Made by a program: the position numbers and the translations under genes. 38,738 nt of DNA, from IMG/VR virus record IMGVR_UViG_3300035698_017387, positions 1 through 38,738 of that record, one strand, 5' to 3'. The notes beneath the pieces are model-generated. The model was not told the origin of the DNA, ran no database searches, and worked only from the letters and a program-made list of their open reading frames with translations. Shown here in pieces: positions 1-38,738 of this stretch (positions are counted from its first letter, which is position 1; each line of letters starts with the position of its first letter). The stretch is from a virus.

Positions 1-36
1 GTATCCAAAGGGCGATCCGTAGAAATATGATCCCCC

Positions 37-402
37 CTACCCTTTAACGAAACCAGACTCGCGGGCCGTCTTGCGACTATGGCACCCATGACATAGAGCC
101 TGGAGGTTGTCAAAATTATCCTTACCGCCCTTTGACCTGGGCAGTATATGATCGACGTCGGTCGCGACCACCGGCGATCCTTTATGGACGCCGTCCGGAT
201 CCTCACATAACGGTTGACGCCTGAGGTACATACCCCTGAGCCGGCGCCAATTGCGGCCGTATCCTCGCCGGCTCGGCGAGGGCCTGGCCTTGTCATACTT
301 GCGCCCTACCTCCAGGGCGTGAGCCTCGCAATAGGGGCCAGGGCCTCGCACCAAAGCCGGACAACCTCGGACCCTACACGGCCGCGCCGCGCGTTGTGGC
401 AT
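37..402 (-). CDS. HNH endonuclease
   Basis: A 121-residue HNH nuclease. The C-terminal half carries the family signature: VDHILPRSKGG at about residues 83-93 (catalytic Asp-His), then N99 and the zinc-binding pair C104-x2-C107 followed by H108. A second Cys/His set (C9, C14, C25, H28) near the N-terminus probably binds another zinc. In HK97-like phages an HNH protein encoded beside terS helps the terminase cut DNA at cos. Here the gene lies at the left end and terS at the right end, so on a circular map they are adjacent and co-directional, which supports that role. The ATG is preceded by an AGGGG Shine-Dalgarno. Confidence 0.9.
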   Translation of the reverse strand: MPQRAARPCRVRGCPALVRGPGPYCEAHALEVGRKYDKARPSPSRRGYGRNWRRLRGMYLRRQPLCEDPDGVHKGSPVVATDVDHILPRSKGGKDNFDNLQALCHGCHSRKTARESGFVKG

Positions 403-417
403 AAGATCCGCCCCTCA

Positions 418-750
418 TTATCCCTTTCCACTCGTTAACCCGGCCACCACACCGGCAATTAAACCGGCAATAGAGCCCAGGCCGTCGCCTATATACTGCT
501 TTGTTTTCATATCACTATGCAAGCCGCCGTGATCGTTCCACCGTTCAGATTGATACTTGCTACAGTCCTCGTGTTGGGCCGTGATCGTCGCCAATTCTTT
601 GCCCAACTCTTGGACCTTGTCGTCCACCTTGTCGACCTTGCCGTCTACCTTGTCGACCTTGCCGTCGACGGCGTCGATCTTGTCTGCTATTCCCTCCAGT
701 TTTTCGGCCAGCCTCGCCATTGTAACCCGGCCGTCTATTGTATCTGGCAT
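418..750 (-). CDS. Coiled-coil protein with C-terminal membrane segment (XhlA/holin-like)
   Basis: I start this 110-residue protein at the ATG at 750, which overlaps the upstream stop (TAATG) and has a GAGGAG Shine-Dalgarno; the frame is open further upstream. Residues about 15-55 form a heptad-type coiled coil with repeats of VDGKVDK. The last 25 residues are a Gly/Ala-rich hydrophobic stretch ending SGKG, probably one membrane segment. Coiled coil plus terminal membrane helix resembles XhlA-type hemolysin/holin accessory proteins. Next to another small membrane protein and a secreted barrel protein, a lysis role is likely but inferred. Confidence 0.65.
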   Translation of the reverse strand: MPDTIDGRVTMARLAEKLEGIADKIDAVDGKVDKVDGKVDKVDDKVQELGKELATITAQHEDCSKYQSERWNDHGGLHSDMKTKQYIGDGLGSIAGLIAGVVAGLTSGKG

Positions 751-1055
751 TAAAGATCTCCTCGAAACGACAACCAACCGGCCGAGGTAAATACCTGCCT
801 GAGCCCTGGCACCCTGGCCGCGCCCTCATATAGGCCAACCGCCGAGGCTGCCCCCAGGAATCCGGCCAGGGCGCCGGCGACCAGGTCGCCGCCCTGGTAA
901 GCAGAAACCGTACCGCCCAGGGCCAGGCCCAAGCCGAGCAATACCAACGGGATCGCCTGTTTGATCGGAGCAGTAAACAAACCTTTGAGGGCCTGGGTTA
1001 CAATGTTAAAGCACAGAGCAAAAACCCCAACCATGATCGGATCTATGTTCGGCAT
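750..1055 (-). CDS. Small membrane protein, candidate holin
   Basis: A 101-residue hydrophobic protein with two to three predicted membrane helices (about residues 7-25, 33-52 and 57-77) and a short polar C-terminus. Size, helix number and position beside the coiled-coil/membrane protein fit a phage holin, which would permeabilise the cytoplasmic membrane at lysis. No residue pattern fixes it to a named holin family. Its stop overlaps the next start by one base, so the two are translationally coupled. The start has AAGG and GGGGG tracts upstream. Confidence 0.6.
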   Translation of the reverse strand: MPNIDPIMVGVFALCFNIVTQALKGLFTAPIKQAIPLVLLGLGLALGGTVSAYQGGDLVAGALAGFLGAASAVGLYEGAARVPGLRQVFTSAGWLSFRGDL

Positions 1056-1094
1056 ACCTTACCCCCTGGTATCATCATATCTCATCAGCCCGCG

Positions 1095-1343
1095 CTAGTC
1101 GTTCCGCCTGGGCGCCATCTCGAGCCAAACGCCCCACTGGGTACACACGATCGGCAAGGTCCGCGACAACCGGTAAAGAAGGGCCCGAGCTCCTCTTTCA
1201 GATAACCCGCAAGCCTGGGCCACGTTGACCACCGTAAGGCGATCGCCCTTGGCCAGGCGCCAGGCAATGAGGCCGGCCCGCTCCTGGCCCGTGAGCTCGG
1301 CCGGGCCTACCTTGGCAAAAGCCGGCGGCCTGTTTTGGGCCAT
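1095..1343 (-). CDS. Small helix-turn-helix protein
   Basis: An 82-residue protein with a convincing helix-turn-helix at about residues 37-60 (LTVVNVAQACGLSERGARAL) followed by a winged-helix-like tail. It probably binds DNA. It overlaps the end of the upstream secreted-protein gene by 37 bases and lacks a good Shine-Dalgarno, so it may be translated by coupling. It sits between lysis candidates and the integrase and could regulate the late operon, which would begin upstream of 1816. No named family is recognised. Confidence 0.6.
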   Translation of the reverse strand: MAQNRPPAFAKVGPAELTGQERAGLIAWRLAKGDRLTVVNVAQACGLSERGARALLYRLSRTLPIVCTQWGVWLEMAPRRND

Positions 1344-1816
1344 TGGCGAGGAGCTCGAAACGAAACCCGGACCGGCACCAAGTCAAACGGCACCGGCAAA
1401 TTGTAGGCCGTCCAGGTCGCGGCGTCCAGGTCGACCACACGACCCCGCTCGAGGTTCATTTCAAAATGTTTTTGTTGGGAACAGTCCACAACTCGAAACG
1501 GGCCGGCCCACTTACGATCGAACCGGATCCAGACCCGGCGGCCCTTGTCGCCGCATCGCATCAGGGCGACCCCTGCCTCGCACCCGTCGAGCTCGATCCC
1601 CTGGTTGGCCGCTGCCTGAGCCATCAGGCCGGGCGCGTAGACGGCCGCCTCGCCGGCCAGCACCCGGCCCGTGGGCGAGGGCGTCAGCCAGTCCGAGGCC
1701 TCAGCCAGGGCCGCCGGCGCCAGGACCAGGCCCAGGACCAAACAAAAAAAGAGCGAGCCAATGGCCCGCCCGACGGTCTTGTCTTGGATTGCATAGCTGA
1801 TCTGCCTGCCTGCCAT
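1307..1816 (-). CDS. Secreted RlpA-like double-psi beta-barrel protein, candidate lysis protein
   Basis: A 169-residue protein with an N-terminal signal peptide: positive charges, a hydrophobic run at about residues 20-36, and likely cleavage after ALA near residue 39. The mature part resembles the double-psi beta-barrel of RlpA/barwin proteins: GEAAVYAPG near the start, then GPFRVVDCSQ and RGRVVDLDAATW. RlpA proteins include peptidoglycan lytic transglycosylases. No canonical endolysin is visible elsewhere and this gene leads the cassette with the holin candidates, so it may supply the lytic activity; this is inference. No Shine-Dalgarno precedes the ATG, which fits a leaderless transcript from the promoter proposed at 1823-1851. 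Confidence 0.6.
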   Translation of the reverse strand: MAGRQISYAIQDKTVGRAIGSLFFCLVLGLVLAPAALAEASDWLTPSPTGRVLAGEAAVYAPGLMAQAAANQGIELDGCEAGVALMRCGDKGRRVWIRFDRKWAGPFRVVDCSQQKHFEMNLERGRVVDLDAATWTAYNLPVPFDLVPVRVSFRAPRQWPKTGRRLLPR

Positions 1817-1822
1817 GCAATT

Positions 1823-1851
1823 ATTTTATCAGTAGTGCGTCATAAGAACAA
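1823..1851 (-). promoter_or_regulatory. Possible late/lysis promoter giving a leaderless mRNA
   Basis: On the minus strand a TTGTTC (1846-1851) is followed after exactly 17 bases by TAAAAT (1823-1828). The -10 matches the sigma70 consensus at five of six positions; the -35 is weak. Transcription would start at about 1816-1817, at the ATG of the secreted barrel protein, which lacks a Shine-Dalgarno. Confidence 0.35.
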
Positions 1852-1890
1852 ATCTCGTGTATAACTGAGGATTAGTTCTTGATCGATGAC
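1839..1890. other. Candidate phage attachment site (attP)
   Basis: An AT-rich gap beyond the 3' end of the serine integrase gene holds an imperfect inverted repeat: GTCATAAGAAC (1839-1849) against GTTCTTGATCGATGAC (1875-1890), centred near 1862. Attachment sites of large serine integrases are typically about 50-bp imperfect palindromes beside the integrase gene. Size and position fit, but without attB or a lysogen junction this is a guess. Confidence 0.35.
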
Positions 1891-1910
1891 ACACTTATAC
1901 AACTCATAGC

Positions 1911-3395
1911 CTATACCTCGATCGTTGTAATCTTGCCGGCCTCGACCAAGACCCGGATCCCGGCCGATTGCAAAAGGCGCGCGACCTCGACCGGCTCGGC
2001 CTCGGCGACCAGGGCCTCAAAATGCCGGGCCAATCTCTGGAGCGCATCCCGGACGCCGGACAAGTCGACCAGGTTGTCGACCTCTGCCTGGGCCTCAGCC
2101 GCTTGAGTCTGCCAGGTCGCGAGCTCCTCGGCGAGGTTGGCGTCTGTTCTGTGGTAGATATTGAGATCCATCCCCGAGGCTAGACCCAGGGCCAGGCGAT
2201 CCCGTTGGGCCTGAATATCGGCGACCTGGGCCAGGGCCCGATCGGCCTCAGCCTCGAGCCGCCGCCGGCCGGTTTCGTTGCGCCGGCTGTTGAGGATATC
2301 CTCGACGACCTGGTCGTCGAGCAATCCCTCGGCAAATTGGCCAATGGCGGCCAGGATAGCAGACTCGCGAATATTGTTTACATGACAACGATCCTGGTAA
2401 TAGTCACTCGATCCGCGCGTAGCACATCGCATATATACCCGGTCACCACCACCATCAAAGCGAAACATAGGCCGGCCACACCGGGCGCAAATGGCCACCT
2501 TGGAAAAGAGCCCAACCCCACGGCGGAAATACCCAGTCTTGGCCCGCCGGCGCCGCTCGGCTACAATGGCCGCGTAAGTCGTAGCGTCCCACCTGGCCGG
2601 AAACCGTGAGCTTGGATTATCGTTCTTGAAAGAGCCCCAGGCCACCAGGCCGGCATATAGATCGTTATTCAATACATGATGGATCGCCCGCACGTCCCAA
2701 TGATCAAGGCCTCGGGCCGTGAGATAACCACTATCATTGATCCGCCGTGTGATCTCACGATATGAAAACCCTGACAGGAACCATCCGGCCATCAGGTCGA
2801 CGGCGCCGATCGAATCGTTAAACTCGGCGCCCACCACTCGGCCGCGATCATCCCGGATAGGTGTATAGCCTATACCCCACGACCCAGGCAAGCCGGCCCG
2901 GATCCGGTTTTTCATGCCCTTTTGCTGGTTGTCGACCCGTCGCTCTTGCTCCTCATTGGACCGGATCCCCTGAAACGTAGGTACATAACGATGGGCCGCG
3001 GTTTTCTGCCCTACTGGATGAGGCGCCGTACTGAGATAAACCTCACGGCCTGAGCGATCCTCGACCAGGTCGAGCACCTGATTAGAGAGAGAGGAGGTCC
3101 GGCCGAGCCGATCGACGTCGAGGGCCCACAGTAGATCAAAAGTATCATCGCCGCAGGCCTGGCGCAGCTCGGCATAGGCCGGGATCGCGGCCTCGGCGTC
3201 CTGCCAGAAGATAACTTTGCGCGAGATCCCAGGAACGACAAAGACGGCCACTACTTGGCCGCCTATTGCCTCGGCGAAGGCCCGGCCGCGGGCCTCCTGG
3301 TCTTTGAGGCTGATCTTGTCCTCGCCGGCCTGGGCCTGGCTCGAGACGGCGCACCAAACCGCCACCCTCCAGGGCCGATCGTGTTTTTGGTTCAT
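1911..3395 (-). CDS. Large serine recombinase (integrase)
   Basis: A 494-residue large serine integrase. The N-terminal catalytic domain has the nucleophile region CAVSSQAQ (Ser18) and DRLGRTS, the conserved arginine motif of resolvases. A recombinase domain follows (about residues 160-270, including GIGYTPIRDDRG), then a zinc ribbon (CARCGRPMF, later a Cys pair) and a coiled coil, the usual order. I prefer the ATG at 3395, two bases after the upstream stop, over the in-frame GTG at 3434. Odd point: the motif normally reads Tyr-x-Arg-Val-Ser, but the active-site Arg is Ala here. It should integrate and, with a directionality factor, excise the prophage. Confidence 0.9.
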   Translation of the reverse strand: MNQKHDRPWRVAVWCAVSSQAQAGEDKISLKDQEARGRAFAEAIGGQVVAVFVVPGISRKVIFWQDAEAAIPAYAELRQACGDDTFDLLWALDVDRLGRTSSLSNQVLDLVEDRSGREVYLSTAPHPVGQKTAAHRYVPTFQGIRSNEEQERRVDNQQKGMKNRIRAGLPGSWGIGYTPIRDDRGRVVGAEFNDSIGAVDLMAGWFLSGFSYREITRRINDSGYLTARGLDHWDVRAIHHVLNNDLYAGLVAWGSFKNDNPSSRFPARWDATTYAAIVAERRRRAKTGYFRRGVGLFSKVAICARCGRPMFRFDGGGDRVYMRCATRGSSDYYQDRCHVNNIRESAILAAIGQFAEGLLDDQVVEDILNSRRNETGRRRLEAEADRALAQVADIQAQRDRLALGLASGMDLNIYHRTDANLAEELATWQTQAAEAQAEVDNLVDLSGVRDALQRLARHFEALVAEAEPVEVARLLQSAGIRVLVEAGKITTIEV

Positions 3396-3397
3396 GG

Positions 3398-3739
3398 CTA
3401 TAAGAGACTGCCTCCCAGGACCCCAATCAGACACCCCGCGATCACGCCCAATACCATCAGGGCCGCAATGATCCCGGTCGCCGTCGAGATATTTCTTAGA
3501 TATCGGGTTTGTTCTTGTTGTTCGGTGGCCACGATCTCTTGTAACTCGAGCATACGAAATGATAACCGAGTTTCGGGCGTCTCTTGATATTGCGCCTTGA
3601 AATCGGCCCGCTGGCGAGCTTTTATCCCTTGCCGGTCCTGATCTTGACTGTACGCCCTTCTAGCGGAAAAGGCCAAGACTCCCACAACGATCACAACCAC
3701 AGCACCCGCAGCAATCCACAAAATGTTATTACCGTCCAT
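3398..3739 (-). CDS. Two-TM membrane protein of unknown function
   Basis: A 113-residue protein with a membrane helix at each end (about residues 7-24 and 90-110) and a charged, Gln/Glu-rich middle with coiled-coil character (RMLELQEIVATEQQEQ). Both ends would be membrane-embedded with the middle on one side. It lies between the repressor-side genes and the integrase and is translationally close to the latter (2-base gap). A GAGGAG Shine-Dalgarno lies just upstream of the ATG. Genes in this lysogeny position sometimes provide superinfection exclusion, but nothing here proves that. Confidence 0.6.
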   Translation of the reverse strand: MDGNNILWIAAGAVVVIVVGVLAFSARRAYSQDQDRQGIKARQRADFKAQYQETPETRLSFRMLELQEIVATEQQEQTRYLRNISTATGIIAALMVLGVIAGCLIGVLGGSLL

Positions 3740-3754
3740 TGTCCTGTTCTCCTC

Positions 3755-3973
3755 TCAAAGCCGCCGCTTACCTCGCCCGGACGGATCGACGATCCACCAC
3801 TCGCGATCGCCGCCCAAGTCCGGATCGTTATCACAAGACGGGCCGCCAGGCCCTGGGCCTGGTCTTTGACGCATCCAGGCCAAAAGGCCGAATTTGGCCG
3901 GCTTATCTAGGGCCCTGCTATCAATTATGAACTCGAACTCTCGAGCGAAGTTTCGTTTTGTTCCGTTGGCCAT
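3755..3973 (-). CDS. Small hypothetical protein
   Basis: A 72-residue ORF starting inside the end of the repressor gene (49-base overlap) and ending 16 bases before the next start. It is charged, with a Gly/Pro-rich centre (RPGPGPGGPSC) and a basic C-terminus (GRGKRRL). The Shine-Dalgarno is weak and distant. Position within the tightly packed operon favours a real gene, but the overlap and composition leave doubt. I do not recognise it. Confidence 0.4.
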   Translation of the reverse strand: MANGTKRNFAREFEFIIDSRALDKPAKFGLLAWMRQRPGPGPGGPSCDNDPDLGGDREWWIVDPSGRGKRRL

Positions 3974-4512
3974 TTTTGGGGGTTGTTTTCGTCCTCACCG
4001 ACAAACCGGACCCGAAGCTCGCCAAGCCGTTTGACCTCTTGGAGAGCCTCATTTTGCCAATCCGGCGGAAGTTGCCGAAACTCCTCAAGGAGATCCCTCT
4101 CGAGCGAGTCATCCGGCGCCGTTATCCCGATCAACTCCTCTTTTTCTTTTTCTGTTAGCTTGAAAACCGGATCGGTAACTTGGAAAGTCCAGCGTTTTTG
4201 ATCCTCAGGCAATCGGATCATCCGTTCGGTAAACATACGCAGGGCCTGAGCATCCTCAGGATCCATGCCTTGAACCTCGATATCTATAGGGTTAGGGAAA
4301 TCTGTGAGGCCCAAGAGATAGTCGACCGTAGTATCCAGAGATCGAGCAATCCGGCCCAATACCACGGCCTGAGCTCCTGGTCGCTGGTCGCGTTCTATCC
4401 GGCTGATCTGTGCCCGTGTTGAATCGGCCTTATAGGCCAATTGGCCTTGAGTCCATCCTCGCCACCCTCGCAACTGGCGCACCCGACCGCCCAATATCTG
4501 AACTTCTGCCAT
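3925..4512 (-). CDS. XRE-family transcriptional repressor (CI-like)
   Basis: A 195-residue protein with an N-terminal XRE/Cro-CI helix-turn-helix (about residues 8-66): VRQLRGWRGWTQGQLAYKA, recognition helix around STRAQISRIER, and the family's closing VDYLLGL. The C-terminal part is acidic and charged with no visible LexA-type peptidase Ser/Lys dyad, so if it is a CI repressor its inactivation is probably not by RecA-stimulated self-cleavage. It is divergent from the early operon across the promoter region, the classic repressor position. It likely represses the promoter at 4587-4615 and its own. Confidence 0.88.
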   Translation of the reverse strand: MAEVQILGGRVRQLRGWRGWTQGQLAYKADSTRAQISRIERDQRPGAQAVVLGRIARSLDTTVDYLLGLTDFPNPIDIEVQGMDPEDAQALRMFTERMIRLPEDQKRWTFQVTDPVFKLTEKEKEELIGITAPDDSLERDLLEEFRQLPPDWQNEALQEVKRLGELRVRFVGEDENNPQKWPTEQNETSLESSSS

Positions 4513-4528
4513 AAGATCCCCTGAGACT

Positions 4529-4534
4529 ATTATA
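4529..4534 (-). promoter_or_regulatory. -10 box of the leftward repressor promoter
   Basis: A perfect TATAAT on the minus strand, 17 bases upstream of the repressor ATG, with an AGGGG Shine-Dalgarno between. No good -35 lies at 17 bp (the hexamer there is TGTTGG), so the promoter may be weak or activator-dependent, as repressor-maintenance promoters often are. Confidence 0.5.
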
Positions 4535-4565
4535 CCCCGTTTCGGTTGAACCCAACATTAAAAAA

Positions 4566-4602
4566 GTCCATTTTGGACAAGAAGTGTTGACACATGGTGC
4601 AC
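4566..4602. promoter_or_regulatory. Candidate operator cluster in the switch region
   Basis: Three short palindromes lie at or just upstream of the rightward promoter: GTCCA-ttt-TGGAC (4566-4578), GTGTTGACAC (4584-4593, overlapping the -35) and GTGCAC (4597-4602, in the spacer). They do not share one consensus, so the repressor and the RHH protein may use different sites. Binding is inferred from position. Confidence 0.4.
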
Positions 4603-4615
4603 TGTATGATATAAT
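4587..4615 (+). promoter_or_regulatory. Consensus sigma70 promoter of the early operon
   Basis: TTGACA (4587-4592), a 17-base spacer and TATAAT (4610-4615): all twelve positions match the consensus. Transcription would begin near 4622 and run into the early genes, leaving a 43-base leader before the first ATG at 4665. Short palindromes overlap the -35 and spacer, as expected for a repressed phage promoter. Confidence 0.9.
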
Positions 4616-4664
4616 GAGCCTGTTTGGTGACAAGATGATATCAATTGGTAACAAAGGAGGATCC

Positions 4665-4859
4665 ATGTCTACAAATGGGGAACTTGTAAAGGCTGGCGTT
4701 AGTCTTTACCCACTCGATCGTGCCATCATTGCCCACATCAAGGACCAGATTCACCACTCGAGCGCATCCAGCGCGATCCGCTTTGCCTTGCGAGAGTATG
4801 CCCGCCGGCAAGAATGGGACCTTGACGAACTACTGCCCGAGACCCCCGTCGAATCCTGA
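4665..4859 (+). CDS. Ribbon-helix-helix protein, Cro-like regulator candidate
   Basis: A 64-residue protein. The frame is open upstream, but the start is set by AAAGGAGG at 4653-4660 just before the ATG at 4665; an earlier start would fall inside the promoter. Its pattern (VKAGVSLYPLDRAIIAHI, then SSASSAIRFALREYA) fits a CopG/Arc-type ribbon-helix-helix DNA-binding protein. As the first gene of the early operon opposite the repressor, it occupies the place of Cro and may control the switch promoters. Confidence 0.75.
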   Translation: MSTNGELVKAGVSLYPLDRAIIAHIKDQIHHSSASSAIRFALREYARRQEWDLDELLPETPVES

Positions 4860-4908
4860 GCCCATCATACCACGGATCCGGATCCTTGTGTCATTAGGAG
4901 ATCGACAA

Positions 4909-5130
4909 ATGTCCGAGTCAATACCAACCCAAGCCGCCAAGCGCATGATATCAACCCCCGAAGGCCGCGCCCGAGCCGTCGATCTTTTCCTCGGCCTGGA
5001 ACGCATCGCCGCCCGCCTTGGTTGGGCGTTCTGCCCCACTTGCGGCGACTATGACCGGCCCGGCTATCATTGCCCTTGCCGGCGCCAAGTCCCGGCACCC
5101 GAGCCAATCGAGGCCAAATCCTATGTCTGA
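4909..5130 (+). CDS. Small zinc-ribbon-like protein
   Basis: A 73-residue protein beginning at the ATG at 4909 after AGGAGATCGACAA, a form of the Shine-Dalgarno cassette repeated through this operon. The C-terminal half holds CPTCGDYDRPGYHCPC, two CxxC-type pairs likely to bind zinc. The N-terminal half is helical and charged. Its end overlaps the next start by 8 bases. Function unknown; small zinc proteins in early phage operons often bind nucleic acid or host proteins. Confidence 0.65.
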   Translation: MSESIPTQAAKRMISTPEGRARAVDLFLGLERIAARLGWAFCPTCGDYDRPGYHCPCRRQVPAPEPIEAKSYV

Positions 5131-5614
5131 GCACATATACCAGCAAATTGACCCCGACCACCTGGCGGCCCAAATCCGCGCAGGCCTCAACATGAAAGAG
5201 ATCGCCGCCGAGGCTGGGATCCCCTATCACTCGATCCGATATGCTGTGAAAAAGGCCGGCATCTCCTATGAGAGTCGCGGACAATATCGCCACGAAATGA
5301 CGGCCGAGTTTTTGACAATCGAATATGTCGACAATGGTCTAAGCTTGGTCCAAATCGCCGAAATCGTCGGTTGTCACGCGACGACCGTCAGCCACCGGTT
5401 GACCCTCCTCGGCATAGCCCGCCGGCCCACCAAAGAACCCAAGCCCACATTTTACGGCCCTCTTGGCCAGGATCGGACCCAGGACCTGGTCTATGATCCC
5501 AAGATTGTCCGCCCTTGTCTCACCTGTGGATGTTCGGACGCCTGCCTCAAGGCGCCGTTAGGCACTTGTCTCAAATCCCTTAAAGCCAAACTGGAGGAAA
5601 AATACCATGGTTAA
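5123..5614 (+). CDS. DNA-binding protein with two HTH motifs and a Cys cluster
   Basis: A 163-residue protein whose ATG at 5123 overlaps the preceding stop. It contains two helix-turn-helix motifs: GLNMKEIAAEAGIPYHSIRY (about residues 22-41) and LSLVQIAEIVGCHATTVSHR (about 74-93). A C-terminal cluster (CLTCGCSDACLK, then a further Cys) probably binds a metal. It resembles sigma-like or homeodomain-like phage regulators, and could control early-to-late gene expression. No exact family is recognised. Confidence 0.7.
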   Translation: MSEHIYQQIDPDHLAAQIRAGLNMKEIAAEAGIPYHSIRYAVKKAGISYESRGQYRHEMTAEFLTIEYVDNGLSLVQIAEIVGCHATTVSHRLTLLGIARRPTKEPKPTFYGPLGQDRTQDLVYDPKIVRPCLTCGCSDACLKAPLGTCLKSLKAKLEEKYHG

Positions 5615-5936
5615 CGAGTATGCCGTCGCCGCCTTGCTCGCCATCGCTGCAATCCCAACCCTCGGCTTTGCCCATTGGGCAACCCCGAAAATCATCGGTC
5701 GCGAGGTCCGCACCCTTGAGAGCAATGTCGCCGGTTGCATCCTGATCGGCCTCTTGCTCGGCTTGTTTTGCGCCCTGTTCGGCTACTGGGCGCCGTTCGC
5801 TGCCTTTGTTCTGATCCTGATCGGCGCCGGCTTTGGGACCTTTGTCGGCTATGGTCTTGACTGGTGGGAAGGCAATCGCATCGAAAGGGCGATCCGCAAT
5901 GTCCAACAAGAACCAAAAACCGATCGCCATAGCTGA
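5607..5936 (+). CDS. Membrane protein with three predicted TM helices
   Basis: A 109-residue hydrophobic protein: helices at about residues 5-25, 41-60 and 63-84, then a polar tail (ERAIRNVQQEPKTDRHS). Its ATG overlaps the upstream stop by 8 bases. It might act in superinfection exclusion or membrane takeover, but nothing identifies its role. It is not beside the lysis cassette, so I do not call it a holin. Confidence 0.6.
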   Translation: MVNEYAVAALLAIAAIPTLGFAHWATPKIIGREVRTLESNVAGCILIGLLLGLFCALFGYWAPFAAFVLILIGAGFGTFVGYGLDWWEGNRIERAIRNVQQEPKTDRHS

Positions 5937-6159
5937 GACCGACCTCGCCGCCATAGCCGACGCCGGCCTCGCAATCGACGATCTCGAGGGCCTTTTGTTG
6001 CGCCTGGCCTATAAACCGGTCGTAACTGTAGACGACGCCGAGCGCATCGGCGAGGATCTACACCGGATCCGATCCGGCCAGGCCACGATCAAGAAATGGA
6101 TCGCGTTTTTGCGATCCGAAGGTTGGGAACCATGCCAAAACCGAGCACCCGAATTATAA
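5899..6159 (+). CDS. Small hypothetical protein
   Basis: An 86-residue protein starting at the ATG at 5899 inside the end of the membrane-protein gene, with AAAGGGCGA ahead. It is helical and mixed-charge (EDLHRIRSGQATIKKWIAF, then EGWEPC) with no motif I recognise. The chain of overlaps here suggests translational coupling across 4909-6741. Confidence 0.6.
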   Translation: MSNKNQKPIAIAETDLAAIADAGLAIDDLEGLLLRLAYKPVVTVDDAERIGEDLHRIRSGQATIKKWIAFLRSEGWEPCQNRAPEL

Positions 6160-6353
6160 CCAAGATATGGGCACAAGAGGCCGTCGAAATGATCCGCACT
6201 ATGGGCGAGGAGTATCCCGAGCGGGTCCGAACCTGGGCCGAACTCGCCGAGGAGATCGCCATCGTTCACGGCCGCGAGATTGTCGAGGCCGTCCACCTGA
6301 GGGCCGCCTTGTTGCTCGAACCCGTGACCCCTGAGGGCCTGGCCAATGATTGA
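6132..6353 (+). CDS. Small hypothetical protein
   Basis: A 73-residue protein; I use the ATG at 6132, which overlaps the preceding gene by 28 bases, over a start further upstream. It is mostly helical, with acidic patches (EEYPERVRTWAELAEEIA) and a C-terminus of APVTPEGLAND type. The stop overlaps the next ATG by 8 bases. No function recognised. Confidence 0.55.
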   Translation: MPKPSTRIITKIWAQEAVEMIRTMGEEYPERVRTWAELAEEIAIVHGREIVEAVHLRAALLLEPVTPEGLAND

Positions 6354-6741
6354 GGTCGCCGCCTGGCTGATCGCGATCCTGATCCTGATCGTTGCGATCC
6401 TGGCCGCCAAGGCCTCGGCCCTGGCTGAGCACTTGGCCGAGACTCAGGCCCAGGTCAAAGACCTCGAGCGGATCCGCGTCGACCTTGTCAATTGTATCAT
6501 ATTGCAAACCGAAAAGAGAGACGCCGAGGCCCGCGCCCTGGGCGCCGCCATCGCTGAGCGTGATATCCTCATTAAAGGCCTTATGGCCAAGGCCGGCTAT
6601 AAAGAAATGAAACCAGAGCCGGCGCCCAAGTCGGCCAGCAGGCCGGCCACCTGGCCACCCAAGCCGCTGCCTGATCCATTCGGCGCCTATACTGTGACAA
6701 TGCCCAATGCAAGGTTTTCTACCCTACTATGGAAAAACTGA
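6346..6741 (+). CDS. Membrane-anchored coiled-coil protein
   Basis: A 131-residue protein with an N-terminal membrane helix (about residues 4-25), a coiled coil (about 26-85, ALAEHLAETQAQVKDLERIR) and a Pro-rich tail (PKSASRPATWPPKPLPDPF). This layout resembles Rz-type inner-membrane spanins or host-modifying anchors. It lies in the early operon, away from the lysis candidates, so a spanin role is doubtful. The small lipoprotein at 8280 could be a partner if it is one. Confidence 0.6.
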   Translation: MIEVAAWLIAILILIVAILAAKASALAEHLAETQAQVKDLERIRVDLVNCIILQTEKRDAEARALGAAIAERDILIKGLMAKAGYKEMKPEPAPKSASRPATWPPKPLPDPFGAYTVTMPNARFSTLLWKN

Positions 6742-6766
6742 TCCTATCCAATGACTAGGCCGCGAG

Positions 6767-6791
6767 GTCTGATACTTACGGTTTATCAGAC
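6767..6791 (+). repeat. Intergenic hairpin element, copy 1
   Basis: GTCTGATA (6767-6774) and TATCAGAC (6784-6791) form a perfect 8-bp inverted repeat with a 9-base loop, 20 bases before the ATG of a zinc-type protein. Two more copies with 9-bp arms lie at 8855 and 10176. No T-run follows, so it is not a standard terminator; RNA processing, protein binding or attenuation are possible. Confidence 0.75.
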
Positions 6792-6811
6792 ATAGAGAAA
6801 GGAATACAAAA

Positions 6812-7132
6812 ATGCACCTATGCAGAATCTGTGGTCAACCAGGACACCTAACATATTTGGGACATCCTCCCCTACAACACTATACCTATCTCTGCAATAA
6901 ACACCGTGAGGCCTGGGATAGCTACAACAACCTAACCGAGAGATACGCCGAAATGAATGAAACCATTACCCGCTACCATATAGCAATCTATAAGGGTAAA
7001 AAGAGAACGGCCATGGCTATGCAACAAACCCTACTCGTATTGGCCAAAGAAGGCCGCGCTACCGCGCGCGGTTGGGTAATTGATCAGCGGAACAAGTATC
7101 TAGCAGCCCACGGAGTATCCCTGAACGATTAG
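6812..7132 (+). CDS. Cys/His zinc-type protein, paralog of the gene at 8903
   Basis: A 106-residue protein beginning MHLCRICGQPGHLTYLG, then YLCNKHREAWD: a CxxC...CxxH zinc site. The middle is helical and it ends in ATARGWVIDQRNKYL. It shares order and motifs with the 111-residue protein at 8903 (HLCAICGRPG, LCPKHIESWD, AVARQWVIEQRIEYL), so the two are duplicates that diverged. Both follow the same hairpin element. The gene is visibly less GC-rich than its neighbours. Function unknown; the zinc head suggests nucleic-acid or protein binding. Confidence 0.75.
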   Translation: MHLCRICGQPGHLTYLGHPPLQHYTYLCNKHREAWDSYNNLTERYAEMNETITRYHIAIYKGKKRTAMAMQQTLLVLAKEGRATARGWVIDQRNKYLAAHGVSLND

Positions 7133-7180
7133 AGGGCAGTCGTCAGGCCCAGGTCTGAGACACCAAGAGGAGATCGAAAA

Positions 7181-7852
7181 ATGACCGACAAACAACCGAT
7201 ACAAAAACGCCTACCGTTTCCCGAACCAGACGAAATCGCTTGGGCGAAGGGTATCCAGTCCCGGGTCCAAACTCTCAAACTCAAATTGCTACGAGAAACG
7301 GATCTCATCGACAAAGAGGCCATGGATAAGGCCGCCGATTATGTAGCAAGCTCGATCGGCCGCGGCCCAGGCCAAGGCGAGGCCCTGTACAAAGAGGTGA
7401 TGAGCATAAACTCCAGAGTGAGGCGGCCCAAAAGCTCGGGCCGATCGACCAAGGGCAAACTGGCGCCCTTGCCATCGCGCGACGCGGGCCGCGAATACAG
7501 GACGAATGTCTGCGATCTCTATATCTGGATGTGTGACACATTCCATCAGATACCATGCGACGATCTGTTATCCGGGGTCTGTGGTTGCCCTACTGGTACA
7601 TTCTCCTCAGCCCGGCGCAAAGCAAAACAGGCCGGCTATACTTTCGAAGCACTGCCTGGCCTATACCGGCCGCGCACAAGTGGATGGAAAGTCACAGGGC
7701 GACCAGGCCGCACGACGAAAGAGTCCGATATCACAGAGCAAGAGCTCGAAGAATTGCGGCAAAAGGCCGCCAGATCCGACGCCCTCAAGGAGGATCTGGA
7801 GACGATCCGCGAGTTTGTCGCCGAAGCACGGGCCAAATACTCGGACCTATAA
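7181..7852 (+). CDS. Hypothetical early protein
   Basis: A 223-residue protein preceded by the operon's Shine-Dalgarno cassette AGAGGAGATCGAAAA. The N-terminal third is helical and charged; the middle has four cysteines (about residues 111-131, within VCDLYIWMCDTF and GVCGCPTG) followed by a basic, HTH-like stretch (FSSARRKAKQAGYTFEAL); the C-terminus is a coiled coil (ITEQELEELRQKAARSDALK). This suggests a DNA-binding protein that dimerises through the coiled coil. No family recognised. Confidence 0.65.
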   Translation: MTDKQPIQKRLPFPEPDEIAWAKGIQSRVQTLKLKLLRETDLIDKEAMDKAADYVASSIGRGPGQGEALYKEVMSINSRVRRPKSSGRSTKGKLAPLPSRDAGREYRTNVCDLYIWMCDTFHQIPCDDLLSGVCGCPTGTFSSARRKAKQAGYTFEALPGLYRPRTSGWKVTGRPGRTTKESDITEQELEELRQKAARSDALKEDLETIREFVAEARAKYSDL

Positions 7853-7860
7853 CGACCCAG

Positions 7861-7884
7861 GTCCAACAGACACCAAGAGGAGCG
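7861..7884 (+). promoter_or_regulatory. Orphan Shine-Dalgarno cassette with no start codon
   Basis: The gap after 7852 contains CACCAAGAGGAGCGTAAA, as found before the gene at 8477 (where it leads straight to ATG), but no ATG, GTG or TTG follows at usable distance. The next ATG, about 30 bases on, opens only 14 codons. It looks like the leftover of a deleted gene or a copied linker. Confidence 0.45.
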
Positions 7885-7943
7885 TAAATCGCGGCCGCGA
7901 CCGGCGGCCGAATGGAACAGAAAAGGCGTAATCCTGTTGTAAA

Positions 7944-7981
7944 AAGTTACTTGTGACAAGCTATGTTGTGCTAAGTAACTT
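7944..7981. promoter_or_regulatory. Inverted repeat upstream of the 8025 gene, possible operator
   Basis: AAGTTACTT (7944-7952) and AAGTAACTT (7973-7981) are perfect 9-base inverted arms separated by 20 bases, in an AT-richer patch between two early genes. Spacing of about 29 bases between arm starts (near three helical turns) would suit a dimeric DNA-binding protein. I found no convincing promoter pair here. Confidence 0.5.
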
Positions 7982-8024
7982 GACCATAACGGTCTTATTC
8001 GAGCTACCAGAGGAGGTTAGCGCA

Positions 8025-8249
8025 ATGCCAAAGAATCTTGAACGTATCACACACGCCCTTGACGAAATCTCAGCCGAATGGCTCGGCGACAATCATCCCG
8101 TATTGTACGAAGCCATAGAGGCCGAGGTCGGTCGAGGCGCCCAACCGACGGCCGTCCGCCGTCACGTCATGGACCAAACCGATCGGCTCGAGCTTGCCCG
8201 CCGTTGCGAGCAGGCCGCCCGGCACCTATCCGCCGGCCTGGCCGCCTGA
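8025..8249 (+). CDS. Small hypothetical protein
   Basis: A 74-residue protein. The frame is open upstream, but GAGGAGG just before the ATG at 8025 sets the start. It is helical with a charged middle (VLYEAIEAEVGRGAQPTAVRR) and an Arg/Leu-rich end (LELARRCEQAARHLSAGL). No motif recognised. Confidence 0.6.
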   Translation: MPKNLERITHALDEISAEWLGDNHPVLYEAIEAEVGRGAQPTAVRRHVMDQTDRLELARRCEQAARHLSAGLAA

Positions 8250-8279
8250 GCCGGCGAGACTGAAAGAGGAGCGTTAACC

Positions 8280-8447
8280 ATGACCTTGACCCGTCGGAAA
8301 CTCGCCCTTATTGTAACCCTGGCCCTGGTTATACTTGCCCTGGCCTTGCTCGCTTGCAATGGATCCCACCTGGCCGGCGCCTGTTATTCCACCTATCCAG
8401 GTTGCGAGGCCACCGCGACCTTTATCGCAACCGCGGCCGCGCCTTGA
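8280..8447 (+). CDS. Small lipoprotein (55 residues)
   Basis: A short gene with AGAGGAG nine bases before its ATG. The product starts MTLTRRKLAL, continues with a hydrophobic run and reaches a lipobox LALLAC with Cys26 as the lipidation site. The mature part is only 30 residues, with two further cysteines (C36, C42) and an Ala/Thr-rich end. It would be exported and lipid-anchored. Small early lipoproteins in temperate phages can block superinfection; a spanin-type role with the anchored coiled-coil protein at 6346 is another option. Neither is shown. Confidence 0.7.
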   Translation: MTLTRRKLALIVTLALVILALALLACNGSHLAGACYSTYPGCEATATFIATAAAP

Positions 8448-8476
8448 GTCCAAGTCCACCAAGAGGAGCGTAAACC

Positions 8477-8860
8477 ATGAAAACCGGCATAGGAAACAAG
8501 TCGATCGCGTTTACTTGTCCACATTGCGCCGAGCCCGTCGCCCTGTTCACTGAATTGTTGGCCATCTATAACGCCGACAACTATCCCGAGCCCTGGCCGA
8601 CGCCCAAGCCGGCGCCTGAGACCAAGACCAGGCCGGCGACCAGCAGCAGGGCGATCCGGCTCGAGCTCAGCAAAGCCCAAGGCGTGATCGATCCTGGTAA
8701 AAGTGTAACCCTCAACCTGGTCGACGTCTTTAGTCTCAAGACCCTTGAGCAAAGGGCCGGCGAAGTCCTTAGCGTAATCACAACCCGCGACCAAGAAGGG
8801 CGCAAAACGACCGCCGAGGTCCAGGTCGACAGCCTGGGCGTTTTCGTCGTCGAGGTCTGA
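8477..8860 (+). CDS. Hypothetical protein with N-terminal CxxC
   Basis: A 127-residue protein after AAGAGGAGCGTAAACC. It has one CPHC near residue 14, a Pro/Thr-rich linker (about residues 37-58) and a C-terminal beta-rich domain (VTLNLVDVFSLKTLEQRAGE, ending VDSLGVFVVEV). The stop codon lies inside the left arm of the second hairpin element. Function unknown. Confidence 0.6.
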   Translation: MKTGIGNKSIAFTCPHCAEPVALFTELLAIYNADNYPEPWPTPKPAPETKTRPATSSRAIRLELSKAQGVIDPGKSVTLNLVDVFSLKTLEQRAGEVLSVITTRDQEGRKTTAEVQVDSLGVFVVEV

Positions 8861-8879
8861 TAATTAGAGTTTATCAGAC
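8855..8879 (+). repeat. Intergenic hairpin element, copy 2
   Basis: GTCTGATAA (8855-8863) and TTATCAGAC (8871-8879) make a perfect 9-bp inverted repeat with a 7-base loop. The left arm contains the upstream stop codon. The following ACATAGAGAAA also matches copy 1. It precedes the second copy of the zinc-type paralog. Confidence 0.8.
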
Positions 8880-8902
8880 ATAGAGAAAAAGGAGATCGAA
8901 AA

Positions 8903-9238
8903 ATGAGTCAACACCTTTGCGCTATCTGTGGACGGCCTGGCGTTATTATAGGATTGAGCGCCGCCCCGTTCCGGCACTTTGTACCCCTATGCCCCAAACA
9001 CATCGAATCATGGGACGATCATATTATGGCCGTCGACGCCTGGCACGATCTAGAGAATTTCAGGATCGAACAGGCCGTTTATATTGCCGCCGGAAAAATA
9101 GAAAAGGCCCTAGCTTGCCGGTCGCTCATACTGGAAAAAAGCCAAAAAGCCCGCGCCGTCGCCCGCCAATGGGTTATTGAGCAAAGGATCGAATATCTAA
9201 AACACTTGGCGACCCAGGTCGAGGAGATCGCGAAATGA
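8903..9238 (+). CDS. Cys/His zinc-type protein, paralog of the gene at 6812
   Basis: A 111-residue protein starting MSQHLCAICGRPG, then LCPKHIESWD: the same CxxC...CxxH head as the protein at 6812, with a matching C-terminal helix (ARQWVIEQRIEYL). Strong Shine-Dalgarno AAAGGAGATCGAAAA. Its stop overlaps the next ATG (ATGA), so the genes are coupled. This copy has higher GC and looks more settled in the genome than the 6812 copy. Function unknown. Confidence 0.75.
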   Translation: MSQHLCAICGRPGVIIGLSAAPFRHFVPLCPKHIESWDDHIMAVDAWHDLENFRIEQAVYIAAGKIEKALACRSLILEKSQKARAVARQWVIEQRIEYLKHLATQVEEIAK

Positions 9239-9631
9239 CAGACAAGGAAAAAAAACCTGATCTCAGGCCTCGCGTTTATCAATTGGTTGGTCGAGAATGG
9301 CGTTATTGACGACGGCCCTATAACCCGCGTTGTGATCGACTCACCGTTTGACGGGCCGATCGACGTCAAAGTCCACACCTTGGCCGACTCGGGCCTTATA
9401 GACAAAACCGCACCCCAAGAGCTCAAAGACGCAAAGGTCGACATAGTCGCCAAACCACACACGATCCCGACACATACGATCCCGATCGGAATCTATGACA
9501 CCAAGACCGGCGAGCTTTTGGACATGGGCGAGATCGAGGTCCCGGACGTCTACGATAATAAGACCGGCGAACTTGTGAGCAAGGGCCGAGCCTGGGTAAG
9601 GTCTGAGAGAGACCAAGAGGAGATCGAATAA
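9235..9631 (+). CDS. Hypothetical protein split by a frameshift at an A8 run
   Basis: The natural start is the ATG at 9235, overlapping the previous stop and following GAGGAGATCGCGAA. Read straight it gives only 24 residues. A run of eight A (9248-9255) lies early on: with one A fewer, the frame joins MTDKEK to NLISGLAFINWLVENG and continues to 9631 as a sensible 131-residue protein with repeated KTGEL motifs (IYDTKTGELLD, VYDNKTGELVS). The downstream frame has no ATG and no Shine-Dalgarno at its first TTG (9287). Either a homopolymer sequencing error, transcriptional slippage or a real mutation. Confidence 0.6.
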
Positions 9632-9882
9632 TGAAAGACCCGATCGCCGAATTGCTCGACGTTATCATCGAACAAAACGAAACCGTATCCGCTTGTATAG
9701 AGCTCTTGGCCATCGGTCACAAATTGGCGCCAGAAACGGCCCGCCAAGCCAGAGCCCACCAAAGCCGGTCAAATGCCAAACTGATCCGGCTCAAAGCCTC
9801 GAGGGCCCAGGTTTGGGAAACCATGCCCCAAACAACCGCAACTATCTTACCAGACTCGCCGAGCGGGCCCGAGGTCCGATAA
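9631..9882 (+). CDS. Small hypothetical protein
   Basis: An 83-residue protein whose ATG overlaps the previous TAA (TAATG), with GAGGAGATCGAATA ahead. It is helical and charged, with basic residues in the second half (ARAHQSRSNAKLIRLKASRA). No motif recognised. The stop again overlaps the next ATG by one base. Confidence 0.6.
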   Translation: MKDPIAELLDVIIEQNETVSACIELLAIGHKLAPETARQARAHQSRSNAKLIRLKASRAQVWETMPQTTATILPDSPSGPEVR

Positions 9883-10181
9883 TGACCATGATTGATACTC
9901 TACACGAGAGCGCGTTCGCGATTAGGCCAGTTCGCATTGTTGGCGGCTGTCTGCGAGAATACGACGCTATAACGTTCCCATGTAATCCGCGGGCCGGCGT
10001 TTCGATATATCTGCGTCGTTGCCTGGCACATCTACAGGATGATGGAAGTCATTGTCTCTTGGATATACTTGACAAGCAAGGCGACATTGTCCAAGACTAT
10101 CCGATCACCCACTCAGGTTTTGAGTATCTACGTAGATCGTTAAAGTTCAAATGGAATAGAGAGTCAGCGATACAGGTCTGA
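9882..10181 (+). CDS. Small hypothetical protein
   Basis: A 99-residue protein starting at the TAATG overlap at 9882 (a second ATG lies two codons on). It looks beta-rich, with FPCNPRAGVSIYLRRCLAHL in the middle and YPITHSGFEYLRRSLKFKW near the end. The DNA is less GC-rich than its surroundings, as for the gene at 6812. The stop lies in the left arm of the third hairpin element. Function unknown. Confidence 0.6.
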   Translation: MTMIDTLHESAFAIRPVRIVGGCLREYDAITFPCNPRAGVSIYLRRCLAHLQDDGSHCLLDILDKQGDIVQDYPITHSGFEYLRRSLKFKWNRESAIQV

Positions 10182-10200
10182 TAAACATCCATTATCAGAC
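10176..10200 (+). repeat. Intergenic hairpin element, copy 3
   Basis: GTCTGATAA (10176-10184) and TTATCAGAC (10192-10200), perfect 9-bp arms with a 7-base loop, the same arm sequence as copy 2. It again contains the upstream stop codon and precedes the gene at 10243. The following bases (ATTGCC) differ from copies 1 and 2. Confidence 0.8.
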
Positions 10201-10242
10201 ATTGCCAACCAGTAAACCAGTAAACCAAAAGGAGCTCAGCAC

Positions 10243-10857
10243 ATGACCCAAACCTGGATCGACCCAAGAATCGAGAAACGTATCCAGATTGCCCAATATG
10301 GCAGCAAATACAAGATCCAACGGATCGAATGGCAAAACGAACAAGAGGCCGGCGGCCGGCATCACATATACGTTGACGTCGTCGACCAGGCCGGCACCCG
10401 CCTGGTTGGGATCCCGGTAACCTTTTTTTGGCCCGTCGACCAGGATCAAGAAAACTGGGAAACGGCCGAGGCCATCACCGAGGCCAAGCCCGGCGACCCT
10501 GGAGGTTGCAACTTCCCAATGTATAACCCCCTGGGCGCCTATGGCGTCCGAGTCGGCAAAGAGGGCGAGTCCGACGTTATAACCGGCCTGGGCCTCGGCA
10601 CCCCTGAGGCGCCCGGCGCAAAAATACATACCTGTTTTGTCTTGTGCTTTGGGCCGCCCGAGCCTGAGCCGCCCAAGCCGCCAACACCCAAGCCGCCGAC
10701 GCCCAAGCCACCGACGCCCAAGCCGCCGACGCCCGAGCCGCCGCCCAAGCCGCCGACGCCCGAGCCCGATCCGGTTGTCGCCCGGCTGGATCAGATTATC
10801 GATCGACTGGATCAGATCATAGACCTGTTAAAGCAGAACCTCAAAAAGAAAAAGTGA
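10243..10857 (+). CDS. Beta-sandwich protein with PPTPK repeats and C-terminal helix
   Basis: A 204-residue protein in three parts. Residues about 15-140 form a beta-rich domain (RHHIYVDVVDQAGTRLVGIP, then NFPMYNPLGAYGVRV and GLGLGTPEAPGAKIHT) of a type I associate with Anaerolineae carbohydrate-active and cell-wall proteins. Then comes a linker of PPTPK/PPTPE repeats (about 145-178) and an amphipathic coiled coil (DQIIDRLDQIIDLLKQNL). No signal peptide is seen. It may bind wall glycans, perhaps as part of a lysin or virion, but its place in the early operon does not fit that well. Confidence 0.6.
   Translation: MTQTWIDPRIEKRIQIAQYGSKYKIQRIEWQNEQEAGGRHHIYVDVVDQAGTRLVGIPVTFFWPVDQDQENWETAEAITEAKPGDPGGCNFPMYNPLGAYGVRVGKEGESDVITGLGLGTPEAPGAKIHTCFVLCFGPPEPEPPKPPTPKPPTPKPPTPKPPTPEPPPKPPTPEPDPVVARLDQIIDRLDQIIDLLKQNLKKKK
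10670..10772 (+). repeat. Short tandem repeats coding for a Pro/Thr/Lys linker
   Basis: Repeats of about 15 bases (CCGCCGACGCCCAAG and variants) inside the gene at 10243 encode PPTPK units. Such linkers separate domains in wall-binding proteins; copy number is likely variable. Confidence 0.8.
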
Positions 10858-10901
10858 ACCGGCCGCCTCACCTGACAAATACCCAAAGAGGAGATTGCGA
10901 A

Positions 10902-11471
10902 ATGGAAACAACCGCCCAACCGCTCGAGCACTCAGCCCAAGAACGCACCGAGGCCCAGGCCGGCCGCCTGGCCGTCGGCAATATCCACCTATTGACGACG
11001 ATCCTCGCCGGCGATATCAAACTCGACCTTGGCAAGATCGATCGTCAAATGCCCCTCCAAACCGCTTTTTTCGACTATGACACCCTGAGAGACGCGATCG
11101 AGATCACGACCGCGGCCATAACGCAGCATGATACCATGATCGCGATCCGCCTCGACCCTTGGATCGTTTGGCGCGCCGCGCGCCTGGTCGACGGCGAGGG
11201 CCAAGAATACGAAACGATCGACCAGGGCCAAACCTGGGACAAAGTCCGCGAGCCCGAGCCCGATCCCCTGGGCGAGGCCATAGTCGCCGGCCTGGCTGAG
11301 AAAACGGCCGCGGCCGTTGACGCCTTTTTTGGCCACCGTCACGGGCCAGATCGCCAAGCCCACGACCTCACGGCCGAGGCCGTCGCCGACGGCCAGGCCC
11401 TGGGCCAAGAGATCGTTGACTGGGTTATCCAGGCCCAGGGTTGGGATAAACTACCCGAGGCCGAGGAGTAA
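10902..11471 (+). CDS. Hypothetical early protein
   Basis: A 189-residue protein; the ATG at 10902 follows AGAGGAGATTGCGAA and is preferred over an in-frame ATG at 10854. Largely helical, it has a middle segment ITTAAITQHDTMIAIRLDPW and an acidic C-terminus. No catalytic motif or known family is recognised. It precedes the structured gap and the nuclease-like gene. Confidence 0.6.
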   Translation: METTAQPLEHSAQERTEAQAGRLAVGNIHLLTTILAGDIKLDLGKIDRQMPLQTAFFDYDTLRDAIEITTAAITQHDTMIAIRLDPWIVWRAARLVDGEGQEYETIDQGQTWDKVREPEPDPLGEAIVAGLAEKTAAAVDAFFGHRHGPDRQAHDLTAEAVADGQALGQEIVDWVIQAQGWDKLPEAEE

Positions 11472-11601
11472 AAGCCTATAAAAGAGACCCGGCGAGCGAA
11501 ACCGAGGGCCTGGACAGCCCCACGGCGCGCTTCTCCCGTCTCGCCGAGACGCCCGAGTCGAGGGCCGGATAGACTCGGGCCCATTTTAAGGAGATCAAAT
11601 A
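11472..11601. other. Structured intergenic region
   Basis: A 130-base gap with several perfect inverted repeats: GGGC/GCCC near 11505-11519, CGTCTC-gcc-GAGACG (11537-11551) and CCCGAGTC/GACTCGGG (11552-11559 and 11572-11579), the last followed by CCCATTTTAAGGAG. It could be an attenuator, a leaky terminator or a small structured RNA between two halves of the early operon. I could not match it to a known RNA class. Confidence 0.45.
11552..11587 (+). terminator. Possible attenuator hairpin before the nuclease gene
   Basis: An 8-bp perfect stem with a 12-base loop (arms at 11552-11559 and 11572-11579), followed within five bases by a short TTTT. The T-run is too short for an efficient intrinsic terminator, so partial read-through is expected. 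The Shine-Dalgarno of the next gene follows directly. Confidence 0.35.
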
Positions 11602-12111
11602 ATGCTCAGCCAATGGCAAAAATATTGCCAACACATAGGATACCAGGGCGAGGCCGCCGTCGCCGAGGAGCTCAGGGCCCGCGGCTTTGAGGTCCGCCAC
11701 GACGGATCAAACCATCCTCACGACCTGGTCATAAATGGATCGACGACGGTCGAGGTCAAAACGGCGCACCCATCGGCCGGCGGCCCAGGGCGCCGCAACC
11801 GTTGGCAGTTTATCTTGTTCAAGAGAAACGGCCATAGCCGGCCCATAGAGGAGGATCTCTTGATCCTCAGGTTGCAAACCCTCGCCAAGGGCGAGCTCGA
11901 GCCTCAGGTCCTGGGCCATTACGTGATCCCTGGGCGCCTGTTGCCGGCCAAACTGACAAAGATCGACATAACCGGCGAGCCGGCGGCCTACAACGGCCGG
12001 TATAGTGAGTACCTGGAGGCCTGGCCCCTAGTCGAGCCCGAGGTCACCCGAAACGATCACCAAGGTCACCAAGTCCCATTGACCCCACCGGTCGACAATG
12101 TCCCATTTTAG
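11602..12111 (+). CDS. PD-(D/E)XK nuclease-like protein
   Basis: A 169-residue protein with the core of the PD-(D/E)XK nuclease fold in its first third: an N-terminal helix with E17 (GYQGEAAVAEELRARGFEV), D41 in HPHDLVI and E51-x-K53 in TTVEVKTA. This spacing matches Holliday-junction-resolvase-like and Mrr/UPF0102-like nucleases. The C-terminal half is less conserved. It likely cleaves DNA in replication or recombination, or attacks host or foreign DNA. It has an AAGGAGATCAAATA start site and leads the replication-gene cluster. Confidence 0.75.
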   Translation: MLSQWQKYCQHIGYQGEAAVAEELRARGFEVRHDGSNHPHDLVINGSTTVEVKTAHPSAGGPGRRNRWQFILFKRNGHSRPIEEDLLILRLQTLAKGELEPQVLGHYVIPGRLLPAKLTKIDITGEPAAYNGRYSEYLEAWPLVEPEVTRNDHQGHQVPLTPPVDNVPF

Positions 12112-12122
12112 GAGCGTATCCA

Positions 12123-12443
12123 ATGAGTAAACTCGTAAGAATCGCCCAAGACCTGGACAAGAGGGCCAAGAGCGAGGGCCTCGCCTATTTTCAATTGACC
12201 GGCGGCCTGATCTTGCGTCTGCAAATCGACCGCGAGACCGGTATCCGGCGCCTACAATTGGCCCGCTCGGGATCCATGCCGTCAGAAACTGAGGTATATG
12301 TCTGTAAACGGGCCTTTAACATCTATGAGGGCCAGGTCGCCCACGTCGACGACCATGTCGTTATAGAATGGGATCCCCAGGCCTCGCCCGAGGTCGAGGT
12401 CATCACGCCGGCCCAGGTCGCCAGTCAACCGGGCCTATTATAG
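12123..12443 (+). CDS. Hypothetical protein
   Basis: A 106-residue protein of mixed helix and strand (FQLTGGLILRLQIDRETGIR), with a TAGGAGCG Shine-Dalgarno 11 bases after the nuclease-like gene. The short spacing on both sides suggests a role with the nuclease or the initiator. No motif recognised. Confidence 0.6.
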   Translation: MSKLVRIAQDLDKRAKSEGLAYFQLTGGLILRLQIDRETGIRRLQLARSGSMPSETEVYVCKRAFNIYEGQVAHVDDHVVIEWDPQASPEVEVITPAQVASQPGLL

Positions 12444-12455
12444 GAGCTCGCCGCC

Positions 12456-13199
12456 ATGACAATACGTGACACCAAGTATACCCGGCCGTTGGACCTGGCC
12501 CAGGGCGCCGAACTATGGCGCGAAACCCTCGAGACCCTCGAGACGCAAACGACCAAGGCCACGTTTGACACCTGGTTAAGAGGATCGCGAGTCGTCGCCG
12601 TCGCCGACGGCGGCCTCGTGATCCACGTTGGATCGTCCTACGCCGTCGACTGGCTCGAGCATCGCTTGAGCTCGGTTATAAACCGCGCCGTCGCCTATCA
12701 CGCCGGCCGCCCGCTGAGGGCCGGCGCCCGCTTTGTTGCCAAACTGCCCGAGGGCGTCGAGCCCGAGCCGCCCGCAGTCCAGGCCGAGGAGCTCGACCTC
12801 GGACCCGAGGAGATCGTCGCCGCCGTCCGTGAGGAGAGAGTCTCGATCTCGGACCAAGGTCACGCCCTACAATGGACCGATTTTTATATCAAAGTCAAAG
12901 TCGCTTTCAGGCGCCGCGCCCTGGCCAAACTTAAAGGCGCGCCCTTGTCCGTTTTCTGGTGTTTAGCTTTGCACGTCGACAAAAACGGGATCGCCCGTCC
13001 TGGGATCGAGGCCATTATGAGAGAAACCGATTATAGTCGCGGCGTCGTCTGTAACGCCCTGGCATTTTTGGTTGAGCTCGGCCTCGTAACCAAGACCCGA
13101 TCCCAAAGAGGCGCCGATCAGTATACGATCGCCGGATATGCCTGGTTTGGTCAAAGGCCGGCGCCCTCCCTTTGGGAAATCTCGGAGTCCGGAAAGTGA
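12456..13199 (+). CDS. Replication initiator: DnaA domain I-like module plus winged helix
   Basis: A 247-residue protein. Residues about 18-92 match the N-terminal domain of DnaA: LWRETLETLETQTTKATFDTW, then LVIHVGSSYAVDWLEHRLSS. No AAA+ ATPase domain follows; instead an acidic linker (about 95-130) leads to a winged helix (about 145-235: RPGIEAIMRETDYSRGVVCN, LVELGLVTKT, ADQYTIAGYAWFG) like those of phage and plasmid initiators. In DnaA the N-terminal domain contacts the replicative helicase, so this protein may bind the adjacent origin with its winged helix and recruit host helicase. Family assignments are from sequence patterns; the recruitment is inferred. Confidence 0.8.
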   Translation: MTIRDTKYTRPLDLAQGAELWRETLETLETQTTKATFDTWLRGSRVVAVADGGLVIHVGSSYAVDWLEHRLSSVINRAVAYHAGRPLRAGARFVAKLPEGVEPEPPAVQAEELDLGPEEIVAAVREERVSISDQGHALQWTDFYIKVKVAFRRRALAKLKGAPLSVFWCLALHVDKNGIARPGIEAIMRETDYSRGVVCNALAFLVELGLVTKTRSQRGADQYTIAGYAWFGQRPAPSLWEISESGK

Positions 13200-13320
13200 A
13201 CTATGAGACGCCCGATCGGAGTCCGGAGTCTAGTTTGTGGACAGTCCAGAAAGTGAACCCATAGATTATCTATGGATTATCCACAAGATCAACACTTACC
13301 TATATTCTGAGAGGAGATCA
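13183..13320. other. Candidate replication origin
   Basis: Just after and overlapping the end of the initiator gene lie iteron-like repeats: AGTCCGGAAAGTGAAC (13186-13201), AGTCCGGA (13220-13227) and AGTCCAGAAAGTGAAC (13243-13258). They are followed by the palindrome CCATAGATTATCTATGG (13259-13275), a perfect DnaA box TTATCCACA (13277-13285) and an AT-rich stretch up to 13310. A weaker DnaA-box-like TGTGGACAG is at 13236-13244 on the other strand. Initiator gene plus iterons plus DnaA box plus AT-rich DNA is the usual make-up of a theta origin. Confidence 0.65.
13277..13285 (+). promoter_or_regulatory. DnaA box
   Basis: TTATCCACA matches the consensus DnaA-binding 9-mer exactly. It lies between the initiator and ParB-like genes and next to a 17-base palindrome, supporting host DnaA involvement at this origin. 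Confidence 0.7.
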
Positions 13321-13324
13321 AGAA

Positions 13325-15697
13325 ATGAACCAGAAAAAAGTCACATACTTGAGCAAAGGCGCCCGCGTCCGTGTCGCCAATAGTGGACACGACGACGCCG
13401 GCCGTTGGCGCCAGGGCCTGACCGGCACCGTCCAGGCCACACCCGGCCCGCGAGGTCCCTGCGTCGAGGTCCTGGTCGACGGCGAGGCCGTGTCCCGCCT
13501 CATCCCCTGGGCCGACGTCGACCATAAAGAGGCGCCCAAAGGCCGCGAGGTCCAGATCGCGATCTTGGATATCCGCCCGAGCCGTTGGCAATATCGCCAG
13601 GCCTTTGACGCCGGCGAGCTCCTCGAGCTTGCCAAGTCTATTGACGCCCAGGGCCTGATCAATCCCGTTTTGGTTTTCAAGCATGAAACCGGCGCCCACT
13701 ATGAATTGATCGCCGGCGAGCGCAGAACCCGCGCCCTGGTTGCCCTGGCCCTGGTCGACGCCGGCGAGGAGCACAAACTTGCCCAGGCCATCGGCAAGAC
13801 GGCCGCCGGCGATTATTGGATCTGGCCGCCCGACGTCAAGGAAAATATAGACCTGACCGTCCGGGCCGAGGTCCGCGAGGGCGCCCCTGAGTCGTTCCGC
13901 GAGATCGTCGTCGTCGAAAACTTGCAGAGATCCAACCCGACGGCCGTCGAGGAGGCCCAAGCCTATCAGTCATTGATCGAGGCCGGTTATACACAAAGCC
14001 GAATTGCTGAGCGGTTGACCAAGTCGCCGGCCTATGTATCCCAACGGTTGGGCCTCTTGGCCCTGGCTGAGCCAGTCCGGGCCCTGGTTGGGACCGCGAT
14101 CCCGTTTGCCTCAGCCCGAGCGATCGCGACCCTGCCCGCGGCCGTCCAGCCGGCCATAGCTGATCACGTTATCGAAAAAATGAGCCGCGAGGGCGAGAGC
14201 CCGGTCACGACTCGCCAGGTCGAAACCCTCGCGCGCCAGGTCCTAAAATTCCTAGATCCTGAGACCTGGGCCATACCCGAGGGCGAGATCGTCGAGGCCC
14301 AAACCCGAAACCGGATCCGCATGATCCGGCACTATATCGAAACCCTGAGCGAGTCCGCCAGCGGAGAGCTTATAGTCGGCCTGAGAGAGTCCCAAGTCTA
14401 CCCCACCTATAAGCACCCGGAAAACCTGATCGGTAACAAACCGCTGAGCATTGCCGGAAACACGACCAAGCTCATGATCGTGATCGCGGCCCTGACCGGC
14501 ACCGGCACCGAGACCGGCATCGCTGAGCTCGGTAAAAAGGGCCATTGGCCCACGGCGGCCACGGCCCACGGTTGGACCTGTTCCGATTGCCAGTATAGCC
14601 AAGCCCGCAAACCGTCGACCTTGCGATCGGTCCGTTGCCAAGCCTGGCTCGACCTCGCCGGCGCAAAGCCTCGCGAGACGTGTATCCACTATATAGGGCC
14701 CGAGGATCCGGTTATACTCCAAGTCGACTCGGTTGACCGTTGGCAATTAAAAGGGATCGGCCTCGACGGCGAGCTCCTGGACGGTGGCTTTTTTTTCTAT
14801 ATGATCGGGTTTGAGCCCTGGGCCCTGGCCCTGGAGGCCATAGAGGCCCACGTCGACAAGGGCCGCGAGGGTTACGTCAAGGCCAGCGAGGAGGCCCACT
14901 TACCAGATCTAGAGGCCTTTTGGCAACTGCAAACGGAGGCCGGCCAGGCCCTGGACGTCGACCCGGACCATACCCAGGCGCACAATTGCCGGCTGTGTAC
15001 CAACTACCGGCCCGAGCTCCTGGAGACCGGCGAGCCGGCGCCCTGCCTCCTGGTTATTGAGCCCATCCGGCGGCCCTTCCAGGCCATCACCGAGGCGCCG
15101 GCCGTCGGCGTCCTGGTTAACCAGGCCGGCGCAATGATCCCCCGTTGTGCTGAGTATATGGCCACCGAGGCGCCCACGATCGCGCCCTTGCCTGGTTTTC
15201 GGTTTGGTGAGGATAACCGGCCGATCGTGTTGGCCTGGCTCGAGCGGGCCTTGTGGGTTAAAGGCCGGGCCGCCGATCGAAATGGGACCCTTGTCGCGCC
15301 CTTGTCCTGGATCCCGATCGCCCGTAAGCCAGGCGACGATCGTATCACTGGCCAGGTCCTGGCCTGGGTTAATGACAACTGGCAAGATATAGGCGGAGAT
15401 CAGGCCGTCGCCCGGCTGATCCAGGTCGCGACCTGGGAAACGGCCGCCCTGGTTGGCCAGGTCTCTAAAATCCCGCTCTTGGACCCCATCACCGGCGAGG
15501 CTGAGACCTGGGCCGCGCCGCCTTGGGCCGCCGTCCGCCACGGGGCCGCCGATTTTGCTCAGCCATTTTATACCCAATACCCGGCCGCCTGGCCCAAGCC
15601 CTGGGCCCAGGTCGAGGAGCAGGGCACCGGTAAGATCCTGGAGGAGGAGCTCGAGGCCCTGGAGGAGGAGCTCGAGGCCCGGCGCGTCGAGGCCTGA
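13325..15697 (+). CDS. Large ParB-family protein with Cys-rich C-terminal region
   Basis: A 790-residue protein, two to three times the length of typical ParB. Residues about 10-60 look like a small SH3/KOW-type domain. The ParB nuclease/CTPase fold follows (about 78-205) with GERRTRAL at 131-138 and ENLQRSNP at 198-205, then a helix-turn-helix (about 222-243, YTQSRIAERLTKSPAYVSQR). The long remainder has two Cys groups (CSDC with later Cys; CRLC with later Cys) and ends in an acidic coiled coil. No ParA gene is present. It may bind the palindromes at 15699 and 32434 and act in partition, replication or regulation. The start has GAGAGGAGATCAAGAA. Confidence 0.85.
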   Translation: MNQKKVTYLSKGARVRVANSGHDDAGRWRQGLTGTVQATPGPRGPCVEVLVDGEAVSRLIPWADVDHKEAPKGREVQIAILDIRPSRWQYRQAFDAGELLELAKSIDAQGLINPVLVFKHETGAHYELIAGERRTRALVALALVDAGEEHKLAQAIGKTAAGDYWIWPPDVKENIDLTVRAEVREGAPESFREIVVVENLQRSNPTAVEEAQAYQSLIEAGYTQSRIAERLTKSPAYVSQRLGLLALAEPVRALVGTAIPFASARAIATLPAAVQPAIADHVIEKMSREGESPVTTRQVETLARQVLKFLDPETWAIPEGEIVEAQTRNRIRMIRHYIETLSESASGELIVGLRESQVYPTYKHPENLIGNKPLSIAGNTTKLMIVIAALTGTGTETGIAELGKKGHWPTAATAHGWTCSDCQYSQARKPSTLRSVRCQAWLDLAGAKPRETCIHYIGPEDPVILQVDSVDRWQLKGIGLDGELLDGGFFFYMIGFEPWALALEAIEAHVDKGREGYVKASEEAHLPDLEAFWQLQTEAGQALDVDPDHTQAHNCRLCTNYRPELLETGEPAPCLLVIEPIRRPFQAITEAPAVGVLVNQAGAMIPRCAEYMATEAPTIAPLPGFRFGEDNRPIVLAWLERALWVKGRAADRNGTLVAPLSWIPIARKPGDDRITGQVLAWVNDNWQDIGGDQAVARLIQVATWETAALVGQVSKIPLLDPITGEAETWAAPPWAAVRHGAADFAQPFYTQYPAAWPKPWAQVEEQGTGKILEEELEALEEELEARRVEA

Positions 15698-15698
15698 C

Positions 15699-15714
15699 CT
15701 TTACGCGCGTAAAG
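15699..15714. promoter_or_regulatory. 16-bp palindrome, candidate ParB-binding site
   Basis: CTTTACGCGCGTAAAG is a perfect palindrome two bases after the stop of the ParB-like gene. The central 14 bases recur at 32434-32447 and 13 of 14 at 19995-20008. It resembles in length and TTTA...TAAA ends the operator of the ParB-family repressor KorB. Binding by the neighbouring ParB-like protein is inferred. Confidence 0.5.
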
Positions 15715-15715
15715 A

Positions 15716-15741
15716 AAAGGGCGCCCAACCGGGCGCCCTTT
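15716..15741. terminator. Strong bidirectional intrinsic terminator
   Basis: AAAGGGCGCCC (15716-15726), loop AACC and GGGCGCCCTTT (15731-15741): an 11-bp perfect stem with A-rich and T-rich flanks. It sits where the rightward early operon and leftward late operon converge, so it can end transcription from both sides. Confidence 0.9.
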
Positions 15742-15770
15742 GTTGTTCCGCTCCTCTTTCAGCCGGCCAA

Positions 15771-15823
15771 TTGTAGCCAGGGTTAAGATCCCCAGCTGGG
15801 ATCTACACTTACACTTTACAAGG
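15771..15823 (-). repeat. 53-bp duplicated intergenic element, copy A
   Basis: About 53 bases here match 31475-31527, with the first 22 bases (AATTGTAGCCAGGGTTAAGA and two more) identical and most of the rest conserved. It contains AGATCCC-cagct-GGGATCT inside an outer TTGTA...TACAA pair, a nested inverted repeat. It overlaps the end of the wall-anchored protein gene. On the minus strand it is followed by an AGAGGAG with no start codon, as if a gene once followed. No sigma70 promoter fits. Confidence 0.7.
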
Positions 15824-16316
15824 CCCCACGGCGCCGAACCAACCACCAAGCCGCGGCCACAAATACCAAGGCCAGGCCCAGGAAAAAGCCAAGGATCGCC
15901 AGGCCGGCCAGGTTGGGCCCACCTGAGACCGGCAAAACCAACGGCGCCCAGGTCGCCGAGGGCGCCGGCGTATTGGTAACCGGCACCGGCGAGGGCGTCC
16001 AGGTTGGCGAGGGCGCCGGCGTATCGGTCGCCGGTATTGGCGAGGGCGTCCAGGTCGCCGAGGGCGTCGGCGTATCGGTCACCGGCACCGGCGAGGGCGT
16101 CCAGGTTGGCGAGGGCGCCGGCGTATCGGTCACCGGCACCGGTGAGGGCGTCCAAGTCGGCGAGGCCGTCGGCGTATCGGTTGCCGGCGCCGGCGTGATC
16201 GGCTCGACCTCGAGCCAGGTTAACCGGCCGATCGCCAACCCCAACACGATCGACAAAGCCAGGACCACGACGATCACCAAGGCGCGCCAGGCCCAAACCG
16301 ATCCCTTATCCCGCAT
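15816..16316 (-). CDS. Surface protein with 17-residue Pro/Thr repeats and LPxTG-like anchor
   Basis: A 166-residue protein from the ATG at 16316 (GAGGAGG upstream; the frame is open earlier but that would overlap the previous gene more). It has an N-terminal signal/TM segment (about residues 10-30), five 17-residue repeats of the form TPAPSPTWTPSPVPVTD, then LPVSGGP, a hydrophobic helix and terminal RRRGAL. The last three parts are the layout of a sortase-sorted wall anchor, although LPVSG is not canonical LPxTG. It would be displayed on the host surface rather than in the virion, so it may change the lysogen's or infected cell's surface. Confidence 0.65.
   Translation of the reverse strand: MRDKGSVWAWRALVIVVVLALSIVLGLAIGRLTWLEVEPITPAPATDTPTASPTWTPSPVPVTDTPAPSPTWTPSPVPVTDTPTPSATWTPSPIPATDTPAPSPTWTPSPVPVTNTPAPSATWAPLVLPVSGGPNLAGLAILGFFLGLALVFVAAAWWLVRRRGAL
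15920..16178. repeat. Tandem repeats with 51-bp period
   Basis: The motif GTATCGGT or GTATTGGT recurs at 15970, 16021, 16072, 16123 and 16174, exactly 51 bases apart, which is 17 codons in the minus-strand gene. The copies differ slightly, mostly in ways that keep the Pro/Thr pattern. They are coding, not a CRISPR array. Confidence 0.9.
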
Positions 16317-16662
16317 CGCCGGCGGCCTCCTCCTCGATCCCGAGCTTGTCGAATAGGTCAAAGACCTCGCCGGCCCGGTTGGCCGGCCACTGATCAAAGG
16401 CCTTGACCTGGCGCGTTAAAAAAGCGTCCAATTCTCGATCTGCGATCTTGATCGGCCAGGTCCGATCGACAACTTTCCAAGTCACGGATCCGGGCGTCCG
16501 TTCAGCGAAACCGATCTCGGCCTTTTCCTCGGCCGTGAGCTCGAGTAAATCCAAAAGTCGGCTCGCCTTGCGGATCAGGCCCACCGGCCCATGCAGACCG
16601 GCCAGAATAGAGCCCAGGATCACCCGTTGCCAGGTCGATAATTCTAACACGATTGCAGACAT
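16306..16662 (-). CDS. Hypothetical late protein
   Basis: A 118-residue protein whose ATG overlaps the upstream stop by one base. The N-terminus is hydrophobic (WQRVILGSILAGLHGPVGLI) and the rest charged with a Trp-rich core (VTWKVVDRTWPIKIADRELD). It lies between the tail fiber cluster and the surface protein, so it may be a minor tail or fiber-associated factor. No family recognised. Confidence 0.6.
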   Translation of the reverse strand: MSAIVLELSTWQRVILGSILAGLHGPVGLIRKASRLLDLLELTAEEKAEIGFAERTPGSVTWKVVDRTWPIKIADRELDAFLTRQVKAFDQWPANRAGEVFDLFDKLGIEEEAAGDAG

Positions 16663-16913
16663 TATCCCCCCTCTTGTGGTAGCATTTCGAGCTCAGCCTT
16701 GACCCTGAGCCCGGCCATAAACTCGACCAACCAGGCCTTTTGTTGGGCCGTCAAGTGAGGTAAAAGATTGCCCGACCGCTCGACCAGGTCGCCGTTAGAA
16801 TACTCGACCTGGACCCTATAACGGGCCTCTTTGTTGATCTCATTATCGAATAGGTCGACGCCGATATCACGGATCGCCACCGGCGCGATCGTTTGTTCAG
16901 GATTAAAAGCCAT
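16662..16913 (-). CDS. Small hypothetical late protein
   Basis: An 83-residue protein directly downstream of the large fiber gene (10-base gap) and coupled to the next gene. It has a beta-rich N-terminal half (ARYRVQVEYSNGDLVERSGN) and a helical end (AQQKAWLVEFMAGLRVKAEL). A fiber assembly role is plausible from position only. Confidence 0.6.
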   Translation of the reverse strand: MAFNPEQTIAPVAIRDIGVDLFDNEINKEARYRVQVEYSNGDLVERSGNLLPHLTAQQKAWLVEFMAGLRVKAELEMLPQEGG

Positions 16914-16923
16914 ATCTCACCCC

Positions 16924-19071
16924 CTATGCAATTGTATAGATCGGAATGTAATAACTTTGATTTGGGATCTGGTCGCCGTCATCGGTTACGACGATCTTTA
17001 AGCCGCCCTGTATTGTCCAGGTCGTAACGTCGCCTCTATCCACGATCGATCGTGTCAAACCGGCACTTGCCGCCGCACCCTGGAAATGGGCGAAAGCCTT
17101 ATCGACATCTTTTTGTACCAATGATAGCACCGAGATCGCGGCCGTTGTGCTCGGTTGCTGTACTTCCAATTGAGCCCTTGGCGACGTCTCGGCGATCCCC
17201 AGTCGACCGGCATTGGTTATTGTGACCCGTGTCTCTGCCTCATTGATAAAGGTCAGGGCGCCGTCATGCCTGATATACCAGTCGTTTGTACCTCGCCGCA
17301 AGTGTAGATCGGCATTAGAGGCCGAGTCACAATCGACCCGTACCCTGGCATTGCCGGCCGCGTTTACCACCGTTACCCGGCTCGCCGTCGCCGCCGTACC
17401 CGTTGCACCCACGACCAGGCCCTCGCCGATCCGGGCCGACTCATCGACCCGTAGATATCCATTATCAATAATCGTAACGTCGGCCGACATGGTTATCTGG
17501 TTGACCGCGCCGCCTTGCGAGGCCGACAAAGACAAATAGGCCGTCTCTGTCCCTGAGTCCGCCTCGAGCCGGACAACCCCGTAAGTCGTCGTCGCCCCCT
17601 CGGCGTAAATCGTGACCTGGCCCTGTTTGCCCGCGACCAGCGGAACCGTGATCCTCATATCCGAGGTTGCGGCCGTAAAGTCGACGCCGATCTCGCCGTG
17701 TAGGCTTGCGCTATCATACCAACTGATCGCGTACTCATCCGAGATGCTGCCACCGGGCGCCGGCTCGAGCGTGATCCCGTCGCCATCTATAACGACAATA
17801 CCGCCGGCCGCGTGTAAATCACCCTTTAAGAATACGTTGGTTGAGTACAGACCCCAACCGCTCGGCGAGAGATCCGCGTCTGTGACCCCGTCCAGGTCGC
17901 CCATTCGGACCCTCACCGTGAGGTTGCCGGCCGTCCAAGGGTTGGTCGCCCAGGTCACGATCTGGCAATAGGGCGAGTCCGTGTCCAAGGTCGTAACTTC
18001 CCAGTATCCATCCCCTGTGGCCCCATAGTCGATCGCAATGGCGCCCAAAAACACCGTCTCGCCGTCGACCCCCCCGTCGTCGGTTGTCGTAAACGTCCAA
18101 CTTTGCTCGCCGCCGGCCAAGTCCGAATAAGCCGACACCTGGCCCCAAACGTCGGCCACGACCAGGCCGCCGCCTGAGCGATCGATCACCCTCAGCCGGA
18201 CATAGTCCGAGGCCGAAAACACGGCCGTATTTGGGAACCCTGGCAAATCCTCGACGTAAAACGTACCCGTCGCCGTGTCCGCCGGCACCACAAAATCACG
18301 CGAAATAATGGCCACCGACTTGGATATAATCTGGCCGCCGGCGAGGGCCTGTTCTATGTCGGCTATAAAGGCCTTGACGTGGAGCTCATCAGCGAATATA
18401 TAGCGAAAGTCGGCCTCGCCGGCATTGGTCACGCGCCAACCGGTAACCTGGCTCGCGTAATCCTCGCTTGAGATATCATCATAGATCCCCAAGTGATCGG
18501 CGCCCATCCGGGCGAGCGCGATATCGGATCCGAACTGGAGGGCGCCGTCGGACGCGATCCGGAGCGTATCGCCGGCGGCCAGGTCGAGCCGGTCCGCCGC
18601 GCCGCGGCTGAGGCCCACGTCGGCGCCCATCGTAAAGCCGGCCGCCGGAAACGCCCACGTACCCGCGATCGTTGCGTTCTCAGCCTTGCGCGGAAACTCG
18701 CTTGCCTGGTATCCGTCGAGCTTGTCGGCGTCGAGGTTGGCCACGACCAAAGAGGCGGCCGCGACTGCAAACGGCGCATTGGCGCCGCGGCTGAATGTCC
18801 AAAGGCCGGCGACCGTCTCAGCCTCAGCCAGGACCGCGAACTCGGCCGCCTCGTACCCGTCGAGCGTGTCGGCATCGCCGGTTATATCGGCCGGCAAATC
18901 ACCGTTAGAATCTGTGGCCAATAGTTTATTTGCCTCGGCCGTCCGGCTCGCGTGTATACCGTCGACCGTGTCGGCATCGTCGCCCGAACCCTCGGCCGAG
19001 ACCTGGACCTCTTGCGTCACGGCGCCCACCGGCGGCCATTCAAAACGTAAGATCGGATCGTCTTTAGCCAA
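16924..19071 (-). CDS. Tail fiber / receptor-binding protein
   Basis: A 715-residue protein. I use the TTG at 19071 because GGAGG lies seven bases ahead. The N-terminal region has three related motifs, DADTVDGIHAS, DADTLDGYEAAEF and DADKLDGYQASEF, typical of phage fiber collar repeats. The middle and C-terminal parts are Gly/Thr/Ser-rich beta repeats (for example RIGEGLVVGATGTAATASRV and DGALTFINEAETRVTITNAG) as in trimeric fibers. Its place after the tail tip genes supports adsorption. No intramolecular chaperone with a clear cleavage site is visible. Confidence 0.8.
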   Translation of the reverse strand: MAKDDPILRFEWPPVGAVTQEVQVSAEGSGDDADTVDGIHASRTAEANKLLATDSNGDLPADITGDADTLDGYEAAEFAVLAEAETVAGLWTFSRGANAPFAVAAASLVVANLDADKLDGYQASEFPRKAENATIAGTWAFPAAGFTMGADVGLSRGAADRLDLAAGDTLRIASDGALQFGSDIALARMGADHLGIYDDISSEDYASQVTGWRVTNAGEADFRYIFADELHVKAFIADIEQALAGGQIISKSVAIISRDFVVPADTATGTFYVEDLPGFPNTAVFSASDYVRLRVIDRSGGGLVVADVWGQVSAYSDLAGGEQSWTFTTTDDGGVDGETVFLGAIAIDYGATGDGYWEVTTLDTDSPYCQIVTWATNPWTAGNLTVRVRMGDLDGVTDADLSPSGWGLYSTNVFLKGDLHAAGGIVVIDGDGITLEPAPGGSISDEYAISWYDSASLHGEIGVDFTAATSDMRITVPLVAGKQGQVTIYAEGATTTYGVVRLEADSGTETAYLSLSASQGGAVNQITMSADVTIIDNGYLRVDESARIGEGLVVGATGTAATASRVTVVNAAGNARVRVDCDSASNADLHLRRGTNDWYIRHDGALTFINEAETRVTITNAGRLGIAETSPRAQLEVQQPSTTAAISVLSLVQKDVDKAFAHFQGAAASAGLTRSIVDRGDVTTWTIQGGLKIVVTDDGDQIPNQSYYIPIYTIA

Positions 19072-19073
19072 GG

Positions 19074-20366
19074 TTAAGCCTCCTGAGCAAAATCAATCGA
19101 GCCGCGGATCTGGTAGATCGCGCCAGGCATAAGGCCGGCGATCTTCTTTAGGTCAAATGTTCCGTACCCGCTCGAGACGTCGTCCAAGGCGACCTGATCC
19201 TCATCGCCATAATAGATCGAGCACCCCGTCCCGCGATAATACAGATTGTCATACCGGCGCAATAGATAATAGGTCCAGGTCCCGCCCGAGCCGCCCAGGT
19301 CCTCATAATCCGCCTCATGGACGGCAAAGTCAAACCGCTCGAGCCGGCCGTCGAGGTCGACGTCGTTATCGCTCAAATAGTCGAGGCGCGCATCCTGGGC
19401 CGCCGTCGAGCCATAGACCGGATCGTCGACCGTAAGGGCGCCCATATCATGGAACCCGGCCGCCGCGGCCGTCGGCCCGGCCATGATCCATTTAACGGTC
19501 GAGTCTTGATTATAGTCGTTGCCATCAGTCCGAGTGATCCGGACAGAAACTCTATACCAGGTCCCGGCCGAAAAGGCGCCGACAAGATCATGGTAAGACT
19601 CATGATCGCCGGTCGTCGTCGTTGTTAAGACCGTCTCTTGTAACCCGCCGCCGTAATCATAGAAGATCTGAATCCCGTTGTTATTGGCATTGAGCGGATC
19701 GTCGTCCGGCTCGAGGTCTACCGAATAATGGATCCGTTCGTGCTGGTGTTTGATCCAACCGTCCCAAATGATCGACGACGTCGACGTCCCAGTAAAGCCG
19801 CGTTTACCACTGACAAAGGCCGGCTCGGGCGACCGGATCGCGTGAAAATAGAGATCGTTGTCAACCCATTTATTGAAATCGACCGCGGCCGCGACGTTGC
19901 CGTCCGTGATCGTCGCCGGCGTCGTGAAACTCAGGGCCCCGGTATAGATCGTATAGGGCGCCCGGCATAGGGCATCGGATCCGTTCGTGCCAGTATTACG
20001 CGCGTAAACTCGATAAAGGCCAACCGCAAAGGCCGACGCATCATAAGAGCCGGCGGCCGTTGTCCCGCTGGTCGCCTCGGCGATCATCACCTGGCCGCCG
20101 CCGCCATAGTCAAAGAATAGTTGAGCGTTGGCCGTCGCCGCGGCCTCCAGGTGATAATAGATCGTTTTGGTATCGGCCGTGAGCAGTATAAAGCCATCCC
20201 AAAGATCATTGGTTATAGTATTGGATCGCTCGACGCCCCTCGGGATCGTAATCAGCCGATCGGCCAGGCCGTGAAAATATCGATCGTTGTCAAGCAAAAC
20301 CCCCAATTGAGCCCGGCCCAGGATCTGGCCGGCCGTGAACTCTTGCGGCTGAACATAATCAGGCAT
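19074..20366 (-). CDS. Tail protein with internally duplicated beta-sandwich
   Basis: A 430-residue protein. Two halves share the same order of motifs: DNDRYFHGLADRLI, WDGFI, IYYHLE, FFDYGGG in the first, and DNDLYFHAIRSPEP, WDGWIKH, IHYSVDLE, IFYDYGGG in the second, a clear internal duplication of about 170 residues. The repeats look like carbohydrate-binding beta-sandwiches. Lying between the tail hub and the long fiber, it is probably a receptor-contacting tail tip or fiber component. It contains an inexact copy of the 14-bp palindrome (19995-20008). Confidence 0.7.
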   Translation of the reverse strand: MPDYVQPQEFTAGQILGRAQLGVLLDNDRYFHGLADRLITIPRGVERSNTITNDLWDGFILLTADTKTIYYHLEAAATANAQLFFDYGGGGQVMIAEATSGTTAAGSYDASAFAVGLYRVYARNTGTNGSDALCRAPYTIYTGALSFTTPATITDGNVAAAVDFNKWVDNDLYFHAIRSPEPAFVSGKRGFTGTSTSSIIWDGWIKHQHERIHYSVDLEPDDDPLNANNNGIQIFYDYGGGLQETVLTTTTTGDHESYHDLVGAFSAGTWYRVSVRITRTDGNDYNQDSTVKWIMAGPTAAAAGFHDMGALTVDDPVYGSTAAQDARLDYLSDNDVDLDGRLERFDFAVHEADYEDLGGSGGTWTYYLLRRYDNLYYRGTGCSIYYGDEDQVALDDVSSGYGTFDLKKIAGLMPGAIYQIRGSIDFAQEA

Positions 20367-20375
20367 TATAACCCC

Positions 20376-21962
20376 TCACCAAAACAAATGGCCGTGATCG
20401 GTCGAGGCGCCATACTTGGACGTATCCAGGATAAAATAGTCCGTGATCGCGAATACGTCCGAAGCCCGGATCGCCTCGATCGTTTGCGTAAAACCGCCGG
20501 CTGAGCCAGGCGCAAAAACCCAATTTATCCGCTCGATAAAAAAGTCCGTATTGATCCCAAGGTTGCCGGTCTCTTGAATTGTGATCCGGTCGCCTGGCTC
20601 GAGCCACGGGATCGCCGGCACCCCGGACAATGTCACCTGGAGGATCGGCGCCTTGAGCCTGGCCAAGAGCAGATCGGCCAGCATCTCAGCATTTCGCCAG
20701 GTCTGGATCAAGCCGTTATCCTTGATCGGCAATGTCCGCCGGCCGTATCGTGCTATACTCGCGGCGTCCTCGACCTCATAAGTGATCGCATTGGACGTCA
20801 AGAGCGGTTGGCCTCGCAATTGCAAAAACTCGACATAGGCGGCATAATCGGCGTTATTGTTCGTGAGCTCGATATCACTATAATTCGAGTAATCGGTTAA
20901 AGAGAGGGCGAGGTCGCTCGATATGTCAGTCCCGCCGCCCGTGACCGCGATATAATCGGTATCCTGGACCGGCGTTATTATAGAGTTTACAGGGTAACGA
21001 AACTCAGCCTTGATCGTCCGGACCTCGGCCGGCGCCAAGACCAGGACCTCGGACGACGAATAGACAACCTGGTTGACCGCGACATACCTCGGATAATACC
21101 GGGCCTGGACGTGATTATAAACCGACTCGGGATCGAACCTGGGATCGCAATTCTGAAAATCGGCCGTTGTAAAGGTATATTGTGAGGTTGTCGGATCGTC
21201 GAAACTGTCCGAGCTCGGCTTGACCAAATGGGCGCCGTTGTCAAAGTGAAAAAGGCCGTCCTTGTCAAACCAGCATCGGCCGGCCTGGGCCTGGGCGACC
21301 CTCGAGGCCTCTTTCCATACTGTATCATCTTCCATCCAGGCAAACCGAAACGGGATCAGGCCGTCGTCAAACTGGCGATCGCCGGACCCGAGCGGATCTT
21401 TACCCAAGAGGGCGCAAATTGTAGCAAGATAAGCCTGGGCCGTTGTGTCGGTATAGAGGGCCGTCGAGCGTTCCGTCCGGTTGGCATCGGCGCCCCGGTC
21501 CCGGATCTGGAGAGTGAGAGACGCCGCGCTGTAAGCCTCGGGCGCGTCGACAATATAACCGGTTATCTGCCTCAGCCGCTCGGGCGTTGCGCCGTCCAGG
21601 TAACCGGCCTCGACGATCGCCCGTTTTAGCTGGATCTTGCCCTCGCCCATATCGGCATATAACGATCCGTTGGTATTGGTCGAGGAGAAACGGCGGCCCG
21701 AGTTTGCCCCCGTTTCGGTTACATTATCCAGCGTGACAAAAGCCACCGAGGCCATAGAATGGCCCACGGCGCCGGGCCCCTGCCTCCAGTCGACGGCGTA
21801 GAGCTCGCCGCGCATCTGCTGAACGTGGGCCGACTCATCAGTCCAGGATCCGACGGCGCCAAAGCCGGCGTCGCCCCAATCGACCAAAAACCGAAAAGTC
21901 GGCTCCTGGTAAGCCGCCGCGGCCGTTGTCGCGAGACTTGTCCCGGCGATATCCTGGCCCAT
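20376..21962 (-). CDS. Tail hub / tip protein
   Basis: A 528-residue protein after the tape measure and a small tail protein, where siphoviruses encode the baseplate hub. The sequence is beta-rich (YAVDWRQGPGAVGHSMASVA, then AASLTLQIRDRGADANRTER) and ends with ITIQETGNLGINTDFFIERI, a pattern common in tail hub proteins that hold the fibers. No peptidase or lysozyme motif is evident. Assignment rests on position and general composition. Confidence 0.65.
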   Translation of the reverse strand: MGQDIAGTSLATTAAAAYQEPTFRFLVDWGDAGFGAVGSWTDESAHVQQMRGELYAVDWRQGPGAVGHSMASVAFVTLDNVTETGANSGRRFSSTNTNGSLYADMGEGKIQLKRAIVEAGYLDGATPERLRQITGYIVDAPEAYSAASLTLQIRDRGADANRTERSTALYTDTTAQAYLATICALLGKDPLGSGDRQFDDGLIPFRFAWMEDDTVWKEASRVAQAQAGRCWFDKDGLFHFDNGAHLVKPSSDSFDDPTTSQYTFTTADFQNCDPRFDPESVYNHVQARYYPRYVAVNQVVYSSSEVLVLAPAEVRTIKAEFRYPVNSIITPVQDTDYIAVTGGGTDISSDLALSLTDYSNYSDIELTNNNADYAAYVEFLQLRGQPLLTSNAITYEVEDAASIARYGRRTLPIKDNGLIQTWRNAEMLADLLLARLKAPILQVTLSGVPAIPWLEPGDRITIQETGNLGINTDFFIERINWVFAPGSAGGFTQTIEAIRASDVFAITDYFILDTSKYGASTDHGHLFW

Positions 21963-21963
21963 T

Positions 21964-22320
21964 TTAATCGTTCTCCTCGAGTACCATTTCGCAATCGTAA
22001 TACCTCACCGAGTCGCCGGCCAATTGGTCGCCCTGCCTCCAGGAATTTTCCTTGACAAATACGTTATAGGTCGTTGCCTCATCTGGCGGAGAAAACGCCT
22101 GAGTCGTTTTGATCAGGTAACGTGTCCGGATCGCGTCTCGCTCGGCCAAGGTCAGGCCAAGCCACCGGACAGAAAAACGATATCTAGAATTGACGTGTTG
22201 CCGCCTGGTTGTCCCGTTGGCCATCTCTTTAGTCGACCCCTCGCCAATAGCCGAAACCTCGCACCCGTCGACGCCGGCGACAGGCGCCGCCAATGTCACC
22301 CCCCCGAGCGTTGTCGCCAT
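21964..22320 (-). CDS. Small tail protein, distal-tail-like
   Basis: A 118-residue beta-rich protein (YRFSVRWLGLTLAERDAIRT, then VRYYDCEMVLEEND) directly after the tape measure gene and one base ahead of the hub gene. Size and pattern (short strands, Trp near an ERD helix, closing acidic tail) fit small tail-tip attachment proteins. I cannot name the family with confidence. Confidence 0.6.
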   Translation of the reverse strand: MATTLGGVTLAAPVAGVDGCEVSAIGEGSTKEMANGTTRRQHVNSRYRFSVRWLGLTLAERDAIRTRYLIKTTQAFSPPDEATTYNVFVKENSWRQGDQLAGDSVRYYDCEMVLEEND

Positions 22321-22329
22321 AACCCCCCC

Positions 22330-24390
22330 CTATCCGCCAAAGTCATCGACCCGATCCAAGATTGCCGCGACCTCGGGCGCCAGCATCCAGGCGAAACGGT
22401 GTTTGTATTCTGAGTTTTTCATCGCCTCGAGGATCCCGACCTCGACGCCCTTCCAGAGCAGATCGCCGGCCTTTTTCAGGTTTTCAGACTGGGCCTTAAC
22501 GTCCTTTTTGATAACGGTCGTAAACTCGCCGGCGAGCGAGACCTCGGCGAGGCCGGTCCGCAGGCCGTCAATAACGGTCGTTCCAAGGCCCGAGTCGAGG
22601 CCCAGGGCCTGGGCGACCTTGGCCCGCGCATCCTCGCCGCCGACTATACCCTCAGAGATTGCCGCGTCCGTGACCATATCAAGCGTTATCTGGATCCCCT
22701 CTTGCCGGTCGATCTCGCTTTGGACGGCGTCGAGGGCGCCCTCCATATTGATAAGGTCCGGCCGGCTGAGATCCCGGACATTGTCGGCCATGCGATCGGC
22801 CCAACCCTTGAGGGCTGCCTCGGATCCGCTCATAACCTCAGGCGGGATCTTGAGCAGGCCGGCCCAGTCAGGGTGAGCCTGGAGCTCGGCAAAGCCGCGA
22901 GCCGCGACGGCGTCTAGGCGCCGGGCGTTTTCGTCCCAAGAATCAGCCCGGCCGGCGCCGAGGTCCATATCCGCGGCCGTGACCTGGGTTGGTTTGAGGG
23001 CCGAGCGTACCGTCGATTGTAGATCGTTATAGGCCCGCTCCTGGGCCTTGATCGAATCCTCCCAGGCATTGGCCGCCGAGTCGGCCGCGTCCTCCTCAGC
23101 AAAGCCCCGGAGCGCCGCGTCCGCGATAAACTGATCCGTCGATCGTTCCCACTCCTCGCTAAGGATCTTGGCCGCCTTGAGGCCTGGCGACCTGGCCAAG
23201 GTCGAGATCGAACTTTGGACCTGGCCCCTCAGCCGGCCGGCGTACCCAACCACGTTATCGACAAAGCCGGTCAGATCGGCGCCGACGGCCTCGGCCTCAT
23301 CGCCAACGGATTGCAGATCCGCGATCGCGGCGCCCGCATACCGGGCCGAGGCCGTCGCCGAGGCGGCATACCCGGCCGGTAAATCAATATTGAAATGACC
23401 CGCGAGCGCGAGCACTTCCAAGCCCGTTGCTCCCAAATCCTCGAGGAGCTCGGTAAAGAGCTCATCGGACAGGTCGCCGCCGGCCTCGATAAAGGCCCGC
23501 CGAAAGGAGACCCCGACATTCGCGCCCAGAGTTTTCCCAACTACAAAGCCTCTGTCTTGGCCTTCCAACCACTGACCAATATTGATCTCGCCGTCAAGGG
23601 CCGCCTTTAGCATTTCAACGTCGCCCAGGAAACTAGTCAGGTCGCCAGCCAGGCCCTCGAACACGCCGGCGATCGGTTCGTCGACCAGGTCGCCAGCGGC
23701 CAACTTGACGTTTGTGATCGAAGCATCGAGCCGGTCAAACGACTCGGCACCGGCGACGGCGTCCGGGCCCAGGATCTTTAATTGCCGGCTGAGCTCCTCT
23801 TGGATCGCGATCAAGAGGGCCTCCTCGCGAGTCAGGCCCTCGGTTGCCTTTAGCTCATTGGTCCGAGCCGTCAAAACCTGTTTGGATAGGCCGAAATTAT
23901 CGGCCATGTTCATATTCAGGTTTTTTAGGAATTGCGTCATTTCATCGATCCGCTGGTTGGCTGAGACTTGCTGATTGCCCAGGCGCCGGGCGCCCTCGAC
24001 GTATAAGTCCATTTCGGCCGTTGTGTCGGCGATCCCCATCTGGAGAAACCGCGAGGCCGTCGCCGCGGCTGTCATATCGTCGACCGTAAAGGCCGCCGCC
24101 CGCCGGACCGCGTTCGTAAACTTGGCAGCCTCAGCCGCGCCGCCGGCAAAGGCCACCAAATTATCCTCGGTTGCCTGGGCCCTGGCGCCGAGCTTGGCCA
24201 GGTCGATCGTAAGCTCGGCCGCGGCCTTGCCGGCATAGGCCAGGCCTCCGATCGTGAGGCCCTTGAGGGCCGTTTTGGCAAAGCCGGCGTCCTGGCTCAA
24301 ACCCTTGAGCTCGCCGCGAGCTCCTCGCATTTTAGCCGAGGCGCCGGCGTCCTGGCCCAATAACTGGATCAGCATTTTATAAACTGACAT
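22330..24390 (-). CDS. Tail tape measure protein
   Basis: A 686-residue mostly helical protein following the tail chaperone pair. It starts with a region of small-residue helices (GLTIGGLAYAGKAAAELTID) like the hydrophobic part of tape measures, then long helical stretches with few aromatic residues. Tail length scales with tape-measure length at about 0.15 nm per residue, which would give a tail near 100 nm. No lytic transglycosylase or peptidase domain is visible. Confidence 0.85.
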   Translation of the reverse strand: MSVYKMLIQLLGQDAGASAKMRGARGELKGLSQDAGFAKTALKGLTIGGLAYAGKAAAELTIDLAKLGARAQATEDNLVAFAGGAAEAAKFTNAVRRAAAFTVDDMTAAATASRFLQMGIADTTAEMDLYVEGARRLGNQQVSANQRIDEMTQFLKNLNMNMADNFGLSKQVLTARTNELKATEGLTREEALLIAIQEELSRQLKILGPDAVAGAESFDRLDASITNVKLAAGDLVDEPIAGVFEGLAGDLTSFLGDVEMLKAALDGEINIGQWLEGQDRGFVVGKTLGANVGVSFRRAFIEAGGDLSDELFTELLEDLGATGLEVLALAGHFNIDLPAGYAASATASARYAGAAIADLQSVGDEAEAVGADLTGFVDNVVGYAGRLRGQVQSSISTLARSPGLKAAKILSEEWERSTDQFIADAALRGFAEEDAADSAANAWEDSIKAQERAYNDLQSTVRSALKPTQVTAADMDLGAGRADSWDENARRLDAVAARGFAELQAHPDWAGLLKIPPEVMSGSEAALKGWADRMADNVRDLSRPDLINMEGALDAVQSEIDRQEGIQITLDMVTDAAISEGIVGGEDARAKVAQALGLDSGLGTTVIDGLRTGLAEVSLAGEFTTVIKKDVKAQSENLKKAGDLLWKGVEVGILEAMKNSEYKHRFAWMLAPEVAAILDRVDDFGG

Positions 24391-24393
24391 ATA

Positions 24394-25085
24394 TCAGAAC
24401 CTCACGGCCTCACGCAAAGCCGCGGACCACAAAAAGAGATCGGGATCCTCCTCTTGCATCCGTTGGACGTCGTCAAACGTGTAATTGGTCCCATATCCCA
24501 TATTCAGAGCCCGCGTTCTCAGCAAAGTGATCAGCCCCTCAGGCAAAACCGCGCCGGCGACGTCGCCCAGGGCAACCCCGTTCCGCAGGGCCCAACCGGC
24601 CGGCCCGAGGAGCTCAGTCAGTTTTTTAGTTCAAGCCCGACCCGCTCGGCCCGTTCGTCGGCGTACCGCTCGAGGGCCCAGGTGATCATCTGAGGATCGA
24701 AAGTCGGCGATTTTTCCAACTTCCAAAGGGCCTCGGCGTCTGTGATCGGGATCGTCAAGGCCTGGCCGTCGTCCGTATAATGGATCACGTCGACGATCTC
24801 GACGACCTCGGGATCCTCAGGGCCTGGCCCTGGGCGCCTGAGCTCGACCCGTGTATCTTCTGGCCCGGCCTCAGCCGGCCACCGGGCCGGTATATAGATC
24901 TTTTCCATCTGGATCGCGCCGGCATAATAGCCGATCTTGTCCCAGGGTTGGCGATCTTTGAGGGCCGGCGGCCGCCAGTTTGGATCAGGCGCCGGCGGAT
25001 TAAGCCAGAAAACGACCTCGATCCCAGGATACCCGATCGGCGCGCAGTCAAAGGCCGTTGGGATTTTTGGCAACTTTAAAGCCAT
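24394..25085 (-). CDS. Tail assembly chaperone, -1 frameshift product (GT)
   Basis: The upstream ORF ends ...ELKN-stop. Its last codons CTA AAA AAC contain the slippery heptamer A AAA AAC (24621-24627 on this strand). Slipping back one base leads to a frame that stays open for 75 codons, starting LTELLGPAGW and ending REAVRF at the stop at 24394-24396, four bases before the tape measure ATG. The result is a 230-residue fusion. Siphovirus tail chaperones are typically made this way, with a minor GT product, so function and mechanism agree with position. Confidence 0.85.
24618..25085 (-). CDS. Tail assembly chaperone, short form (G)
   Basis: A 155-residue protein; the ATG at 25085 is seven bases after GGGAGGG, better placed than the GTG at 25091. 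It contains VIHYTDDGQALTIPITDAEA and ends AERVGLELKN at the frameshift site. It is the major product of the chaperone gene between the tail tube and tape measure. Such proteins coat the tape measure during assembly and are absent from the final virion. Confidence 0.8.
   Translation of the reverse strand: MALKLPKIPTAFDCAPIGYPGIEVVFWLNPPAPDPNWRPPALKDRQPWDKIGYYAGAIQMEKIYIPARWPAEAGPEDTRVELRRPGPGPEDPEVVEIVDVIHYTDDGQALTIPITDAEALWKLEKSPTFDPQMITWALERYADERAERVGLELKN
24621..24627 (-). promoter_or_regulatory. Programmed -1 frameshift slippery site
   Basis: In the minus-strand reading frame the heptamer is A AAA AAC, immediately before the zero-frame TGA. It follows the X XXY YYZ rule and connects the chaperone to its 75-codon extension. 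I did not identify a firm stimulatory hairpin, although GGGCCGGCCGG follows about 15 bases downstream. Confidence 0.85.
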
Positions 25086-25103
25086 AGTCACACCCTCCCA
25101 GGT

Positions 25104-25526
25104 TTAGGCTGAGCTATAGGTCGTCCGGACCTCTATACTGGCCGAGGAGAAAGTCGCCTCGAGCTCGACCGGCGCGTTATATTCGATCGTTTGCGGCCGG
25201 GTTAACATAGTCGCATCCGAGACCGTGATCAACGGCTTGGAATGGACCTTGCCCTCAGGGTAGATCGTCAAATCGTGCTTGTCGCCGACGTCAAACGTCA
25301 GCAAACCGGCCGCGCCGCCGGCCTCATCCAGACAGGTATAGGCCACGGCGCAAGAGGCCGCGCCGGTCACCCCCTCCAATTGTTGGATCTGTGTGTCGTC
25401 CTTATGGGTTACGTCCATAAGGTTTGGCTCGGCCGCCTGAGGCGAAACCGAAACCTTGCGGCCCTGTCCTGAAATGTCAACATCGTTATACTCGACTGTC
25501 AAAGCCGATCCGCTGTACTCAGCCAT
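25104..25526 (-). CDS. Major tail tube protein
   Basis: A 140-residue beta-rich protein (SALTVEYNDVDISGQGRKVS, ending VELEATFSSASIEVRTTYSS) encoded just before the chaperone pair, the standard position of the tail tube subunit. Start has GGGAGGG eight bases upstream. It begins inside the last codons of the glycosyltransferase-like gene. Confidence 0.8.
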   Translation of the reverse strand: MAEYSGSALTVEYNDVDISGQGRKVSVSPQAAEPNLMDVTHKDDTQIQQLEGVTGAASCAVAYTCLDEAGGAAGLLTFDVGDKHDLTIYPEGKVHSKPLITVSDATMLTRPQTIEYNAPVELEATFSSASIEVRTTYSSA

Positions 25527-26241
25527 CTTGTAAACCCTCCCTCAGTTTGTCTTGTTGGCGATATATGTCGCCCATTGTCCAACCATAGGCCCCATAATGG
25601 ATCAGGGCCACGTCACGATCGACCCCAGTCCGGGCGCCGAGGTCTAAAGCCTGTTTGAAAAAGTATATATCTTGACTATTGCCGGCGATAATATGAAACC
25701 AGGAAAACCGATCCGGATCGTTGCCGGCGAGCATAGACTCGAGCACCCACCGACGGATCAAGACCAGGCCCAGGGCCGCGCAATCATACGCCTGAGTCCC
25801 TGACCGCTCGATCGCCATCAAATCTTTTTTACAGAGCATTTCGCCACCGGGCGCCTGGCTGATAAAGTCGACGCCCACGGCCGACGCATCGCCGCGCCGG
25901 TTGGGATAAGAGGCGCAAACGATATCAAACCCGAGGTTGGCCGGTTTGTTTCGCAATGTCCGAACTGCCTCGATCTCGCCGGCGTGATCATCCTCGATCA
26001 TACACAATGTATCTTTGCCCGAGGCCAGAAACTCACGGACTAGGGCGTCGTGACCGTGAGGTATAATCAGATCGGCCGGCACATCTGGCCAATTGAGAAA
26101 CTGATCGCCCTTGTCAAAGCCGGCGAGGAGCAGTCCAGACCACCAACGCCAGAACTGCCACACCGGCCGAAAGTAAATACAACCAAAACCGAGCTCGCCG
26201 AAAGAATCGCCCGCCCTCAGCAAACGGTCATTATCCGCCAT
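25519..26241 (-). CDS. Glycosyltransferase-like protein
   Basis: A 240-residue protein with features of GT-A-type glycosyltransferases: strand-helix N-terminal half leading to DTLCMIEDDHAGE, where E83-D-D-H86 occupies the metal/nucleotide DxD position, and a C-terminal SQDIYFFKQALDLG with HYG, a pattern seen in phage and bacterial GT2-like enzymes. It overlaps the methyltransferase gene upstream and the tail tube gene downstream. Virion or host-glycan modification is likely, but substrate is unknown. Confidence 0.65.
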   Translation of the reverse strand: MADNDRLLRAGDSFGELGFGCIYFRPVWQFWRWWSGLLLAGFDKGDQFLNWPDVPADLIIPHGHDALVREFLASGKDTLCMIEDDHAGEIEAVRTLRNKPANLGFDIVCASYPNRRGDASAVGVDFISQAPGGEMLCKKDLMAIERSGTQAYDCAALGLVLIRRWVLESMLAGNDPDRFSWFHIIAGNSQDIYFFKQALDLGARTGVDRDVALIHYGAYGWTMGDIYRQQDKLREGLQDG

Positions 26242-26776
26242 CGGTCACCCTCACAAAGGCCCGGAGCGAGTCCGGCGCCCCGAGCTCGAGCCAACCGTCC
26301 CAGGCGAAACCGTCGACGGCCTCTTTAACGCCCTTTGTCCAGGGTAGACGGGCGCCGCCGTAATCGTGAAACGCGATCACGCCCGAGACGTGAGGCCGCC
26401 AGGCCTTGACGTCGGCGATAACGGCCGGCCGACTATGATCGCCGTCGACAAAGAGAAACGCGATCGGGCCGCCGTCCCAGCACTCGGCCGCTATCTGGCT
26501 GTACGCCTCGACCAGGGCCGCGCCCGGATCACCCTTGAGCCTCGAGACGTCCAGGTCGACGCCCACCAAACGGCCGCCAGGCGCGCCGGCCCGCGAGCAA
26601 TGTAACGATCCGCCCTCGCCGATCCCAATATGAACCATGACCGGGCCGGCCTCGACCTGGGCCGCCTCGAGCTCGGCCTCCAGGCCCGCGCAGGTCTCAC
26701 AAATCCAAACCCGCTCGGCCATAGTCAAAGCCGCGCCAGGCGCCGTCAAATAATCCGGCTGTTTTTTCTTGGCCAT
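26231..26776 (-). CDS. SAM-dependent methyltransferase
   Basis: A 181-residue class I methyltransferase. I start at the ATG at 26776 (GAGGGG ahead). Motif I is IGIGEGGS (residues 50-57), the acidic ribose-binding residues are in VGVDLD (72-76), followed by FLFVDGDHS (108-115) and AFHDYGG (136-142), which match the Methyltransf_24-type families acting on sugars or small groups. A CETC pair lies near residue 26. Lying between tail completion and glycosyltransferase genes, it may methylate a glycan added to the virion. Confidence 0.8.
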   Translation of the reverse strand: MAKKKQPDYLTAPGAALTMAERVWICETCAGLEAELEAAQVEAGPVMVHIGIGEGGSLHCSRAGAPGGRLVGVDLDVSRLKGDPGAALVEAYSQIAAECWDGGPIAFLFVDGDHSRPAVIADVKAWRPHVSGVIAFHDYGGARLPWTKGVKEAVDGFAWDGWLELGAPDSLRAFVRVTDGG

Positions 26777-26778
26777 TA

Positions 26779-27177
26779 TCACCCCTCGGTTGTCACCGTC
26801 GCGACCGCGGCCCAGTATCTTTGACCGCTGATCGTGACCTCATCGAGTCCAATATCCCAATCCGGCACAATAGAGCCCACCACACCCAGGCCCTCGAGGG
26901 CCGCCTCGAGGGCGTCCATAAGGGCGATCGAGGCCTCATAATTGATCGGCTGAGTCGCTTGTCCGGCCTTTTCCACGGCGATCACCAGGTCGACCGTTAA
27001 CCTTTTCCAAGTCGAGTCGCCCTTGTGCAAGGCCCGCCGCTCGCCGGCCGGAAACTGGGCAAACTGAGCCGGTAACGTGCTGAGCTTGACCGGCGGCCCT
27101 TTTGAATGTCGTACAGTACAACCCGAAACCTCGAGGGCCTCGAGCGTATTGATAAAAGCCGCAAACGTCAACGCCAT
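26779..27177 (-). CDS. Tail completion / tail terminator-like protein
   Basis: A 132-residue protein after the gp10-like and connector genes. It has TWKRLTVDLVIAVEKAGQAT, then IALMDALEAALEGLG and a beta-rich end (ISGQRYWAAVATVTTEG), fitting the small alpha/beta tail terminator family of siphoviruses. It would cap the tail and join it to the head. Assigned from position and pattern. Confidence 0.65.
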   Translation of the reverse strand: MALTFAAFINTLEALEVSGCTVRHSKGPPVKLSTLPAQFAQFPAGERRALHKGDSTWKRLTVDLVIAVEKAGQATQPINYEASIALMDALEAALEGLGVVGSIVPDWDIGLDEVTISGQRYWAAVATVTTEG

Positions 27178-27181
27178 TGTC

Positions 27182-27772
27182 TCACCTCGGGATCCGCCGG
27201 ATCTTGTTTCGATAATACCGGATCACGGCCCAAACGTCGGCCGGCGTTCCACCTGGCACCCGGAGGAGGCCGAGCTCGGCGTCGCCCACCACATCAAAGG
27301 CGCCGGTATCTTTGACCTTGTCCAGGTATTGAGCCAGTCGCTTTGTTGCGTTCACAATGTCCACCGGCGCCGCGGCCGAATAGGCCCACTTGCCGGCGAC
27401 CGTGATCGCGTTTTCGGGCGACTCATCAAACGTCCAGGCCACCGAGGCGCCGCTCTTGAGCGTGATCGCGTGAAACGGGCCGGCGTTCCTTGGCTCGGTT
27501 ACATAGTCATCGCTTGAAACGACAACGGCGTCGCCGTTGGTAACCGTCCCGAGCTCGGCGCACAAGTGATCAAATACCAACTTACGGCCGGCGACGTCGG
27601 CGACCGCGTCCAGGTATCGACTCGTTTCGGACGCCTCAAAGGCGATCCCGATCTCATTGTCTAGCATGACCTGAGCCGTCGCGACAAAGATCGTTAAAAG
27701 GGCGTCGTTATCCGTTTCAAGAACTGGGATCCCCATAAAGACCTTGAGATCCGCAAAATTGGTATATGCCAT
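27182..27772 (-). CDS. Head-tail connector-like protein
   Basis: A 196-residue protein. The start MAYTNFADLKVFMGIPVLET, then DNDALLTIFVATAQVMLDN, is the opening of gp6-type connector proteins; the C-terminal part (VNATKRLAQYLDKVKDTG ... ADVWAVIRYYRNK) continues as helices. An extra beta segment lies between (about residues 60-135), making it longer than the usual ~100-residue family. It is encoded after, not before, the gp10-like gene, which is unusual. Confidence 0.7.
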   Translation of the reverse strand: MAYTNFADLKVFMGIPVLETDNDALLTIFVATAQVMLDNEIGIAFEASETSRYLDAVADVAGRKLVFDHLCAELGTVTNGDAVVVSSDDYVTEPRNAGPFHAITLKSGASVAWTFDESPENAITVAGKWAYSAAAPVDIVNATKRLAQYLDKVKDTGAFDVVGDAELGLLRVPGGTPADVWAVIRYYRNKIRRIPR

Positions 27773-27781
27773 CCAATCCCC

Positions 27782-28258
27782 CTATAATCGATCCATCAGC
27801 CGCTTGACCTCACGGTTAAAAATCGCCTCGACCCTGGGCCGGCTCGACCTGGCCGCCCGTCTCATATACCGGCGGCCCTTGATCCCGCCTTTCATTGCAA
27901 TGTAAAAGGCGACGTCGCGAGCTGTTAGACCTCGGCGCCTGGCCCAGGCCTCGAGGCGTTTTGACTGAGGATCTGGCCAATGTCGCGAGCCCTTGCCGGT
28001 CCCGTGTTCCATAAAGCCGGCATAATATACGCCGGTCCCGACGTTGCCCTCGGCACCCCTCGAGGTCGTCTTGACGCTAGAGCGGATCGACCGTCTCAGG
28101 GCGCCGGTATCGGACGGCGCCCCGTCTCGGGCCGCCCGTTGCACGATCCGCGACCCGCGCCTCACGGCCTGGATCATTGCCCGCCGGGCCTCGCTCGGAA
28201 ACCGGTCAAAGGCCCGCTCGAGCTCCTCGAGGCCCTGGATCCGGATCTTAAAAGCCAT
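27782..28258 (-). CDS. HK97 gp10-like head-tail protein
   Basis: A 158-residue basic protein with the gp10 pattern: an N-terminal helix (LEELERAFDRFPSEARRAMI), then DGAPSDTGALRRSIRSS and YYAGFMEHGTGKG, the family's best-known segment, and a basic C-terminus. It helps complete the head-tail joint or tail. Start has the GGGG tract just upstream. Confidence 0.85.
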   Translation of the reverse strand: MAFKIRIQGLEELERAFDRFPSEARRAMIQAVRRGSRIVQRAARDGAPSDTGALRRSIRSSVKTTSRGAEGNVGTGVYYAGFMEHGTGKGSRHWPDPQSKRLEAWARRRGLTARDVAFYIAMKGGIKGRRYMRRAARSSRPRVEAIFNREVKRLMDRL

Positions 28259-28291
28259 CTATCCCCCTTGGCCCCATCTAGCCAATTGCTG

Positions 28292-29059
28292 TTAAACCGG
28301 TAAATTATACCGGTTTGCGAGATACAATTCGAGAGATCGCCGCTCGCCCGCGCTGAGAGCTTTGTCATAACAGATAAACTCGGCAAAGTCACCTAAGAAA
28401 TTGCTACCAGTATTATCACCGACGTTATACCCGTTTAAGACCAGGTCGTCCGCATTGGCGACGAATGAGGCGCCAGTCCTGGAGGAGGTCAAAACACCGT
28501 TTAGATAGGCTGTGGCGAACAATGATTCTCTGTGCCATGATTGAACTTGCCAGGTTTGGTATAGTGCGTCGGACGGCGTCCCGGTATAATCCCCGTCACG
28601 GTTATAGACGAAAGAGGCTTGATCGCCATAATAGCCGTCGATCGAAAAATTGGCGTCGCCCTTGTCCAGCCAAACCGCCGCACCCTCGGTCTTGTTTGTA
28701 TACTTAACCACCAGGAAGGAAAAGTCAGAGTCAAGCCAATTCCCGATATTGCCGAATGTCAAAAAGTCGTCAAGCGATTCTACACGAACAACCGGTAAGC
28801 CATTGACGATCGGAGTCTTGAGCGTGCACCGTTTCCCATCGTTGGTTTGGGTAGCATCCCGCCCATTCCCTGACTTGTCGCCCCAGGCGCCAATAGGATC
28901 GCCATCACTTGCAGACGGTGTAGTCTTGGCCGCCTCTTGATATAAATTATCATCAGAGCGTAACCACAACCAAAGGCCGTCAACCTTGTCCGGTTGTTTG
29001 GCGACAATTTGGCCCGTCCGTTTCCTATGAGACCGGCTCGCCCTATGTACGTGAGTCAT
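28292..29059 (-). CDS. LamG/concanavalin-like lectin-fold protein
   Basis: A 255-residue protein with a concanavalin A/LamG-like pattern: GLWLWLRSDDNL, then GDKSGNGRDATQ, FSFLVVKYTNK, TWQVQSWHRESLFATAYLNG and FAEFICYDKALSAGERR. It is likely a virion surface protein that binds glycans. The first 20 residues are basic. The DNA is less GC-rich than the neighbouring genes, suggesting later acquisition. Its ATG overlaps the upstream stop (ATGA). Confidence 0.7.
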   Translation of the reverse strand: MTHVHRASRSHRKRTGQIVAKQPDKVDGLWLWLRSDDNLYQEAAKTTPSASDGDPIGAWGDKSGNGRDATQTNDGKRCTLKTPIVNGLPVVRVESLDDFLTFGNIGNWLDSDFSFLVVKYTNKTEGAAVWLDKGDANFSIDGYYGDQASFVYNRDGDYTGTPSDALYQTWQVQSWHRESLFATAYLNGVLTSSRTGASFVANADDLVLNGYNVGDNTGSNFLGDFAEFICYDKALSAGERRSLELYLANRYNLPV

Positions 29060-29418
29060 CAGACCCCCGGCACATAGCCCGCGTGAAGATCGACAAAGTC
29101 ATCGTTGATCGTTGCTACGATCTGGGCGTCGGTTGCCGAGATCGTGCCATCATTGGCCAAGAGGCCGGCCTCATTGGCCTTTGTCGCCAGGGCCGGTAAC
29201 ATCGCCCGAGCCTTGGCCGCGACCTGACCCGCGCCGCCCAGGACAGAAACCGCCCAATTCTGCCGGGCGACCCACAAGTCCACACCCTCAGCCGGCACCG
29301 TCTCGCCGCGTAGATCGATCGCCTTGGCCACAATAGCCGCCTCGACCCGTGACAAGAAACCCGAGTAAGCATCAGCATTATCAAAAAATGTTTTGACCGT
29401 TTCCAAAGACTCAGCCAT
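29059..29418 (-). CDS. Hypothetical late protein
   Basis: A 119-residue helical protein with GGAGGG before its ATG, the late-gene cassette. It includes FLSRVEAAIVAKAIDLRGET and NDGTISATDAQIVATINDDF. No known family. Its place between the 177-residue protein and the lectin-like protein suggests a minor virion component. Confidence 0.6.
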   Translation of the reverse strand: MAESLETVKTFFDNADAYSGFLSRVEAAIVAKAIDLRGETVPAEGVDLWVARQNWAVSVLGGAGQVAAKARAMLPALATKANEAGLLANDGTISATDAQIVATINDDFVDLHAGYVPGV

Positions 29419-29435
29419 GTTAAACCCTCCTCAGG

Positions 29436-29969
29436 TTAAGAATCCCGCCTGTACCAGGCGTTTAAGTGTAGTTTTTCGTCATCGCCGGCCGCGCTGTTTA
29501 GACTGGTTGCGTCTGTATGATACCAAACAACCCACACCCCGGCCAAGGCGTGAAACGGGATCGCGATAGACTTAAAGACCAACCCGCCGTTGGCATCGCT
29601 GATCCAGTCCGCCGCCGCGATATCAACCATCCCGATCACCGTACCCCACTCGGCCGCGTTTAAAGCTGTATCCCCGACCGCGACCGCTGGATCCGCATCC
29701 AAAAAGATCAGCGTTCCGGACGGCGTCTGAATCGCGCCAGATCCTGACTCAGAACTTCTTAAAATCAAACTCAAAAACTCGCCCGAATAAGTCCCGCCGA
29801 AGGCCAACGGGCCCGAGGCCGAAAAGTCATATTGATCGACCTGGTCATCCAGGCCCACCACCTGAGATATACCGATCTCAGAGATCGGCGTCATTGGCGC
29901 GACCTTTTTCGCATACTCGCCCGATCCGAGCTCGCGATAACCCTGATCGCCTAGCTGTTTATCTGACAT
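29436..29969 (-). CDS. Hypothetical late protein, possible virion component
   Basis: A 177-residue protein; the ATG at 29969 is set by GGGAGGG seven bases upstream, although the frame is open further. It has a beta-rich body with GPLAFGGTYSGEFLSLILRS, then IPFHALAGVWVVWYHTDATS, and ends LNAWYRRDS. It may be a head or tail decoration protein. It starts three bases after the stop of the CHAT-like gene. Confidence 0.6.
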   Translation of the reverse strand: MSDKQLGDQGYRELGSGEYAKKVAPMTPISEIGISQVVGLDDQVDQYDFSASGPLAFGGTYSGEFLSLILRSSESGSGAIQTPSGTLIFLDADPAVAVGDTALNAAEWGTVIGMVDIAAADWISDANGGLVFKSIAIPFHALAGVWVVWYHTDATSLNSAAGDDEKLHLNAWYRRDS

Positions 29970-29971
29970 AG

Positions 29972-30547
29972 TCAAACCCTCCCGAACTGTTGAAACTGGA
30001 GCGCATCCCGAGCCGCGGCCCGAGCTTTTGCGCCATAACTGGCCACCGTCGCGATCCGCGTCCGGGCCCTGGCCAGGGCCAACGATCGCCCCACGTCCAG
30101 GCCCAGGGCGAGGCCTCGCCTCAGCCATTGGCCGAGCAGACCGGCGCCCATCACCGAGGCCGCGCCGGCCAGGTTGGGCCCGCCGCCGGCCACCACCGCG
30201 CCGGCGCCGGCGTCCAAAAGGGCCTCGAGCATTGGCGCATAGATCGGCCCCTCGGGCCCTGGGACCTCAGCCAGGCCGGCCAGGAAACACGACGGCGAAA
30301 ACACCACCGCGCCGCCCAAGTCCGCCGCCCGGACATGGACCTCAGTCAGGGCCTCGCGGCCGTCGTCGCCATACCAGGCCCGGCCAGCAGGTCGACCGTG
30401 TAGGTCAAACCATAACAGATCCTGGCCCTCGAGCCAGGCCGGCATAAAGGCCGCCGAGCTTGCCGGCGGACAGGTCACCGGCTCGACGCCGGCCGCCTTG
30501 GCCGTAGCCTCGCGAAACGACCACGCGCAATAGGCGAAAACTCGCAC
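29972..30547 (-). CDS. CHAT/caspase-like peptidase candidate in the late operon
   Basis: A 191-residue protein, started at the GTG that overlaps the previous stop (TAGTG); a TTG start eight codons earlier is possible. The sequence follows the order of clan CD peptidases of the CHAT type: a strand and His-Gly (LLWFDLHG, His50), a strand ending in Ser-x-Ser-Cys (AVVFSPSCFLAG, Cys87), then MLEALLDAGAGAVVAGGG and a closing helix GRSLALARAR. CHAT peptidases such as separase-like and Craspase-type proteins use this His-Cys dyad. No sensor or partner domain is fused to it. It could process virion or host proteins; function is inferred. Activity and fold are untested. Confidence 0.55.
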   Translation of the reverse strand: MRVFAYCAWSFREATAKAAGVEPVTCPPASSAAFMPAWLEGQDLLWFDLHGRPAGRAWYGDDGREALTEVHVRAADLGGAVVFSPSCFLAGLAEVPGPEGPIYAPMLEALLDAGAGAVVAGGGPNLAGAASVMGAGLLGQWLRRGLALGLDVGRSLALARARTRIATVASYGAKARAAARDALQFQQFGRV

Positions 30548-31425
30548 TAGGGCGCGCCTATAACCAACCAATGGACGACGACGTCGGTCTCAGTCGCGGC
30601 CGTGACAAAGTCATCTTGCCAGGCCTTGACCGTGCAAGCATTGGCCGCGACGGCCGTCGAAACGTGAGCCGCGTCGCCGGCGCCGGCCTCGGGATCCTCG
30701 CCCAATGTCGCCAGGCAAAAGGTAACCGTCGTTAGACCATGCGCCGCGACGGCCGTACCCGTGATCAAGTCCGAACCATAGACCGCTTGCTGTCCAGAAC
30801 TCGCGAAACCGACAGGGTATAGATCACTGGCCCCATACTGGAGCGTTCCCGTTATATCGACATTGCCATTGACCGCCAGGCCCGATCCGCTGGTATCATC
30901 GATCGTATCGGCCGCGATCGTCGAGCCGGCCAAGGCCGTGAAAGTGTTAGCCGTCATCTGAAAGTCATCGGCGCCGGCGATCTCGATATCGATCTGATCG
31001 TCCGTGTCAGCGGTTATACTTGTGTCGTCGTCGGCGTCCAGATCGATCTTATTGGCCTCGACAGACAAGATCGCCGCTGTAAAAACATACTCATTGGCGC
31101 CGCCGATCTCGAGATCGACCTGATCGTCCGTATCGGCTTGGATCGACGTATCGCCGTCGGCGTCCAGGTCCAAGAGGCCGCCGTCAAGATCGACGCCTGA
31201 GCTCAAATCCGTAGTCGCGCCGCTTTGCAAATCAAAGGTCGCGCCGCTTTGGATCTCGAGCTCGCCGCCCGTACCGACGATCATCTTTGTTCCGCCCGGC
31301 TCGATATAGACCGGCACCGAGGCCGAGCGTTCGACGGGATCCTCGCCGCCGCAGGCCGCCAGGGCCAGGGCCGCCAGAACCAAAACCAGAACCAACACCA
31401 AACCAAAACCTTTGTTAAGCCTCAC
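30547..31425 (-). CDS. Lipoprotein with duplicated acidic beta repeats
   Basis: A 292-residue protein with GTG start and GAGGGGG upstream. A signal sequence (LVLVLVLVLAALALAAC) ends in a lipobox with Cys25. The mature part has QSGATFDLQSGATTDL beta repeats and two copies of a 40-odd residue unit, DLDADGDTSIQADTDDQVDL ... and DLDADDDTSITADTDDQIDI ..., the acidic turns perhaps binding calcium. It ends in a more globular C-terminal domain. A lipid-anchored protein in a capsid operon is unusual; it could be displayed on infected cells, and its neighbour is the CHAT-like gene. Confidence 0.65.
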   Translation of the reverse strand: MRLNKGFGLVLVLVLVLAALALAACGGEDPVERSASVPVYIEPGGTKMIVGTGGELEIQSGATFDLQSGATTDLSSGVDLDGGLLDLDADGDTSIQADTDDQVDLEIGGANEYVFTAAILSVEANKIDLDADDDTSITADTDDQIDIEIAGADDFQMTANTFTALAGSTIAADTIDDTSGSGLAVNGNVDITGTLQYGASDLYPVGFASSGQQAVYGSDLITGTAVAAHGLTTVTFCLATLGEDPEAGAGDAAHVSTAVAANACTVKAWQDDFVTAATETDVVVHWLVIGAP

Positions 31426-31474
31426 AAGTCACCCCCTCGCCCTGGGCCAGGCCCTGGGCCTTGTCCTTAAATTG

Positions 31475-31527
31475 TAGCCAGGGTTAAGATCTCCATCTGT
31501 GATCTACACCTAGACTATACAGAGCCG
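31475..31527 (-). repeat. 53-bp duplicated intergenic element, copy B
   Basis: This copy of the element at 15771-15823 lies between the Ala/Lys-rich protein gene and the lipoprotein gene, 24 bases after one stop and about 50 bases before the next start. It keeps AGATC...GATCT arms although one inner pair is mismatched. It marks the upstream border of the lipoprotein/CHAT cassette. Confidence 0.7.
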
Positions 31528-31550
31528 AAATTATAACCAAGGCCTTTGAT

Positions 31551-31871
31551 CTATTTCTTGGCCTTGGCCCTCGATCGACGGGCCGGTTTGGCCGTCGCCG
31601 TTTCGGGCGCCTCGGGCGCCTCGGCTGTTTCGGCCTCGACCTCAGCCTCGATCTCAGCCTTGGCCTTTGCTCTTGCCTTGGCCTCAGCCTTTGCCTTGGC
31701 CCTGGCCTTTGCCTTGGCCGCGACCTCGGGATCAATATACTTGGCAGCAAAGCCGCCGGCGAGCCAGTCCGCGGCCGTCTTGGCCTCGACCTCGACCACC
31801 TGACCGGGCCGGAAAACGCCAAAGGGCCCGGCGGCCTTTGTAATCATCTTTACCTTGATCTTGTTTGCCAC
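31551..31871 (-). CDS. Small head-associated protein with Ala/Lys/Glu-rich tail
   Basis: A 106-residue protein; the GTG start at 31871 has GGAGG eight bases before it. Residues 1-50 form a small domain (IKVKMITKAAGPFGVFRPGQ, ADWLAGGFAAKYIDP) of a type common in phage head modules. The rest is an Ala/Lys/Arg/Glu tail with repeated AKAKAEA and AEVEAE, likely a helix or flexible nucleic-acid-binding tail. The low-complexity tail also explains the long antisense frames here. Confidence 0.65.
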   Translation of the reverse strand: MANKIKVKMITKAAGPFGVFRPGQVVEVEAKTAADWLAGGFAAKYIDPEVAAKAKARAKAKAEAKARAKAKAEIEAEVEAETAEAPEAPETATAKPARRSRAKAKK

Positions 31872-31890
31872 GTTTCAAGCCTCCAGAACT

Positions 31891-31917
31891 GGCGAGGGCC
31901 TCGAGGAGACCCTCGCC
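31891..31917. repeat. Intergenic hairpin after a head gene
   Basis: GGCGAGGG (31891-31898) and CCCTCGCC (31910-31917) form a perfect 8-bp stem with an 11-base loop between two late genes. On the minus strand there is no T-run after it, so it may slow or stabilise transcripts rather than terminate them. On the plus strand CTTT follows. Confidence 0.5.
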
Positions 31918-31971
31918 CTTTACTAAAGCCCAAGGGCCGCCGGCGTCGACGCCTGGCCCATTGGCGCCTGT

Positions 31972-32412
31972 TTAGGCCGTACCCTCAGCCGGCCCGACGT
32001 GAGTCTCGAGCGTGACCCCGGTCGCCTGGGAAACTGGCGCCTTGGCCGGCCCGTACTGGTGATATACCGCCGAGGAGATCACGGCGTTTTGAGTCGCCCG
32101 ATCGACATACAGGCGAACATATCGCTTTGTCGGGCGATAAAGGTCTATAATAAAGACCTCCTCGTCGTCGTCGTCGGCGATCGTCTGCCCGGTCCCGAGC
32201 AGATCGGCCGCGTCCGAGAGATCCGACTCGTCGCCTTGCTGAGCCTTGATCGAGGTAACGGCCGAGCCCGTGATCGCACCCATGACCACTTCCATCGCGA
32301 CCCCGTCGAACCCTTGCATATCCAGGGCGACACCCTCGATATCAGTCGAGCCCGCGGCGCCGTTGGTCACCGTGACCGCAATCGTTGCCTTTACGTTTTT
32401 CCCGAAATTCAT
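31972..32412 (-). CDS. Head decoration-like protein
   Basis: A 146-residue beta-rich protein directly after the major capsid gene. I use the ATG at 32412, seven bases after GGGAGGG, instead of an in-frame TTG two codons earlier. It has VKATIAVTVTNGAAGSTDIE, an acidic segment (TIADDDDEEVFIIDLY) and RYVRLYVDRATQ. Position and size fit a capsid-stabilising decoration or head fiber base protein; the family is not certain. Confidence 0.6.
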   Translation of the reverse strand: MNFGKNVKATIAVTVTNGAAGSTDIEGVALDMQGFDGVAMEVVMGAITGSAVTSIKAQQGDESDLSDAADLLGTGQTIADDDDEEVFIIDLYRPTKRYVRLYVDRATQNAVISSAVYHQYGPAKAPVSQATGVTLETHVGPAEGTA

Positions 32413-32433
32413 TGTCAAACCCTCCCTTGAACC

Positions 32434-32447
32434 TTTACGCGCGTAAA
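32434..32447. promoter_or_regulatory. Second copy of the 14-bp palindrome
   Basis: TTTACGCGCGTAAA, identical to the core of the site beside the ParB-like gene (15700-15713), here in the gap between the major capsid and decoration genes. A protein bound here could affect late transcription or act in DNA organisation. Confidence 0.55.
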
Positions 32448-32503
32448 CTTGCGGTTATGGCCAACCCCAGGCCAGAGCCCAGGGCCGGCCTATTGATTGC
32501 CAA

Positions 32504-33721
32504 TTATCCGAGTTTGACCCGAGCAAAAGCCTCCTCGAGCACCGGCATACCGTCCGACTCCAGGCGACCATAAAATCCGATCTGGTTGGTTGCCGCGTGT
32601 AGCTCGATCACCCGTTGGATATCCATATCGAGCGAATCGGCGATCCAGTATTGAGAAAAGTCGCCGAGGATCCCGACATACAGGCCCGTAGTAAACGTGT
32701 TAGGCATATACTCGGACATAAAGACCGGCAAACCCATCAGCCGATCCGGCTCGCCGACTCGAGTCGACTCCCGCCAAATGAACTGACCCTCGCCGTCAAC
32801 CAGCCCGGCGATCTGTTTCTGGCCGTCCTTATGGAAAAGCCATTTCGCCCGCGGCCAGTATTGGCCCTTGAGCGTATACTTGGCCTCATTCAGGCCGGCG
32901 AACTTGATCGAGGTTGCATCGTTGCCGGTCGAAACGTCGCGGCCGGTTGAGATCCCCAGGTCCGAGGCGACCATCGCGCCCAACGGTTGGTTGGCGCCGG
33001 TCCCGTTAAGGTGAGCGTTTTCGTGAGTTACGGCGAACTTGTAACCCAGGCGATCGCGGACAAGGCCCTCGCTATCCGGCGCCTTGCGAAGCAAAGTCCG
33101 AGAAACCAGGATCGGCTTGGCCAAAGGCGACGGTTTGAGCTCGCGGCGGCCAAACGACATAGTCGAGTCGGCCGTCCCGGTCAGGATCTCAGACGTCCAA
33201 GTCGGATCAGACGGATCCGCCTCGAGCGAAGGCGCGCCGAGGCTGTCCGCGTTCGGGACCTGGAAAGTCGTCGCCCACTGGCGGATCCAGGTCAGATTGT
33301 CAACGGCCTTGATCAGGTCCTGGACAAACTGCATGGGCGTTACCAGGTAACCGCCCGAGACGTCGGCGTCTGCCTGGAGAGCTCGAAACTCGGGCCCGCC
33401 TACCAAATGACCGGACCTCAGCCAGCCGGCAAAGGCCTGGCGGTATTCTTCTGTTTCACGGACCGAAACCTCGCGATTGTCGCCCGCCGGCCCCTCGGGC
33501 CTGGTTGGCGCCGGCGTATTGGCGAAATTCGCCTCAGCCTCGATCAGTCGCTGATCGGCCTCGATCGACATAGACAGATCGCCGACCTGTTCCATGATCT
33601 TGTCGTACTGGGTTTGATCCTCCTGGCCAAGGGCCCGATCCTCGCCCTGGGCCGCGTCAAGCATCTTGCGGGCCTCATCTACCAAGCCCGCGCGCTTGTC
33701 CATCCATACTCGCTGAGTCAT
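32504..33721 (-). CDS. Major capsid protein, HK97 type
   Basis: A 405-residue HK97-fold capsid protein. The first ~110 residues are charged and helical (RAGLVDEARKMLDAAQGEDR), the delta scaffold removed by the protease. The mature part starts near the SGGYLVTP segment (about residue 124) and has typical features (TTFQVPNADSLGAPSLEADP, ENAHLNGTGANQPLGAM, GLPVFMSEYMP). GGGAGGG precedes the ATG. It assembles the icosahedral shell. Confidence 0.95.
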   Translation of the reverse strand: MTQRVWMDKRAGLVDEARKMLDAAQGEDRALGQEDQTQYDKIMEQVGDLSMSIEADQRLIEAEANFANTPAPTRPEGPAGDNREVSVRETEEYRQAFAGWLRSGHLVGGPEFRALQADADVSGGYLVTPMQFVQDLIKAVDNLTWIRQWATTFQVPNADSLGAPSLEADPSDPTWTSEILTGTADSTMSFGRRELKPSPLAKPILVSRTLLRKAPDSEGLVRDRLGYKFAVTHENAHLNGTGANQPLGAMVASDLGISTGRDVSTGNDATSIKFAGLNEAKYTLKGQYWPRAKWLFHKDGQKQIAGLVDGEGQFIWRESTRVGEPDRLMGLPVFMSEYMPNTFTTGLYVGILGDFSQYWIADSLDMDIQRVIELHAATNQIGFYGRLESDGMPVLEEAFARVKLG

Positions 33722-33736
33722 GTTAAAACCCTCCCT

Positions 33737-34396
33737 TTAATTCTGATATGTCTGATTTTCGATTGCCGCGAGCTCGAGCCGGCGCCTCAGGATATCCAGG
33801 GCCGCCCGGTCCTGGGCCTGGGCCTCAGCCAACCCCTGGGCCGCCTGGCCCTCGGGATCGTTGTTATCGCTCGCAAACTCGGCCGCCCGGTCCCGGACCT
33901 GGGCGATAGTTTGTAGGTAAGCCGGCCACGTCACCGGCGAAACGTCAAAGAGCTTGACCTCGAGGAGAGTCCGCTCGACCTGGCCATCGGCCAGGGCCTC
34001 CCAATTGTCGCGAACCGTCTCAAAGCCGAAAGAGCTTTGATTTATGTCTCCTCGCTGAATCGAGATCATAAGATCGCGCGCCCAGGTCGCGGCCGGCGGC
34101 TCGATCTCATATCCGAGGCCGGTCTCATCTTCCCAAAGGCGCAAAGTCCCGGACGCCGTCCGGCCCAGGACCTGATCTCGATTATGATTGAATAGGGCCC
34201 GAATATCGGCGATCTCGATCGTCGCCGCAAAGGCGCCGGCCGCGATCTTTTCCCTAAAGCCGCCCAGGTCCTGGGATAGCTGATTGAAAACCGCGGCATA
34301 CCCCCGGATCTTTTTTGTCCCGTCGTCGGCCTCCAGGATCCGCAACTCCAAACCCTTGACGGCCTCCAGGCCTCGCCGTTCGATCTGTTCTTTCAT
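33737..34396 (-). CDS. HK97-family prohead protease
   Basis: A 219-residue serine protease of the HK97 prohead family. It has the entry segment RGYAAVFNQL, the His region ALFNHNRDQVLGRT (His71) and the Ser region GDINQSSFGFET (Ser121 or Ser122). The C-terminal helical tail (ALDILRRRLELAAIENQTYQ) is common to the family. It trims the capsid scaffold during maturation. GGGGGG lies before the ATG. Confidence 0.93.
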   Translation of the reverse strand: MKEQIERRGLEAVKGLELRILEADDGTKKIRGYAAVFNQLSQDLGGFREKIAAGAFAATIEIADIRALFNHNRDQVLGRTASGTLRLWEDETGLGYEIEPPAATWARDLMISIQRGDINQSSFGFETVRDNWEALADGQVERTLLEVKLFDVSPVTWPAYLQTIAQVRDRAAEFASDNNDPEGQAAQGLAEAQAQDRAALDILRRRLELAAIENQTYQN

Positions 34397-34426
34397 AATA
34401 TCCCCCCTGGGCCCTATCCTGGGCCC

Positions 34427-36475
34427 CTATCCGGCCGCGACCATACAATCGCACCCTTTATGAGCCGGCGCGTGTCTGATCGGTTTGGCCGTCGTCAAAG
34501 GTCGCTCGGCGCCGTCCGGCTCAAACTCGGCGCCGGCCTCGATAAAGGCCTCATGTATGCCCACGACCTGGCCATTAAGGGCCGAGCAATAAGGGCACGA
34601 TTTACCAAAGGCGACCCACCGAAAGACCACGATCCCGGCGCCAATATAGACCGTCCGAGCCAGGGCGTTATTAAACCGGACGCCCTCCTCGAGGGCCTCC
34701 TCGCGAGGCCGGCCATCGCGCCAATGATCGAGCTCAGCCAAGACCGGATCGGTCCAATCCTCGCCGGCGTCCAGGGCCTGGCGGAGCAGGTCGCGGATCC
34801 GCTCCTCAGACCGGATCGCGTGTCGGCTTGCGTAAGCCTCGAGATATCTTTGGACAAACCGCTCGAGCTCGGGCGTGAGCTCCTCGATCGCCTCGCCGAG
34901 CTCCTGGCCAACCACCTTGGCCACATTGGCGCCATAAGAAAAGGCCACCGGGGCCACCTGGGCCGCCGTAAAATTCCTATGTTCGGTATAGAACTCCTCG
35001 AGCCACAGAACAAACATACCCGGATCCGCGGCCCTGGTTTTGGCCGCCTTTTTAACCGCGGCCGAGACGTCGTTAACCTCGCGGCGCACTACCCGGCCGA
35101 TCGCGTCGTCGTAAAGCCCGAGCGAGGCCCTCATCAAACGGTGCCGCTCGGTTGCTGAGCGTTGGGCCCTGACCTCGGCCGGCGCCATAATCCGGGCCAG
35201 GCCCTCGATCGTACCCTCAGCCAGGGCCCGATCATCGCCGGCGCCTGAGCCAGGGCCCAGGGCCAGGCCGGCCGATCCGGCCGGTATCATGTTTAACGGG
35301 ACCAAATACTCATCACCGCCGTCAATCGGATCCAGATTCTCGCGGGCCCGGATATCATTGGCCGACAACCAACCCCATTGGCGCCCGATCGAATAGGCCG
35401 AATACCGGCTCGCCGTGTCACCCCGGAGCAAAGACTCGACCAGAAACTCGGCATAATACCGGGCCCGCTCGCTCGGCAATAATAGCCGCAAGGCGATCGC
35501 CTGTTCTGCCCGCCTCAGCCAGGACCCCAAAGAATAGGTCACAAAGTCGATCCCCTGGTGTTCTATATTGGAAAAGGTCGCCCGCTCGAGGTCCTGGATC
35601 ATATGAGGCGGGATCCGGAAAAGGCGCGCGATCTCGTTTGTCTGGTATTGGCGCGTTTCCAAGAACTGGGCCTCGTTTGGCGGGATCCCGATCGTCTCGA
35701 CGCTAAGGCCCTCCTCGAGGATCCCGACCCTATGAGACCGATCAAGTCCCATATGTCGATCTTCCCAAGACTCTCTAAGTCGCTTGTGTGCATCCTCGGA
35801 CAGGTTGCCTGGGTGTTTGAGCAAAAAGCCAGGCCGGGCGCCGTCGCCGAAAAACCGGGCGCCGAACTCCTCGGCCGCCATAGTCAAGCCGATCGCTTGC
35901 CTGGCGAGCGTGATCGGCGAATAACCGACCAGACCGTCAAAGCCGAGGCCGTGCAAATGAAAGACGCGATCCGCGCCCCATACTCGAAACGTCCGGCCCT
36001 GGGCGTCAGGTTTGGCGAGTTTGTACTCGTAAACCAGCCGGCCGCCCTTGCGTGAGACTTGCATCCGATCCGGGCGCAATGGCCAAAGGCCCAAGACCTC
36101 GCCGCGGTTGTTATACTCGATCTCGGCGTATCCGTTGCCCCAGGTCGCGACGTGACCGATCAGCGTTTCCCAAAAAGTAAAGGCCGTTTGTTCGCTGTTC
36201 GGCGTATCGTGTAGCAAGGTATAGAGTCGATGATTGACGGCCCGTTTTCGGCCCTTGCCGGCCCGCTCATATAGATGACAAGGCAAAAAGGCCACACCCT
36301 CAGCCAGGACCCGGACGCAAGCATAAACGGCGACGACCTGGAGCGATCCTTGAGTCGAAACGGCCGCCCCGCTCGCCGTACTGGCGCCAGTCAGTTTGTC
36401 GACCCACCCCGGCGGAGTTTGCGAGATCTTATACTCTTGATCCCGAAGTCCTAAAATGCCAGATAAGAGACCCAT
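34427..36475 (-). CDS. Portal protein fused to a MuF/SPP1 gp7-like domain
   Basis: A 682-residue protein; I use the ATG at 36475, overlapping the upstream stop (TAATG). Residues to about 420 are an HK97-type portal (ERAGKGRKRAVNHRLYTLLH, GYSPITLARQAIGLTMAAEE, FRIPPHMIQDLERATFSNIE). The C-terminal part, after a linker and helical region, ends with the MuF signature: FRWVAFGKSCPYCSALNGQV and, near the end, HKGCDCMV. Portal and MuF-type head morphogenesis proteins are usually separate adjacent genes; here they are one. It forms the DNA entry vertex. Confidence 0.85.
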   Translation of the reverse strand: MGLLSGILGLRDQEYKISQTPPGWVDKLTGASTASGAAVSTQGSLQVVAVYACVRVLAEGVAFLPCHLYERAGKGRKRAVNHRLYTLLHDTPNSEQTAFTFWETLIGHVATWGNGYAEIEYNNRGEVLGLWPLRPDRMQVSRKGGRLVYEYKLAKPDAQGRTFRVWGADRVFHLHGLGFDGLVGYSPITLARQAIGLTMAAEEFGARFFGDGARPGFLLKHPGNLSEDAHKRLRESWEDRHMGLDRSHRVGILEEGLSVETIGIPPNEAQFLETRQYQTNEIARLFRIPPHMIQDLERATFSNIEHQGIDFVTYSLGSWLRRAEQAIALRLLLPSERARYYAEFLVESLLRGDTASRYSAYSIGRQWGWLSANDIRARENLDPIDGGDEYLVPLNMIPAGSAGLALGPGSGAGDDRALAEGTIEGLARIMAPAEVRAQRSATERHRLMRASLGLYDDAIGRVVRREVNDVSAAVKKAAKTRAADPGMFVLWLEEFYTEHRNFTAAQVAPVAFSYGANVAKVVGQELGEAIEELTPELERFVQRYLEAYASRHAIRSEERIRDLLRQALDAGEDWTDPVLAELDHWRDGRPREEALEEGVRFNNALARTVYIGAGIVVFRWVAFGKSCPYCSALNGQVVGIHEAFIEAGAEFEPDGAERPLTTAKPIRHAPAHKGCDCMVAAG

Positions 36476-36639
36476 TATTTTTGTTTGCCCTCCACCGCTC
36501 GATTGATCAGACCGGCCAGGGCCAGGATCAACAGAAGGGCGCCTATAACAATCAAGGCCAACGGCGGCCAAAACCACCACAAACCGGCCGCCAGCAAGAC
36601 CAGGCCCAAGATCGCGATCACGTCCAGCCGCTCGATCAT
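36475..36639 (-). CDS. Small two-TM protein between terL and portal
   Basis: A 54-residue protein, start at 36639 overlapping the terL stop (ATGA) and stop overlapping the portal start (TAATG). It reads MIERLDVIAILGLVLLAAGL, then WWFWPP and a second hydrophobic stretch ending NRAVEGKQK: two membrane helices with a short turn. The overlaps on both sides argue it is translated. Function unknown; a late membrane role such as lysis timing is possible. Confidence 0.65.
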   Translation of the reverse strand: MIERLDVIAILGLVLLAAGLWWFWPPLALIVIGALLLILALAGLINRAVEGKQK

Positions 36640-38225
36640 AGACTCAGGATCCCCCGTTGCTCGTAGACTGATCCGTCCGGTTGGCCCCTATGTCGGATCG
36701 CCCGGTCGAGGCCCATTATCCCCGCGACCATACCGTCGATTTTTTCCCGACTCTTGAGCTTGTTTGGTTTGACGTTGCCGGCCGCGTCCTGGGTTACGAC
36801 CATATTATCGGCCATCCATCTTAAAACCTTATGCCCGCCGTGAGCGAGTTTGTTATCTAAAGTCAGCCTGAGGAGCTCGCTTGTCGGTTGGCTCATAGAG
36901 GCGAACCCCTGGCCAAACCCGATCATTTCAAAGCCGGCGCCCTCCAATTGTCTTGACACCTGAAAAGCACCCCACCGGTCAAAGGCGATCTCGCGAATAT
37001 TGAAACGGTCGCCCAGGGCGATCACGTCGGCGACGATCTGATCAAAGTCTATGACGTTTCCCTCAGTCGCCGTGATCAAGCCCTCACGGACCCAAAGATC
37101 ATAGGGAACCCGATCGCGCCGCGCGCGTTCGATCATGTTTTCCTCTGGTATCCAGAAATGAGGTAACCAGAAAAACCGCTCAGCCTCATCGCCCTCGCTT
37201 GCAAAGGTCAGGACAAAACTCGCAATATCATAGGTCGAGGCCAGGTCCAGGCCGCCATAACACTTTGCACCCTCGAGCAGTCCCTCGGCCATTGGCGCCC
37301 CGCACTTGTCCCAATCCGCCATTGGTAACCACCGGCTATCCTGTTGCGTCCAGACGTCCAAATGTAACCTTAAAAACGTATTGAGATACGCTGGCGTTAA
37401 AGCCGCCTTGCGGGCCTGGGCCGCCATGTAATCAGGTTTAACCGAGATCCCAAAATTTGGGTTGGCCTGGGCCCAAGCCTCAGGTTTTGTCCAATAGTCT
37501 GGATCCTCGGCGAGCTCCTCCTCATCTACGGCGGCGATATAGGCGAAAAAAGACTCATCCTCGACAATACCGGCCAGGACCTGGCGCGCCCGTTCGTGAT
37601 ACTCCCAACAAATCGACTCGCGATCAAATCCGGCCGTCGTAATCAAAACCGTTAACGGTTGGCGCCTGGCGCCCGTCGAGGTCGTCAAAACGTCGACCAA
37701 ATCACGGTTTGGCTGAGCGTGTAGCTCATCCACAACTACCCCGTGAGCGTTTAGGCCGTGTTTGGTATAGGCCTCGGCCGATAGCACCTTATAAGAGCTC
37801 GACGTCGCCGGCGCCACGATGGATCGTTTATAGACTCGGGCCTCACGGTCCAGGGCCGGCGAGGCCTTGACCATATCCTTTGCAAGACTATGGACGATCG
37901 CCGCCTGATCCCGATCCGCGGCCGCGCTGTAAACCTCGGCGCCTGGCTCGCCATCGGCAAAGAGCAGATAAAGAGCGATCCCGGCCGCGATCGAGCTCTT
38001 GCCGTTTTTCCTCGGGATCTCGATATAGGCCTCGCGATATCGCCGCGAGCCGTCGGCCTTTTTCCAGCCAAAGATCGGCTCGATAATTTCGGTTTTTTGC
38101 CAGCCCGCGAGCTCAAAAGGCCGGCCGGCCCACTCGCCTTTGATATGAACCAGGACCCGCGCGAAAAAATTGACAACGCGATCGGCGGCCTCCTGGTCAA
38201 AGTAGAACTCGGGCGCCTTTGTCAT
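36636..38225 (-). CDS. terL: Terminase large subunit
   Basis: A 529-residue HK97-type terminase large subunit. The ATPase domain has Walker A PRKNGKSS (about residues 71-78) and Walker B GVVVDELH (162-169). The nuclease domain begins near CYGGLDLASTYD, whose Asp is a metal ligand. ATG overlaps the terS stop (TAATG). It packages DNA into proheads and cuts it, with terS and probably the HNH protein. Confidence 0.95.
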   Translation of the reverse strand: MTKAPEFYFDQEAADRVVNFFARVLVHIKGEWAGRPFELAGWQKTEIIEPIFGWKKADGSRRYREAYIEIPRKNGKSSIAAGIALYLLFADGEPGAEVYSAAADRDQAAIVHSLAKDMVKASPALDREARVYKRSIVAPATSSSYKVLSAEAYTKHGLNAHGVVVDELHAQPNRDLVDVLTTSTGARRQPLTVLITTAGFDRESICWEYHERARQVLAGIVEDESFFAYIAAVDEEELAEDPDYWTKPEAWAQANPNFGISVKPDYMAAQARKAALTPAYLNTFLRLHLDVWTQQDSRWLPMADWDKCGAPMAEGLLEGAKCYGGLDLASTYDIASFVLTFASEGDEAERFFWLPHFWIPEENMIERARRDRVPYDLWVREGLITATEGNVIDFDQIVADVIALGDRFNIREIAFDRWGAFQVSRQLEGAGFEMIGFGQGFASMSQPTSELLRLTLDNKLAHGGHKVLRWMADNMVVTQDAAGNVKPNKLKSREKIDGMVAGIMGLDRAIRHRGQPDGSVYEQRGILSL

Positions 38226-38692
38226 TATCTCGCCTTGCCCGTCAGGATATCGGCGAGAGTCGGCTCGGGCCGATCCGCGATCTTGACCCGCGAGCGTGAG
38301 CTCGGCGTCAAACCGAACTCGACGGCCATTTTAGCGCAATCCTGAGCCGCTCGGTTGGCCACGGCGCGCCATGGATTCTGAATCAGGTTGCCTTTATCCG
38401 TTTCGATCACGTCACCCCGGACCCGGACCTCGAGCTCAGCCTCGATCCATCGGCCCCAAGCCTGGCAATACATCGCCAGGGCCGCCCGGTCGACCTCAGT
38501 ATATAGGCCGGCCTCGAGGAGCAGTTTGACCAACCGGCGCCATTCCCTCTTTGCCTCGTGGTTAAGAACCCGCGGCGCGTAGGGAACCGAGGCCGGCACC
38601 CTGGGCGCCGCCTCGTTTTCTGGCAAAGGTCGTTTGCCTGGGTTGCCCTCGAGCTCTTTAACGGCCGTCGGCTTTGGTTTTCGACCCCTCAC
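38225..38692 (-). CDS. terS: Terminase small subunit, P27-like
   Basis: A 155-residue P27-family terminase small subunit. It opens with MRGRKPKPTAVKELEGNPGK, the family's hallmark basic start (GNPGKRPLPENE), followed by helices (AKREWRRLVKLLLEAGLYTE, MYCQAWGRWIEAE) and ends with a short basic tail. GTG start at 38692 with GGGGGG 8-9 bases upstream. It recognises the packaging site. Being at the right end, it would follow the HNH gene at the left end on a circular map. Confidence 0.92.
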   Translation of the reverse strand: MRGRKPKPTAVKELEGNPGKRPLPENEAAPRVPASVPYAPRVLNHEAKREWRRLVKLLLEAGLYTEVDRAALAMYCQAWGRWIEAELEVRVRGDVIETDKGNLIQNPWRAVANRAAQDCAKMAVEFGLTPSSRSRVKIADRPEPTLADILTGKAR

Positions 38693-38738
38693 GGCGCCAA
38701 CCCCCCGATAATCAATTTCGCGACCGCGCGCGCATCAC
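38693..38738. other. Right end of the window, possible part of the packaging (cos) region
   Basis: These 46 bases upstream of terS, with 1-36, would form the HNH-terS gap (about 80 bases) on a circular map. Cos sites of HNH-encoding phages often lie near here. I see G/C-rich tracts (a C6 run and CGCGCGCG-type sequence) but no clear overhang or repeat, so this is only a location to check. Confidence 0.3.

Follow-up and report, generated by a model that had tools for sequence, protein, structure and literature searches.

A putative clan CD peptidase in a phage head operon and the neighbouring anchored proteins it may release

We describe a predicted phage-encoded cysteine peptidase of clan CD (Cys87/His50). 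It is probably a dedicated enzyme that frees one or two adhesin- or fibre-like proteins, encoded by neighbouring genes, from their membrane anchor by a cut after the arginine of a short motif. Its gene belongs to the head operon, read on the minus strand, of a 38.7-kb virus record, the whole of which was analysed (38,738 nucleotides, termed the window). The computed evidence comprises the fold, an invariant catalytic dyad, a conserved pairing with a partner gene, the motif, the association of motif and peptidase, and covariation at residue 48. Precursor processing by clan CD peptidases is known; what is new is a phage cassette of peptidase and proposed substrate, a pair of enzyme and target described in none of the databases used. 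A clan CD peptidase as a gene of a virion operon was found neither in Pfam, NCBIfam, PHROGs and PADLOC nor in 50,697 phage records, and the literature searched yielded no phage example. For this family the likely substrates are encoded alongside the enzyme and a cleavage bond can be predicted; phages lacking the peptidase serve as natural controls, and one subgroup offers a natural variant of specificity.

Peptidase gene and operon

The peptidase gene (29972..30547, minus strand) encodes 191 residues and was assigned from its reading frame, its homologues, an AlphaFold2 model, fold matches and the invariance of His50 and Cys87. The preliminary description had proposed this reading frame, naming no strand, and its coupling to a lipoprotein gene; both hold, the GTG start codon overlapping by one base the TAG stop of an adjoining gene (30547..31425, minus strand) whose product bears a lipobox. 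This product, referred to below as the partner and proposed as the substrate, is a 292-aa anchored protein with a lipobox leader, solenoid-like repeats and a C-terminal domain, and a homologue lies upstream of the peptidase in most relatives.

The placing in a head operon behind capsid and decoration genes was likewise confirmed, all of the following genes being on the minus strand. On the 5' side are the small and large terminase subunits (the latter at 36636..38225, assigned by family and genome comparisons) and, by family matches, the portal protein (34427..36580), a prohead serine protease S78 which is the ordinary head-maturation protease of the phage (33737..34396) and an HK97-type major capsid protein (Phage_capsid PF05065, 32504..33721), followed by a capsid-associated, decoration-like protein (31972..32418) matching phrog_5707, found in the same post-capsid place in loci L002, L010, L032 and L035. 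On the 3' side, the next gene (29436..29969) encodes, according to sequence and family searches, a leaderless protein of no matching family; it occupies the slot held in other loci by a second anchored substrate, and the hydropathy-plus-motif scan described below found no combination of membrane anchor and Arg motif in it. Neck and connector genes come next, with PHROG matches to a neck/tail-completion protein (phrog_5, 27782..28258) and a head-tail adaptor (phrog_442, 27182..27772).

The accessory zone of the operon also includes a LamG/ConA-like protein (28292-29059, minus strand), related to a PHROG virion structural protein and present in L028 as well. Between connector and tail genes are a SAM-methyltransferase-like gene (26231-26782, minus strand) and a glycosyltransferase-like gene (25519-26241, minus strand), the latter called by eye only; a 790-aa ParB-like protein is encoded on the opposite strand (13325-15697, plus strand).

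Peptidase family and conservation of the dyad

Scans of the peptidase against Pfam, NCBIfam, PHROGs and PADLOC at E<=10 gave no match, tblastn against phage and plasmid records gave no useful match, with no phage record encoding a relative, and a plain single-sequence scan of viral contigs recovered no relative. Homologues were obtained when the collection scan was steered to the two catalytic windows by bait alignments containing invented variant rows; each match was then verified in a tblastn search that used the natural protein as query, and all later alignments and statistics used natural sequences only. The steered scan returned full-length homologues with 40-48% identity, and iteration brought the family to 35 natural sequences (28 clusters at 70% identity).

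His50 (codon CAC, 30398..30400, minus strand), within an L-H-G stretch, and Cys87 (codon TGT, 30287..30289, minus strand) are identical in 35/35 homologues, so that the conservation expected in the preliminary description was found. His50-Gly51, Cys87 and the C-terminal helical region are where it had put them; its Ser-x-Ser-Cys pattern exists in the window protein (Ser-Pro-Ser-Cys87) but is not a family feature, most homologues having Ala-x-Asn-Cys. Gly51 is also invariant in the family, as are Cys7, Pro27-Pro28 and Asn125 among 30 aligned homologues. With dN/dS values of 0.10-0.21 among close homologues, the family is under purifying selection. As judged from these alignments the His/Cys pattern is not a product of chance, because it is conserved in an independent family that was found afterwards. 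A catalytically dead clan CD fold serving as a structural or adaptor protein might be imagined, given that some cellular TPR relatives (L049, L052) have no Cys; against it stand purifying selection and a dyad complete in every phage member, and we consider this reading extremely improbable.

Fold and class of the peptidase

An AlphaFold2 model computed with 22 rows (22 homologues) reached pLDDT 91 and pTM 0.89, while single-sequence prediction was unusable (pLDDT 43). The model has the caspase-type alpha/beta sandwich of clan CD, with His50 following strand 44-48 and Cys87 following strand 81-84, which is the placing seen in this clan (HG after strand 3, Cys after strand 4). Structural comparison by VIA-align, and also Foldseek, ranked DdvA (Z 14.1), RgpB (14.1), Csx29 (13.9), separase (12.9) and SAVED-CHAT (12.6) at the top, followed by caspases (<10) and MALT1; in the RgpB match all 190 residues lie on catalytic subdomain B (4ief 372-570). 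Prediction thus recovered the caspase-hemoglobinase fold expected in the preliminary description, and the model supports a clan CD peptidase fold for the window protein.

The narrower label of that description, a caspase/CHAT-type enzyme, fared less well: clan CD stands, by structure and by the conservation of both catalytic residues, but the CHAT label does not. The scores for Csx29 and SAVED-CHAT do give the model the CHAT fold. However, Pfam CHAT (PF12770) did not match the peptidase, only one of 12 homologues reaching as little as E=0.09, and the protein is a single 191-aa domain with no TPR or sensor-domain fusion of CHAT type. CHAT was therefore rejected as a family name, since in addition the cellular proteins nearest to the family have TPRs and in several cases match Peptidase_C25. 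Nor was the protein classed as a gingipain: Pfam Peptidase_C25 gave no match to the peptidase at E<=10 and is matched by cellular relatives of the family alone, and the two-subdomain catalytic domain, Ig-like domain, prodomain and leader of gingipains are absent from the 191-aa protein, which corresponds to subdomain B only. Sequence profiles of the peptidase against the PDB gave chance matches only, and no PHROG, including those of head maturation proteases, matches it. From model and alignments we describe it as a predicted stand-alone clan CD peptidase with a C25-like catalytic subdomain, filed neither as CHAT nor as gingipain; the label follows from the fold matches together with the TPR relatives, in which LHG aligns and some of which hit Peptidase_C25.

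A partner gene conserved beside the peptidase

In relatives with upstream sequence, a homologue of the window's lipoprotein gene adjoins the peptidase. The pair is kept across phages whose portals are as little as 21-26% identical, and its placement varies. It follows the capsid gene in four loci (the window, L032, L033, L035), immediately precedes that gene in two (L034, L044) and stands ahead of both portal and capsid genes in L023; in L133 and L134 the partner is 3' of the peptidase instead of upstream. The view of the peptidase as a lone moron was dropped, the partner gene adjoining it in most relatives.

This arrangement bears on whether the enzyme could serve in virion maturation, with capsid or prohead proteins as its main substrates. 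S78 and U9/U35 proteases process such proteins, and the gene does lie among capsid, portal and neck genes; but the operon already has its S78 prohead protease, a search among capsid relatives found no peptidase gene, even in the close ones (L002, L003, L005 and L010), and the constant item is the peptidase-partner pair rather than the type of capsid. The role of main capsid protease was rejected as very improbable.

Partners share a conserved N-terminal part and differ between loci in their C-terminal domains. A hydrophobic leader, ending in a lipobox in about half of them, is followed by E-x-P-[VIE]-x-Arg-[STAG] and then by Y-x-E-Q-G-G and G-G-E-I-E-x-Q-S-G repeats. In the window, sequence and hydropathy scan place the leader at residues 1-25 (31351..31425, minus strand), with the lipobox LAAC25 at its end, and the proposed cleavage motif E28-D-P-V-E-R33↓S34 at 31324..31344 (minus strand; the arrow marks the bond). 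In an alignment of 19 partner sequences the Arg is kept in 18/19, and so, counted separately, is the Glu at P6. Two further observations concern single loci: in L114 (4901-6481), with a Gly48-type peptidase, the partner frame is broken close to a G homopolymer, by either a sequencing error or a real loss, and in L044 (7465-8523) a reverse-transcriptase-like ORF (RYMDD motif, by eye), perhaps a diversity-generating element, lies shortly upstream of the partner-peptidase pair.

The Arg motif accompanies the peptidase in two protein families

Partners were retrieved by a pattern lying downstream of the Arg, so the retrieval did not select for this residue. Where an Asp48-type peptidase is present the Arg motif occurs in 19/19 partners, whereas among 13 leader-bearing partners from records without the peptidase the canonical motif occurs in none, with loose variants in two, L003 (DAESR) and L097 (EEMPAAR). 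Fisher's test of motif against peptidase, scoring both loose variants as positive, gave 6e-7, a value that ignores relatedness; some records may also be fragments. L097 (IMGVR_UViG_3300017987_000015) has an Arg motif, EEMPAAR↓S, yet no family peptidase in its 69-kb record; a different protease may act there, or the peptidase gene may lie on a missing part of the record.

In the phages without peptidase, leaders resemble substrates of signal peptidase I or II and end near the same point (LAGC↓SYATLVY, AFA↓ADGYSTSIY), and leaderless partners start at P1' or within a few residues of it, with M-SYNTNVY (MSYNTNVY...) standing against R↓SYQTNVY elsewhere. When every reading frame was scanned for hydropathy plus motif, the peptidase loci (344 kb) yielded 30 matches and the control loci (290 kb) 4, and of these four controls L003 alone was a partner gene. 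The same scan exposed a second, unrelated family encoded 3' of the peptidase with the same kind of anchor and EEPVAR↓S (L013, L015, L023-L026, L036, L038 and L085, to which L031 was added afterwards); its leader-bearing members have the motif in 10/11 cases with the peptidase and 0/4 without, and distant leaderless members start directly at M-YGYESV. An exception comes from L132, where the leader of the second protein is not followed by the Arg. In L081 the intervening peptidase gene is missing, so that partner and second protein lie next to each other, and the Arg motif is gone from both. Chance was considered as an explanation of the motif and rejected.

These leaders also leave room for a reading in which peptidase and partner serve in lysis, at the cell surface or in superinfection, the cut of an anchored lipoprotein altering that surface or timing lysis with no part in virion assembly. 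The leaders have the look of true signals for export or lipidation, the proteins would face outward, and homologues in peptidase-less phages carry signal-peptidase-type leaders; leaderless homologues in head operons, however, fit virion proteins better, and the C-terminal domains are exchangeable, as in fibres. We regard such a module as possible though unlikely; the cleavage step is common to it and to our favoured explanation, the release of adhesin- or fibre-like proteins.

Covariation of residue 48 with the motif

The codon for Asp48 lies at 30404..30406 (minus strand), and covariation makes this residue, two before the catalytic His, a candidate determinant of P1 specificity (Asp where the substrate has Arg, Lys where it has Leu-Gly). 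In the eight loci with a Lys48 peptidase the partner has the Arg in 0/8 and Leu-Gly-[VTS] in 8/8 at the corresponding position after the leader (L209 DQIVALGVTHF, L208 EVPIALGTTHF, L210 EDEVVMLGTTNF). The comparison of Asp48 (19/19 with Arg) and Lys48 (0/8) gave a Fisher value of 4.5e-7, in which relatedness is ignored and the Lys48 members are one clade. Because of this clade (support 0.91), the tree counts the switch between Asp48 and Lys48 as one evolutionary event, Arg48 in L133 and L134 appearing as a second. From the alignments we infer that residue 48 reads the P1 residue of the substrate. Two loci with Arg48 peptidases (L133, 3525-4082; L134, 3484-4038) have the partner downstream and a different sequence behind the anchor (YLETRTEYQVMSVSGY), possibly a third specificity. 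Separase D2151 reads P1 Arg, TPR-CHAT has K670 in that place and Csx30 is cut after Leu407 (PMC9729208); the direction of the phage switch recalls this contrast between separase (Asp2151) and Craspase (Lys670), by analogy and at a different residue.

Association and covariation together bear on the proposal of a late role against the host, in which the peptidase would cut a host protein or disarm a defence and the Arg motif would be a host-protease site or have some other use. Clan CD peptidases do act in bacterial defence, as in Craspase (PMC9729208), and Chloroflexota genomes encode related TPR-C25 proteins that are possible ancestors or targets. But even in diverged phages the gene keeps its head-operon setting and its partner, and the motif goes with the peptidase in two unrelated families, is largely absent without it and shifts with residue 48; a site for a host protease is disfavoured because it would not depend on the phage peptidase. 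This alternative appears quite improbable, and a host-defence protease was considered and rejected.

Cellular relatives and probable host

The peptidase profile finds domains, with E down to 5e-22, in Chloroflexota proteins of 600-1000 aa, this being so for 31 of the 32 matching genomes among 400. Most of the large relatives tested have TPRs, and 3/7 hit Pfam Peptidase_C25 over the cut-off. LHG aligns between the phage peptidase and the Chloroflexota TPR proteins, and the Cys aligns in several. About 8% of 400 Chloroflexota genomes encode such large TPR proteins with a C25-like domain (L048-L066), some having no Cys.

The host is probably a member of the Chloroflexota, an assignment of moderate confidence made because one peptidase homologue lies on a Chloroflexi MAG contig, terminases 41-53% identical to that of the window occur in Chloroflexota genomes, and the closest cellular relatives come from this phylum, to which the profile search for them was confined. 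On the contig of homologue L044, a 549-aa ORF (L122, 1289-2938, minus strand; IMGVR_UViG_3300009494_000019) contains the fold once more in diverged form (FLHPN, VGACFG), in fusion with repeats, a membrane segment, a PKD-like region, a linker (TPTPTN) and a tail (YLPLVMRGY).

Proposed mechanism and its implications

The substrate precursor would carry an N-terminal leader by which it is either inserted into the membrane or lipidated there. The peptidase would then cut right behind this leader, following the Arg in the motif [E]-x-P-[VIE]-x-Arg↓[Ser/Thr/Ala/Gly], freeing a mature adhesin- or fibre-like protein whose N-terminus would match that of the leaderless homologues of peptidase-less phages. 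The main substrate would be the product of the upstream neighbour, joined in related phages by a second anchored protein encoded downstream, and Lys48-type enzymes would cut at Leu-Gly instead of after Arg. We liken this mode to gingipain R acting on fimbrial lipoprotein precursors (PMC4789730). That the partner is cleaved, that the cut falls at this bond and that the products are virion or surface adhesins we infer from motif, pairing and covariation. The preliminary description had offered three roles; maturation of a phage protein is now favoured, the coupled lipoprotein being the likely substrate, and nothing positive was found for host-factor cleavage or counter-defence.

Insertion of the leader with its basic N-terminus on the inner side would place the motif beyond the cytoplasmic membrane. 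Since the enzyme has no signal peptide, it and its site would have to meet before insertion, at lysis or via another topology. A broader picture, tentative and rather doubtful, is that in phages probably of Chloroflexota the fibre or adhesin precursors are held outside the cytoplasm and released by a gingipain-like peptidase, so that part of the virion or attachment apparatus would mature separately from the head, at the host membrane, with peptidase and substrates co-evolving through a specificity switch at residue 48.

If true, precursor processing of the gingipain type would extend to viruses, and the question would arise why structural-type proteins of tailed phages are exported and anchored; it would also make available a small protease that is site-specific for one of two motifs, EEPVAR↓S or, for Lys48-clade enzymes, VxL↓GxT.

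Comparison with known systems

The phage peptidase and the gingipains (MEROPS C25, RgpB) have in common the clan CD fold, as predicted, and the His/Cys dyad after strands 3 and 4. In Porphyromonas, gingipain R trims anchored fimbrial lipoprotein (pilin) precursors (FimA/Mfa) after Arg43-54, following signal peptidase II, which gives mature adhesive subunits (PMC4789730), and a like action is proposed here; RgpB uses Asp163 (PMC4357240). The phage protein differs in being phage-encoded and of one subdomain, with no prodomain, signal peptide, Ig-like domain or direct Pfam C25 match, and recognition in the phage pair would depend on an extended, specific motif in a substrate whose gene is linked to that of the enzyme, whereas gingipains have a broad secreted activity. 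Gingipains are strict for Arg or Lys at P1; for the phage enzyme the conserved partner motif suggests Arg. By sequence, the closest relatives found are the Chloroflexota TPR-C25 proteins (hmmsearch E about 1e-22), in which LHG aligns and, in several, the Cys; unlike the phage peptidase, they are host proteins of 600-1000 aa with TPRs and the extra N-terminal half of the C25 domain, some lacking the Cys.

CHAT peptidases (Csx29 of Craspase, SAVED-CHAT) resemble the phage enzyme in fold and in taking a substrate from a neighbouring gene, as CHAT peptidases commonly do (PMC9729208), and the Csx29/Csx30 pair, with a Lys near the S1 site and a cut after Leu (PMC9729208), resembles the Lys48/Leu-Gly subgroup. 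The phage peptidase has no TPR, no RNA or nucleotide sensor and no Pfam CHAT match, and its proposed role is maturation rather than defence. Separase (C50) has a similar fold and cuts after the Arg of acidic-x-x-Arg, read by an S1 Asp; it has no sequence match with the phage peptidase, whose motif is acidic at P5/P6 with Pro at P4 and for which another S1 position is proposed. The prohead protease S78 of the same operon is, like the peptidase, a phage-encoded processing enzyme among the head genes, and differs from it in fold, chemistry, substrate and timing.
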